This document shows, piece after piece, positions 1 to 39,803 of a DNA stretch of 39,803 nt. The notes beneath the pieces are model-generated. The model saw only the letters and a program-made list of their open reading frames with translations, ran no database searches and had not been told where the DNA came from. The position numbers and the translations under genes were made by a program. The stretch covers positions 595,287-635,089 of the forward strand of contig MKVB01000001.1 of assembly GCA_001899085.1 (NCBI GenBank). The letters run 5' to 3'. This stretch comes from Devosia sp. 66-14. GTDB lineage: Bacteria; Pseudomonadota; Alphaproteobacteria; Rhizobiales; Devosiaceae. Every line of letters begins with the position of its first letter. Position 1 is the stretch's first letter.

Positions 1-572
1 AAGTCGGGGGTACCGGCAATGATGGCGAACCTGCGTCGGCCTACCGCCCATAGGTGATCGACCGCCTCGTTGATGCCGGCCGCTTCGTCCGGCGCGATAT
101 CAGGGAGACCGTCGTTAAAGCCATAGTTGTTGAGGACGATGACCGGCAGACCGTCGGCGACGGCCTTGGAGAACATCGGGATCGACTGCTGCAAAGCGAC
201 GACCAGGAGCGCATCCATTGCGCCTCCGCGCAACTGATCCGCGAGACGCTCCGTCTCTTCAGGGGTTTCCGGAAAGGCGTGCAGCGTCAGGCTGAAATGC
301 GTGGCCTGAAGGATGCCCATGGCGCCGCGCAACACCTCGATCATCCAGGGCGACGTATCAAATGGCGCGACCAAGGCGACGACATTGGCTCGCCCGCGGG
401 CCAACTGCACGGCCCTTTCGCTGCGGACGTACCCCATCTCATCGATGACGCGCTTAACGCGAGCGGACGTTTCCGCATCGACGTCTGGCCGGTCGTTCAG
501 AACCCTCGAGACCGTCGTTTTCGAGACCTGCGCTGCCGTTGCAATGTCCGCGATGTTGAGCCGCCGTGCCAT
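1..572 (-). CDS. LacI-family transcriptional regulator (3' end beyond window)
   Basis: Read on the minus strand from ATG at 572, the frame stays open for 190 codons to the window edge. The N terminus reads MARRLNIADIATAAQVSKTT, followed by VSRVLNDRPDVDAETSARV, a textbook LacI/GalR helix-turn-helix plus hinge helix (residues about 5-55). It continues into a periplasmic-binding-protein-like sensor domain (GRANVVALVAPFD near residue 60, then LLVVALQQSIP). A GGGGAAG Shine-Dalgarno lies 1-3 nt before the ATG. The family binds palindromic operators as dimers and releases or binds them on sugar or nucleoside ligands; the ligand here cannot be told because the C-terminal half is missing. Three operator-like palindromes lie directly upstream, which suggests autoregulation. 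A large plus-strand frame overlaps it but is its antisense shadow. Confidence 0.9.
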   Translation of the reverse strand, partial: MARRLNIADIATAAQVSKTTVSRVLNDRPDVDAETSARVKRVIDEMGYVRSERAVQLARGRANVVALVAPFDTSPWMIEVLRGAMGILQATHFSLTLHAFPETPEETERLADQLRGGAMDALLVVALQQSIPMFSKAVADGLPVIVLNNYGFNDGLPDIAPDEAAGINEAVDHLWAVGRRRFAIIAGTPD

Positions 573-583
573 GCTTCCCCTCA

Positions 584-619
584 GAAACCGCTTCCGGAAC
601 CGGTTCCGGGATCGGTTTC
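584..619. promoter_or_regulatory. Three abutting 12-bp LacI-type operator palindromes
   Basis: Three 12-bp imperfect palindromes follow each other without a gap: GAAACCGCTTCC (584-595), GGAACCGGTTCC (596-607, perfect) and GGGATCGGTTTC (608-619). All have a central CG and AA/TT-type flanks, the form of LacI/GalR operators. They start 11 bp upstream of the leftward LacI-type gene and about 170 bp upstream of the rightward gene at 786, so they could control both. That they bind this regulator is inference. Confidence 0.6.
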
Positions 620-785
620 AGTGTTACGCTCGCGATGCGGTGTGGGTCAACAGCCATCCGAGGTGGAGTGTTCGCTATTGCTGATCCCGGCCTGCATCTC
701 GCATCCAGGAGCCGCGCCGTTGCCTGCAGCAGCCGTCGCTGGCAAAGTCGTCAGGCGGCCCGCTCGGTCGTTGGAAACACCACTC

Positions 786-1463
786 ATGAACCCGCCAGTG
801 ACGACGCCTATCCCGGAATGGCAGTGGTGGCTGGAGCGTATCGCCAGTGCAGGACCAATCGTAACCGCGCTCATCGCAGCTGCCGGCTTTGTTCTTGCGG
901 TTATGACGTACCGAAAGTGGCATCCGGAAGCGGTTGGCAAGCGCAAGATCGAGCTAGCCGAGGACATCCTCGCTGACTTCTACAAAGCTCGGGAGGTTAT
1001 TCGTTCAGCTCGCTTCAACGTCGTCTTCGTCGGTGAGGAGAGCGAGCGTAAGCCTGAAGCTGCCGAGACCCCTGGGCAGAAGAAGGCGCGTGACGGGTTC
1101 TACCGCGTGTTCGAGCGCCTACAGAAAGAGCGACAACTCTTCGCGGAGCTCCATGCTCGTCGCTACCGCGCAATGGCCTATTTCGGTAAAGAAGCTGAAG
1201 CTCTGTTCGACGACTTTCGGCGCCTGCAAGTTGAGCTGACGACGTCGGCAAGCATGCTTATCCAGTATTGGAACGAGGACCCTGCACAACGTCCCGCAGG
1301 CTGGGCTGAGTGGGAAAAGATAACCGGCGAACTCTACGATCCGTTTGGCGGCGACGAGTTCTCGGGAAAGGTCGACGCTTTGATCGTGCGCGCCGAGGGC
1401 TTCTTCGGAACGTGGCTGATGCGAAAGACCGAAAAGCCCAAGGTCGCTGTCAGCGACCCCTGA
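786..1463 (+). CDS. Membrane-anchored protein of unknown function
   Basis: 225 aa from ATG 786. The open frame extends further upstream, but that part is antisense to the LacI-type gene, so this ATG, which begins MNPPVTTPIPEWQWWLERIA, is preferred; the Shine-Dalgarno is weak. One hydrophobic helix spans about residues 20-42 (AGPIVTALIAAAGFVLAVMT). A long charged, helix-rich cytoplasmic part follows, with many Arg/Glu/Lys and aromatic residues (FYRVFERLQKERQLFAELHA). This matches no family I can name; the layout of a short N-terminal tail, one helix and a soluble helical domain is common among small anchored accessory proteins. It converges with the TIR gene, the two stops being only 4 bp apart. 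It may belong to the same element, but co-function is not shown. Confidence 0.7.
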   Translation: MNPPVTTPIPEWQWWLERIASAGPIVTALIAAAGFVLAVMTYRKWHPEAVGKRKIELAEDILADFYKAREVIRSARFNVVFVGEESERKPEAAETPGQKKARDGFYRVFERLQKERQLFAELHARRYRAMAYFGKEAEALFDDFRRLQVELTTSASMLIQYWNEDPAQRPAGWAEWEKITGELYDPFGGDEFSGKVDALIVRAEGFFGTWLMRKTEKPKVAVSDP

Positions 1464-1467
1464 TCAG

Positions 1468-2505
1468 CTAGACCTTCAGGTTCTCTTCCCAGAATTGGAG
1501 GTCGTCAGTTTCCATTGACCCGCCAGCGGCCGTCCGCTCCCTCACGAGGTCTGCAGCCTCTTCACTGGCAAGGAACTGCTCAACATCCCGCACGGCGTTA
1601 GCGATACGCTGCATTTTTGGCGTACCCCACAGGTACTTATGCGGAACGTCGCGCTCCATCATCTTGTACTGCACAGCTGCCTCGGCATCGGACTTTTGGT
1701 CTCTGTCCATCCAGTCTACCGCTGCCGCCTTGTCGTAGAGATCGAGCAGCATGTTGCGATAAAACCAAATGCTGACCCGCGGTCGCGCTTCAGAGACGGC
1801 ATTCATCAACTCGCTGAACTGCCGCCCCGCATCGACAGCTCCCTTGGGAGCCATGATAGCCTTGACGGCGGCGGGATCCTTTGCCGCCTTCAACTGGTCA
1901 ATCGTTTCGTTGGCCTCTGCAAATTCCTCTTGGAGCTCGGCAAGCTCCTTCCTCGTTGCCTCTAGCTCCGCGTTCAATGCTTCCACTTCACTCGCGGGCA
2001 CACTGGTCGCAGGCGCAAGGTTCTTCAAAAGTCTCGCGAGATCGGCCTTCCAGGCGGTGCGTTTCCTGTCCCAATCATGGTCGGTACGCGGTTCCAGAGT
2101 GATCCCGCTGTTCCTGATCATTTCTCGGAGGTCGATAAGTTTTGTATGATCGTCGAGGCTCCAGCCTTGCTTTAGGCCAAGGGTGCTGGAAATCACATCG
2201 AACTTGATCGGTGGGACAACGATCGGCAAGGCCTGGTGGGACTTCACCCACGTAGCGCCAAGTTCCATAAGGCAGAACCAGCTCTCGAGATACCGGGGCG
2301 TGATGAGCAATATCACCAGCTTCGGGCTTTGAATTTGGCTCTTCATGTACTCGTTGAAGTCGTAGCCAAGCGGGATGCCCTGCCCCGGAATGCTTGACAC
2401 GAAAATCGACCTCGCAGGCACACCGATCGCTTCCTTTAGGAAGGTGACAAACTTGTCGGCGAGCGCCTTGTCGGCAACGGCGTGGCTGATGAAAATGTCG
2501 GTCAT
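1468..2505 (-). CDS. TIR-domain protein with coiled coil, putative NAD-cleaving defence effector
   Basis: 345 aa from ATG 2505, preceded by GAGGG with 5-nt spacing. Residues 1 to about 160 form a TIR domain: MTDIFISHAVADK at the start, an alanine/lysine-rich first helix, then LVILLITPRYLESWFCLMEL. The Trp76-Cys78-x-x-Glu81 arrangement matches the motif whose Glu is catalytic in NAD-hydrolysing bacterial TIR proteins. Residues about 172-208 are a strong Glu/Leu heptad coiled coil. The last 130 residues form a soluble domain I do not recognise, perhaps a sensor or oligomerisation part. It lies between a membrane protein gene and an intron-bearing tRNA, near a tyrosine recombinase, a typical place for phage-defence genes. 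NADase activity and a defence role are inferred from the family; no partner such as ThsA or an Argonaute is seen in the window. Confidence 0.82.
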   Translation of the reverse strand: MTDIFISHAVADKALADKFVTFLKEAIGVPARSIFVSSIPGQGIPLGYDFNEYMKSQIQSPKLVILLITPRYLESWFCLMELGATWVKSHQALPIVVPPIKFDVISSTLGLKQGWSLDDHTKLIDLREMIRNSGITLEPRTDHDWDRKRTAWKADLARLLKNLAPATSVPASEVEALNAELEATRKELAELQEEFAEANETIDQLKAAKDPAAVKAIMAPKGAVDAGRQFSELMNAVSEARPRVSIWFYRNMLLDLYDKAAAVDWMDRDQKSDAEAAVQYKMMERDVPHKYLWGTPKMQRIANAVRDVEQFLASEEAADLVRERTAAGGSMETDDLQFWEENLKV

Positions 2506-2535
2506 GAAAGCCCTCGAGTGGGACCGGCAGAATAG

Positions 2536-2835
2536 TGGTGCGGACGGCGGGAATCGAACCCGCACGGGCACTGCCCTACGGATTTTCGTACCACTTCGGC
2601 TTCCGCCGCCGTCCTGAAGGACGTTTGTGGTCTGGACTATCCCTTCACCGTAGCAGATGCCTTAGGTGCCGCCCGTCTAGTCTCTACACCTTCCGCCGGG
2701 AAGCGGCTTGGCTCGGGATTGGCCGGACGCAATGCCCTTGGCTTTCCCCGAATTTGAGCGGTTCTACGTCCGGGATTTCTCCCGGCGCACTCAATCGTCT
2801 AAGTCCGTTGCGTCTACCAATTTCGCCACGTCCGC
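2536..2835 (-). tRNA. tRNA-Leu(UAA) interrupted by a group I intron
   Basis: Exon 1 is 2801-2835 and exon 2 is 2536-2586, with an encoded CCA at 2536-2538. The acceptor stem GCGGACG pairs perfectly with CGTCCGC. The D arm is GCG-AAATTGGTAGA-CGC. Joining the exons gives an anticodon stem ACGGA/TCCGT with loop CTTAAAA, so the anticodon is UAA. A long class II variable arm (AGGGCAGTGCCCGT region) and a T arm GCGGG-TTCGATT-CCCGC complete a normal leucine tRNA. The intron splits U34 from A35, the same position as in cyanobacterial and plastid tRNA-Leu(UAA). It lies 64 bp downstream of the recombinase gene and 31 bp upstream of the TIR gene start, all on the same strand. Confidence 0.93.
2587..2800 (-). 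ncRNA. Group I intron (IC3-like), 214 nt, no internal ORF
   Basis: On the minus strand the intron starts AGACGATTGAGT and ends in G next to exon AAAATCC. The core elements are recognisable in order: P-like AAATTCGGGGAAAGCC, Q-like AATCCCGAGCCAAGCC, R-like GTAGAGACTAGACGG (near 2673-2688) and S-like GGGATAGTCC (near 2633-2642); GACTA and TAGTC can pair as P7. The 5' exon ending ACTT pairs with the internal guide GAGT, giving the U-G pair at the splice site. These boxes closely match the tRNA-Leu introns of cyanobacteria (subgroup IC3). Self-splicing is inferred. There is no homing-endonuclease frame. Confidence 0.92.
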
Positions 2836-2898
2836 ACTGGGGGTGTTGTAGCAGAGCAAGCGCATGCGGCAACCACTCTGACGGCACTGCGAGCAGGT

Positions 2899-4131
2899 TT
2901 AGCCTGCCGCAGGTTCCGGTTGCTCCAGCGACGTCAGGTGCGCGTTGCGCTTGGCGAGTTCTTCCTGCTGCTTCTTGGTCAGTGGCTTCTTGCGCACGTT
3001 CACCGCAGCCGCGCTGATGTTGTTCTTGATGTGCGCAGCATAGAATTTCTCGATCATCTCCACACTGGTTCGGCAGTTTTTAGCGACCTGGTAGATGTCC
3101 GCCCCCTCCTCCAGCCTCATGCTGATGTAGGTGTGCCGGAGGCTGTAGGCGGACCGCCGATTGCCTTCGCGATCGAAGCGCATCTTGGTCTCATCGAGGA
3201 TTGACACCATCAGTCCTGCCATGGATGTCGGGAAGAGGAGATCGGACGGCTGAGGGCGGTTCCGCTCAACCATCCGCTCAAAAGGGAACACTGCGTTCGC
3301 AGTGCTTTTGCAGTAGCCCACGCCGCGCTTGCCGCGCACAGCGATGATGAGGATCGTCTCCTGTGTCTCTTGGTCGATGGCAACTTCGATGTCGCGGTAC
3401 TGGAGCCGCTTGGCCTCGTCGGGGCGGAGGCCCGTGTTGGTCATAATGAGGATGAAGTCGAGAAACTGCTCCGCATTGTACTGCCAGCGCTTGCCCTTGT
3501 GCTGCTTCGCCTTGTCACGGGCGGCTTCGTAAAGGGCTTTGTACTCTGGCTTTGAGAACCATCCCCGGTGGGAAATCTTCTCGGCCTTCTGATAGGGAGC
3601 CGTCATGTCAGGAAGTGAAGCGAGCAGGTTGTGACGGCTTGCGTACTTTAGAACTTGGCGCAGGACGACAATCTCTTGGTGCAAGGTCTGCTTGGCCGGC
3701 ACTTTGGTCGTTCCCGGAGCCGGCGTCAGGCGCTGAACGCGGTACTCATGCACCTTTGCCGACGTCACCTCCGCGAGGGTCAAATCGCCGAAGAACGGCA
3801 ACAGGTAGTTGGCGAGGCGCCGTGAGTTGCCGTCAACATAGATTGCGTTCCGGTTGCCGCCAGTGATGATGGCGTACTCTGCCTCCCACTTCTTTGCGGT
3901 ATCGCGAAATGTGGGGCCGGTGGGAACGTTGAGGGTCCCTGCCCGCTGCTTGCCGCGGAGGGTCAGGTACCAGTCTGACGCGAACTCCTTAGCGAGGCGC
4001 AAGCTGTCGGTGCCGGTGCTGACGCGGTGGTTCTTCCCATCGACGAATGCGGAGCACTGCCAGTTGCCGTTTTCGGCTCGGCGATAGACATGGCACTTGC
4101 CGTCAAGAATGGTGTGTTTTTGCATTGGCAT
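2899..4131 (-). CDS. Tyrosine recombinase / integrase
   Basis: 410 aa from ATG 4131 (a second ATG at 4125 is possible). Residues about 10-60 resemble the arm-binding or AP2-like N-terminal part, 70-180 the SAM-like core-binding domain, and 190-370 the catalytic domain. The catalytic set is visible: Arg236 in TNTGLRPDEA, a Lys in VRGKRG, Arg332-His333 in AYSLRHTYIS and the nucleophile Tyr364 in EKFYAAH. The family cuts and rejoins DNA at attachment sites, often in tRNA genes. The gene reads away from a damaged tRNA-Leu-like sequence 110 bp upstream, the normal layout of an integrase next to its attachment site. The element therefore probably extends leftward past the window start. No excisionase is visible nearby. 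Confidence 0.93.
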   Translation of the reverse strand: MPMQKHTILDGKCHVYRRAENGNWQCSAFVDGKNHRVSTGTDSLRLAKEFASDWYLTLRGKQRAGTLNVPTGPTFRDTAKKWEAEYAIITGGNRNAIYVDGNSRRLANYLLPFFGDLTLAEVTSAKVHEYRVQRLTPAPGTTKVPAKQTLHQEIVVLRQVLKYASRHNLLASLPDMTAPYQKAEKISHRGWFSKPEYKALYEAARDKAKQHKGKRWQYNAEQFLDFILIMTNTGLRPDEAKRLQYRDIEVAIDQETQETILIIAVRGKRGVGYCKSTANAVFPFERMVERNRPQPSDLLFPTSMAGLMVSILDETKMRFDREGNRRSAYSLRHTYISMRLEEGADIYQVAKNCRTSVEMIEKFYAAHIKNNISAAAVNVRKKPLTKKQQEELAKRNAHLTSLEQPEPAAG

Positions 4132-4169
4132 CGGATTTCTCGTCCTTTGCCCCAGCTTACTCCATCCAG

Positions 4170-4189
4170 ATGTGTAAGCAATGTGTAAG
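4170..4189. repeat. Tandem ATGTGTAAG repeat upstream of integrase
   Basis: The nonamer ATGTGTAAG occurs at 4170-4178 and 4181-4189, 11 bp apart, one helical turn. It lies in the integrase leader between its start codon and the tRNA-like remnant. Spacing and place fit an integrase arm or excisionase binding site, but this is only suggestive. Confidence 0.4.
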
Positions 4190-4240
4190 TGTTTTGCTGC
4201 TCAAAATTGCAGCACGTTTCACTCTAAGTCGTTGATTTTA

Positions 4241-4316
4241 TGGTGCCCATGGGTGGACTCGAACCGCCACTGGAAGGATTTTAAGTCCGGTATGTCTACC
4301 ATTCCATCACGCCCGC
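4241..4316 (-). pseudogene. tRNA-Leu(UAA)-like remnant, probable hybrid attachment site
   Basis: On the minus strand a 76-nt tRNA-shaped sequence ends in GGGCACCA and carries the leucine-type D arm ATG-GAATGGTAGA-CAT and the anticodon loop CTTAAAA (UAA). It cannot fold properly. The 5' acceptor GCGGGCG does not match the 3' acceptor CATGGGC (three of seven normal pairs plus one wobble). The anticodon stem CCGGA/TCCTT has two mismatches, the T stem GGCGG/CCACC has one, and the long variable arm of leucine tRNA is missing. Each half looks tRNA-like on its own, as if two different tRNA halves were joined near the anticodon loop. It sits 110 bp upstream of the integrase, so I read it as an attachment-site scar in a former tRNA-Leu(UAA). 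Gradual decay of an old tRNA is the alternative. Confidence 0.65.
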
Positions 4317-4374
4317 GCGCTGACAGGGCTTCCCACAAACATGGCAAAAACTCAAACGCGAATAGGGAGATAAA

Positions 4375-4395
4375 CCCTGACATGTCCTGTCAGGG
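4375..4395. promoter_or_regulatory. Inverted repeat CCCTGACA-N5-TGTCAGGG
   Basis: Perfect 8-bp arms (4375-4382 and 4388-4395) around TGTCC lie 41 bp before the VOC gene. A near copy of one arm, TGACAGGG, occurs at 4321-4328. There is no T-run, so an operator for the VOC gene is more likely than a terminator. No bound regulator can be named. The stretch 4132-4436 holds only this, the ATGTGTAAG repeats and the tRNA remnant. Confidence 0.4.
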
Positions 4396-4436
4396 GTATC
4401 GACTATGGTCCGTGTCAGTCAAACCAGGAGGCCCGC

Positions 4437-4802
4437 ATGCAGTTCATCGACCGCTACCCCATCACCGTCACCGACCAGTTCGCCGCTTGCCGCGATTTCT
4501 GGGCCAGGCACCTGAGCTTCTCAGTCGTGTTCGAGAACGAGTGGTTCGTCTACATGCAGGCCGATGGCGCCAGCATTGCCTTCATGTCGCCTGCCCACCC
4601 CTCCTATCCCCCGGGCCCCGAAGCCTATGCGGCGGGAACCAGCATGGAGCTCGAGGTGAAGGACGCCGCCGCGGCGCTCGAGGAGGTACGTGCCACCGGC
4701 AAGGAACCCGACTATCCGCTGACCGACGAACCCTTCGGACAGCGCCGCTTCAGCCTGAAGGACCCGTCGGGCCTGTGGATCAACGTGGTGCAGCAGCTCT
4801 AG
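4437..4802 (+). CDS. VOC-family (glyoxalase/bleomycin-resistance-like) protein
   Basis: 121 aa from ATG 4437 with AGGAGG 5 nt upstream, a near-ideal ribosome site. The sequence shows the paired beta-alpha-beta-beta-beta modules of the vicinal oxygen chelate fold: ITVTDQFAACRDFWARHLSF at the start, MELEVKDAAAALEEVRATGK in the second module, and the end motif FGQRRFSLKDPSGLWINVVQ. Such proteins are metal-dependent lyases or dioxygenases, or drug-binding proteins; the substrate cannot be read from sequence. It is the first gene to the right of the element boundary and converges with the hypothetical gene at 4813. The inverted repeat upstream may regulate it. Confidence 0.88.
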   Translation: MQFIDRYPITVTDQFAACRDFWARHLSFSVVFENEWFVYMQADGASIAFMSPAHPSYPPGPEAYAAGTSMELEVKDAAAALEEVRATGKEPDYPLTDEPFGQRRFSLKDPSGLWINVVQQL

Positions 4803-4812
4803 GCACGAGCGG

Positions 4813-5193
4813 CTAAATCCGCCAGTTCCACAACTCATCGAGCGGCGTGTGTGCAATGGTGCCGTCGACAACGTCTTCGAAACTGACCTCCCTGCTCCAG
4901 ACGCGGAACCGGTAGGTGGTTTCGGCAGGCTTGTAGTCGACGGTTGACTCGAGGTCGTCAAGCAACTCGGTGTAGGTCTCACCTTCGCGGCTGCTGGTAA
5001 GAATAACAACTCGATCCGCCACTACCGCATCGACGATCTGCATCGCCTCTTCCGCGGTCGGATGGAAGTGCCAGCTGCTCCCCTCAAAACCCAGAGAGAT
5101 CAGCGGCTTTCCGTTCTCGACTGTGCGCTGAACACGCAGAGTCAGCGCGCCATCCACACTGACGCGACGATAGAGAACCTCCGCGTCTTGCAT
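4813..5193 (-). CDS. Conserved-looking hypothetical protein
   Basis: 126 aa from ATG 5193 (MQDAEVLYRRVSVDGALTLR), 2 nt after the stop of the phosphoribosyltransferase gene, so probably cotranscribed and coupled to it; no clear Shine-Dalgarno. An upstream extension inside the neighbouring gene is unlikely. The protein is soluble and mixed alpha/beta, with a beta-rich start, a helix around EEAMQIVDAVVADRVVIL and a C terminus rich in Trp, Tyr and Thr (TTYRFRVWSREVSFEDVVDG). There is no signal peptide or membrane helix. I do not recognise the family; no function is offered. Confidence 0.7.
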   Translation of the reverse strand: MQDAEVLYRRVSVDGALTLRVQRTVENGKPLISLGFEGSSWHFHPTAEEAMQIVDAVVADRVVILTSSREGETYTELLDDLESTVDYKPAETTYRFRVWSREVSFEDVVDGTIAHTPLDELWNWRI

Positions 5194-5195
5194 CG

Positions 5196-5693
5196 TCAGT
5201 CCGTGGCGCCGGAGATCGGCGGCACGTAGGCCACATCGAGGTCCCACGGGAAGAAGATCCAGGTATCCTGGCTGACTTCGGTGATGAAGGTGTCGACCAT
5301 TTCGCGGCCCTTCGGCTTGGCATAGACCGTGGCGAAATGCGCGCCGGGGAGCATGTCGCGCACCACCCGCGCCGTCGCCCCGGTATCGACCAGGTCGTCG
5401 ACGATCAGGATCTTGCCGCCATTGCGGGCCTTTTCGAGCAGTTCCGGCGCGATCGGCTTCAGCACCTTGATGCCGCTCTGGTTCTGATGATCATAGCTCT
5501 TCACGGCGACGCTCTCGACCACGCGGATATTGAGTTCGCGCGCCACGATGGCCGCCGGCACCAGCCCGCCGCGGGTGATCGCCACCAGTGCGTCGAACGG
5601 GCCGAGCGCCTGCAGCCGCCAGGCCAGCGCCCGGCTGTCGCGGTGGAACTGGTCCCAGGTGACTGGGAAGGATTTCTGCTGGGTCTGGTTCAT
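5196..5693 (-). CDS. gpt: Xanthine phosphoribosyltransferase
   Basis: 165 aa from ATG 5693, preceded by AGGAGA with 5-nt spacing; this start is preferred to an upstream one at 5729. It transfers phosphoribose from PRPP to xanthine, and usually guanine, in purine salvage. The type I PRTase PRPP loop is clear ([18 protein letters not shown], residues about 95-112), with [14 protein letters not shown] as the PPi loop near residue 38 and WIFFPWDLD near the C terminus, where Gpt enzymes contact the purine. Length fits E. coli-type Gpt. The hypothetical gene at 4813 follows directly, and the CinA-like gene lies 59 bp upstream on the same strand. Strong assignment at family level; exact base preference is not provable from sequence. 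Confidence 0.92.
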
Positions 5694-5752
5694 TGCTTCT
5701 CCTGGGCGGCCCGGCCGCCTCGATCTCAAACAGGGGCCAACGGCCCGAAAAC

Positions 5753-6526
5753 TCAGTAGGCCTCGACGTCCGGCGACAACCCGGCAGCGCGGTGCGCTTC
5801 GGCAACCATCGCGCGAACCCGCTCCGCCGCCGCGGCAAGCCGCGCCTCGTCGGACGAGCGCAGCACCAGCTCGGTCATCACGAATGTCTGTCCCATCTGC
5901 GGATAGCTGCCCATCTTCACGTCGGAGAATTCCAGCTGGATCTGGCCGAGCGGACCGCCAATGGTGCCCTCGCCCACCCGACAGCGGATGGTGATCGACT
6001 TGATCCTGTCTCCGCCACGCAGCGTCGGCCTGATCGCCTCGAGCATGGCCAGCATGATTTTGGGCACGCCCGCCATGACGTGGACATTGCCGATGCGAAA
6101 GCCCGGCGCGGCGCTCACCGAGTTGGCGATCAGCGACGCGCCCTCGGGGATGCGCGCCATGCGCAGCCGGGCCTCGTTGACCTCGGTGCCGCTCTGCTTC
6201 CAGCGTTCTTCCATCATGGCGCGGGCCTCGGCATTGATCGGCAGCGCCACGCCGAACGCCTTGGCGATGGCGTCCGCGGTGATGTCGTCATGCGTCGGGC
6301 CGATGCCGCCGGTGGTGAAAACATAGGTGTAGCGGGCCCGCACCGCGTTCACCGCGGCGACGATATCGTCCTCGACGTCGGAGACGACCCGCACCTCCCT
6401 CAGCTCGATCCCTAGCTCGGTGCAGAAGTCGGCCGTCGCACCGATATTCACATCCTTGGTCCGGCCGGACAGGATTTCATCGCCGATGACGACGAGAGCG
6501 GCGGTAACGGCTTCGGGCGATGGCAT
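5753..6526 (-). CDS. CinA-type molybdopterin-binding domain protein
   Basis: 257 aa from ATG 6526 ([20 protein letters not shown]); 60 upstream in-frame codons are rejected because they overlap the divergent map gene and lack family likeness. The N-terminal 170 residues are a MoaB/Mog fold: [14 protein letters not shown], then [20 protein letters not shown] with the ligand-binding [10 protein letters not shown] loop, and later [19 protein letters not shown] smaller alpha/beta part ends the protein. This is the short form of competence/damage-inducible protein A, without the C-terminal nicotinamide-nucleotide amidase domain, as is common in alphaproteobacteria. A role in nucleotide pyrophosphate clean-up is possible but unproven. 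It diverges from map. Confidence 0.88.
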
Positions 6527-6698
6527 GGCGGCCCCGGATTTGCGAGGCACAATGCATTGCCTCACCAAAGCCCGAAAGGTCAAGCAATCCGGCGGCTCAT
6601 CGGGTCCGGTTGCCCACAATATTGCCGCGGAGCCGGCAGCGCCAACACACTTCCAATCCTGAACCCGAACGCCTACTTTCGTTTCGAACGGAGCCGCC

Positions 6699-7529
6699 AT
6701 GATCACCTACGTCGAAGCCGAAACCAAAAGCCGCCGCACCTCGGGCGTGATCCCGCTGCACGGCGAAGCCGGCTTCAACGGCATGCGCAAGGCCGGTCGC
6801 CTCACCGCCGAAGCCCTCGACCTGCTGGTCGATGCGGTGAAGCCTGGCGTCACCACTGCAGCGCTCGATCGGCTGGCCTACGAGTTCGCCCGCGACCATG
6901 ACGCCATCCCGGCGACGCTGTTCTACAAGGGCTACCGCCACTCGATCTGCACCTCGATCAATCACGTCGTCTGCCACGGCATCCCCGAGGAGCGGCCGCT
7001 GCGCGAAGGCGACATCGTCAACATCGACCTGACGCTGATCGTCGACGGTTGGTACGGCGACAGCTCCCGCATGTACCCGGTCGGCGAGATCAGCCGGAAA
7101 GCCGAGCGCCTGATCGACGTCACCTATGCCAGTCTCGCCGCCGGCATTGCCGCGGCCCGGGCCGGCGCCACCACCGGCGATATCGGCGCCGCCATCCAGT
7201 CGCTGGCCGAGGCCGAGCGGATGAGCGTGGTGCGCGATTTCGTCGGGCATGGCGTTGGGCAGCTCTTCCACGATGAGCCCAACATCATGCATTTCGGCGT
7301 TCCGGGCACCGGCGTGCCGCTGAAGCCGGGCATGATCTTCACCATCGAACCGATGATCAACCTGGGCCGTCCGCACGTCAAAATCCTCGCCGACGGCTGG
7401 ACCGCGGTGACGCGCGATCGCACCCTCTCGGCTCAGGCCGAGCACTCGATCGGCATCACCGAAACCGGTGTCGAGATCTTCACGCTCTCGCCGCGGGGGC
7501 TGTTCAACCCGCTCGATGCTCGTCGCTAG
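6699..7529 (+). CDS. map: Methionine aminopeptidase, type I
   Basis: 276 aa from ATG 6699 with GGAG 6 nt upstream. It removes the initiator methionine from nascent proteins. The pita-bread fold and the five metal ligands are visible: the two Asp in VNIDLTLIVDGWYGDSSRMY, the His in RDFVGHGVGQLFHDEP, the Glu in MIFTIEPMINLG and the Glu in LSAQAEHSIGI. The substrate-pocket motif SINHVVCHGIPEERPL is also present. Length is usual for proteobacterial type Ia enzymes with a short N-terminal extension. radC starts 3 nt after its stop, so the two genes form a transcription unit, an arrangement frequent in related bacteria. Confidence 0.97.
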   Translation: MITYVEAETKSRRTSGVIPLHGEAGFNGMRKAGRLTAEALDLLVDAVKPGVTTAALDRLAYEFARDHDAIPATLFYKGYRHSICTSINHVVCHGIPEERPLREGDIVNIDLTLIVDGWYGDSSRMYPVGEISRKAERLIDVTYASLAAGIAAARAGATTGDIGAAIQSLAEAERMSVVRDFVGHGVGQLFHDEPNIMHFGVPGTGVPLKPGMIFTIEPMINLGRPHVKILADGWTAVTRDRTLSAQAEHSIGITETGVEIFTLSPRGLFNPLDARR

Positions 7530-7532
7530 ACG

Positions 7533-8255
7533 ATGAGCGACGCGGAGAAGCCATCGCCGGACGGACTCGGCGAGGCCCCTGCTCCGCACTATCTCGGGCA
7601 TCGGGAGCGCGCGCGGCAGCGGTTTCTCCAGCTTGGCGAACAGCACATCGAGGATTACGAGCTGCTGGAGCTGATCCTGCAGATCGTCATCCCCCGCAAG
7701 GATACCAAGCCGCTCGCCAAGCAACTGATCCGGACCTTCGGTTCGTTCTCCGGCGTGTTCTCGGCGAGCCCGCAGCAGCTCGACGAGATCAAGGGCCTCG
7801 GGCTGATCTCGGCCACCAACCTCAAGGTCATCCAGGCCGCCGCCCAGCGTTTCGCCCGCGACCGCATGACGCCGGACCTGCCGGTCCTCGGTTCATGGAC
7901 CGCCCTGATCGATTACTGCCGCGCCCAGATGGCGTTCAATGACGTCGAGCAGTTCCGCATCCTGTTCCTCGACAAGAAGAACCGGCTGATCGCCGACGAA
8001 GTGCAGCAGACCGGCACCGTCGACCACACGCCGGTCTATCCGCGTGAGGTGATCAAACGCACGCTGGAGCTGTCGGCGACCGCGCTGATCCTCGTGCACA
8101 ACCACCCCTCGGGCGATCCGACGCCGTCAGCGGCGGATGTTGAGATGACCCGCCGGATCAACGACGTCGCTCGACCGCTGGGGATCACCGTGCATGACCA
8201 CATCATCATCGGGAAGTCAGGGCATTCGTCGATGAAGGGGTTGAAGCTGATCTAG
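7533..8255 (+). CDS. radC: RadC-family JAB domain protein
   Basis: 240 aa from ATG 7533, three bases after map. An N-terminal helix-hairpin-helix region ([20 protein letters not shown] to [16 protein letters not shown], residues about 40-105) is followed by a JAB1/MPN metalloprotease-like domain. The zinc motif is intact: [19 protein letters not shown] gives the His-x-His and the Asp, and a Glu lies upstream in [15 protein letters not shown]. Despite the old name, the family has no firm role in DNA repair; in some genomes it accompanies mobile elements, but here it lies in housekeeping context. Its stop overlaps the stop of the opposing DUF4279 gene by 3 bases. Confidence 0.95.
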
Positions 8256-8656
8256 TCGCGGCCCCGGTAGTAGATATCGAGATCGATCCGAAGCCCCCGC
8301 CGCGCCAGACGCTCAAGAGTTGGCGCTTCAAGCCCGATGCCCTCGTTTCCGCCATTGAGAAAGAGCCCGATGAAGAGCTCTCCATCGTATTGCTGAGCAA
8401 GCTCTCGCCAGATCACCAGGTCCGAAGCCAGGCTGTCGAGAAGCTTGCAGATCTGGCTGTCGAGATCGCCGGGCCTTTCCCTCGGCCCTCTGAACGAACA
8501 TAGCCCTGTTCGGCCGATGCCTCTGCCTCGGCCCATCGGCTCGCCCTTGCGGTAGGCTATCTCAGGCTGCCCACCCAAGGCTGCGACGATCTGCGCTGGG
8601 TCGAGGTCATCGCCTGAAAAGCGCAGACTGACGGCAGTCTCACTGACCGTGCTCAT
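8252..8656 (-). CDS. DUF4279-family protein
   Basis: 134 aa from ATG 8656, whose start lies 17 bp inside the preceding gene, so translation is probably coupled; GAAGG sits close before the ATG. The N-terminal pattern [20 protein letters not shown], then [10 protein letters not shown] and a middle helix with [16 protein letters not shown], matches small DUF4279 proteins, as does [20 protein letters not shown] near the end. The function of the family is unknown. It has no membrane helix or signal. It overlaps radC tail to tail. Confidence 0.78.
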
Positions 8657-9875
8657 CGCCTTCGGTCCTTGGCGTCTCACCCTTCGCCCGCAGCATCCGC
8701 CCGCGCACCGCCTTCACCGCGCTCATCACCGCCTTGTTCGCCTTGAGCTTCTGCCGCAGCACCTGCCAGCCGAAGTGGCCTTTGGCCGCCATGGTGCCCA
8801 ACGTGGTCAGCGGCACATAGTGCTGGCGCACCGGCAGCTTGAGGTTGCACCAGTGGCGCTTCTCGTCGGTGAAGCCGGCGCCCATGTCGAAGACGCGATA
8901 GCCCGCATCGAACACCGTCTGCATCACCCGCAACAGGCACTGCTTGCCAGGCGAGCCGGTCTGGATCGTCGCGTCGTCGCTCATCGAGGAGATGAGGCAG
9001 AACAGCCGCCCGCCATGCGCGATGTTGTAGCGAACGGCGACGATCTCGCCGTCGAGCCGCAGCACCTGCAGCCGCACATCCAGGCCGCCGGTCGGCGACA
9101 GCGTCGCGTCGTAGAACGCCCTGACGCCCGGCTCGGCAAACGGATCCGGCACGCCCATGGCCAGGAACCGCGCGGCGCGCTGGCGGAACATCAGCTCGAG
9201 GATCGGCATCGCCTCCGGTCCACCGCGCACCTCCTCGAAACTCACCTGCCCCAGCGCCTCGAGCCGTTCGCCCTGCTGGCGATCGTGCTTGCGGCGCGAT
9301 TTCGAGCGCTGCGTGGTGTTTGCCTCTTCCCAGCTCGCGAATTGCGCTCGGTAGAGCGTCTCCGCCTCGATCGATTGTCCGAGCTCAGCGAAAATATCGA
9401 CCCCCGCGACGAACAGCTGCGGCACCGACTTCAGGTAAATGAGGTCAGCCCCCTCCAGCTTTTCGAGCATTGCCGACCACAGCGCCGCCCGCTCCACCGA
9501 GCCGAGCATCGCCAGCCGCTCCGCATCGACCAGCGGTGCGTTGCAGCCGACATGCGGGCCGGGAAACCATGACAGCAGCCGCACGCCCTTGACGCGTCGC
9601 CGCCACAGCGCCAACAGCGCCACCGGCTCCCCGTCGAACGCGGCGGTCAGGTAGAGCTGGTCGTCCTCGGCGATTTCCATCGCCTCCACCCAGGTACGGG
9701 TAAAGGCAGCGCTCTGGCCCGGCGACTCGATCTCGGCCGCTTCCAGTGCTGCCCAGCTCGCCGCGACGTCCTCGATCCGGTGCGTCACCGTCACAGTCGC
9801 CACCGGCACCACGGTCAGCCGCTGCCGCTGTTGCCGCGGCGGCGGGGTATCCTCTGCATAGGCTTCGAGAGCCAT
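8640..9875 (-). CDS. GNAT-type acyltransferase of the CelD/BcsL family
   Basis: 411 aa. ATG 9875 is chosen because GAGGA lies 7 nt upstream; a TTG at 9893 would add six residues. The protein carries two GNAT-like halves as in FemAB and CelD/BcsL enzymes: HRIEDVAASWAALEAAEIES and QSAAFTRTWVEAM in the first, then RSKSRRKHDRQQGERLEALG, LRLDGEIVAVRYNIAHGGRL and YRVFDMGAGFTDEKRHWCN in the second. Family members are linked to cellulose or other exopolysaccharide modification; the acyl group and acceptor are unknown here. No cellulose synthase genes are in the window, so a polysaccharide role is only a family hint. A DUF4279 gene overlaps its 3' end. Confidence 0.86.
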   Translation of the reverse strand: MALEAYAEDTPPPRQQRQRLTVVPVATVTVTHRIEDVAASWAALEAAEIESPGQSAAFTRTWVEAMEIAEDDQLYLTAAFDGEPVALLALWRRRVKGVRLLSWFPGPHVGCNAPLVDAERLAMLGSVERAALWSAMLEKLEGADLIYLKSVPQLFVAGVDIFAELGQSIEAETLYRAQFASWEEANTTQRSKSRRKHDRQQGERLEALGQVSFEEVRGGPEAMPILELMFRQRAARFLAMGVPDPFAEPGVRAFYDATLSPTGGLDVRLQVLRLDGEIVAVRYNIAHGGRLFCLISSMSDDATIQTGSPGKQCLLRVMQTVFDAGYRVFDMGAGFTDEKRHWCNLKLPVRQHYVPLTTLGTMAAKGHFGWQVLRQKLKANKAVMSAVKAVRGRMLRAKGETPRTEGDEHGQ

Positions 9876-9992
9876 CGCCCATTCCTCGTCCAAGGTTGGG
9901 GCGACTATCGTGAGCCGAGGTGAATCGGCTGTTGACGCATCCGTGATCGATCGCCGCGACGGTCGATTTCGGCGGCGACGGTTAAGCCGCCC

Positions 9993-10730
9993 TTACCCGA
10001 ACTGTTGCAGAATCGGGAAGGTCTCGAGGAACCAGAACGAGATGCGGGTGAACTGCCCGGTGAGGAACAGCAGCCCTGTGACCACCAGCAACCCGCCCAT
10101 CACCTTCTCGACCATGCCAAGATGCTTCTTGAAGCCGGAAAAGAAGGTCAGGAACGGTCCGATGGCGATGCCGGCCAGCAGGAACGGCACACCCAGCCCG
10201 AGCGAATAGAGCCCGAGCAGCGCCGCACCATCGAGCGCCGTTTCCTTGGTCGAGGCCACCGCCAGGATCGCCGCCAGCACCGGCCCGATGCATGGCGTCC
10301 AGCCGACCGCGAAGGCCAGCCCGAGCAGGAACCCGCCCACCGGTCCGCTCGCCACGCCCGGCCCATTGTGCCGTAGCTGCCGATCGAGGAAGGCGATCCG
10401 ATAGACGCCGAGGAAGTGCAGCCCCATTGCGATGATGAACAGCCCGGCGATCGGCGTGATGATCGGCAGTGCCTGTCGGAACGCCTGGCCGAACGCCGTC
10501 GCCGTGGCGCCGAACAGGATGAAGACGATCGAGAAGCCCGCGATGAAGAACAGCGAGGTGAAGACGCTCTTCCGCCAGATCACCCCGGCGGTGGCGCCAT
10601 CGTCGCGCAACTGGTCGAAGCTCGCCCCGCTCATATAGGTGAGGTAGGGCGGCACCAGCGGCAGCACGCAGGGGCTCAGAAAGCTCAGCACCCCTGCCCC
10701 GAACACCAGCCAGAACGAAAACCCGTCCAT
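9993..10730 (-). CDS. ccdA: CcdA-type cytochrome c biogenesis / thiol-disulfide transport protein
   Basis: 245 aa. Two consecutive ATGs occur at 10733 and 10730; GGAGG lies only 1 nt before the first, so the second, with 4-nt spacing, is favoured. Six to seven membrane helices are evident. The two redox cysteines are conserved in FLSPCVLPLVPPYLTYMSG (helix 1) and AVGWTPCIGPVLAAIL (helix 4). CcdA passes electrons from cytoplasmic thioredoxin to periplasmic thiol proteins, keeping apocytochrome c cysteines reduced. No other cytochrome c maturation gene is adjacent. The 117 bp to the next leftward gene include the possible hairpin GGCGGC-N9-GCCGCC. Confidence 0.95.
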   Translation of the reverse strand: MDGFSFWLVFGAGVLSFLSPCVLPLVPPYLTYMSGASFDQLRDDGATAGVIWRKSVFTSLFFIAGFSIVFILFGATATAFGQAFRQALPIITPIAGLFIIAMGLHFLGVYRIAFLDRQLRHNGPGVASGPVGGFLLGLAFAVGWTPCIGPVLAAILAVASTKETALDGAALLGLYSLGLGVPFLLAGIAIGPFLTFFSGFKKHLGMVEKVMGGLLVVTGLLFLTGQFTRISFWFLETFPILQQFG

Positions 10731-10879
10731 CATGCCTCCGACAAATCGCGCGAAGTCATAGCCGGTTCGGGGCCGAAGGCAATGCGGCGGGCCGCCGCTC
10801 GCTCCGTTGTGAAGGCGTCTGGCCGGACGGGCCGAAGTAACGTAGCACTCTGCCTTCCCCGGTCAGCCAGCGAGTACCG

Positions 10880-11323
10880 ATGTCGCCAGTCGTTCGCCTT
10901 GAACCGATCACGCCGGCCAATCGCGCCCAGCTTGTCGCCCTCTCGGTCGCCGCGGAGCAACGGGATTTCGTCGCGACCAATGCCGACTCCCTGTGCGAAG
11001 CAGACGGGAACCGGGCCTGCTTCCCCTTTGCCATTGCCGTCGATGGCAGCGTCGTGGGTTTCGCGATGTATGCGCTCGACCCCGACGACGGCAATTACTG
11101 GATCTATCGGCTGATGATCGACCAGCGGCACCAGCATCGTGGCATCGGGCGTGCTGCACTGGCAGAGCTTATCGCGCTCATGTCCGCCCTGCCGAACTGC
11201 CCGCGCATCGTCCTCGGGGTCGAACCAGGCAATAGTGCGGCCCGCGCCCTCTACGAGTCAGCCGGCTTCGTCGCCACCGGTGAGGTCATCGGCGGCGAAG
11301 CGGTGATGTGCCTCACCTGCTGA
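10880..11323 (+). CDS. GNAT N-acetyltransferase
   Basis: 147 aa from ATG 10880. A complete GNAT fold is visible: the N-terminal VRLEPITPANRAQLVALSVA, the central strand AIAVDGSVVGFAMYALDPDD, the acetyl-CoA pyrophosphate loop QRHQHRGIGRAALAELI (Gln/Arg-x-x-Gly-x-Gly), and NSAARALYESAGFVATGE near the C terminus. It resembles the spermidine/diamine and RimI-like groups, but the substrate cannot be assigned. It diverges from ccdA and is followed by rpe after about 100 bp in the same direction. Confidence 0.93.
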   Translation: MSPVVRLEPITPANRAQLVALSVAAEQRDFVATNADSLCEADGNRACFPFAIAVDGSVVGFAMYALDPDDGNYWIYRLMIDQRHQHRGIGRAALAELIALMSALPNCPRIVLGVEPGNSAARALYESAGFVATGEVIGGEAVMCLTC

Positions 11324-11421
11324 GCCGGCGGAACCCGGGCCCTGTCTTTCGCGAGGGATGACATCGGGGTTGGGGCGGGGTAAGCAGCCCATATATGTCA
11401 GCCCCTACTGACCGAGGCCCC

Positions 11422-12099
11422 ATGTCCCGCCCGATCCGCATTGCGCCTTCCATTCTGTCCGCCGATTTCACCCGTTTGGGCGACGAGATCCGCGCCGTCG
11501 ATGCAGGTGGCGCCGACTACATTCATGTCGATGTGATGGACGGTCATTTCGTCCCCAACATCACCATCGGCCCGCTGATCGTTTCGGCCATCCGCCCGCT
11601 CACCAAAAAGATCATCGACGTCCACCTGATGATCGCTCCGGCAGACCCGTATCTGGGCGCGTTTGCCAAGGCCGGCGCCGACTCGATCACCGTGCATGCC
11701 GAGGCCGGCCCGCACTTGCATCGCTCGCTGCAGGCCATCCGGACCGAAGGCAAGCGCGCCGGCGTCGCCATCAATCCGGCGACCCCCGTTTCTGCCATCG
11801 AGCACGTCATCGGCGATGTGGACCTGGTGCTGGTGATGAGCGTCAACCCCGGCTTCGGCGGCCAGAGCTTCATCCCCGAGAGTCTGAACAAGATCCGCCA
11901 GGTGCGCGCCCTGATCGGCAGCCGGCCGATCGACCTCGAGGTCGATGGCGGCGTATCCGAGCACAATGCCAAGGCGCTCGCCGATGCCGGTGCCGACCTC
12001 TATGTCGCCGGCACGTCGGTATTTTCCGGCAACGACCCCAAGACCTATGCCAGCCGCATCGCGGCCATCCGCAACGCCGCGACCGCCGTTACCGCGTAA
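11422..12099 (+). CDS. rpe: Ribulose-phosphate 3-epimerase
   Basis: 225 aa from ATG 11422, preceded by GAGG with 4-nt spacing; an in-frame ATG 27 bp upstream has no ribosome site. The TIM-barrel enzyme interconverts ribulose-5-P and xylulose-5-P in the pentose phosphate pathway, upstream of PRPP and thus purine synthesis. Signature segments are all present: [37 protein letters not shown] with metal and catalytic Asp/His, [18 protein letters not shown] and [12 protein letters not shown]. Length is normal. purB starts 34 bp downstream on the same strand. Confidence 0.97.
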
Positions 12100-12133
12100 C
12101 GCATCGGTTACGCGAACAAAGAGCCATAAGCCA

Positions 12134-13452
<1,319 letters not shown>

Positions 13453-13456
<4 letters not shown>

Positions 13457-14001
13457 GGATCGCCGACGCCGACATCCTGATCCTGCCGGGGCTCGGCAAT
13501 TCCGGCGCCGGGCACTGGCAGCGCCGGTGGGCCGAGCGTTTTTCCACCGGCCGGATCGTCGAGCAGGACGAATGGGACGATCCGGACCTGCGTGACTGGA
13601 CCGCCGCGATCGTCGAGGCCGTCGAAGCCGCAGAGCGTCCCGTGGTGCTGATTGCCCACTCGCTGGCGGTTTCGGCGCTGGTCCATGCCGCGCCGCGCTT
13701 TCCCGCCGGCAAGGTGAAGGGGGCCCTCCTCGTCTCGCCCCCCGATCACGAGGGTTCCAGCTTCCCGCGCGAAGGCCGCAGCTTCGACAACGTGCCGACC
13801 GACCCGCTGCCATTCCCCTCGCTGCTGGTGGTCTCGACCAATGACAGCTACGTCACTCCCAACCGCGCCGCCGACATGGCGACCGCCTGGGGCTCGGAGC
13901 TGCACTTCGCCGGCGAAGCCGGCCACATCAACCTGGCGTCGGGCCACGGCCCCTGGCCCGAAGGCCTGCTGATGTTCACCCGCCTGATGCAGCGGATCTG
14001 A
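13453..14001 (+). CDS. RBBP9/YdeN-type alpha/beta hydrolase
   Basis: 182 aa, its ATG overlapping the purB stop by 4 bases, so translation is coupled. The family pattern is clear: ILILPGLGNSGAGHWQRRWA at the N terminus, WTAAIVEAVEAAERPVVLIA then HSLAV with the nucleophile Ser (Gly of the usual elbow replaced by Ala-His-Ser-Leu-Ala), and C-terminal VVSTNDSYVTP (Asp) and GEAGHINLASGHGPWPEG (His). It is probably a serine hydrolase or esterase; the substrate is unknown. The tight link to purB is probably transcriptional rather than metabolic. It converges with the secreted protein gene at 14003, one base after its stop. Confidence 0.93.
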
Positions 14002-14002
14002 G

Positions 14003-14764
14003 CTACATCGCCGAGAACTGCGCCACCACCTTGCCGGCCTCGTCGCTGAGGAACAGCTTTCGCTGCTCGGCATCGATCCGGAAGGTCCGCGCAGCGCCCA
14101 GGGCAGCGTGGAATTTCTGCTCCTGGTTCATCGCGGCTTCGGCGCAGGCCATCATGGTCGAGGCGAGATTGCCGAAACTGATCTTGTCGCCATCGATCTT
14201 GGCGCTGCCGCCGAAGCGGTTGCAGCCGCCATTGCCGGAAACCTTGCCATCCGCGGCAATCTCCAGGGTCGTCTGCAGGTTGTCGATGACGCCGCCTCCG
14301 TCGATATCCTCGGCCAGCCACGCGCCGGTCAGAGGCAACGTCGTGGCCGCATCCGAGGCGACACGGTGTACCAGCAGTTCGACGCCGCTGGCCGCGGGGT
14401 CGAAGCTATGTCGTTCGGTGGTGGTGAACATCAGCTGGTCGGCAGCGGTGATGCTGGCCCGCCACGCATAGGTATGCCCGGCTTCCAGTTGCCCCGGATC
14501 ATAGTCGATGCTGAAGGCAGTGGGGCTGGTGTGGGCCGGCACGCTGGTTTCGGCAATGACCCTGGCCGGAGCATCGGCCAGCGACACGTCCTCGAGCCGT
14601 ACAGTGGCGACTGCGCCCTCGGGCAGCAGCATGCGCTCTCGATAGACCACGTTGCCGGTGATCGTGGTGCCATCGGCGAGGGCAACGCCCGCCACGGAAG
14701 CGAGCATGGCGCCGGCGATCAGCGCCATCGCGGGTCGGCGGCCGATAAGCAGGGGTCTTGCCAT
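14003..14764 (-). CDS. Secreted YbaY-META two-domain protein
   Basis: 253 aa from ATG 14764 with a strong GGAGG at 6-nt spacing. Residues 1 to about 31 form a Sec signal peptide (RRPAMALIAGAMLASVAGVA, cleavage likely after ALA). The first mature domain, about 33-135, resembles the YbaY / YscW lipoprotein-chaperone fold: TTITGNVVYRERMLLPEGAV, VRLEDVSLADAPARVIAE, FSIDYDPGQLEAGHTYA. The second, about 145-250, is a META (HslJ) domain: LPLTGAWLAEDIDGGGVIDN, GNGGCNRFGGSAKIDGD with its typical Cys, STMMACAEAAMNQEQKFH, and a final FLSDEAGKVVAQF. There is no lipobox Cys at the signal end. It is exported to the periplasm; a heat-shock or envelope-stress role is a family guess. Confidence 0.87.
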   Translation of the reverse strand: MARPLLIGRRPAMALIAGAMLASVAGVALADGTTITGNVVYRERMLLPEGAVATVRLEDVSLADAPARVIAETSVPAHTSPTAFSIDYDPGQLEAGHTYAWRASITAADQLMFTTTERHSFDPAASGVELLVHRVASDAATTLPLTGAWLAEDIDGGGVIDNLQTTLEIAADGKVSGNGGCNRFGGSAKIDGDKISFGNLASTMMACAEAAMNQEQKFHAALGAARTFRIDAEQRKLFLSDEAGKVVAQFSAM

Positions 14765-14862
14765 CTTGATCCTCCAGGCGGGAGGCCAAGACGAAACGCC
14801 TCGCGCCCATCGGGCGCAAGGCAAATCATGATGATGGTTTCGGTTGGCTTACCGGGAGGGCC

Positions 14863-15186
14863 TCAGCCCTCGTTCAGCACCTGGTCGCGCGCCACCCCGA
14901 CCAGTTCGGCCATTTTCTGCCGAATCATGTCGTCGGACACCGAGGCGCCCTTGGCCTTGAGATCACCCGAGATCTTGCGGAACACGTCCTCGTCGCCGGC
15001 TTCCTCGAAGTCGGCAGCCACCACCTCGGCGGCATATTGCCGGGCATGCTCGTCGCTCAGGCCCATATGCTCGGCGGCCCACAGCCCCAGCAGCTTGTTG
15101 CGGCGGGCTTCCGCCCGGAAGCGCAGCTCCGAGTCGTGAGCGAACTTGGCTTCCTGGCCCTTCTGGCGATCGTCGAATCCCGACAT
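14863..15186 (-). CDS. F1FO-ATPase inhibitor zeta subunit (DUF1476)
   Basis: 107 aa from ATG 15186. The sequence matches the alphaproteobacterial zeta subunit: FDDRQKGQEAKFAHDSELRF, ARRNKLLGLWAAEHMGLS, AEVVAADFEEAGDEDVFRKI and IRQKMAELVGVARDQV. In Paracoccus this small four-helix protein blocks reverse ATP hydrolysis by inserting its N-terminal segment in F1. It is encoded away from the ATP synthase operon, as usual, and diverges from purC. The alphaproteobacterial restriction of this family is a main clue to the host. Confidence 0.95.
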   Translation of the reverse strand: MSGFDDRQKGQEAKFAHDSELRFRAEARRNKLLGLWAAEHMGLSDEHARQYAAEVVAADFEEAGDEDVFRKISGDLKAKGASVSDDMIRQKMAELVGVARDQVLNEG

Positions 15187-15479
15187 CTATGCTCTCCGCA
15201 TTTCTACCCGCAATTCGGGCGCCCTCGATGGGTCTCGACATAAGCTGGACCGGCCCCCAAATCAACGGGTGGGGGTCGCGGCATTTGGTCAATCCGATCA
15301 ATGCCCCCTGCTGGTTTGCCCATGCGGCCCGCGCCTGAAACGTGCCTGGCGAGGCCGCCCCAAGCGCGTGGCAGCGCTGTCCGCGGCGGTTCGTCCGCCG
15401 GTGAAAGAGCTTGCATTAGGCTGGCATTCTGGCGCATGAACGCCCCAATTTCCCACATTGTCCGAGAGGCAGGGCTCAT
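15187..15479. other. Divergent intergenic region zeta / purC
   Basis: 293 bp between two divergent starts, so it must hold both promoters. I see no convincing -35/-10 pair; TTGCAT near 15412 is a weak -35 candidate. CCCCCA/TGGGGG arms around a 10-nt loop near 15254-15275 could form a hairpin. No purine riboswitch core was recognised. Confidence 0.4.
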
Positions 15480-16244
15480 ATGAACCGTCGCCGCAAGATC
15501 TATGACGGCAAGGCCAAGACGCTTTTCGAGGGGCCGGAGCCCGGGACGCTGATCCAGTACTTCAAGGATGACGCGACCGCCGGCAACGGCGCCAGACACG
15601 AGATCATCGACGGCAAGGGTGTCCTGAACAACCGGATCTCGGAGTACATTTTCAGCAAGCTCAACGGGCTGGGCATTCCGACCCACTTCATCCGCCGCCT
15701 CAACATGCGTGAGCAGCTGATCAAGGAAGTCGAGATCATCCCGCTCGAGGTGGTGGTGCGTAACGTCGCTGCCGGCTCGCTGACCAAGCGGCTCGGGCTC
15801 GAACCCGGCACCCAGCTGCCCCGCTCGATCATCGAGTTCTACTACAAGGATGACGCGCTCAACGACCCGATGGTGTCGGAAGAGCACATCACCGCCTTCG
15901 GCTGGGCGACCCCGCAGGAACTCGACGACATCATGGCGCTGGCCATCCGCGTCAACGACTTCCTGACCGGTCTGTTCATGGGTGTCGGCATCCAGCTCGT
16001 CGACTTCAAGATCGAGTGCGGACGCCTCTATGACGGCGACCTCATGCGCATCGTCTTGGCCGATGAGATCAGCCCCGACAATTGCCGGCTGTGGGACATC
16101 AAGACCCGCAACAAGCTCGACAAGGATCGCTTCCGCGAAAACCTCGGCGGGCTGGTCGACGCCTATCGCGAAGTGGCGCAGCGGCTCGGCATTCTTGTGG
16201 AAACCGACAACGCGTTGACCACCGGCCCGCGACTCGTGCAATAG
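15480..16244 (+). CDS. purC: Phosphoribosylaminoimidazole-succinocarboxamide synthase
   Basis: 254 aa from ATG 15480, preceded by AGAGGCAGGG. It joins CAIR and aspartate with ATP to form SAICAR, the step before PurB. The SAICAR synthetase signatures are present: [19 protein letters not shown] at the N terminus with the nucleotide-binding lysines, [36 protein letters not shown], and the PROSITE-type segment [10 protein letters not shown]. Length is normal for the bacterial monofunctional form. purS follows after 101 bp. It opens the rightward purine run. Confidence 0.98.
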
Positions 16245-16345
16245 CCGCCCGGAGTGGGCCCAGACAAGACGGCGACGCCGTTCGGTTCGGGCCCATGACC
16301 ACTGCAGCAGCAGGGCGCCGCCCTGCCCTTTCTCGGGAATTTTCG

Positions 16346-16588
16346 ATGAAAGCCCGCGTCACCGTCACGCTCAAATCCGGCGTCCTCGACCCTCAGGGTC
16401 AGGCCATCCAGGGTTCGCTGAAAAGCCTCGGCTTCAGCGGGGTCGGTGCCATCAGGCAGGGAAAAGTGTTCGACGTCGAGCTGGGTGAATCCGATTTGTC
16501 ACAGGCCGAGGCTAATGTCCGGGCGATGTGCGAGAAGCTCTTGGCGAACACCGTCATCGAAAACTACACGATAGAAATCACGCCTTAA
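16346..16588 (+). CDS. purS: PurS subunit of FGAM synthase
   Basis: 80 aa from ATG 16346 (MKARVTVTLKSGVLDPQGQA); upstream in-frame codons overlap purC and are dismissed. PurS is the small dimeric bridge that joins PurQ (glutaminase) to the short-form PurL (synthetase). The diagnostic pattern is complete: VLDPQGQAIQGSLKSLGFSG, then GKVFDVELGE and the C-terminal CEKLLANTVIENYTIEI. Its presence agrees with the 743-aa PurL and separate PurQ in this window. The ribosome site is weak (GGGA). Confidence 0.97.
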   Translation: MKARVTVTLKSGVLDPQGQAIQGSLKSLGFSGVGAIRQGKVFDVELGESDLSQAEANVRAMCEKLLANTVIENYTIEITP

Positions 16589-16652
16589 GATTCACCGCTT
16601 ATGGTGCTGGCCGCTCGCGTAACCAGAGCCAGTACCAGTAAAGACCGCCCCG

Positions 16653-16736
16653 ATGCTCAAGACGTTCTCCCTGTCGATTGCCTTCTTCCTCGCGCTCGGC
16701 CTGCTTTTCGCCGCCTACGCGTCGGTTCCTGTCTGA
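16653..16736 (+). CDS. 27-aa single-helix membrane peptide, copy 1
   Basis: ATG 16653 to TGA 16736. The peptide begins MLKTFSLSIAFFLALGLLFA and ends AYASVPV: a short polar head with Lys, one hydrophobic helix, and a tail ending in Pro-Val. A second gene at 17173 encodes a peptide of the same length with the same MLKTFSLS start, the FF-x-x-x-GLL core and the S-x-P-x end; about 16 of 27 residues agree, while third codon bases differ, as expected for selection on protein. The 12-mer TAAAGACCGCCC lies just upstream here and again 40 bp before copy 2. No good Shine-Dalgarno is visible. Function is unknown; many such peptides modulate membrane enzymes. Confidence 0.6.
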   Translation: MLKTFSLSIAFFLALGLLFAAYASVPV

Positions 16737-17172
16737 GGCATATCGGCCTCGGCATTATTCGGTAGCGCCTTCGCCCTCTCGCAACGCGAGAGCGACGCGG
16801 GTTAGCCGCCGAAAATCCCGTCCCCATTAAGTCCGATCTCTGCGACCGCAGGGACCCATGTGGCCGTTCGCGCCAACCTGAGCGGACGCGAGCGGTAACT
16901 CCCCGCGGCGTTACCTGCGGTCATCGGGCCTAGACTTTGGTCGCGTGACGCGGAAGTCACAGCTCGGCCGCCGCCACCTTTCCGCCGTAGCGCGCTCATC
17001 GAATAGTCGCAGCCGGGCATCACAGCTGGCAATTAACCGTGCTGGTTCAGACTCCGTTCAGCCATCGAGGCGCATTGGAGCCATGCACGGGCCGTGACTA
17101 TTCCGGTCCCGCGAACCGACCTAAAGACCGCCCTGACCCAAGCGCAAGCCGCGCTGCCGAACGATATAGAAA
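16737..17172. other. Intergenic stretch between the two mini-genes
   Basis: 436 bp with no gene I can support. It holds a CTCTCG-N5-CGAGAG hairpin (16776-16792) without a T-run, and the repeated 12-mer TAAAGACCGCCC at 17122-17133 (first copy at 16639-16650). A GTG-started 72-codon frame from 17094 overlaps mini-gene 2 out of frame and is probably not real. A small RNA or promoter could be here. Confidence 0.4.
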
Positions 17173-17256
17173 ATGCTCAAGACCTTCTCGCTCTCTGCCC
17201 TGTTCTTCATGACCATCGGCCTCCTGCTCGCCACTCACCTGTCGCTGCCGTTCTGA
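17173..17256 (+). CDS. 27-aa single-helix membrane peptide, copy 2
   Basis: ATG 17173 to TGA 17256. It begins MLKTFSLSALFFMTIGLLLA and ends THLSLPF. It is the clear paralogue of the peptide at 16653: identical first eight residues, FF at 11-12, GLL at 16-18, Ala20, Ser24 and Pro26 in register, with no length change. Only the reading frame is conserved between the copies, not the flanks apart from one 12-mer, which favours real coding over chance. The ribosome site is poor (ATAGAAA before the ATG). It sits 155 bp before the acyltransferase gene. Expression is unproven. Confidence 0.6.
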   Translation: MLKTFSLSALFFMTIGLLLATHLSLPF

Positions 17257-17411
17257 GGCGCGACGGCCGGCTTGAAGCCGCGCCACGGCCCTGCGGCTCG
17301 ATAAATCTTTAGTTATTAAGCACTTGGCTTAAGCCTAAGTGCAGGCATTGCACCCCAGATGTGGCCCGAGGCGCTAAAACGCGCGGGACGCGCTCCGGGA
17401 GCACCAGAAAA

Positions 17412-18497
17412 ATGCCGACTGCAGCCAACCGCCTCGATTGGGTAGATGCCGCCAAAGGCCTCTCGATCATCCTCGTGGTGATGATGCACTCCGCCTATGG
17501 CGTCGGCGAAGACCTGAACGGCACCGGCATCCTCCACTACATCATCGGCTGGGCCACCCCGTTCCGCATGCCGGAGTTCTTCCTGATCTCCGGCCTGTTC
17601 CTCGGCGCCGTCATTGCCCGTCCGTGGGCCGCCTATGCCGACCGCCGCATCGTCCACTATCTCTACTTCTACGCGCTCTGGGCCGTGCTGCAGATCGTCT
17701 TCAAGGTCGGCCTGGGCACGGGCGACGTCGGCTCGGTCGTCAGCCAGACCCTCATGGCCATCGTCGAGCCTTACGGCGTGCTCTGGTTCATCTACATGCT
17801 GGCGGTCTATTCGCTGGTGACCAAGCTGCTCTTCACCTTCAGGGTGCCGCATTGGCTGGCGCTCGCCGCCGCGGCCGCCCTGCAGATCTTCCCGGTGCAG
17901 ACCGGCATCGGCCTCGTCGACCACTTCGCCGCCTACTTCGTCTATTTTTACGCCGGCTATGCTTTCGCCCCTCTGGTGTTCCGCATTGTCGCGTCGGCCC
18001 AGGCCAACGTCGTGCCGGCCGCGCTGGCGCTTGTCGGCTATGCCGTCATCGAGGGCTACCTGGTGTTCGCCGGCGGCTCGGAACTGCACCCGCGCGGCAT
18101 CACCATGGGCTATGCCGCCCTGCCCGTGCTGCACCTGGCGCTCGGCTTTATCGGCTCGCTCGCCGTCTGCCTCAGCGCCGCCCTGCTGATCCGGCTGCCA
18201 TGGATGGGCTGGCTGCGCTGGTTGGGCGAACACTCCATCGTCGTCTACCTCAGCTTCTCGATCCCGATGGCCGCCAGCCGCACCCTGCTGCTGAAAACCG
18301 GGCTGATCACCGATGTCAGCACCGTCAGCGTCATCGTCATGGGCATCGCGCTGCTCTCGCCCCTGGTGCTTTACTGGCTGATCGAGAAGACCGGCTGGGG
18401 CAAGTTCCTGTTCGAGCGTCCGGCCTGGGCCCACATTCCCGGCACGCCGGGCAGCCGCGGCTACGCCAAGCCCGCCGCCGTGCAGCCGGCAGAGTAA
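17412..18497 (+). CDS. Acyltransferase-3 / OpgC-like membrane protein
   Basis: 361 aa from ATG 17412; GGGAG lies about 10 nt upstream, and the longer frame from 17361 starts with unlikely Arg/Gly-rich residues. About ten membrane helices. The N terminus [20 protein letters not shown] carries the Arg...Asp-x-x-x-Gly...His pattern of acyltransferase family 3, followed by [15 protein letters not shown]. These proteins move acetyl or succinyl groups from the cytoplasm onto surface sugars or glucans; the acceptor here is unknown. The C-terminal 40 residues are soluble ([14 protein letters not shown]). A strong terminator follows within 15 bp, so transcription from purS through here is ended before purQ. 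Confidence 0.92.
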
Positions 18498-18510
18498 GCC
18501 ACAGCCGATC

Positions 18511-18540
18511 GGGCGGAACCGCGGTTCCGCCCTTGCTTTT
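18511..18540 (+). terminator. Intrinsic terminator after the acyltransferase gene
   Basis: GGGCGGAACCG (18511-18521) is followed at once by its exact reverse complement (18522-18532), a perfect 22-bp palindrome, then TTGCTTTT. As RNA it gives a stem of up to 9 bp with a 4-nt loop and a U-rich tail. It separates purQ from the upstream genes. Confidence 0.85.
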
Positions 18541-18591
18541 GCCACCAAGACTCACCAAAGGATCGGCATCCCGCATCAGGAGCTGCTGCCG

Positions 18592-19254
18592 ATGAAAGCC
18601 GCTGTCGTCGTGTTCCCCGGTCTCAACCGTGATCGCGACATGATCGCTGCCCTCACCAAGATCGGCGGCGAAGCGCCGGCCATCGTCTGGCACAAGGATG
18701 CGGAGATCCCCCAGGTCGATCTCATCGTCATCCCTGGCGGCTTCTCTTACGGCGATTACCTGCGCGTCGGCGCAATCGCCGCGCGCTCCCCGGCCATGGA
18801 TACCATCCGCGAGCGCGCCGCAGCGGGCGTCAAGGTGATGGGCGTCTGCAACGGCTTCCAGATCCTGAGCGAGGCCGGGTTGGTTCCCGGTGTGCTGATG
18901 CGCAACGCCTCGCTGAAATTCGTCTGCCGCGAGGTCAAGCTCTCGGTCGAGAACGCAGCCACCGATTTTACCCGCGGCTATGCCCAGGGCCAGGTGATCC
19001 GTTGCCCAGTGGCGCACCATGACGGCAACTACTTTGCCGACGCCGAAACACTGGCAGCCGTCGAAGGCAACGGCCAGGTGGCGTTCCGCTACGCCGAAGG
19101 CACCAATCCGAACGGTTCGATCAACGATATCGCCGGCGTCTTCAACGCCAGCCGGAATGTCCTCGGCCTGATGCCGCACCCCGAGAACCTGATCGAAAGT
19201 GCCCATGGCGGCACCGACGGGCGCAACCTGTTCGCGTCCTTGCTGGCGGCCTGA
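18592..19254 (+). CDS. purQ: FGAM synthase glutaminase subunit
   Basis: 220 aa from ATG 18592; AGGAG lies 9 nt upstream. PurQ is the class I glutamine amidotransferase that feeds ammonia to PurL, in complex with PurS. Motifs: [40 protein letters not shown] as oxyanion strand, the nucleophile Cys in [20 protein letters not shown], and the His/Glu pair in [13 protein letters not shown]. Length is normal. It is separated from purS by two mini-genes, the acyltransferase gene and a terminator, so it needs its own promoter in the 50 bp between the terminator and the start or inside the terminator region. Confidence 0.98.
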
Positions 19255-19335
19255 CGCACTTATCGTCGGGGTGGCGGATCGCTGCGTGGCGCTTTAGTCT
19301 CGGCGCATTGCAACGACTTTGCCGAGATTGCCAAA

Positions 19336-19983
19336 TTGCGGATACTGCTCGCCTGCGCCGCGATCCTCGCGGGTGTGACCGGTCTTGCCCTCGACTGGTC
19401 GACCATCTTTCCATCGGTGATGACGGTGTCGGCGACCAACGCAGTGGCGCGTTCGTTCCCCGATGCGTTCATCTATTTCTGGACCTACTTCACCCATCTC
19501 ACCAACCTGTGGCTGCTCGTGACCTACGCCTCGGTGCTCTCCGGCTGGCGCTGGCTCGGCTGGTTCCGCCGGCCGGTGATCATGGCCTCCGCGGCGGCCT
19601 TCATCACCCTCGTGATGCTCTATTATCACTTCATGCTGGCGCCGACCCTGAAGCTCGAGGGAGCGCTCGGTATCGCCACCGTCCTGCTCCACTACGTCGC
19701 GCCGATCCTTTATCTCGCCTGGTGGGCGCTGTTCGCGCCGCACGGCGCCCTGCGCTTCAGCCATCTCGGCCTGATGCTGCTGCCCGGCATCGGCTACGTC
19801 GCCTGGGTCCTGCTGCGTGGCGCCGTGGTCCACGAATATCCCTATGACATTCTCGATGCCGACAAGTTCGGCTATGGCGGGGTGGCCATCGGCGTCGCGG
19901 TGCTGCTGGTGGCGGTGACCGTCTTCTCGCTTGTCCTCGTCGCCGCCGACAAATGGCTGGCCCGCCGCACCGCCTCAGTTTGA
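19336..19983 (+). CDS. Pr6Pr-like multi-pass membrane protein, copy 1
   Basis: 215 aa; the only usable start is TTG 19336 (MRILLACAAILAGVTG), since no in-frame ATG or GTG precedes the first helix. About six membrane helices. Shared family features are YFTHLTNLWLLVTYASVLSG, ITLVMLYYHFML, VLLHYVAPILYLAWWALFAP with the following HGALRF, and LLRGAVVHEYPYDILDADKF. I place it in the Pr6Pr family, distantly like FAR-17a/AIG1 proteins, whose biochemical role in bacteria is not settled. It is the most divergent of three tandem copies, with an extra extracytoplasmic loop after helix 1. It follows purQ by 81 bp. Confidence 0.82.
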   Translation: MRILLACAAILAGVTGLALDWSTIFPSVMTVSATNAVARSFPDAFIYFWTYFTHLTNLWLLVTYASVLSGWRWLGWFRRPVIMASAAAFITLVMLYYHFMLAPTLKLEGALGIATVLLHYVAPILYLAWWALFAPHGALRFSHLGLMLLPGIGYVAWVLLRGAVVHEYPYDILDADKFGYGGVAIGVAVLLVAVTVFSLVLVAADKWLARRTASV

Positions 19984-20032
19984 CCGCACCGGGAGCCGGT
20001 GCTTACCTTCCCCTCGTGGCGGGAGACACGCG

Positions 20033-20671
20033 ATGAGTCTGGGGCGGATCGTTGCCTGGGTGGGGTTGGTCATCGGCGTCGCCATTCTGCTGCTGCAGTT
20101 CTGGCTGGCCATCAGCCTGCGCCTCGGCACTGGCGACAACCTGCTCGGCGCGCTCTGGTACTTCTTCACCTTCTTCACCATCCTGACCAATGGCCTGGTG
20201 GTGCTGGTCTATCTCTCCGAACTCACCACGATGGGATGGCTCTCCTGGTGGCGGCATCCCACGACGCGCGCCATGGTCTGGGGTTCGATCACGGTGGTAG
20301 GCGTCTTCTACCACGTACTGCTGGCCGGCCTGTGGAGCCCGACCGGCTGGTCGTTGCTCGCCAACAACGTGCTGCATTACGTGGCGCCGACGCTCTACGT
20401 GGTTTGGTGGCTGGCATTCCAGCCGCATGGAACCCTGTCCTTCCGTGACCTGCCGGCCATGACCATCTACCCCTTCGCCTATCTGGCATGGGCCATGCTC
20501 CGCGGCGCCATCATCGGCGAGTATCCCTACCCGATCCTCGAGGCCAACACCCTCGGCTACGGCCAGGTGGCGATCAACTGCCTCATCATGGTGGTGCTCT
20601 TCGTCGCTGTCTTCGCGGTGGCAGTGGGCCTCGACAAGCTGCTAGGGCGCCGCGTCGCGCCCGAGATCTGA
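20033..20671 (+). CDS. Pr6Pr-like multi-pass membrane protein, copy 2
   Basis: 212 aa from ATG 20033 with GGGAG 8 nt upstream. Six membrane helices. The family pattern is FFTFFTILTNGLVVLVYLSE, GVFYHVLLAGLWSPTGWSLL, NNVLHYVAPTLYVVWWLAFQ with the following PHGTLSFRDL, and MLRGAIIGEYPYPILEANTL with GYGQVAINC. Nearly every aromatic and charged landmark is shared with copy 3, and fewer with copy 1. The conserved YHVLL, LHYVAP, PHG and EYPYP motifs near helix ends look like a polar active or binding site within the membrane. Function is unknown. It lies 49 bp after copy 1, probably in the same transcript. Confidence 0.85.
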   Translation: MSLGRIVAWVGLVIGVAILLLQFWLAISLRLGTGDNLLGALWYFFTFFTILTNGLVVLVYLSELTTMGWLSWWRHPTTRAMVWGSITVVGVFYHVLLAGLWSPTGWSLLANNVLHYVAPTLYVVWWLAFQPHGTLSFRDLPAMTIYPFAYLAWAMLRGAIIGEYPYPILEANTLGYGQVAINCLIMVVLFVAVFAVAVGLDKLLGRRVAPEI

Positions 20672-20688
20672 GGGCACCGGAGGGACAG

Positions 20689-21327
20689 ATGAACTTGCGG
20701 ACGATCTTGCTGTGGTTCGGTGCAATCGCCGGGCCGATCACCCTGCTCCTGCAGCTCTACCTGACACTGGTCGCCCGTCTCGCTGATGGCGACAGCGTGC
20801 TCGGCACGCTGTTCTACTTCGCCACCTTCTTCACGATCCTCACCAACGCCATGATGGCGCTCTGCTACGTGGCGGCCGTATCGGGCTGGACCTGGCTCGG
20901 CTGGTGGCGCACCTCGTTTGCCCGGGCACTGACCGCCGGCTCCATCGCCATGGTGTCGCTCTACTACATCTTCTTCCTGTCGGGCCTGACCGATCCGAGC
21001 GGATTGGGCGCCATCCTCAACATCTACATGCACTACCTGGCGCCCTGGCTGTTCGTGCTGTGGTGGATCCTGACGCCCGCGCACGGGACGCTTCGCTATG
21101 CCGACATGCCGCGCATGCTGGTCTATCCGCTCGTCTATCTGGTTGTGGTGATGATCCGCGGCGCCCTCGTCAACGAGTACCCCTACCCGCTCCTCCGCGC
21201 CAACGAGTTCGGCTATGTCCAGGTGGCCATCAACTGCGTCTTCATGCTGATCGGCTTCGTCGTCATCTACGCGCTGACCGTTCTCATCGACCGCTGGCTG
21301 GGCCGCCGCCAGCCATCCGCCGCCTGA
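20689..21327 (+). CDS. Pr6Pr-like multi-pass membrane protein, copy 3
   Basis: 212 aa from ATG 20689, GGAGGG 4-5 nt upstream, 17 bp after copy 2. Same length as copy 2 and the same landmarks: FATFFTILTNAMMALCYVAA, LYYIFFLSGLTDPSG, NIYMHYLAPWLFVLWWILTP, AHGTLRYADM, IRGALVNEYPYPLLRANEFG and YVQVAINCVFML. The His of YHxLL seen in copy 2 is replaced here (YYIFF), a notable change if that residue matters. It probably arose by tandem duplication. The role is unknown; a lipid-modifying or membrane-adaptation role would be speculation. Confidence 0.85.
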   Translation: MNLRTILLWFGAIAGPITLLLQLYLTLVARLADGDSVLGTLFYFATFFTILTNAMMALCYVAAVSGWTWLGWWRTSFARALTAGSIAMVSLYYIFFLSGLTDPSGLGAILNIYMHYLAPWLFVLWWILTPAHGTLRYADMPRMLVYPLVYLVVVMIRGALVNEYPYPLLRANEFGYVQVAINCVFMLIGFVVIYALTVLIDRWLGRRQPSAA

Positions 21328-21387
21328 CGCCTTGTTTGTGACACGCGCACGATCCTAAGCTCGCGCTTTCATCGGGGCGGAAAGTCC

Positions 21388-22257
21388 ATGGGTTTCGAGT
21401 GGTCGCAGGACGACATCAGCGTCGCTGACGGGTTCCTGCGCATAGCGCGTGAGCAGGTCGGCAAGGCAATTGCCGGCGCCGAGAACACCCAGGAGTCGCC
21501 CGAGCGGCGGGTGCACGAGGCCCGCCGGCGCTGCAAGAAGCTGCGCGCCCTGTTTCGCCTGGTCCGCCCCGACTTCGACGCCTACGACACCGAGAACGCT
21601 TTCGTGCGCGACGCCGCACGCGGCTTGGCGCAGGCGCGGGACATGCGAGTCGTACGCGGCACGCTGGTCGAACTGATGCAATGGGCCGACCGACCGATCG
21701 AACTCGATCTGGGTGGCGGGGCGGAAGTCGAAGTCGCCGGCCTTTCCCGCTTTGCCGAACAGATGCGCTCGCTCGAGCAGCGGAGCCAGGCCTGGCGGGT
21801 TGGTCGGATCGACATCGACACGCTCGCTGCCGGGCTGAAGCAGACCTATCGGCGTGGCCGTTGGACCAAACGGCTCGCCGAGAAGCATCGCACCGACGAG
21901 GCGTTCCACGAGTGGCGCAAATACGCCAAGTATCACTGGAACCAGTTGGGCCTGCTCGAGGACTGTGCCGGGGACATCCTGCCATCGGCCCACAAGAGTG
22001 CCGGCGACCTGGCAGAACTGCTCGGTCAGCACCACGACCTGGCCATACTCGACCAACTGCTCGCCACGACACCCGAGGCGCTGGGCGCCGCGGTCGACGT
22101 CGGCTTTGCGCGTGAGGCAGCGGCCCGCCGCCAGCGGGAACACGAAACGAGGATCGCCGCGCTCGGCGCGCAGGTCTTCGCCGAGACCCCCACGGCGCTG
22201 AAGGCCCGCTTCGTCGCCTATCTCGATGGCTGGGCGCAGCGACAGGCGGCCGAGTAG
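21388..22257 (+). CDS. CHAD-domain protein
   Basis: 289 aa from ATG 21388. The CHAD fold is two four-helix bundles with conserved His and basic residues: PERRVHEARRRCKKLRALFR in the first half (residues about 38-57), DAARGLAQARDMRVVRGTLV, then FHEWRKYAKYHWNQLGLLED and LAELLGQHHDLAILDQLLAT in the second. CHAD domains bind inorganic polyphosphate and often accompany CYTH enzymes. The partner CYTH gene begins in its stop codon, so the two are probably translated together. In many bacteria they are fused (YgiF-type CYTH-CHAD); here they are split, with the order CHAD then CYTH. It follows the Pr6Pr trio by 60 bp. Confidence 0.94.
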   Translation: MGFEWSQDDISVADGFLRIAREQVGKAIAGAENTQESPERRVHEARRRCKKLRALFRLVRPDFDAYDTENAFVRDAARGLAQARDMRVVRGTLVELMQWADRPIELDLGGGAEVEVAGLSRFAEQMRSLEQRSQAWRVGRIDIDTLAAGLKQTYRRGRWTKRLAEKHRTDEAFHEWRKYAKYHWNQLGLLEDCAGDILPSAHKSAGDLAELLGQHHDLAILDQLLATTPEALGAAVDVGFAREAAARRQREHETRIAALGAQVFAETPTALKARFVAYLDGWAQRQAAE

Positions 22258-22727
22258 TGGCGATCGAGATCGAGCGAAAATTCCTTGTCGCCGGCGACGG
22301 CTGGCGCGGCCTCGTGCGGAGCAGCGAGGCGCTGCGGCAAGGCTACCTGACCACCGGCGGCAAGGGCGTGACGGTGCGGGTGCGCACCGTCGACGATGCG
22401 CGCGGCTTCATCACCATCAAGAGCGGCGGCTCGGCGCTGGCGCGCGCCGAGTTCGAGTACGAGGTACCGATTGCCGATGCACGGCAACTTCTAGCGCTGA
22501 GCCGCGGGGCGCAGATCGACAAGACCCGGCACAACCTTGATCTCGGCGGCGGCGACTGGGTGGTCGATGAGTTTCACGGGCGCCACGAGGGGCTGTGGAT
22601 CGCCGAAGTCGAACTCGAAAGCCCGACCGGCAAGCTCGACCTGCCCGCCTGGCTCGGCGACGAAGTGACCGGCGACCCGCAATACTACAACTCCAGCCTC
22701 GCCATGCTGGTCGGCGGGGAAATCTAG
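22257..22727 (+). CDS. CYTH-domain triphosphate tunnel protein
   Basis: 156 aa from GTG 22257, which shares one base with the TAG stop of the CHAD gene. The family signature E-x-E-x-K opens the protein (MAIEIERKFLVAGDGWRGLV). Further tunnel residues lie in VTVRVRTVDDARGFITIKSG, RAEFEYEVPIADA, QIDKTRHNLDLGGGDWVVDE and GLWIAEVELESP, the last two carrying the Arg and Glu pairs of the tunnel. Members hydrolyse triphosphate or organic triphosphates, or make cyclic nucleotides; inorganic triphosphatase is the usual role of this short NE0304-like form. Together with CHAD it points to polyphosphate or triphosphate metabolism beside purine synthesis. Confidence 0.94.
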   Translation: MAIEIERKFLVAGDGWRGLVRSSEALRQGYLTTGGKGVTVRVRTVDDARGFITIKSGGSALARAEFEYEVPIADARQLLALSRGAQIDKTRHNLDLGGGDWVVDEFHGRHEGLWIAEVELESPTGKLDLPAWLGDEVTGDPQYYNSSLAMLVGGEI

Positions 22728-22796
22728 GTCCTTTCCAGTGTCGCGGCTGGGGATCATCCGCTATAGCGGGCGGTAGCGGATCAAGGCCGGATTCTC

Positions 22797-25028
22797 ATGA
22801 CCTTCAATAATCACATCACCATCACGCCCGAGCTTGTTGCCGACCATGGGCTGAAGCTCGACGAGTACCAGAAGATCCTGCAGTTGATCGGCCGGGCGCC
22901 GACCTATACCGAACTGGGCATCTTCTCGGCGATGTGGAACGAGCACTGCTCCTACAAGAGCTCCAAAAGGTGGCTGCGCACCCTGCCCACCACCGGTGAG
23001 CGCGTCATCCAGGGCCCGGGCGAGAACGCCGGCGTCGTCGATATCGGTGATGGCCAGGCCGTCGTCTTCAAGATGGAGTCGCACAACCACCCCAGCTACA
23101 TCGAGCCCTACCAGGGCGCGGCGACCGGCGTGGGCGGCATCCTGCGCGACGTCTTCACCATGGGCGCCCGCCCCGTCGCGGCGATGAACGCGCTGCGCTT
23201 CGGTGACCCCCGGCACGAAAAGACCAGGCACCTGGTCTCCGGCGTCGTCGCCGGCGTCGGTGGCTACGGCAACTCCTTCGGTGTTCCCACGGTGGGCGGC
23301 GAGGTCGAGTTCGACGAGCGCTACAACGGCAATATCCTGGTCAACGCCTTTGCCGCCGGCCTCGCCGACACCGACAAGATCTTCTACTCCAAGGCCGAAG
23401 GCGTGGGCCTGCCGGTCGTCTATCTGGGCGCCAAGACCGGCCGCGACGGCGTCGGCGGCGCCACCATGGCCTCCGCCGAGTTTGGCGATGACATCGAGGA
23501 AAAGCGCCCCACCGTGCAGGTCGGCGACCCGTTCACCGAGAAGCGCCTGCTCGAAGCCTGCCTCGAGCTGATGGCAACCGGAGCGGTGATCGCCATCCAG
23601 GATATGGGCGCTGCCGGCCTCACCTGCTCGGCCGTCGAGATGGGCGCCAAGGGCGACCTCGGCGTCGAGCTGAACCTCGACATGGTGCCGGTCCGCGAAG
23701 ACGCCATGACGCCTTACGAGATGATGCTGTCGGAAAGCCAGGAGCGCATGCTCATGGTGCTGCATCCGGAAAAGGAGGCCGAGGCCCGCGCGGTGTTCGA
23801 GAAGTGGGAACTCGATTTCGCCACCGTCGGACACACCACCGACGACCTGCGCTTCCGCGTCATGTGGCAGGGCACCGAAGTTGCCAACCTGCCGATCAAG
23901 GAGTTGGGCGACGAAGCCCCGGAATACGATCGCCCCTGGGTCGCGCCGGTGCCACCCAAGCCGCTCGCCGCCGACGATATCCCGCAGATCGACATTGCCG
24001 ATGCGCTGCTGAAGCTCGTCGGCTCGCCAGCGCTGTCCTCGCGCCGCTGGGTCTACGAGCAGTACGACACGCTGATCCAGGGCAACTCGCTGCAGCGGCC
24101 TGGCGGCGATGCCGGCGTGATCCGCGTCGATGGCCACCCGACCAAGGCGCTGGCTTTCACGTCCGATGTCACCCCGCGCTACTGCGAGGCCGACGCCTAC
24201 GAGGGCGGCAAGCAGGCCGTCGCCGAATGCTGGCGTAACCTCACGGCTACCGGTGCCGACCCACTGGCCGCGACGGACAACCTCAACTTCGGCAATCCCG
24301 AGCGCCCCGAGATCATGGGCCAGCTGGTCCATGCGGTGAAGGGCATCGGCGACGCCTGCCGGGCGCTGGGCTTCCCGATCGTTTCTGGCAACGTGTCGCT
24401 CTACAACGAGACTAACGGCCGCGGCATCCTGCCGACCCCGACCATCGGCGGCGTCGGCCTGATCCCCGACTGGTCGAAAATGGCCCGCGCCGCCTTCGCC
24501 GCGGAAGGTGAAGCCATCCTGTTGTTCGGGGCGCCCGATTGGTGGGGCACCCACCTGGGCCAGTCGATCTACCTGCGTGAGCTGTTCAACCGCAAGGACG
24601 GCACGCCTCCGCCGGTTGACCTCGAGCACGAAAAGAAGGTCGGCGACCTCGTCCGCATCCTCATCCGCGACGGTGTCGCCACGGCCGTTCACGATCTCTC
24701 CGATGGCGGCCTCGCGATCGGCCTTGCCGAGATGGCCATGGCCTCCGGCATCGGCGCCACGGTCAACCAGCTCGATGGCGGCGACCCGCTGCCGCTGTTC
24801 TTTGGTGAGGACCAGGGCCGTTATCTCGTCACCATGACCCGGGCCAACCTCGATAAGTTCTACGCCGAGGTCTACCCCTATGCCGGCGTCTTCGCCCCGT
24901 GGATCGGCAATACCGGCGGCACCTCGCTTACTCTGGGCGAAGCCCGCCCGGTCTCGATCGCCGAGCTCAAGGCCGCGCACGAAGGCTGGTTCCCGGAGTT
25001 CATGGCCGGCGAGATCGCCGAGGTCTAG
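22797..25028 (+). CDS. purL: FGAM synthase large subunit
   Basis: 743 aa from ATG 22797 ([20 protein letters not shown]). This is the short PurL type that depends on PurS and PurQ. It converts FGAR, ATP and ammonia to FGAM. Landmarks: [40 protein letters not shown] with substrate His residues, [53 protein letters not shown], and the second half repeat [19 protein letters not shown] and [17 protein letters not shown]. Both halves are intact. It is about 3.5 kb from purQ, with six unrelated genes (copy 1-3, CHAD, CYTH) between counting from the purQ stop. The Shine-Dalgarno is weak. Confidence 0.98.
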
Positions 25029-25066
25029 GCACCCCGACCGATTGCGCCCTGCAATGCCAAATTCGT

Positions 25067-25088
25067 GAGCGGATGTAACAATCCGCTC
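25067..25088. promoter_or_regulatory. Inverted repeat GAGCGGAT-N6-ATCCGCTC before msrA
   Basis: Perfect 8-bp arms around GTAACA, starting 39 bp after purL and ending 43 bp before the msrA start; TATATAGA follows 14 bp later and could be a -10. No T-run follows, so an operator is more likely than a terminator. The regulator is unknown. Confidence 0.5.
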
Positions 25089-25131
25089 CGCCCGTGCGTA
25101 TATAGAGCGCATCCCAAATATGGAGACCATC

Positions 25132-25644
25132 ATGACGACCACTGAGCGGGCGGTTCTGGCTGGCGGGTGTTTCTGGGGCGCGCAGGAGCTGCTGCGCCAC
25201 AAGGACGGGATTATCTCCACCCGTGTCGGCTACTCCGGCGACGACGGCTTCGCCAATGCCACCTATCGCAGCCACGGCGACCATGCGGAGGCGGTCGAGA
25301 TCATCTTCGATCCGAGCCGCATCAGCTATCGCGACATCCTCGAGTTCTTCTTCCAGATCCACGATCCCTCGACCAGGAATCGGCAGGGCAACGACGTCGG
25401 CCGCGCCTATCGCTCCGCGATCTTTTTCGAGAACGCCGAACAGAAGGCGGTGGCCGAGGACACCATCAAGGACGTCGACGCATCCGGCCTCTGGCCCGGC
25501 AAGGTGGTGACCGAGCTGCAGCCGGTCGGGCCGTTCTGGCAGGCCGAGCCCGAGCATCAGGACTATCTGCAGCGCATCCCCAACGGTTACACCTGTCACT
25601 GGGTGCGGCCGAACTGGAAGCTGCCCAAGCGTCAGGCCGCTTGA
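25132..25644 (+). CDS. msrA: Peptide methionine (S)-S-oxide reductase
   Basis: 170 aa. ATG 25132 is chosen over ATG 25120 because GGAG lies 6 nt before it. MsrA repairs S-methionine sulfoxide with thioredoxin as reductant. The catalytic motif [20 protein letters not shown] contains the active Cys in GCFWG, and [20 protein letters not shown] and [10 protein letters not shown], then [20 protein letters not shown] follow as in the family. A C-terminal Cys in [12 protein letters not shown] may be the resolving residue. The upstream inverted repeat could give stress control. No msrB is adjacent. Confidence 0.97.
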
Positions 25645-25660
25645 CCACGACCGGTAGTCA

Positions 25661-25684
25661 CGGGCGCCGGGAAACCGGCGCCCG
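25661..25684. terminator. Hairpin after msrA (possible terminator)
   Basis: CGGGCGCCGG (25661-25670), loop GAAA, then the exact complement to 25684: a 10-bp GC-rich stem with a GNRA tetraloop, 17 bp after the msrA stop. No U-run follows, so it may stall or protect mRNA rather than end transcription. Confidence 0.5.
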
Positions 25685-25749
25685 CTGCCGTTGAACACCC
25701 CCTGCGCGCGTGCCATATCTCAATGGGCTCAACCACCGGGAGACTTGCC

Positions 25750-25983
25750 ATGGGCATGGCCGCAAACGAAATCGAACGCCGCATCCTCAAGGCGCTTCCC
25801 GACGCCATCGTGGAGATCCGCGATCTTGCCGGAGACGGCGACCATTACGCGGCAACCGTCACCTCGGAAGCCTTCCGCGGCAAGACCCGCGTCCAGCAGC
25901 ACCAGATGGTCAACGCTGCCTTCGGAACCGACATGGGCACCGTGCTGCACTCCCTCGCGTTGCAGACCAAGGCGCCGGATTGA
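25750..25983 (+). CDS. bolA: BolA-family protein
   Basis: 77 aa from ATG 25750 with GGGAG 7 nt upstream; ATG 25756 is an alternative. The BolA fold is recognisable: ANEIERRILKALPDAIVEIR, DLAGDGDHYAATVTSEAFRG and KTRVQQHQMVNAAFG, ending LHSLALQTKAPD. The conserved His in RVQQHQMV is the cluster-ligand position of BolA proteins. BolA forms [2Fe-2S]-bridged heterodimers with CGFS monothiol glutaredoxins, and such a gene lies at 27189. The two genes are commonly adjacent in relatives; here a repeat-flanked DUF559 gene and a HAD gene separate them. Confidence 0.95.
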   Translation: MGMAANEIERRILKALPDAIVEIRDLAGDGDHYAATVTSEAFRGKTRVQQHQMVNAAFGTDMGTVLHSLALQTKAPD

Positions 25984-25994
25984 GGCCTCCCTTA

Positions 25995-26044
25995 TCCTCC
26001 CCCGCGTGACGGGGGAGGGGGACCGGCGAAGCCGGTGGAGGGGG
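25995..26044 (+). repeat. 50-bp two-hairpin repeat, left copy
   Basis: TCCTCCCCCGCGTGACGGGG begins the unit; it can form CCTCCCCCG/CGGGGGAGG and then ACCGGC-GAA-GCCGGT, and ends GGAGGGGG. It matches the right copy (26403-26452, opposite orientation) at 44 of 50 positions with no gaps. It starts 12 bp after bolA and its GGAGGGGGA end supplies the ribosome site of the DUF559 gene. Confidence 0.9.
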
Positions 26045-26053
26045 AAGTTAATC

Positions 26054-26470
26054 GTGCGGGCATCATCGAAAAGCTACAGCAGCGCCAAGCGCATGCGCCG
26101 CGAGATGCCCCTTCCCGAGGTCATTCACTGGCAGCTACTTAGAGGCGGCAAGGTCGACGGCCTCCGTTTCCGTCGCCAACACCCGATCGGTCCCTTCGTC
26201 CTCGACTTCTACTGCGCCGAACGGAAGCTCGCGATCGAGGTGGACGGCCTCGCGCACGACAACGCCGAGCGATTCGAGCAGGACGAGCGCCGCACCATGT
26301 GGCTGAACAATCAGGGAATTCAGGTGATCCGGTTCATGGCGAGTGACATTCTCGATCCACAGGCACTTGAAGCCGTCGTGGTGACCATCCGAGAGAACGT
26401 GGCCCCCTCCACCAGCTACGTTGGTCCCCCTCCCCCGCCCCGCGGGGGAGGATCAGGGGGCGTCCCTTGA
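26054..26470 (+). CDS. DUF559 (Vsr/restriction-endonuclease-like) protein
   Basis: 138 aa from GTG 26054, whose Shine-Dalgarno GGAGGGGGAA comes from the left repeat; ATG 26093 is a shorter option but would cut the conserved first helix. Family features: SSAKRMRREMPLPEVIHWQL, KVDGLRFRRQHPIGPFVLDF and YCAERKLAIEVDGLAHDNAE, where Asp, Glu-x-Asp form the PD-(D/E)xK-like metal site, and WLNNQGIQVIRFMASDIL. DUF559 proteins are predicted nucleases without settled function. The last 20 or so residues (STSYVGPPPPPRGGGSGG) are encoded by the right repeat, a low-complexity tail added by it. The stop overlaps the TTG start of the HAD gene. This looks like an inserted cassette. Confidence 0.87.
   Translation: MRASSKSYSSAKRMRREMPLPEVIHWQLLRGGKVDGLRFRRQHPIGPFVLDFYCAERKLAIEVDGLAHDNAERFEQDERRTMWLNNQGIQVIRFMASDILDPQALEAVVVTIRENVAPSTSYVGPPPPPRGGGSGGVP
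26403..26452 (-). repeat. 50-bp two-hairpin repeat, right copy (inverted)
   Basis: Reverse complement of the left unit with six substitutions. Four of them fall in the second hairpin (ACCAACGTAGCTGGT against ACCGGCGAAGCCGGT) and still allow pairing of the outer ACCA/TGGT. It lies within the 3' end of the DUF559 frame and just before the HAD start, for which AGGGGG downstream of it serves as ribosome site. Confidence 0.9.
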
Positions 26471-27102
26471 CCCGCACCGTCCTTTTCGACGTCGATGGCG
26501 TGCTCGTCCACGGCTACCACGCCCGGCCGGAAAAGCAGATTCGCTGGGATGAAAACCTGCTCGCCGATCTCGGCGTCGATCCCCAGCGGTTCAAGGCCGA
26601 TTTCATCAACGATGTCTTCGTCAAGAAGGTGATCGTCGGGCAGATGTCGTTGCTCGAAGCACTGGATCGCACCCTGCCCCGGCTCGGCTATCGCGGCCCC
26701 AGCATGGCGTTTGCGGGCTATTGGCTCAGCCACGACAGCAATGTGAACCAGCCGCTGCTCGATGTTGTGGCGCAGCTGAAAGCCGCGGGTACGCCGTTGT
26801 TCATTGCCACCAACCAGGAGCATATGCGGGCGCAATGGCTGTGGCAGCAGCTGAAATTCGGCGAGCTTTTCGACGATATCTTCCATTCGGCCCGGATCGG
26901 CCATGCCAAGCCGGCAAAGCCCTATTTCGACTGGGTCGGCAACCGGCTCGGGCCGCAGGCCGAACCGCCATTGTTCTTCGATGATCGCGAGGAAGTCGTG
27001 AAGGCGGCTCGCGCCCACGGCTGGGAAGCCGTGCAGTATGACGAGCTGGAAGATGTCACGACGCACCCGTGGATCGTTGAACGCCTAAGCATCGTCAAAT
27101 GA
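26467..27102 (+). CDS. HAD-superfamily hydrolase
   Basis: 211 aa from TTG 26467, overlapping the DUF559 stop (TTGA), with AGGGGG 6 nt before. No later start keeps the first catalytic motif. Motif I is TVLFDVDGVLVHGYH (Asp-x-Asp), motif II is AAGTPLFIATNQEHM (Thr or Asn region), motif III Lys in ARIGHAKPAKPYFDWV, and motif IV LFFDDREEVVKAARAHGWEA. It is a phosphatase of the IA-type subfamily with a helical cap (VFVKKVIVGQMSLLEALDRT); the substrate is unknown. The TTG start and borrowed ribosome site suggest that the upstream insertion rebuilt this gene's 5' end. Confidence 0.9.
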   Translation: MTRTVLFDVDGVLVHGYHARPEKQIRWDENLLADLGVDPQRFKADFINDVFVKKVIVGQMSLLEALDRTLPRLGYRGPSMAFAGYWLSHDSNVNQPLLDVVAQLKAAGTPLFIATNQEHMRAQWLWQQLKFGELFDDIFHSARIGHAKPAKPYFDWVGNRLGPQAEPPLFFDDREEVVKAARAHGWEAVQYDELEDVTTHPWIVERLSIVK

Positions 27103-27188
27103 CGATGAGCACCTCGACAGCGCCGCATTGCGGGACTATCTAACTGGAGAACGGAGCCGGCATCCTCCCCGGCCTGAAAGGCATGCAG

Positions 27189-27524
27189 ATGAGCGACATC
27201 AACGCACTGATCGACGAGCAGGTGAAGAACAACGACGTGTTCCTCTACATGAAGGGCACGCCGGATTTCCCGATGTGTGGCTTCTCCGGCCGCGTGGTGC
27301 AGATTCTCGGCTATCTCGGCGTCGACTATGAGAGCGCCAACGTGCTGGAGAACCAGGACCTGCGCGAGGGGATCAAGGCCTACGCCAACTGGCCGACCAT
27401 CCCACAGCTCTACATCAAGGGTGAGTTCGTCGGCGGCGCCGACATCGTCACCGAGATGTTCCAGGCCGGCGAGCTGCAGTCGCACCTCGCCGACAAGGGC
27501 ATCGCGGTCAAGCAGACCGCCTGA
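27189..27524 (+). CDS. grxD: Monothiol CGFS glutaredoxin
   Basis: 111 aa from ATG 27189, AAAGG 7 nt upstream; ATG 27183 is possible but closer to that site. The active-site segment DVFLYMKGTPDFPMCGFSGR carries the single cysteine of Grx4/GrxD proteins, followed by NWPTIPQLYIKGEFVGGADI and EMFQAGELQ for glutathione binding. These proteins hold a glutathione-ligated [2Fe-2S] cluster and hand it to targets, often with BolA (gene at 25750). Length is standard. A strong terminator 24 bp after the stop ends the rightward purine-to-grxD run. Confidence 0.97.
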   Translation: MSDINALIDEQVKNNDVFLYMKGTPDFPMCGFSGRVVQILGYLGVDYESANVLENQDLREGIKAYANWPTIPQLYIKGEFVGGADIVTEMFQAGELQSHLADKGIAVKQTA

Positions 27525-27547
27525 GATCAGCAGCACGACACCATGCG

Positions 27548-27576
27548 AAGGCCGCGCCCATCGGGCGCGGCCTTTT
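27548..27576 (+). terminator. Intrinsic terminator after grxD
   Basis: AAGGCCGCGCCC (27548-27559), loop ATC, GGGCGCGGCCTT (27563-27574), then TTTTGC: a 12-bp stem with U-run. It also insulates the convergent GNAT gene that ends at 27587. Confidence 0.93.
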
Positions 27577-27586
27577 GCTTGTCCGA

Positions 27587-28621
27587 TCAGCCCCGCTGCC
27601 GGGCGACGATCGCCTTGAACGCCGCACTGTCGCGGATCGCGGCGTAGGCCCAATGCCGCTCCAGCCACTCTGGCCTGCCTTGCCAGCCGGCGCTCACCAT
27701 CCGATCGAGGCACCTGAGCGCCCGCTCCGGCTCCCCGGCCAGCACCCATGCGCCGGCGGCGTGGAAATCGTGCCAGGGCACGCTCATGGCGGCCGTCTCG
27801 AGGTGCGCCGCCCAATCCCGGCACTGTAACTCGCCGAGATCGCCGACATTCTCCGCCGGCAGATTGCTCGAATAGCCGAGATACTGGCCGTGCAGCCGGA
27901 ATCCGGAGGCTTCGGCGATGCGGATCGAGCCGGCATTGGAGGCGTGGCAATGCCAGCCGACATCCACAATCCCGCGCCGCAGGCACTCGTTGGCCGCAGC
28001 CGTCGCGGCGGCGCGTCCCAACCCCAGCCGACGAAAGCCCTCCTCTGTTCCGACGCCCAGTTCGACCCGCTTGCCGACGACACAGTCGGCGAGGCATTGG
28101 CTCACCACCGCCCCGTTGCGCAGCACGGCAAAGCCCACGACCACGTCGAGAAAGTCCTCGAACGATCGCCAACCACTGCCCTGCTCTTCAGCAAACGCGC
28201 GCAGTGCGGAATGTTCGGCCACGCTGTTGCGGTTGATCGGCACCAGTTCGAACCCATCCGGCACTCCCACGCCCGGGCCGGCTCGCTCGAGTTCGAACCT
28301 GAGCCGCGGGTGTGGTCGGGCGAAGGGGTTGTCCCAGACCTCGGACAGCTGGGGGACCCAGTCGTCCTCAGGAAAGAAATAGGTCCAGGCCGGGATCAGC
28401 GCCCGCAGCGCTTCGGGCTCTGTCAGCAGTGCCGGGTCGCCGGCGAGATAGCTGGCCTCGCCATCGGAGATCAACGTTACCGACGGTCGGACAGGATCAT
28501 TGGCCCAAACCTCACCGTCCAGCACGCCCCCGATGATGGCGGCCACCGTGGCGTGGCGGGAGATGGATTCGGTCAAAAGCGAGCGGACGGCCTCATAGGC
28601 GGTCTCGTCGAGAAGTTGCAT
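27587..28621 (-). CDS. GNAT acetyltransferase with C-terminal repeat-like tail
   Basis: 344 aa from ATG 28621 (MQLLDETAYEAVRSLLTESI); an earlier start at 28705 would add a poorly composed segment. Residues about 1-130 form a family-specific N-terminal domain (ISRHATVAAIIGGVLDGEVW, YFFPEDDWVPQLSEVW), and about 130-260 a GNAT domain with FAVLRNGAVVSQCLADCVVG, RVELGVGTEEGFRRLGLGRA (acetyl-CoA loop) and AGSIRIAEASGFRLHGQYLG. The end (SVPWHDFHAAGAWVLAGEPE, RALRCLDRMVSAGW) looks like one tetratricopeptide-type helical pair. It matches the GNAT_acetyltran group; substrate unknown. Upstream, 28622-28794 shows no feature. Confidence 0.85.
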   Translation of the reverse strand: MQLLDETAYEAVRSLLTESISRHATVAAIIGGVLDGEVWANDPVRPSVTLISDGEASYLAGDPALLTEPEALRALIPAWTYFFPEDDWVPQLSEVWDNPFARPHPRLRFELERAGPGVGVPDGFELVPINRNSVAEHSALRAFAEEQGSGWRSFEDFLDVVVGFAVLRNGAVVSQCLADCVVGKRVELGVGTEEGFRRLGLGRAAATAAANECLRRGIVDVGWHCHASNAGSIRIAEASGFRLHGQYLGYSSNLPAENVGDLGELQCRDWAAHLETAAMSVPWHDFHAAGAWVLAGEPERALRCLDRMVSAGWQGRPEWLERHWAYAAIRDSAAFKAIVARQRG

Positions 28622-28794
28622 CGTGGCAAAGTCCTGCGGTTGCAGCGCGCGAGGCGCCGCTGTCAGTCGAAAGAGCGGCGAGGCCGCTCGCACAGATGCC
28701 GGCATGGGCCCGCCGGCGCTCGGCGATAGCTGCAGTCATCTGTGATCCTCCCGACTGCGCAGAGATTTCGGCATCGCTGGTAGCGTGGTGCCGC

Positions 28795-29253
28795 TCAGTA
28801 GGCCAGCCCGAACTGGATCTCGATGCGATGGTACTTCCCGCCCTGCCCGGCCCATAGGTGATAGATCTCGCGGCTTTCGCCCGAAAAGGCGTGCCGCGAC
28901 AACTCGATGTCCCGTACCAGCGGCGCATAGCCCTGAGTGAACAATGTCCGCATCGAGCCTTGATGCATCGCGCTCGCCACCATGATCGGCTCGAGGCGCT
29001 CCACGGCAAACGGCCCATCATAGCCATGGGCGCTCTGCACCGGGCGGCAGAAGCGCAGCTCGAACTCGGTCTTGCTGTCCCGTGGGAGATTCTGCGCCAC
29101 GAACACCCACGGCCCGGCGACCTCCAGGTTCGAGCGCGCGATCTCGGCATCGAGTTGCGCGGTAACCTCCGCGCTCACCTGTTTCACCGCTGCAATGCTG
29201 AGCCGCCGGCTGGCGCTCAGCACCAGCATGGCTTCAGTTTCCTTGATGTCCAT
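28795..29253 (-). CDS. GyrI-like effector-binding domain protein
   Basis: 152 aa from ATG 29253 with GGGAGG 5 nt upstream. The layout fits the AraC effector-binding/GyrI-like fold: LEVAGPWVFVAQNLPRDSKT, FELRFCRPVQSAHGYDGPFA, the HQGSMRTLFTQGYAPLVRDI segment and the C-terminal ESREIYHLWAGQGGKYHRIE. A Glu or Asp at the pocket base is expected in drug-binding members; YHRIEIQFG carries one. There is no DNA-binding domain, so it is a stand-alone small-molecule-binding protein or cyclopropanoid-type hydrolase. It is followed leftward by a 173-bp gap. Confidence 0.75.
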   Translation of the reverse strand: MDIKETEAMLVLSASRRLSIAAVKQVSAEVTAQLDAEIARSNLEVAGPWVFVAQNLPRDSKTEFELRFCRPVQSAHGYDGPFAVERLEPIMVASAMHQGSMRTLFTQGYAPLVRDIELSRHAFSGESREIYHLWAGQGGKYHRIEIQFGLAY

Positions 29254-29370
29254 CTTTGCCTCCCGATCGCGGGTAAAGCTGATGGGCGCTCAGATTCCGG
29301 GCAAGGCGAATGCTGGAAAATCGTTCCGCAGCAGCGCTCTCTCCGACGGCGCGGAAGAAATAGTGTTGCG

Positions 29371-29685
29371 TCAGGCCGAACGCCGCAACGTCACTCTCGC
29401 CGCGTGCGCCGGAACATCTGCGGCGAACCGCAATTCACGCAGCGGCCGCACGCGGCGCGTGGCTTCCGCATAGATCGGGTGGGCTTTGTAGGCGGCGAGG
29501 GCCGCTTCGTCGGCGAACTCGGCATAGACCACCACATCGACATCATTGCCGAACTGGTCGACCTTGCTGTTCCGCGTCACCTCGAAATGCAGCGAATGCG
29601 GGATCTGGCCCAACAGGTTGAGCCCCTCGACAACAGCATCGAGATTGGCGGGCTTGGCGGTGAAGAAGACGATGTGGCGGATCAC
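29371..29685 (-). CDS. Dabb (stress-responsive A/B barrel) domain protein
   Basis: 104 aa. GTG 29685 gives MIRHIVFFTAKPANLDAVVE, the usual family beginning, with GGAG 8 nt upstream; a TTG two codons earlier is too near that site. Dabb proteins are small dimeric ferredoxin-like barrels: EGLNLLGQIPHSLHFEVTRN, VDVVVYAEFADEAALAAYKA and HPIYAEATRRVRPLRELRFA are typical. Functions range from stress proteins to polyketide cyclases; none can be assigned here. The 168 bp between this gene and the divergent MFS gene at 29860 hold no feature I can support. Confidence 0.9.
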   Translation of the reverse strand: MIRHIVFFTAKPANLDAVVEGLNLLGQIPHSLHFEVTRNSKVDQFGNDVDVVVYAEFADEAALAAYKAHPIYAEATRRVRPLRELRFAADVPAHAARVTLRRSA

Positions 29686-29859
29686 GGGCAAAGCTCCATT
29701 GCTGCCACGCCATATAGTCCTCCCTGATCGCGGAGCAACTGCGGCATGGCGGCACGATCACCCAATGTGATGGCTGGCATAACCGAAATGCGTTTCCCGC
29801 AGCGGGAGCCGGCGGTGTAGATACACAGTCTCCAGACCGATCGCCCGAGTCCCCCCGAC

Positions 29860-31086
29860 ATGTCCTCGATCACCGCCTCCCGTTCCGTGGCGACGCCGCT
29901 CATCGCGTTGATCATCTGCGGCTGCATCATCGCGGCGGTGACCAATGGCATTCGCACCAGCTTCGGCCTGCTCACCCTGCCGATGACGTCGGACCTCGGC
30001 CTGACGCGCGAGGCCTGGGGCATGGCGATGGCCATCCAGAATCTTGCCTGGGGCATCGCACAGCCCTTCGCCGGCGGACTCGCCGATCGATACGGCACGG
30101 CCAAGGTGATCGTTGGGGGACTGCTGATCTACGCACTGGGCCTCGCCCTGATGGTGGTTTCGCCTTCCGGCTCGATGCTCAACCTCACCGCCGGGGTGAT
30201 TACCGGCGTCGGCATCGCCACCTCATCGTTCTCCATCGTGATGATCGCCTTCGGCCGCAGCGTCCCGCAGGAGAAGCGCAGCCTGGTGTTCGGCGTCGCC
30301 ACGGCTGCCTCATCGTTCGGCCAGTTCGCCTTTGCTCCGATCGGACAGGCCTTCATCACCAACTTCGGCTGGCAGAGCGCGCTGATCTACGCCGCCGCCA
30401 TCCTGGCGCTGGTGATCCCGCTGACCTTCGCGCTGCGCGGCCGCACGGAACGCGCCGCCGGACAGGCTGACCTGAAGTTCATGGAAGCGCTGAGCCGCGC
30501 CTGGGGCTTCGGCTCCTATCGCCTCTTGGTCATCGGCTTCTTCGTCTGCGGTTTCCACCTGGCCTTCGTGAACGTCCACATGCCCGCCTACCTGGTGCAG
30601 TGCGGCCTCGCGCCGGAGGTCGGCAGCTGGGCCATCGCAGTGATCGGGCTGTTCAACATCGTCGGCTCGCTGCTTGCCGGTTATCTCGGTGGCCGCCTGC
30701 CCAAGCAGTTGCTGCTCGCCTCGATCTATTTCAGCCGCGCCGTCGCCATCGGCCTTTTCGTGCTGTTCCCGGTGACCGAGGTCAGCGCCTACGTTTTCGC
30801 TGCCGCGATGGGGCTGCTGTGGCTCTCCACCGTGCCGCTGACCGCCGGACTGGTGACGCTGTTCTTCGGCGCCCGCTACATGGGCATGCTCTATGGCGTC
30901 GCCTTCTTCAGCCACCAGCTCGGCTCGTTCGTCGGCGTCTGGCTCGGCGGTTTCGTCTATGATCACACCGGCTCGTACAGCCTCGTGTGGTACCTGGGCA
31001 TTCTGCTCGGCCTCGCCTCGGCCGCCATCCACCTGCCGATCCGCGAGCTCAGCGCCAAATCCTTCCAGCTCAAGCCTGCCCAATAG
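29860..31086 (+). CDS. MFS transporter (monocarboxylate/oxalate-type)
   Basis: 408 aa from ATG 29860; the ribosome site is weak. Twelve membrane helices are expected. The first loop carries the MFS signature AGGLADRYGTAKVIVGGLLI, and helix 1 begins LIALIICGCIIAAVTNGIRT with FGLLTLPMTSDLGLTREAWG, like monocarboxylate/oxalate-formate antiporters. The second half has LGGRLPKQLLLASIYFSRAV in the matching loop and FFSHQLGSFVGVWLGGFVYD. The substrate is unknown. The next gene, at 31192 and in the same direction, is a second MFS transporter of another family, not a recent duplicate. Confidence 0.93.
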   Translation: MSSITASRSVATPLIALIICGCIIAAVTNGIRTSFGLLTLPMTSDLGLTREAWGMAMAIQNLAWGIAQPFAGGLADRYGTAKVIVGGLLIYALGLALMVVSPSGSMLNLTAGVITGVGIATSSFSIVMIAFGRSVPQEKRSLVFGVATAASSFGQFAFAPIGQAFITNFGWQSALIYAAAILALVIPLTFALRGRTERAAGQADLKFMEALSRAWGFGSYRLLVIGFFVCGFHLAFVNVHMPAYLVQCGLAPEVGSWAIAVIGLFNIVGSLLAGYLGGRLPKQLLLASIYFSRAVAIGLFVLFPVTEVSAYVFAAAMGLLWLSTVPLTAGLVTLFFGARYMGMLYGVAFFSHQLGSFVGVWLGGFVYDHTGSYSLVWYLGILLGLASAAIHLPIRELSAKSFQLKPAQ

Positions 31087-31191
31087 TCTCGGCCTCTCGA
31101 AAGTATTGATCGGCCGCGGGTTGCCAAAGGCCGGAGATGCGCGCATCTTCCCGGCCTTTCCGGCCCCTCCCCGGCCATTTCTGAGCAAGCA

Positions 31192-32445
31192 ATGTCCTAT
31201 ACATCGGCGACCACGCGGGACCTGTCCCGCGTCGAATTCATTATCCTTGTTGCAGGGCTGATGGCGCTCAATGCGCTGGCCATCGACGTCATGCTGCCGG
31301 CGCTGCCCTATATGGGTGAAGCATTCGGCATCAGCCACGAGAACGAACGGCAGTTCGTGGTCGGCGTCTATATGTTCGGCTTCGGCATTGCCCAGCTCGC
31401 CTACGGGCCGCTCACCGATCGTTTCGGCCGTCGTGGTCCGCTGCTGGTCGGTCTGGGCATCTACCTAATCTGCGCCTTCGCCGCGACCTTCGCGCCGACC
31501 TTCGGCGCGCTGCTGGCGCTGCGCTTCGTCCAGGGCATGGGCGCCGCCGGCACCCGCGTCATCGCGACCGCCGTGGTGCGCGACAAGTTCTCGGGCCGCG
31601 AGATGGCCGAGATCATGTCGCTGACCTTCATGGTGTTCATGGCCATCCCGATTCTGGCCCCCGGCATCGGCCAGCTGATTTTGCTCGCCGGACCGTGGCA
31701 GTACATCTTCCTGTTCATGGGTGGTCTCGCGGCCGCCATCAGCCTCTGGGCGTTCTTCCGCCTGCCTGAAACCATGCATCCGGAGTACCGGCGCGCCCTC
31801 AGTTTCAGGTCGGTGATCGATGGCTTCCGCATCGTCGTGACCAACCGGGTCGCGCTGTTCTACGGCCTCGCCGGCACCTTCCTGTTCGGCGCCATGTTCG
31901 GCTTCATCTCGGCCAGCCAGCAGATCTTCGTCGAGATCTACGGCCTCGGCCCATACTTCCCCGTCGCCTTTGCAGCCATGGCCGGCACCATCGCCATCGC
32001 CCAGTTCATCAACTCGCGGGTCGTGCGCCGTTTCGGCATGCGCCGGCTAAGCCATGCAGCGGCATTGGTCTATCTCGGCGCCGCGGCCATCCTGGTCGCC
32101 GTGGCGCTCGCCGGGCCGGTCCCCTTCCCGGTGTTCTTCGGCCTGTTGATGGTGATCCAGTTCTTCTTCGGCTGGGCCGCGTCGAACATGAACTCGCTCT
32201 CGATGGAACCGCTGGGCAATGTCGCCGGCACCGCTGCCTCGGTGTTCGGCTTTACCCAGACCGTCGGCGGCGCGCTGATCGGCACCTATATCGGCCAGCA
32301 TTTCAACGGCACGATCGTGCCCAATGCGCTGGGCTACGCCACCATGGGGTCGCTGGTGCTGATCTGCATTCTCATCGCCGAGAAGGGCAAACTGTTCGGC
32401 GTCAGCCCGCAATACGAGACGCATCACGGCGACGCCGGCCACTAA
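31192..32445 (+). CDS. Bcr/CflA-family multidrug efflux MFS transporter
   Basis: 417 aa from ATG 31192. Twelve helices. The Bcr/CflA hallmark is in helix 1 and the first loop: LAIDVMLPALPYMGEAFGIS, VGVYMFGFGIAQLAYGPLTD with the following RFGRRGPLLVGL. The helix 5 antiporter motif is VIATAVVRDKFSGREMAEI and ILAPGIGQLILLAG. Family members export drugs such as bicyclomycin or chloramphenicol, or sulfonamides and cysteine. Relatives often keep a Bcr-type gene between grxD and rpsD. Its stop overlaps the stop of the opposing methyltransferase gene by 3 bases. Confidence 0.94.
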   Translation: MSYTSATTRDLSRVEFIILVAGLMALNALAIDVMLPALPYMGEAFGISHENERQFVVGVYMFGFGIAQLAYGPLTDRFGRRGPLLVGLGIYLICAFAATFAPTFGALLALRFVQGMGAAGTRVIATAVVRDKFSGREMAEIMSLTFMVFMAIPILAPGIGQLILLAGPWQYIFLFMGGLAAAISLWAFFRLPETMHPEYRRALSFRSVIDGFRIVVTNRVALFYGLAGTFLFGAMFGFISASQQIFVEIYGLGPYFPVAFAAMAGTIAIAQFINSRVVRRFGMRRLSHAAALVYLGAAAILVAVALAGPVPFPVFFGLLMVIQFFFGWAASNMNSLSMEPLGNVAGTAASVFGFTQTVGGALIGTYIGQHFNGTIVPNALGYATMGSLVLICILIAEKGKLFGVSPQYETHHGDAGH

Positions 32446-33161
32446 TCCTTCTTGCGTCCGACAAAGATCGTCCAGCCGAGCATCGGCCGGATGATCCGCT
32501 GGTAGTGCATCCAGTCGTCACGGCTTTTCTGCAGCACCTCGGCATGGTCGCGATGCGCCGGGTTCTCACGTGCCCAGAGCAACGTCGCATGCCGCTGGTG
32601 GCTCTGGTATCGCTCGTAATCCGCGTCGGACGCGCTGATCGTCGCCGAAACCTCGGCGCCATGGCGCTCCATTACCCCGATCATGCCGACCGTGTCGGGC
32701 GGCAGGATATCGCCCTTGGGAACGGCCGGAGGGTGCCTGAGCACGGTCGTCCCCAGCACCAGCGTGCCGCCCGGCTTGGCGATGTTCGCCATCCATTCGA
32801 GCGCCGCCGGCACATCGCCAAGCGACGCCGCGGCGCCAAGGCACAGCACCACGTCATACGAGGCGGGCTCCACGTTGAAGCCCTTCACCGCCGCATTGTG
32901 GAAGGTCAGTCGCCCGCGTGCCGGGCTCTTGCGCCGGGCAGCCTCGAGGAAGCGCGCGTTGACATCGATACCGACGCCCTGGATGGCGAACTTCTCCGCC
33001 CATTGGCGCATCAGCCAAGCCTTGCCGCAGCCCATGTCCAGGACGCTCATGCCGTCGCGGATCGAACAGTAATCATCGAGCAGGCGGAGCTTCCGATCGG
33101 TGATCGGGTTCTGGATTTCGACTTCGCGATCGGCGATCGCCCAATAGTTCAGCTGATCCAA
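32442..33161 (-). CDS. Class I SAM-dependent methyltransferase
   Basis: 239 aa from TTG 33161, supported by GGGGAG 7 nt upstream; the first ATG would come after the SAM motif region. The Rossmann motif I is DGMSVLDMGCGKAWLMRQWA (Asp-x-Gly-x-Gly), followed by IQGVGIDVNARFLEAARRKS (acidic end of strand 2), PASYDVVLCLGAAASLGDVP (motif post-I) and AKPGGTLVLGTTVLRHPP. The C-terminal WMHYQRIIRPMLGWTIFVGR resembles small-molecule methyltransferases. The substrate is unknown. It overlaps the MFS gene tail to tail, and the inositol phosphatase gene lies 33 bp upstream on the same strand. Confidence 0.9.
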   Translation of the reverse strand: MDQLNYWAIADREVEIQNPITDRKLRLLDDYCSIRDGMSVLDMGCGKAWLMRQWAEKFAIQGVGIDVNARFLEAARRKSPARGRLTFHNAAVKGFNVEPASYDVVLCLGAAASLGDVPAALEWMANIAKPGGTLVLGTTVLRHPPAVPKGDILPPDTVGMIGVMERHGAEVSATISASDADYERYQSHQRHATLLWARENPAHRDHAEVLQKSRDDWMHYQRIIRPMLGWTIFVGRKKD

Positions 33162-33194
33162 ATCGCGTCTCCCCTCGCCGATCTGAGACCCCCA

Positions 33195-34016
33195 CTATAG
33201 CGTAAACACCTCTGAGCGCAGTAAATTCCAGGTATCGCGATCGCTCGCAATTATGAGGCCGCCGGCCCGGTGGCTGGGCAGGTAGGGCGAACCGTCGAAG
33301 CGCGCCACATACCCGCCGGCCTCGGTCGAGATCAGGCAGCCGCCCAGGTGGTCCCACGGCATCAGCTTGTTGAACGCCACGAAGTGCGAGAAGCCCGTGG
33401 CGAACGTCCGGTAGTCGTGTCCGGCGACCCGGTAGTTGGCCGCCACCCGGATCTTGGCGAGGTTGGCCAGCACTTTGGGTTTGCTCTCGGGCGGCAGGAA
33501 AGTGATCGAGACGTGCCCGACCAGATCGGCCAGCCCCGGCGCCTTGGCGACCTGGAGGCGCCATTGCGTACCATCCGGCCGCCGCTGCCAGGCACCGCCA
33601 CCCTTTTCCGCCAGCACCCAGTCGTCGCCCATCGGGTCGTAGATGATGCCGGCAATGGTCTCGCCGTTTCTGACCACCGCCGCCATGGTCGCGAACAGCG
33701 GCAGGCCCGCCGCGAAATTGGCCGTGCCGTCGACCGGGTCGACGACAATCGCGAACTCGGCGCGGTCCAGTTCGTCCAGCAGGGCCGGGTTGGCCGCCAC
33801 AGATTCCTCGCCGACGAACAACGCCTCCGGCCACGCCGCCTGCACCGCCGCCTTGATCTGTCGCTCGGCCTGTTCGTCCGCCTCGGTCACCAGGTCGATC
33901 GCGTCGGTCTTCTGCCGGACCATGCCAGCATCGAGGTGACGGAAGCGCGGCAGGATTTCCGTCTTGGCCGCCTCGCGCAGGATGACGGCGAGGCGGTCGA
34001 TATCGAAACTGGACAT
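33195..34016 (-). CDS. Inositol monophosphatase-family phosphatase
   Basis: 273 aa from ATG 34016, GGAG with 5-nt spacing. Metal-binding motifs of the family are complete: FVGEESVAANPALLDEL (Glu), AIVVDPVDGTANFAAGLPLF (Asp-Pro-x-Asp-Gly-Thr) and the C-terminal LMPWDHLGGCLISTEAGGYV (Trp-Asp-x-x-Gly-Gly). Substrates in the family include inositol-1-phosphate, histidinol phosphate, fructose-1,6-bisphosphate and PAP; sequence alone does not separate these. There is no his gene nearby. It sits between ttcA (upstream) and the methyltransferase gene, with gaps of 27 and 33 bp, so the three are probably one operon. Confidence 0.93.
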   Translation of the reverse strand: MSSFDIDRLAVILREAAKTEILPRFRHLDAGMVRQKTDAIDLVTEADEQAERQIKAAVQAAWPEALFVGEESVAANPALLDELDRAEFAIVVDPVDGTANFAAGLPLFATMAAVVRNGETIAGIIYDPMGDDWVLAEKGGGAWQRRPDGTQWRLQVAKAPGLADLVGHVSITFLPPESKPKVLANLAKIRVAANYRVAGHDYRTFATGFSHFVAFNKLMPWDHLGGCLISTEAGGYVARFDGSPYLPSHRAGGLIIASDRDTWNLLRSEVFTL

Positions 34017-34043
34017 GGTTGCTCCGGGTCGGAGGTGGTCGGG

Positions 34044-34928
34044 TCAGCCCGCCGAGGCGCCATCCTTCGGCGCGTTCGTGAGGCCAAGGAAATCAAACAG
34101 CTTGGGATCGAGCAGGTGGCTTGGCCGCACATTGCCCAGCGCCCGGATCATGATGTCCTTGCGCCCCGGCATCCGCTTCTCGATGTCGTTGAGCATCGTC
34201 TTCATGGCGTTGCGCTCGAGCCCTTCCTGGGAGCCGCACAGGTCGCAGGGAATGATCGGGAACGCCATGTGCTCGGCAAACTTTTCGAGGTCCGGCTCGG
34301 CGCAGTAGATCATCGGCCTCAGCACCTCGACATCGCCGTCGTCGTTCATCAGCCGCGGCGGCATGGCGGCGAGCTTGCCGCCATGGAACAGGTTCATGAA
34401 GAACGTCTCGAGGCTGTCCTCGCGGTGATGCCCCAGCACCAGCGCCGAACAGCCCTCCTCCCGGGCGATGCGGTAGAGGTTGCCGCGCCTCAGCCGCGAG
34501 CAGAGCGAGCAATAGGTCGCGCCCTGCGGCAAGGTGCTGGTCACCACCGAATAGGTGTCCCGATACTCGATCCGATGCGCGATGCCATTGCTGGTCAGCC
34601 ATTCGGGCAGGATGTGCTTTGGGAAGTTCGGCTGCCCCTGGTCGAGATTGCAGGCAATCAGCTCGACCGGCAGCAGCCCGCGCCACTTGAGGTCGAGCAG
34701 CAGCGCCAGCATGCCGTAGCTGTCCTTGCCGCCTGAAATGGCCACCAGCCACTTCTCGCCGGCCCGCGCCATGCCGAATTTCTCGATCGCCTCGCGCATG
34801 TTGCGGACGAGCCGCTTCCTGAGCTTGTTGAACTCGACGCTCCGCGGCGCGGCGGCAAACAGCGGATGTGTGCCGCTGAGGTCCTCGGCATCTGCTTCGA
34901 GTGCGGCTGGGCTGACGATCTGGTTCAT
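34044..34928 (-). CDS. ttcA: tRNA 2-thiocytidine synthetase TtcA
   Basis: 294 aa from ATG 34928 ([20 protein letters not shown]); codons further upstream lack family likeness. TtcA thiolates C32 in several tRNAs using ATP and an Fe-S cluster. The PP-loop is [20 protein letters not shown], and the cluster cysteines are in [15 protein letters not shown] and [14 protein letters not shown] (both Cys-x-x-Cys), with [20 protein letters not shown] between. All features are intact; C-terminal length is usual. No clear Shine-Dalgarno precedes the ATG. Confidence 0.96.
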
Positions 34929-35067
34929 GGCGCTGCTGTAGCAAACCCGGCGCCTTACCGGAAGCTTGCGGGGAGTTAACTTCGAGGCAAGGTGCACGCG
35001 GCTTCCTTGCGGGTCGAGAACTTAGTCAGTTAGATGACGATGAAACCCGGAACCGCAGGAGTCTCCC

Positions 35068-36363
35068 TTGTTCCGCTCGTTCTTCCCCAATCCCCGCGTG
35101 TTCTTCCTAAGCGCCGTCGCATGGACTGCGCTGGCGATGCTCGTCTGGTTCATCCTGGGTCCGACGCTCGAACAGTTCCTGAGCCTCGGTCCTTGGCTGG
35201 CGCAGCCGACCATCGAAGGTCAACCGCCGCCGTTCTTCGACACGCACAAGGTATGGCTCTACCAATACGTTATCGTGTCGGGCTACCTGTTCTGCGTCCC
35301 GTGGTACTTCCTCAACGACAACAAGCGCTGGTACTGGTGGAGTGTCGTCGGCACCGTGACCATCATCGAGGTGGTCTATTTCAACGTGCAGGTGAGCGCC
35401 TGGCTGAACGACTGGTACGGCTCGTTCTATGACCTGATCCAGACCGCGCTCGACAAAACCAAGCCGGTCACCTTCGACGATTACATGGGCCAGATTTACA
35501 CGGTGGCCATCGTCTTCGCGGTGAACATCTTTGTTCTGGTGATCAACGCCTTCCTCAACGCGCACTACCTGTTCCGGTGGCGGCGGGCCATGACCTTCTA
35601 CTACATGGCCAACTGGCAGCAGGTGCGCACGATCGAAGGCGCGGCCCAGCGCATCCAGGAGGACACGCAGAACTTCTCATCCATTGTCGAAGGCCTCGGC
35701 CTCGACATCGTCTCCTCGTTCATGACGCTGATCGTGTTCCTGCCCATCCTCTGGGGCCTTTCCGATCAGATCCCTGCCTACCCATGGATCGGTCCGGTGC
35801 CTGGTGGGCTGGTGTGGCTGGCGCTCTTTTCGGCAGTGTTCGGCACGCTGCTTTTCGCCGTCGCCGGCGTGAAGCTGCCGGGCTTGAATTTTGCCAACCA
35901 GCGGGTGGAGGCGGCCTTCCGCAAGGAACTGGTCTATGCCGAGGATCATCCCGACCGTGGCCAGCCGGTGACGGTGCGCGACCTGTTCAAGAACGTGCAG
36001 CGGAACTATTTCCGCATCTACTTTCACTACACCTACTTCAACGTCATCCGGTACGCCTACATCAACTCGTCGCAGTTCTTCCCTTACGTCGCGCTCGGTC
36101 CGTCGGTCGTCGGCGGCGTGATTACTTTCGGCATTTTCCAGCGCGTATTGCAGGCCTTCGGGCAGGTGACGGACTCGTTCCGTTTCCTGATGAACTCGTG
36201 GACCACGATCATCAACCTGATCTCGATCTATCAGCGCCTGCGCGGCTTCGAAAAGCAGATCCCGAACGATGGCAAGGTCTTCGCCAACGACTACGACGAC
36301 CCGCGCTATCTCGACACTCAGACCTTGCCGGTCGAGGCCGCACCGACGGTGGTGCGCGAGTAG
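35068..36363 (+). CDS. sbmA: SbmA/BacA-family peptide transporter
   Basis: 431 aa from TTG 35068 with AGGAG at 6-nt spacing (MFRSFFPNPRVFFLSAVAWT). About seven to eight membrane helices. Family features: YLFCVPWYFLNDNKRWYWWS, FNVQVSAWLNDWYGSFYDLI, FRWRRAMTFYYMANWQQVRT with IEGAAQRIQEDT, VKLPGLNFANQRVEAAFRKE and SFRFLMNSWTTIINLISIYQ. SbmA/BacA imports proline-rich peptides, microcin and bleomycin by proton drive, and BacA is needed for intracellular life of rhizobia and Brucella. Unlike the ABC-fused BacA-related group, it has no ATPase domain. It is divergent from ttcA and converges with rpsD over a shared terminator. Confidence 0.94.
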   Translation: MFRSFFPNPRVFFLSAVAWTALAMLVWFILGPTLEQFLSLGPWLAQPTIEGQPPPFFDTHKVWLYQYVIVSGYLFCVPWYFLNDNKRWYWWSVVGTVTIIEVVYFNVQVSAWLNDWYGSFYDLIQTALDKTKPVTFDDYMGQIYTVAIVFAVNIFVLVINAFLNAHYLFRWRRAMTFYYMANWQQVRTIEGAAQRIQEDTQNFSSIVEGLGLDIVSSFMTLIVFLPILWGLSDQIPAYPWIGPVPGGLVWLALFSAVFGTLLFAVAGVKLPGLNFANQRVEAAFRKELVYAEDHPDRGQPVTVRDLFKNVQRNYFRIYFHYTYFNVIRYAYINSSQFFPYVALGPSVVGGVITFGIFQRVLQAFGQVTDSFRFLMNSWTTIINLISIYQRLRGFEKQIPNDGKVFANDYDDPRYLDTQTLPVEAAPTVVRE

Positions 36364-36402
36364 TCAGGATGGGTGCTGCCACCAGGGCAACCTGAAACAG
36401 AA

Positions 36403-36429
36403 AAGGGCCGCCTCATCGAGGCGGCCCTT
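36403..36429 (-). terminator. Intrinsic terminator between sbmA and rpsD
   Basis: AAGGGCCGCCTC (36403-36414), loop ATC, GAGGCGGCCCTT (36418-36429): a 12-bp stem. Read leftward it is followed by TTCTGTTTC, so it best serves rpsD, whose stop is at 36457; it probably also ends sbmA transcription. Confidence 0.88.
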
Positions 36430-36456
36430 CCAATTTGGTGCTGCTGCTTCGCGCGA

Positions 36457-37074
36457 TCAGCGCGAGTAGAATTCGACGACCAGGTTCGGTTCCATCTGGA
36501 CCGGATACGGCACGTCCGACAGGGCCGGCACGCGGACGTAGACGGCGGTCTGCTTGGAGTGGTCGGCTTCCACGTATTCGGGAACGTCGCGCTCGGCCAG
36601 CTGGTTGGCCTCGAGCACGATGCCGAGCTGCTTGGAGCGCTCACGCACCTCGATCTTGTCGCCGACCTTGACCTGGTAGGACGGGATGTTGACGCGCTTG
36701 CCGTTGACCAGGATGTGGCCGTGCGACACGAACTGACGGGCCGCGAACACGGTCGGCACGAACTTGGCGCGGTAGACGATGGCGTCGAGACGGCTCTCGA
36801 GCAGGCCGATCAGGCGCTCGCCGGTATCACCCTTGACGCGGGCGGCCTCGGTATAGAGCTTCTTGAAGGCCTTCTCGGTGATCGAACCGTAATAGCCCTT
36901 GAGCTTCTGCTTGGCGCGCAGCTGCAGACCGTAGTCGGAGGTCTTGCCCTTGCGGCGCTGGCCGTGCTGGCCGGGGCCATAGGCACGGTTGTTGAGCGGG
37001 GACTTCGGACGGCCCCACAGGTTTTCGCCAAGACGGCGGTCGATCTTGTGCTTAACTGAATCGCGCTTCGACAT
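36457..37074 (-). CDS. rpsD: 30S ribosomal protein S4
   Basis: 205 aa from ATG 37074 ([20 protein letters not shown]), AAAGGA with 5-nt spacing. S4 binds 16S rRNA early in small-subunit assembly. Typical segments: [40 protein letters not shown], and the S4 RNA-binding domain [40 protein letters not shown], ending NLVVEFYSR. Here it stands alone, not in the alpha operon, as in other alphaproteobacteria. Its 179-bp leader has several inverted repeats (GAGCCC/GGGCTC, CTGAATTCAG, and a GCAA-capped hairpin near 37123-37139) that could serve autoregulation. Confidence 0.98.
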
Positions 37075-37253
37075 CGGAATCCTTTCATAGATCGTCGAAA
37101 GTGATTGCGCCCTCCTCTGCCCGTCCTTGCGGAACGGACCGACAGATTCTCTGAATTCAGGGAATCCCGGGTGCGCTCGAGGAGCCCGGGGGCTCGACAA
37201 GTGGGCGCGTGATAGAGGCGGAAGCTGCCGAAGTCAAGCGCCGCGGGCCGGTT

Positions 37254-37547
37254 TCAGCCCTCATAGCCCTCGACGATCACAATGTCGCTGGCCGCGAACC
37301 GGTGCCGGATTGCTGCTGCCTGCTGGTAGTCATCCGACTGGTAGCATTCGAGGGCCACCTGGTAGCTCTCGAACTCGATGACCACCGACTTCTGCCGCAC
37401 TGTGCCCTCGACAACCTGTCGCTGCCCGCCCCGCACCAGGAAACGGGCACCGAACCGGCGCAACACCGGCGTGTGCGCTGCGATATATCCCTTGTACGCT
37501 TCCGGGTCTGCAACATCGACGGACGCAATCCAATAACCCTTGGGCAT
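37254..37547 (-). CDS. DUF1330-family protein
   Basis: 97 aa from ATG 37547 with a perfect GAGGAGG at 6-nt spacing. The ferredoxin-like dimeric alpha/beta barrel pattern of DUF1330 is complete: MPKGYWIASVDVADPEAYKG, HTPVLRRFGARFLVRGGQRQ, VVEGTVRQKSVVIEFESYQV and ALECYQSDDYQQAAAIRHRF. The function of the family is unknown. It lies 35 bp downstream of the MFS gene on the same strand. Confidence 0.95.
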   Translation of the reverse strand: MPKGYWIASVDVADPEAYKGYIAAHTPVLRRFGARFLVRGGQRQVVEGTVRQKSVVIEFESYQVALECYQSDDYQQAAAIRHRFAASDIVIVEGYEG

Positions 37548-37582
37548 CGGCAACCTCCTCGAAACACTCCGGCAGTCTGCGA

Positions 37583-38818
37583 TCAGGCCATGCGCTTGTC
37601 GAGTGTGCGCTGAGTGCGCAGCCCCGGGAACAGCCGGCTCCAGATCACCGCGATGGCGATCGACCCCACCCCGCCGATCACCACCGCCGGCACGGGACCG
37701 ATGAGATGCGCCACCGTGCCTGCACGGAACTCGCCCAGCTCGTTCGAGGCGCCGATGAACACCGAGTTCACCGCGTTCACCCGTCCGCGCACCTCTTCGG
37801 GCGTCCATAGCTGCATGATGGTCTCGCGGATGGTGACGCTCACCATGTCCGAAGCGCCGACCAGGGCCAGTGCAGGCACCGAAATCCACACCGTGGTCGA
37901 CAAGCCGAAGAGCACCGTAAAGGCCCCGAACAACCCGACGAACAGGAACAGCAGCTTTCCGGCATGGTCGCGGATCGGGAACCGCGTCAGCAACAGCGCC
38001 ATGGCGATCGCCCCAACGCCGGGAGCGGCCCGCAGCAGTCCAAGTTCCTGCGGGCCGGCATGCAGGATATCCTTGGCGTAGATCGGCAGCAGCGCCACCG
38101 CCCCACCCATCAGCACGGCGAACATGTCGAGCGAGATCGCCCCCAGCACCACCTTGTTCGAAAAGATGTAGCGAAAGCCCGCCAGCATGGTCTCGAGGCT
38201 GGTCGCCTGGTGCGATTCCCGCTGCTGCGGCTTGGAAATCATCAGCACCGAAACCATGGCGATCACCAGCAGCACCGCCCCGGTGCCGAAAGCCACCGAC
38301 GGCGCGATGCCGTAGAGCAGTCCACCCGCCGCCGGGCCGGCGATCGAGGCGAACTGCCAGGCCGACATATTGGTGGTGATGGCGTTGGCCAGCGCTTCCG
38401 GCGGCACCAGGTTCGGTGCCAGCGATTGCGCCGCCGGGTTCCAGAATGCCCGCGCCGTACCGAGCACGATCAGGATGCCGAAGATCGGCCAGACTTCATG
38501 CGCCTCAGCATTGACGAAGGCCAGAAAGCCCAATGCGCAAAGCAGCTCCACCCCGAGGCAGATCGCCATGATCATGCGTCGATTGAAGCGGTCGGCCGTC
38601 AGCCCGGTGACGAGGATCAGCACCAGCGCCGGCAGAAACAGCGACAGCCCCACCAGCCCGAGCAGGAACGGCTCCCCGGTGACATCGTAGATCTGCCAGG
38701 CGATCGACACCGACATGATCTGCACCGCAAAGCTGACCAGCAGCGTGGTCAGCCAGAAGAAGCGGAAGTTCCGATAGCTGAACGCGAGCTTGGACGGCTC
38801 GGAGGGGGTGTGCGACAT
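37583..38818 (-). CDS. MFS exporter (EntS/MFS_3-like)
   Basis: 411 aa from ATG 38818 (MSHTPSEPSKLAFSYRNFRF); ATG 38836 is a possible earlier start. Twelve helices. It resembles the enterobactin exporter EntS and macrolide-type MFS pumps: FWLTTLLVSFAVQIMSVSIA at helix 1, VTGLTADRFNRRMIMAICLG in the first loop, ARAFWNPAAQSLAPNLVPPE and NAITTNMSAWQFASIAGPAA with the following GGLLYG in helix 5, and QLWTPEEVRGRVNAVNSVFI in the second half. No siderophore genes are nearby, so the substrate is open. Confidence 0.92.
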   Translation of the reverse strand: MSHTPSEPSKLAFSYRNFRFFWLTTLLVSFAVQIMSVSIAWQIYDVTGEPFLLGLVGLSLFLPALVLILVTGLTADRFNRRMIMAICLGVELLCALGFLAFVNAEAHEVWPIFGILIVLGTARAFWNPAAQSLAPNLVPPEALANAITTNMSAWQFASIAGPAAGGLLYGIAPSVAFGTGAVLLVIAMVSVLMISKPQQRESHQATSLETMLAGFRYIFSNKVVLGAISLDMFAVLMGGAVALLPIYAKDILHAGPQELGLLRAAPGVGAIAMALLLTRFPIRDHAGKLLFLFVGLFGAFTVLFGLSTTVWISVPALALVGASDMVSVTIRETIMQLWTPEEVRGRVNAVNSVFIGASNELGEFRAGTVAHLIGPVPAVVIGGVGSIAIAVIWSRLFPGLRTQRTLDKRMA

Positions 38819-38890
38819 GGTGACGCCTGATGCCATGCCCGCCGAGTGGCCGTCAAAGCATACTTTCGACGCTGCGTGCCGGCTCCGGCG

Positions 38891-39709
38891 TCAATCCTCG
38901 GACTTCGCCGCCCTCTCGGCTTCGGCCTGCCGCGCTTTCCGCCCCTGGCGCAGATGGGCCCGGTCGATCGATGAGATGACGCCGCGCAACGTGCGGATCT
39001 CCTGCGTCGACAGCTGCGCCCGAGTGAATGCGGCGCGCAGGTTGTCGACCATGGTCGGGCGCTTGTCGTCGGTCTTGAAGAAGCCGGTGCGATCCAGCGT
39101 CTGTTCGAGATGCAGGAACAAACCGATCAGTTCCTCGCGCGGCGCCGTCGGATCGAGCCCGCCGCTGAACGGCAGGACCTCGCCCTTGTCCGCCTGCTGG
39201 CGCCACTCATAGGCCATTAGCAGCACCGCCTGGGCGATATTGAGTGAGGCGAACGCCGCCTCGACCGGGAACGTCACGATGGCGTCGGCGAGCGCCACCT
39301 CCTCGTTGTAGAGGCCCCACTTCTCGCGCCCGAACAGCAGCCCGGCTTTCTCCCCGCCCGAGATGTGCGAAATCATGCGCTGCGCCCCTTCCTCGGGGCC
39401 GTAGACCGGCTTCTGCATGTCGCGGCGACGGGCGGTGGTCGCGAAGACCAGTTGCAGGTCGGCAATAGCCTCTTCGACCGTCGCGAACACCCGCACCTTG
39501 TCGATCACGTGGTCGGCCCGCGATGCCGCGGCGATTGCTCGCTCGTTCGGCCAAGGGTCGCGCGGGTTGACGATCCGCAGGTCCCACAGCCCGAAATTGG
39601 CCATCGCCCGCGCCGCCGTACCGATATTCTCACCCAGTTGCGGTTCGCACAGGATGATCGCCGGGCTTGGCCGGAATATGAATTCCTGCGATTTGTCGGT
39701 TCCGGCCAT
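38891..39709 (-). CDS. trmJ: TrmJ-like RNA 2'-O-methyltransferase (SpoU family)
   Basis: 272 aa from ATG 39709; upstream codons overlap the GGDEF gene. The SPOUT knot motifs are clear: FRPSPAIILCEPQLGENIGT and AARAMANFGLWDLRIVNPRD (motif 1), KAGLLFGREKWGLYNEEVAL (motif 2) and FASLNIAQAVLLMAYEWRQQ (motif 3). TrmJ methylates the ribose at tRNA position 32; other SpoU members act on rRNA, so the symbol is provisional. The C-terminal 80 residues are helical and basic (FTRAQLSTQEIRTLRGVISS). Position 32 is also the TtcA target, whose gene lies at 34044. Confidence 0.88.
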   Translation of the reverse strand: MAGTDKSQEFIFRPSPAIILCEPQLGENIGTAARAMANFGLWDLRIVNPRDPWPNERAIAAASRADHVIDKVRVFATVEEAIADLQLVFATTARRRDMQKPVYGPEEGAQRMISHISGGEKAGLLFGREKWGLYNEEVALADAIVTFPVEAAFASLNIAQAVLLMAYEWRQQADKGEVLPFSGGLDPTAPREELIGLFLHLEQTLDRTGFFKTDDKRPTMVDNLRAAFTRAQLSTQEIRTLRGVISSIDRAHLRQGRKARQAEAERAAKSED

Positions 39710-39725
39710 CGGCACCCCACGTCCT

Positions 39726-39803
39726 TCACTGCATCGGCGGGCGCTCCGATCCGTCGGAGTCGCAGACCACCACCTGGTCGCGCCCTGCCCGCTTGGCCTC
39801 ATA
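39726..39803 (-). CDS. C-terminal end of a GGDEF-type protein (truncated by window)
   Basis: The last 25 codons before TGA at 39726-39728 read YEAKRAGRDQVVVCDSDGSE and RPPMQ. The segment YEAKRAGRDQV is the standard end of a GGDEF (diguanylate cyclase) domain, where it is usually preceded by ALY. The rest lies outside the window. It is 16 bp upstream of the TrmJ-like start on the same strand. Confidence 0.7.
   Translation of the reverse strand, partial: YEAKRAGRDQVVVCDSDGSERPPMQ

Follow-up and report, generated by a model that had tools for sequence, protein, structure and literature searches.

The analysed window (G000:C1:595287-635089) is the whole stretch of 39,803 nucleotides from Devosia sp. 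66-14, and our analysis follows up an earlier reading of it by a model that worked from the sequence alone (the sequence-only reading below). From right to left, the features of interest are a glyoxalase-family gene of the host flank (4437-4802), which served as a locus marker, a broken host tRNA-Leu(UAA) gene (4241-4316), a tyrosine integrase gene (2899-4131), an intron-bearing tRNA-Leu(UAA) gene (2536-2835) and a gene for a TIR-domain protein (1468-2505). The marker alone lies on the plus strand; the other four are all on the minus strand.

The split tRNA-Leu(UAA) gene and its two borders

The broken gene was annotated as attL from its UAA anticodon loop, ARAGORN, Rfam and a comparison with the same-genus genome G014. 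Its host 5′ half (4276-4316, minus strand), GCGGGCG...GGACTTAAAATCC, is identical to the intact gene of G014 and includes the 13-bp attachment core GGACTTAAAATCC in the anticodon stem-loop (4276-4288, minus strand), after which the two sequences diverge. The 3′ half (4241-4275, minus strand), a degenerate tRNA from the element, is unrelated to the G014 gene and ends CATGGGCACCA. ARAGORN detected no tRNA at 4241-4316, and the Rfam tRNA score of 27.7 bits falls just below the gathering score of 29, with acceptor positions flagged as non-pairing. The malformed tRNA with a UAA loop described in the sequence-only reading is confirmed: its halves are unrelated, its acceptor does not pair and it lacks a long variable arm. 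Two TTACACA repeats (4171-4188, minus strand) are candidate arm sites of the integrase, and a direct scan of both ends of the element found a matching pair inside the far end.

The complementary half, which the earlier reading expected at the far element end to the left of the window, was found there together with a second copy of the 13-bp core (G000:C1:561534-561546). The sequence runs GATAGA, GGACTTAAAATCC and the remainder of a tRNA-Leu ending CGCCCGCACCA, which is complementary to the GCGGGCG start of the broken gene in the window. At the same border, G000:C1:561480-561538 matches part of the G014 tRNA, and G000:C1:559974-561380 is collinear with the sequence downstream of the intact tRNA in G014 (82% over 1407 bp). 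Joined in silico, the host halves give a tRNA-Leu(taa) fold. ARAGORN recognised no tRNA at either junction, which rules out ordinary target restoration with an intact target rebuilt at one junction. Because the repeat common to both ends is 13 bp long, the insertion measures about 38.0 kb (G000:C1:561534-599574); it interrupts the host tRNA-Leu(UAA) in the anticodon stem-loop. The element contains two short N runs, and as one of them is directly left of the window, the continuity of the sequence there depends on scaffolding.

Comparison with 60 relatives of the window's genome supports the same picture. The marker gene is present at full length in six of them (75-94% identity), and all six carry an intact intronless tRNA-Leu(UAA) at the marker locus, as anticipated for relatives that lack the element; no malformed copy occurs among them. 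A long match to the intron gene was found in two of the 61 genomes, G000 and G058. In the G000 assembly (13 contigs, completeness rated at 100%), no tRNA-Leu(UAA) other than the broken gene and the element's intron gene was detected by pattern and similarity searches, which also gave tRNA-Leu(CAA) and tRNA-Leu(GAG) genes. The other intact tRNA-Leu(UAA) that would have spoken against the earlier reading is absent from this assembly.

The integrase (410 aa, minus strand) matched PF00589 below the curated cut-off and a PHROG integrase family with an E-value of 1.2e-31. Behind it, the replacement tRNA-Leu(UAA) (minus strand) consists of an exon at 2801-2835, an intron at 2587-2800 and an exon at 2536-2586 that includes the CCA. 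ARAGORN detected this gene only with introns allowed and placed a 214-nt intron after position 35. The 214-nt intron (minus strand) lies between U34 and A35, within the 13-bp core, and matches the Rfam group I intron model (Intron_gpI, RF00028) over positions 1-253 of 253 with 46.5 bits (E 3.5e-10). The gathering score of 50, missed here by 3.5 bits, is passed by two of 12 related intron sources (L043, L203); the other ten fail it, the window's own locus L116 being one of them. Spliced in silico, the replacement gene folds as an 86-nt tRNA-Leu(taa). ARAGORN, Pfam/PHROG and Rfam bear out the arrangement first read from the letters, an integrase just inside the broken tRNA with an intact intron-bearing tRNA-Leu(UAA) behind it.

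The cargo includes several defence genes. The TIR-domain protein is SpbK-like and minus-stranded; its ORF is listed as 1468-2571, and a start at the methionine at 2505 is likelier because the upstream part of the ORF overlaps the tRNA. It is followed by a gene for a protein of unknown function (786-1463, plus strand) and by a LacI-family regulator of the element interior that is cut by the window start (3-572, minus strand). Besides the SpbK-like protein, the interior encodes Gabija (GajA, GajB), IetA-IetS, a Schlafen-like protein and two further integrase-like pieces. No phage structural family was found among the Pfam matches of 22 interior proteins, a subset of the interior ORFs. Two further ARAGORN hits, a tRNA-Gly in the window and a tRNA-Trp inside a long ORF at C1:580457-580531, were taken as chance matches.

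Relatives of the integrase and their targets

Relatives of the integrase were collected from an order-level survey, in which 24 of 397 genomes, the window's included, had one at E ≤1e-30, from a search of named genomes, which confirmed at least 381 relatives and contributed the best 80 of them, and from two viral scans, which yielded one and two. Of the resulting 113 loci, 14 were removed because their integrase sequences were duplicates, which left 99. These comprise 32 with a broken tRNA-Leu(UAA), 24 with a broken tRNA-Leu(CAA), 27 with an intact non-Leu target and 16 with no readable upstream target; among the last, L168, L170, L173, L189 and L222 resemble unintegrated attP. L209 was added to the CAA set by hand, and L203 was not counted as broken, its apparent half being its own tRNA. 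The window is joined by 31 further loci with a broken tRNA-Leu(UAA), which, together with the far end and the intact gene of the relatives, supports the proposed anticodon-loop integration that left a non-functional hybrid and brought a replacement.

An intron-bearing tRNA-Leu accompanies the integrase at 29 of the 32 UAA loci. The full profile is matched at 25 of them, L178, L202 and L213 are cut by the contig end, and L198 shows only the gene start; it was counted from the exon and intron start at its contig end, with no profile match. ARAGORN misnames five full-length profile matches (L192, L196, L206, L207, L212). The replacement was not seen at three loci within the sequence left behind the integrase, 52 nt for L204 and 2.2-2.5 kb for L148 and L228. 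It usually lies 32-657 nt behind the integrase match; the exceptions are L149, L150 and L151, where it is 2.2-5 kb off and on the opposite strand. At CAA loci a replacement CAA gene was found in 14 of 24, a single one of these with an intron (L193), and none was seen within 2.3-6 kb behind the integrase in the other ten. The 27 non-Leu targets that are kept intact belong to Phe, Met, Arg, Lys, Gln, Trp and Asn. No replacement tRNA-Leu was found at any of them, a control that is weaker than it appears because the sequence behind the integrase extends to no more than about 1.5 kb at 19 of the 27 loci and to 6 kb at the other eight. At L129 a tRNA-Met lies near the integrase on the opposite strand.

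The UAA loci come mainly from Pseudomonadota (21 of 32) and Acidobacteriota (5), as do the CAA loci (15 and 8 of 24). Four Planctomycetota loci have an integrase followed by a tRNA-Leu with no broken host gene visible. A T-arm-like GGTTCGA or decayed tRNA 3′ half is present at six of the 32 UAA junctions (the window, L148-L151 and L155). With the L155 integrase as query, no match was obtained in the phage collection; the plasmid search returned 24 matching records, four of them over at least 80% of the query.

A second, uninterrupted UAA gene was sought in 27 of the 32 genomes with a UAA locus. Four, all metagenome bins (G437, G439, G441, G450), have an intact one accepted by ARAGORN, and the pattern search found none in the other 23, whose assemblies may be incomplete. 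The other tRNA half was recovered in seven genomes. All seven pairs, as well as that of G052, rejoin to a tRNA-Leu(taa), and the host gene would therefore still be regained there upon exact excision.

A phylogeny of 92 integrases places the Leu-targeting rows together with modest support (89/61), nested among lineages that target and keep other tRNAs and with one Arg row, L197, inside; constraining the 55 Leu rows as one clade was not rejected (p 0.149). Label changes on starred branches number at least 11 for UAA and at least eight for CAA. The presence of an intron tracks UAA targeting in a mean of 7.6 of eight independent pairs (median p 0.0078, range to 0.07). For any replacement, the independent pairs gave no significant association with the target (median p 0.5), whereas the plain count favours UAA (29/31 versus 14/24, Fisher p 0.0026). 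Broken genes with no replacement in sight are correspondingly distributed, 10/24 for CAA versus 2/31 for UAA. L204, whose contig ends 52 nt behind the integrase, was omitted from both the Fisher and the pair tests. The codon of the CAA tRNA, UUG, can by the wobble rule also be read by the UAA tRNA. The two targets, UAA with a replacement nearly always present and intron-bearing, CAA with the replacement often absent and the intron rare, amount to a natural experiment in the dispensability of individual tRNAs.

The attachment core and the intron

Bacterial tRNA-Leu(UAA) genes are known to harbour a family of group I introns. The intron described here shares with them the whole-model match to RF00028 and the insertion after U34; the others in the order sit in chromosomal genes, whereas this one is carried behind an integrase. 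All 25 UAA replacements that are complete and intron-bearing have exons ending in GACTT and beginning with AAAATC, which give GACTTAAAATC once joined. The intron breaks this core in the DNA in every case, and inspection by eye found none of the 25 in which the first intron bases re-create CTTAAAA. Three UAA replacements are intronless, and all of them have altered cores, GCACTTAAAATGC in L170 and L222 and GGACTTAAAATTC in G052. Among 88 ordinary UAA genes (102 rows minus 13 judged by eye to be chance rows and minus the window's hybrid), 86 have GACTTAAAATC and two an altered core, which differs from the three of three among intronless replacements (p 8e-5, Fisher; the tables for this and the following native-core comparison were filled in manually).

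A related tendency is seen in the CAA set. The commonest native core occurs in two of 13 CAA replacements versus 77 of 100 native CAA genes (115 rows minus 15 chance rows identified by eye; p 2.4e-5), a difference that is suggestive of core avoidance and no more. When each replacement was compared with its own target, 11 of 13 differed from the target core against a shuffle mean of 9.5 (p 0.21), and avoidance of the own target beyond chance is therefore not claimed; L169 and L181 retain the central core.

Such introns are not confined to elements. A profile built from four intron genes matched 50 of the 397 genomes of the order at E ≤1e-15. Full-model matches to the intron gene, in a search whose filters lose weak matches, were found in 27 genomes, three of them element-borne, leaving 24 of 397 others. 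An integrase of the window's family lies within 1.5 kb of three of 30 intron loci (the window, G084 and G193) and is missing from this range at 27, some of which ARAGORN named as other tRNAs such as tRNA-Arg(cct). For 20 intron loci the search was extended to up to 10 kb on each side; it was directed at the window's integrase family, included positive controls and found no related integrase. Eight of these 20 share several genes each with the neighbourhood of ordinary intronless tRNA-Leu loci. The view that all intron-bearing tRNA-Leu genes derive from elements is consequently not supported, and since chromosomal introns exist with no integrase beside them, the intron can be present for other reasons.

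These chromosomal genes bring up the main alternative, that the same split-and-replace element carries an intron with no protective role, which hitchhiked with a tRNA-Leu(UAA) taken from an intron-bearing host. The 24 genomes with a full-length intron gene besides the element-borne ones and the eight loci in an ordinary tRNA-Leu neighbourhood would offer a source, and the CAA elements manage with an intron in only one of 14 replacements. We nevertheless regard hitchhiking as rather unlikely, though deserving of serious consideration: all 29 element-borne UAA replacements with a visible broken gene have the intron, against 24 of 397 genomes, its presence follows UAA targeting on the integrase tree, and the three intronless replacements have altered cores throughout.

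Two further explanations fare much worse. The malformed tRNA could be an old pseudogene or an assembly artefact beside a native intron gene, with no element at all, for which one may cite the two N runs within the span and the chromosomal intron-bearing genes of the order; this is very improbable, as the missing half was found precisely at the opposite border, at the point where collinearity with G014 begins again, and the arrangement recurs with different host halves, the matching far half having been recovered in seven cases. It is also hardly credible that the junction hybrid is a functional, unusual tRNA and that nothing essential was lost, for although an anticodon stem-loop, a T-arm-like stretch and CCA remain in it and its score comes close to the Rfam gathering score, its acceptor does not pair, the long variable arm is gone, ARAGORN rejects it, and the T-arm-like GGTTCGA is found at only six of the 32 such junctions, the window's included.

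A replacement tRNA with a possible shield

Taken together, the comparisons show a split host gene, a short core, a full replacement gene with an intron inside the core, and recurrence of this arrangement. We consider it likely that an integrative element of about 38.0 kb has split the host tRNA-Leu(UAA) and brought a replacement whose group I intron divides, and so would protect, the core. The tyrosine integrase would recombine the element at the anticodon stem-loop of the host gene, presumably cutting at the loop. The element's attachment site and the host gene have no more than 13 bp in common, so that two useless tRNA halves remain after integration, and the element's complete tRNA-Leu(UAA) would then become the only detected decoder of UUA in the cell. 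The group I intron, which splits the core in the DNA, would be removed from the RNA, presumably by self-splicing, leaving a replacement that could function and yet escape both the element's own integrase and related ones. The host gene would be restored if the element were excised exactly; for as long as the element remains integrated, loss of its tRNA gene would not be tolerated.

Two claims of the sequence-only reading need to be qualified in this light. The host may depend on the element, as the lack of a second intact UAA gene in G000 indirectly suggests; any such dependence is conditional, since an intact host gene would be regained on exact excision. That the intron stops the element's own tRNA from being a target fits the comparative data, although introns of this kind are also found in chromosomal genes; the intron probably prevents integration into the island's own tRNA. 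On the integrase tree, lineages with rebuilding targets surround the Leu rows, and six of 32 UAA junctions keep a decayed 3′ half, which would fit loss of target rebuilding after gain of a replacement.

The general scheme is already known as tRNA-dependent lysogeny, genetically proven for actinobacteriophages (Guerrero-Bustamante and Hatfull 2024, PMC10865867). There, a tyrosine integrase acts on attP and attB sites that share about 10 bp within a host tRNA gene, the tRNA is not rebuilt, and an element tRNA of the same isotype replaces that of the host, with examples including tRNA-Leu-CAA (phage Gaia). In its discussion, prophage Lj965 of Lactobacillus johnsonii is given as a probable further case and the relation to rebuilding systems is described as unclear, and the paper asks how prevalent tRNA-dependent lysogeny is outside actinobacteriophages; in the text searched, the word 'intron' occurs solely in the reference list. 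The element described here has in common with these phages the tyrosine integrase, an attB in a host tRNA gene, a short core (13 bp), the absence of rebuilding and an element tRNA of the host tRNA's isotype. It differs in being a defence-carrying island with a UAA target and an intron-split replacement, and it is known from sequence alone. Ordinary tRNA-targeting islands, as described in the Islander paper (PMC4383910), share the tyrosine integrase, the anticodon-centred attachment site and the far-end tRNA fragment, but rebuild the target from attP, which the present element does not. A protective role against integration has been stated, with citation, for archaeal tRNA introns by Sugahara et al. 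2012 (PMC3293823). There, too, the target of an integrase is disrupted by a tRNA-gene intron; the archaeal case concerns host-side protection or an intron gained from attP, whereas here a group I intron lies in the element's replacement tRNA. On such an intron the literature searched, mostly without subscription papers, held nothing relevant. New in our data are the intron-split replacement, the UAA target, the defence-gene cargo and the broken genes in Pseudomonadota and Acidobacteriota, to which tRNA-dependent integration is hereby extended. Moreover, the arrangement suggests how a mobile element comes to be difficult to lose, and it points to a function of group I introns in bacterial tRNA genes that can be tested.

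A wider proposal, which we put forward tentatively and hold slightly less probable than its negation, is that the elements turned a self-splicing intron into an anti-integrase shield, hiding the DNA of the gene from the integrase with no change in its RNA, and that collapse of such elements leaves chromosomal intron-bearing tRNA-Leu(UAA) genes behind and accounts for part of their scatter. If both shield and collapse are true, the scattered distribution of tRNA-Leu introns in bacteria would be partly explained. In G309, one of the eight intron loci in an ordinary tRNA-Leu neighbourhood, a broken tRNA-Leu half and an intron-bearing tRNA-Leu are separated by about 200 bp, no related integrase lies within the range searched, and this locus looks like a collapsed element.

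Interior of the Devosia element

The ~38.0-kb element carries Gabija and IetAS defence genes (G000:C1:565397-574213, locus L011) and is interrupted by two runs of N, one at G000:C1 594785-594843 and the other, directly before the start of the window, at G000:C1 595252-595286.

Other members of the integrase family

Loci L168, L170, L173, L189 and L222 have arm-like repeats and the bare core upstream of the related integrase, in place of a host tRNA, and are apparently sequences from genome bins in the unintegrated (attP) state. L226 (about 5829-12057) holds a small element of ~6.2 kb that is complete, with both of its junctions within that one locus. At L221, a tRNA-Leu(UAG) lies behind the integrase and is possibly a third leucine target of the family. 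Furthermore, at the L150 and L151 junctions the tRNA is kept through the variable arm and half of the T-arm and diverges only after that, as if the ability to rebuild the target tRNA from attP had recently been lost.

Other split tRNA-Leu genes and a possible collapsed element

An intron-bearing tRNA-Leu ~200 bp from a broken tRNA-Leu half (L291 in genome G309, about 9856-10400) had no related integrase within reach; this pair could be a collapsed element whose tRNA was kept. Searches for tRNA-Leu(UAA) gave no UAA match in G005, G012 and G013, and a short contig (L053, G012:C388) holds a tRNA-Leu 3′ half and lacks the 5′ half; further split tRNA-Leu genes are therefore possible in this genus. 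Moreover, a different integrase has split a tRNA-Leu(UAA) at L112 (G052:C1:575000-594999). Judging by its ORF translations, the 14.5-kb insert (about 579599-594113) resembles a set of type I restriction genes; the replacement tRNA that it carries has no intron, and its core is altered.
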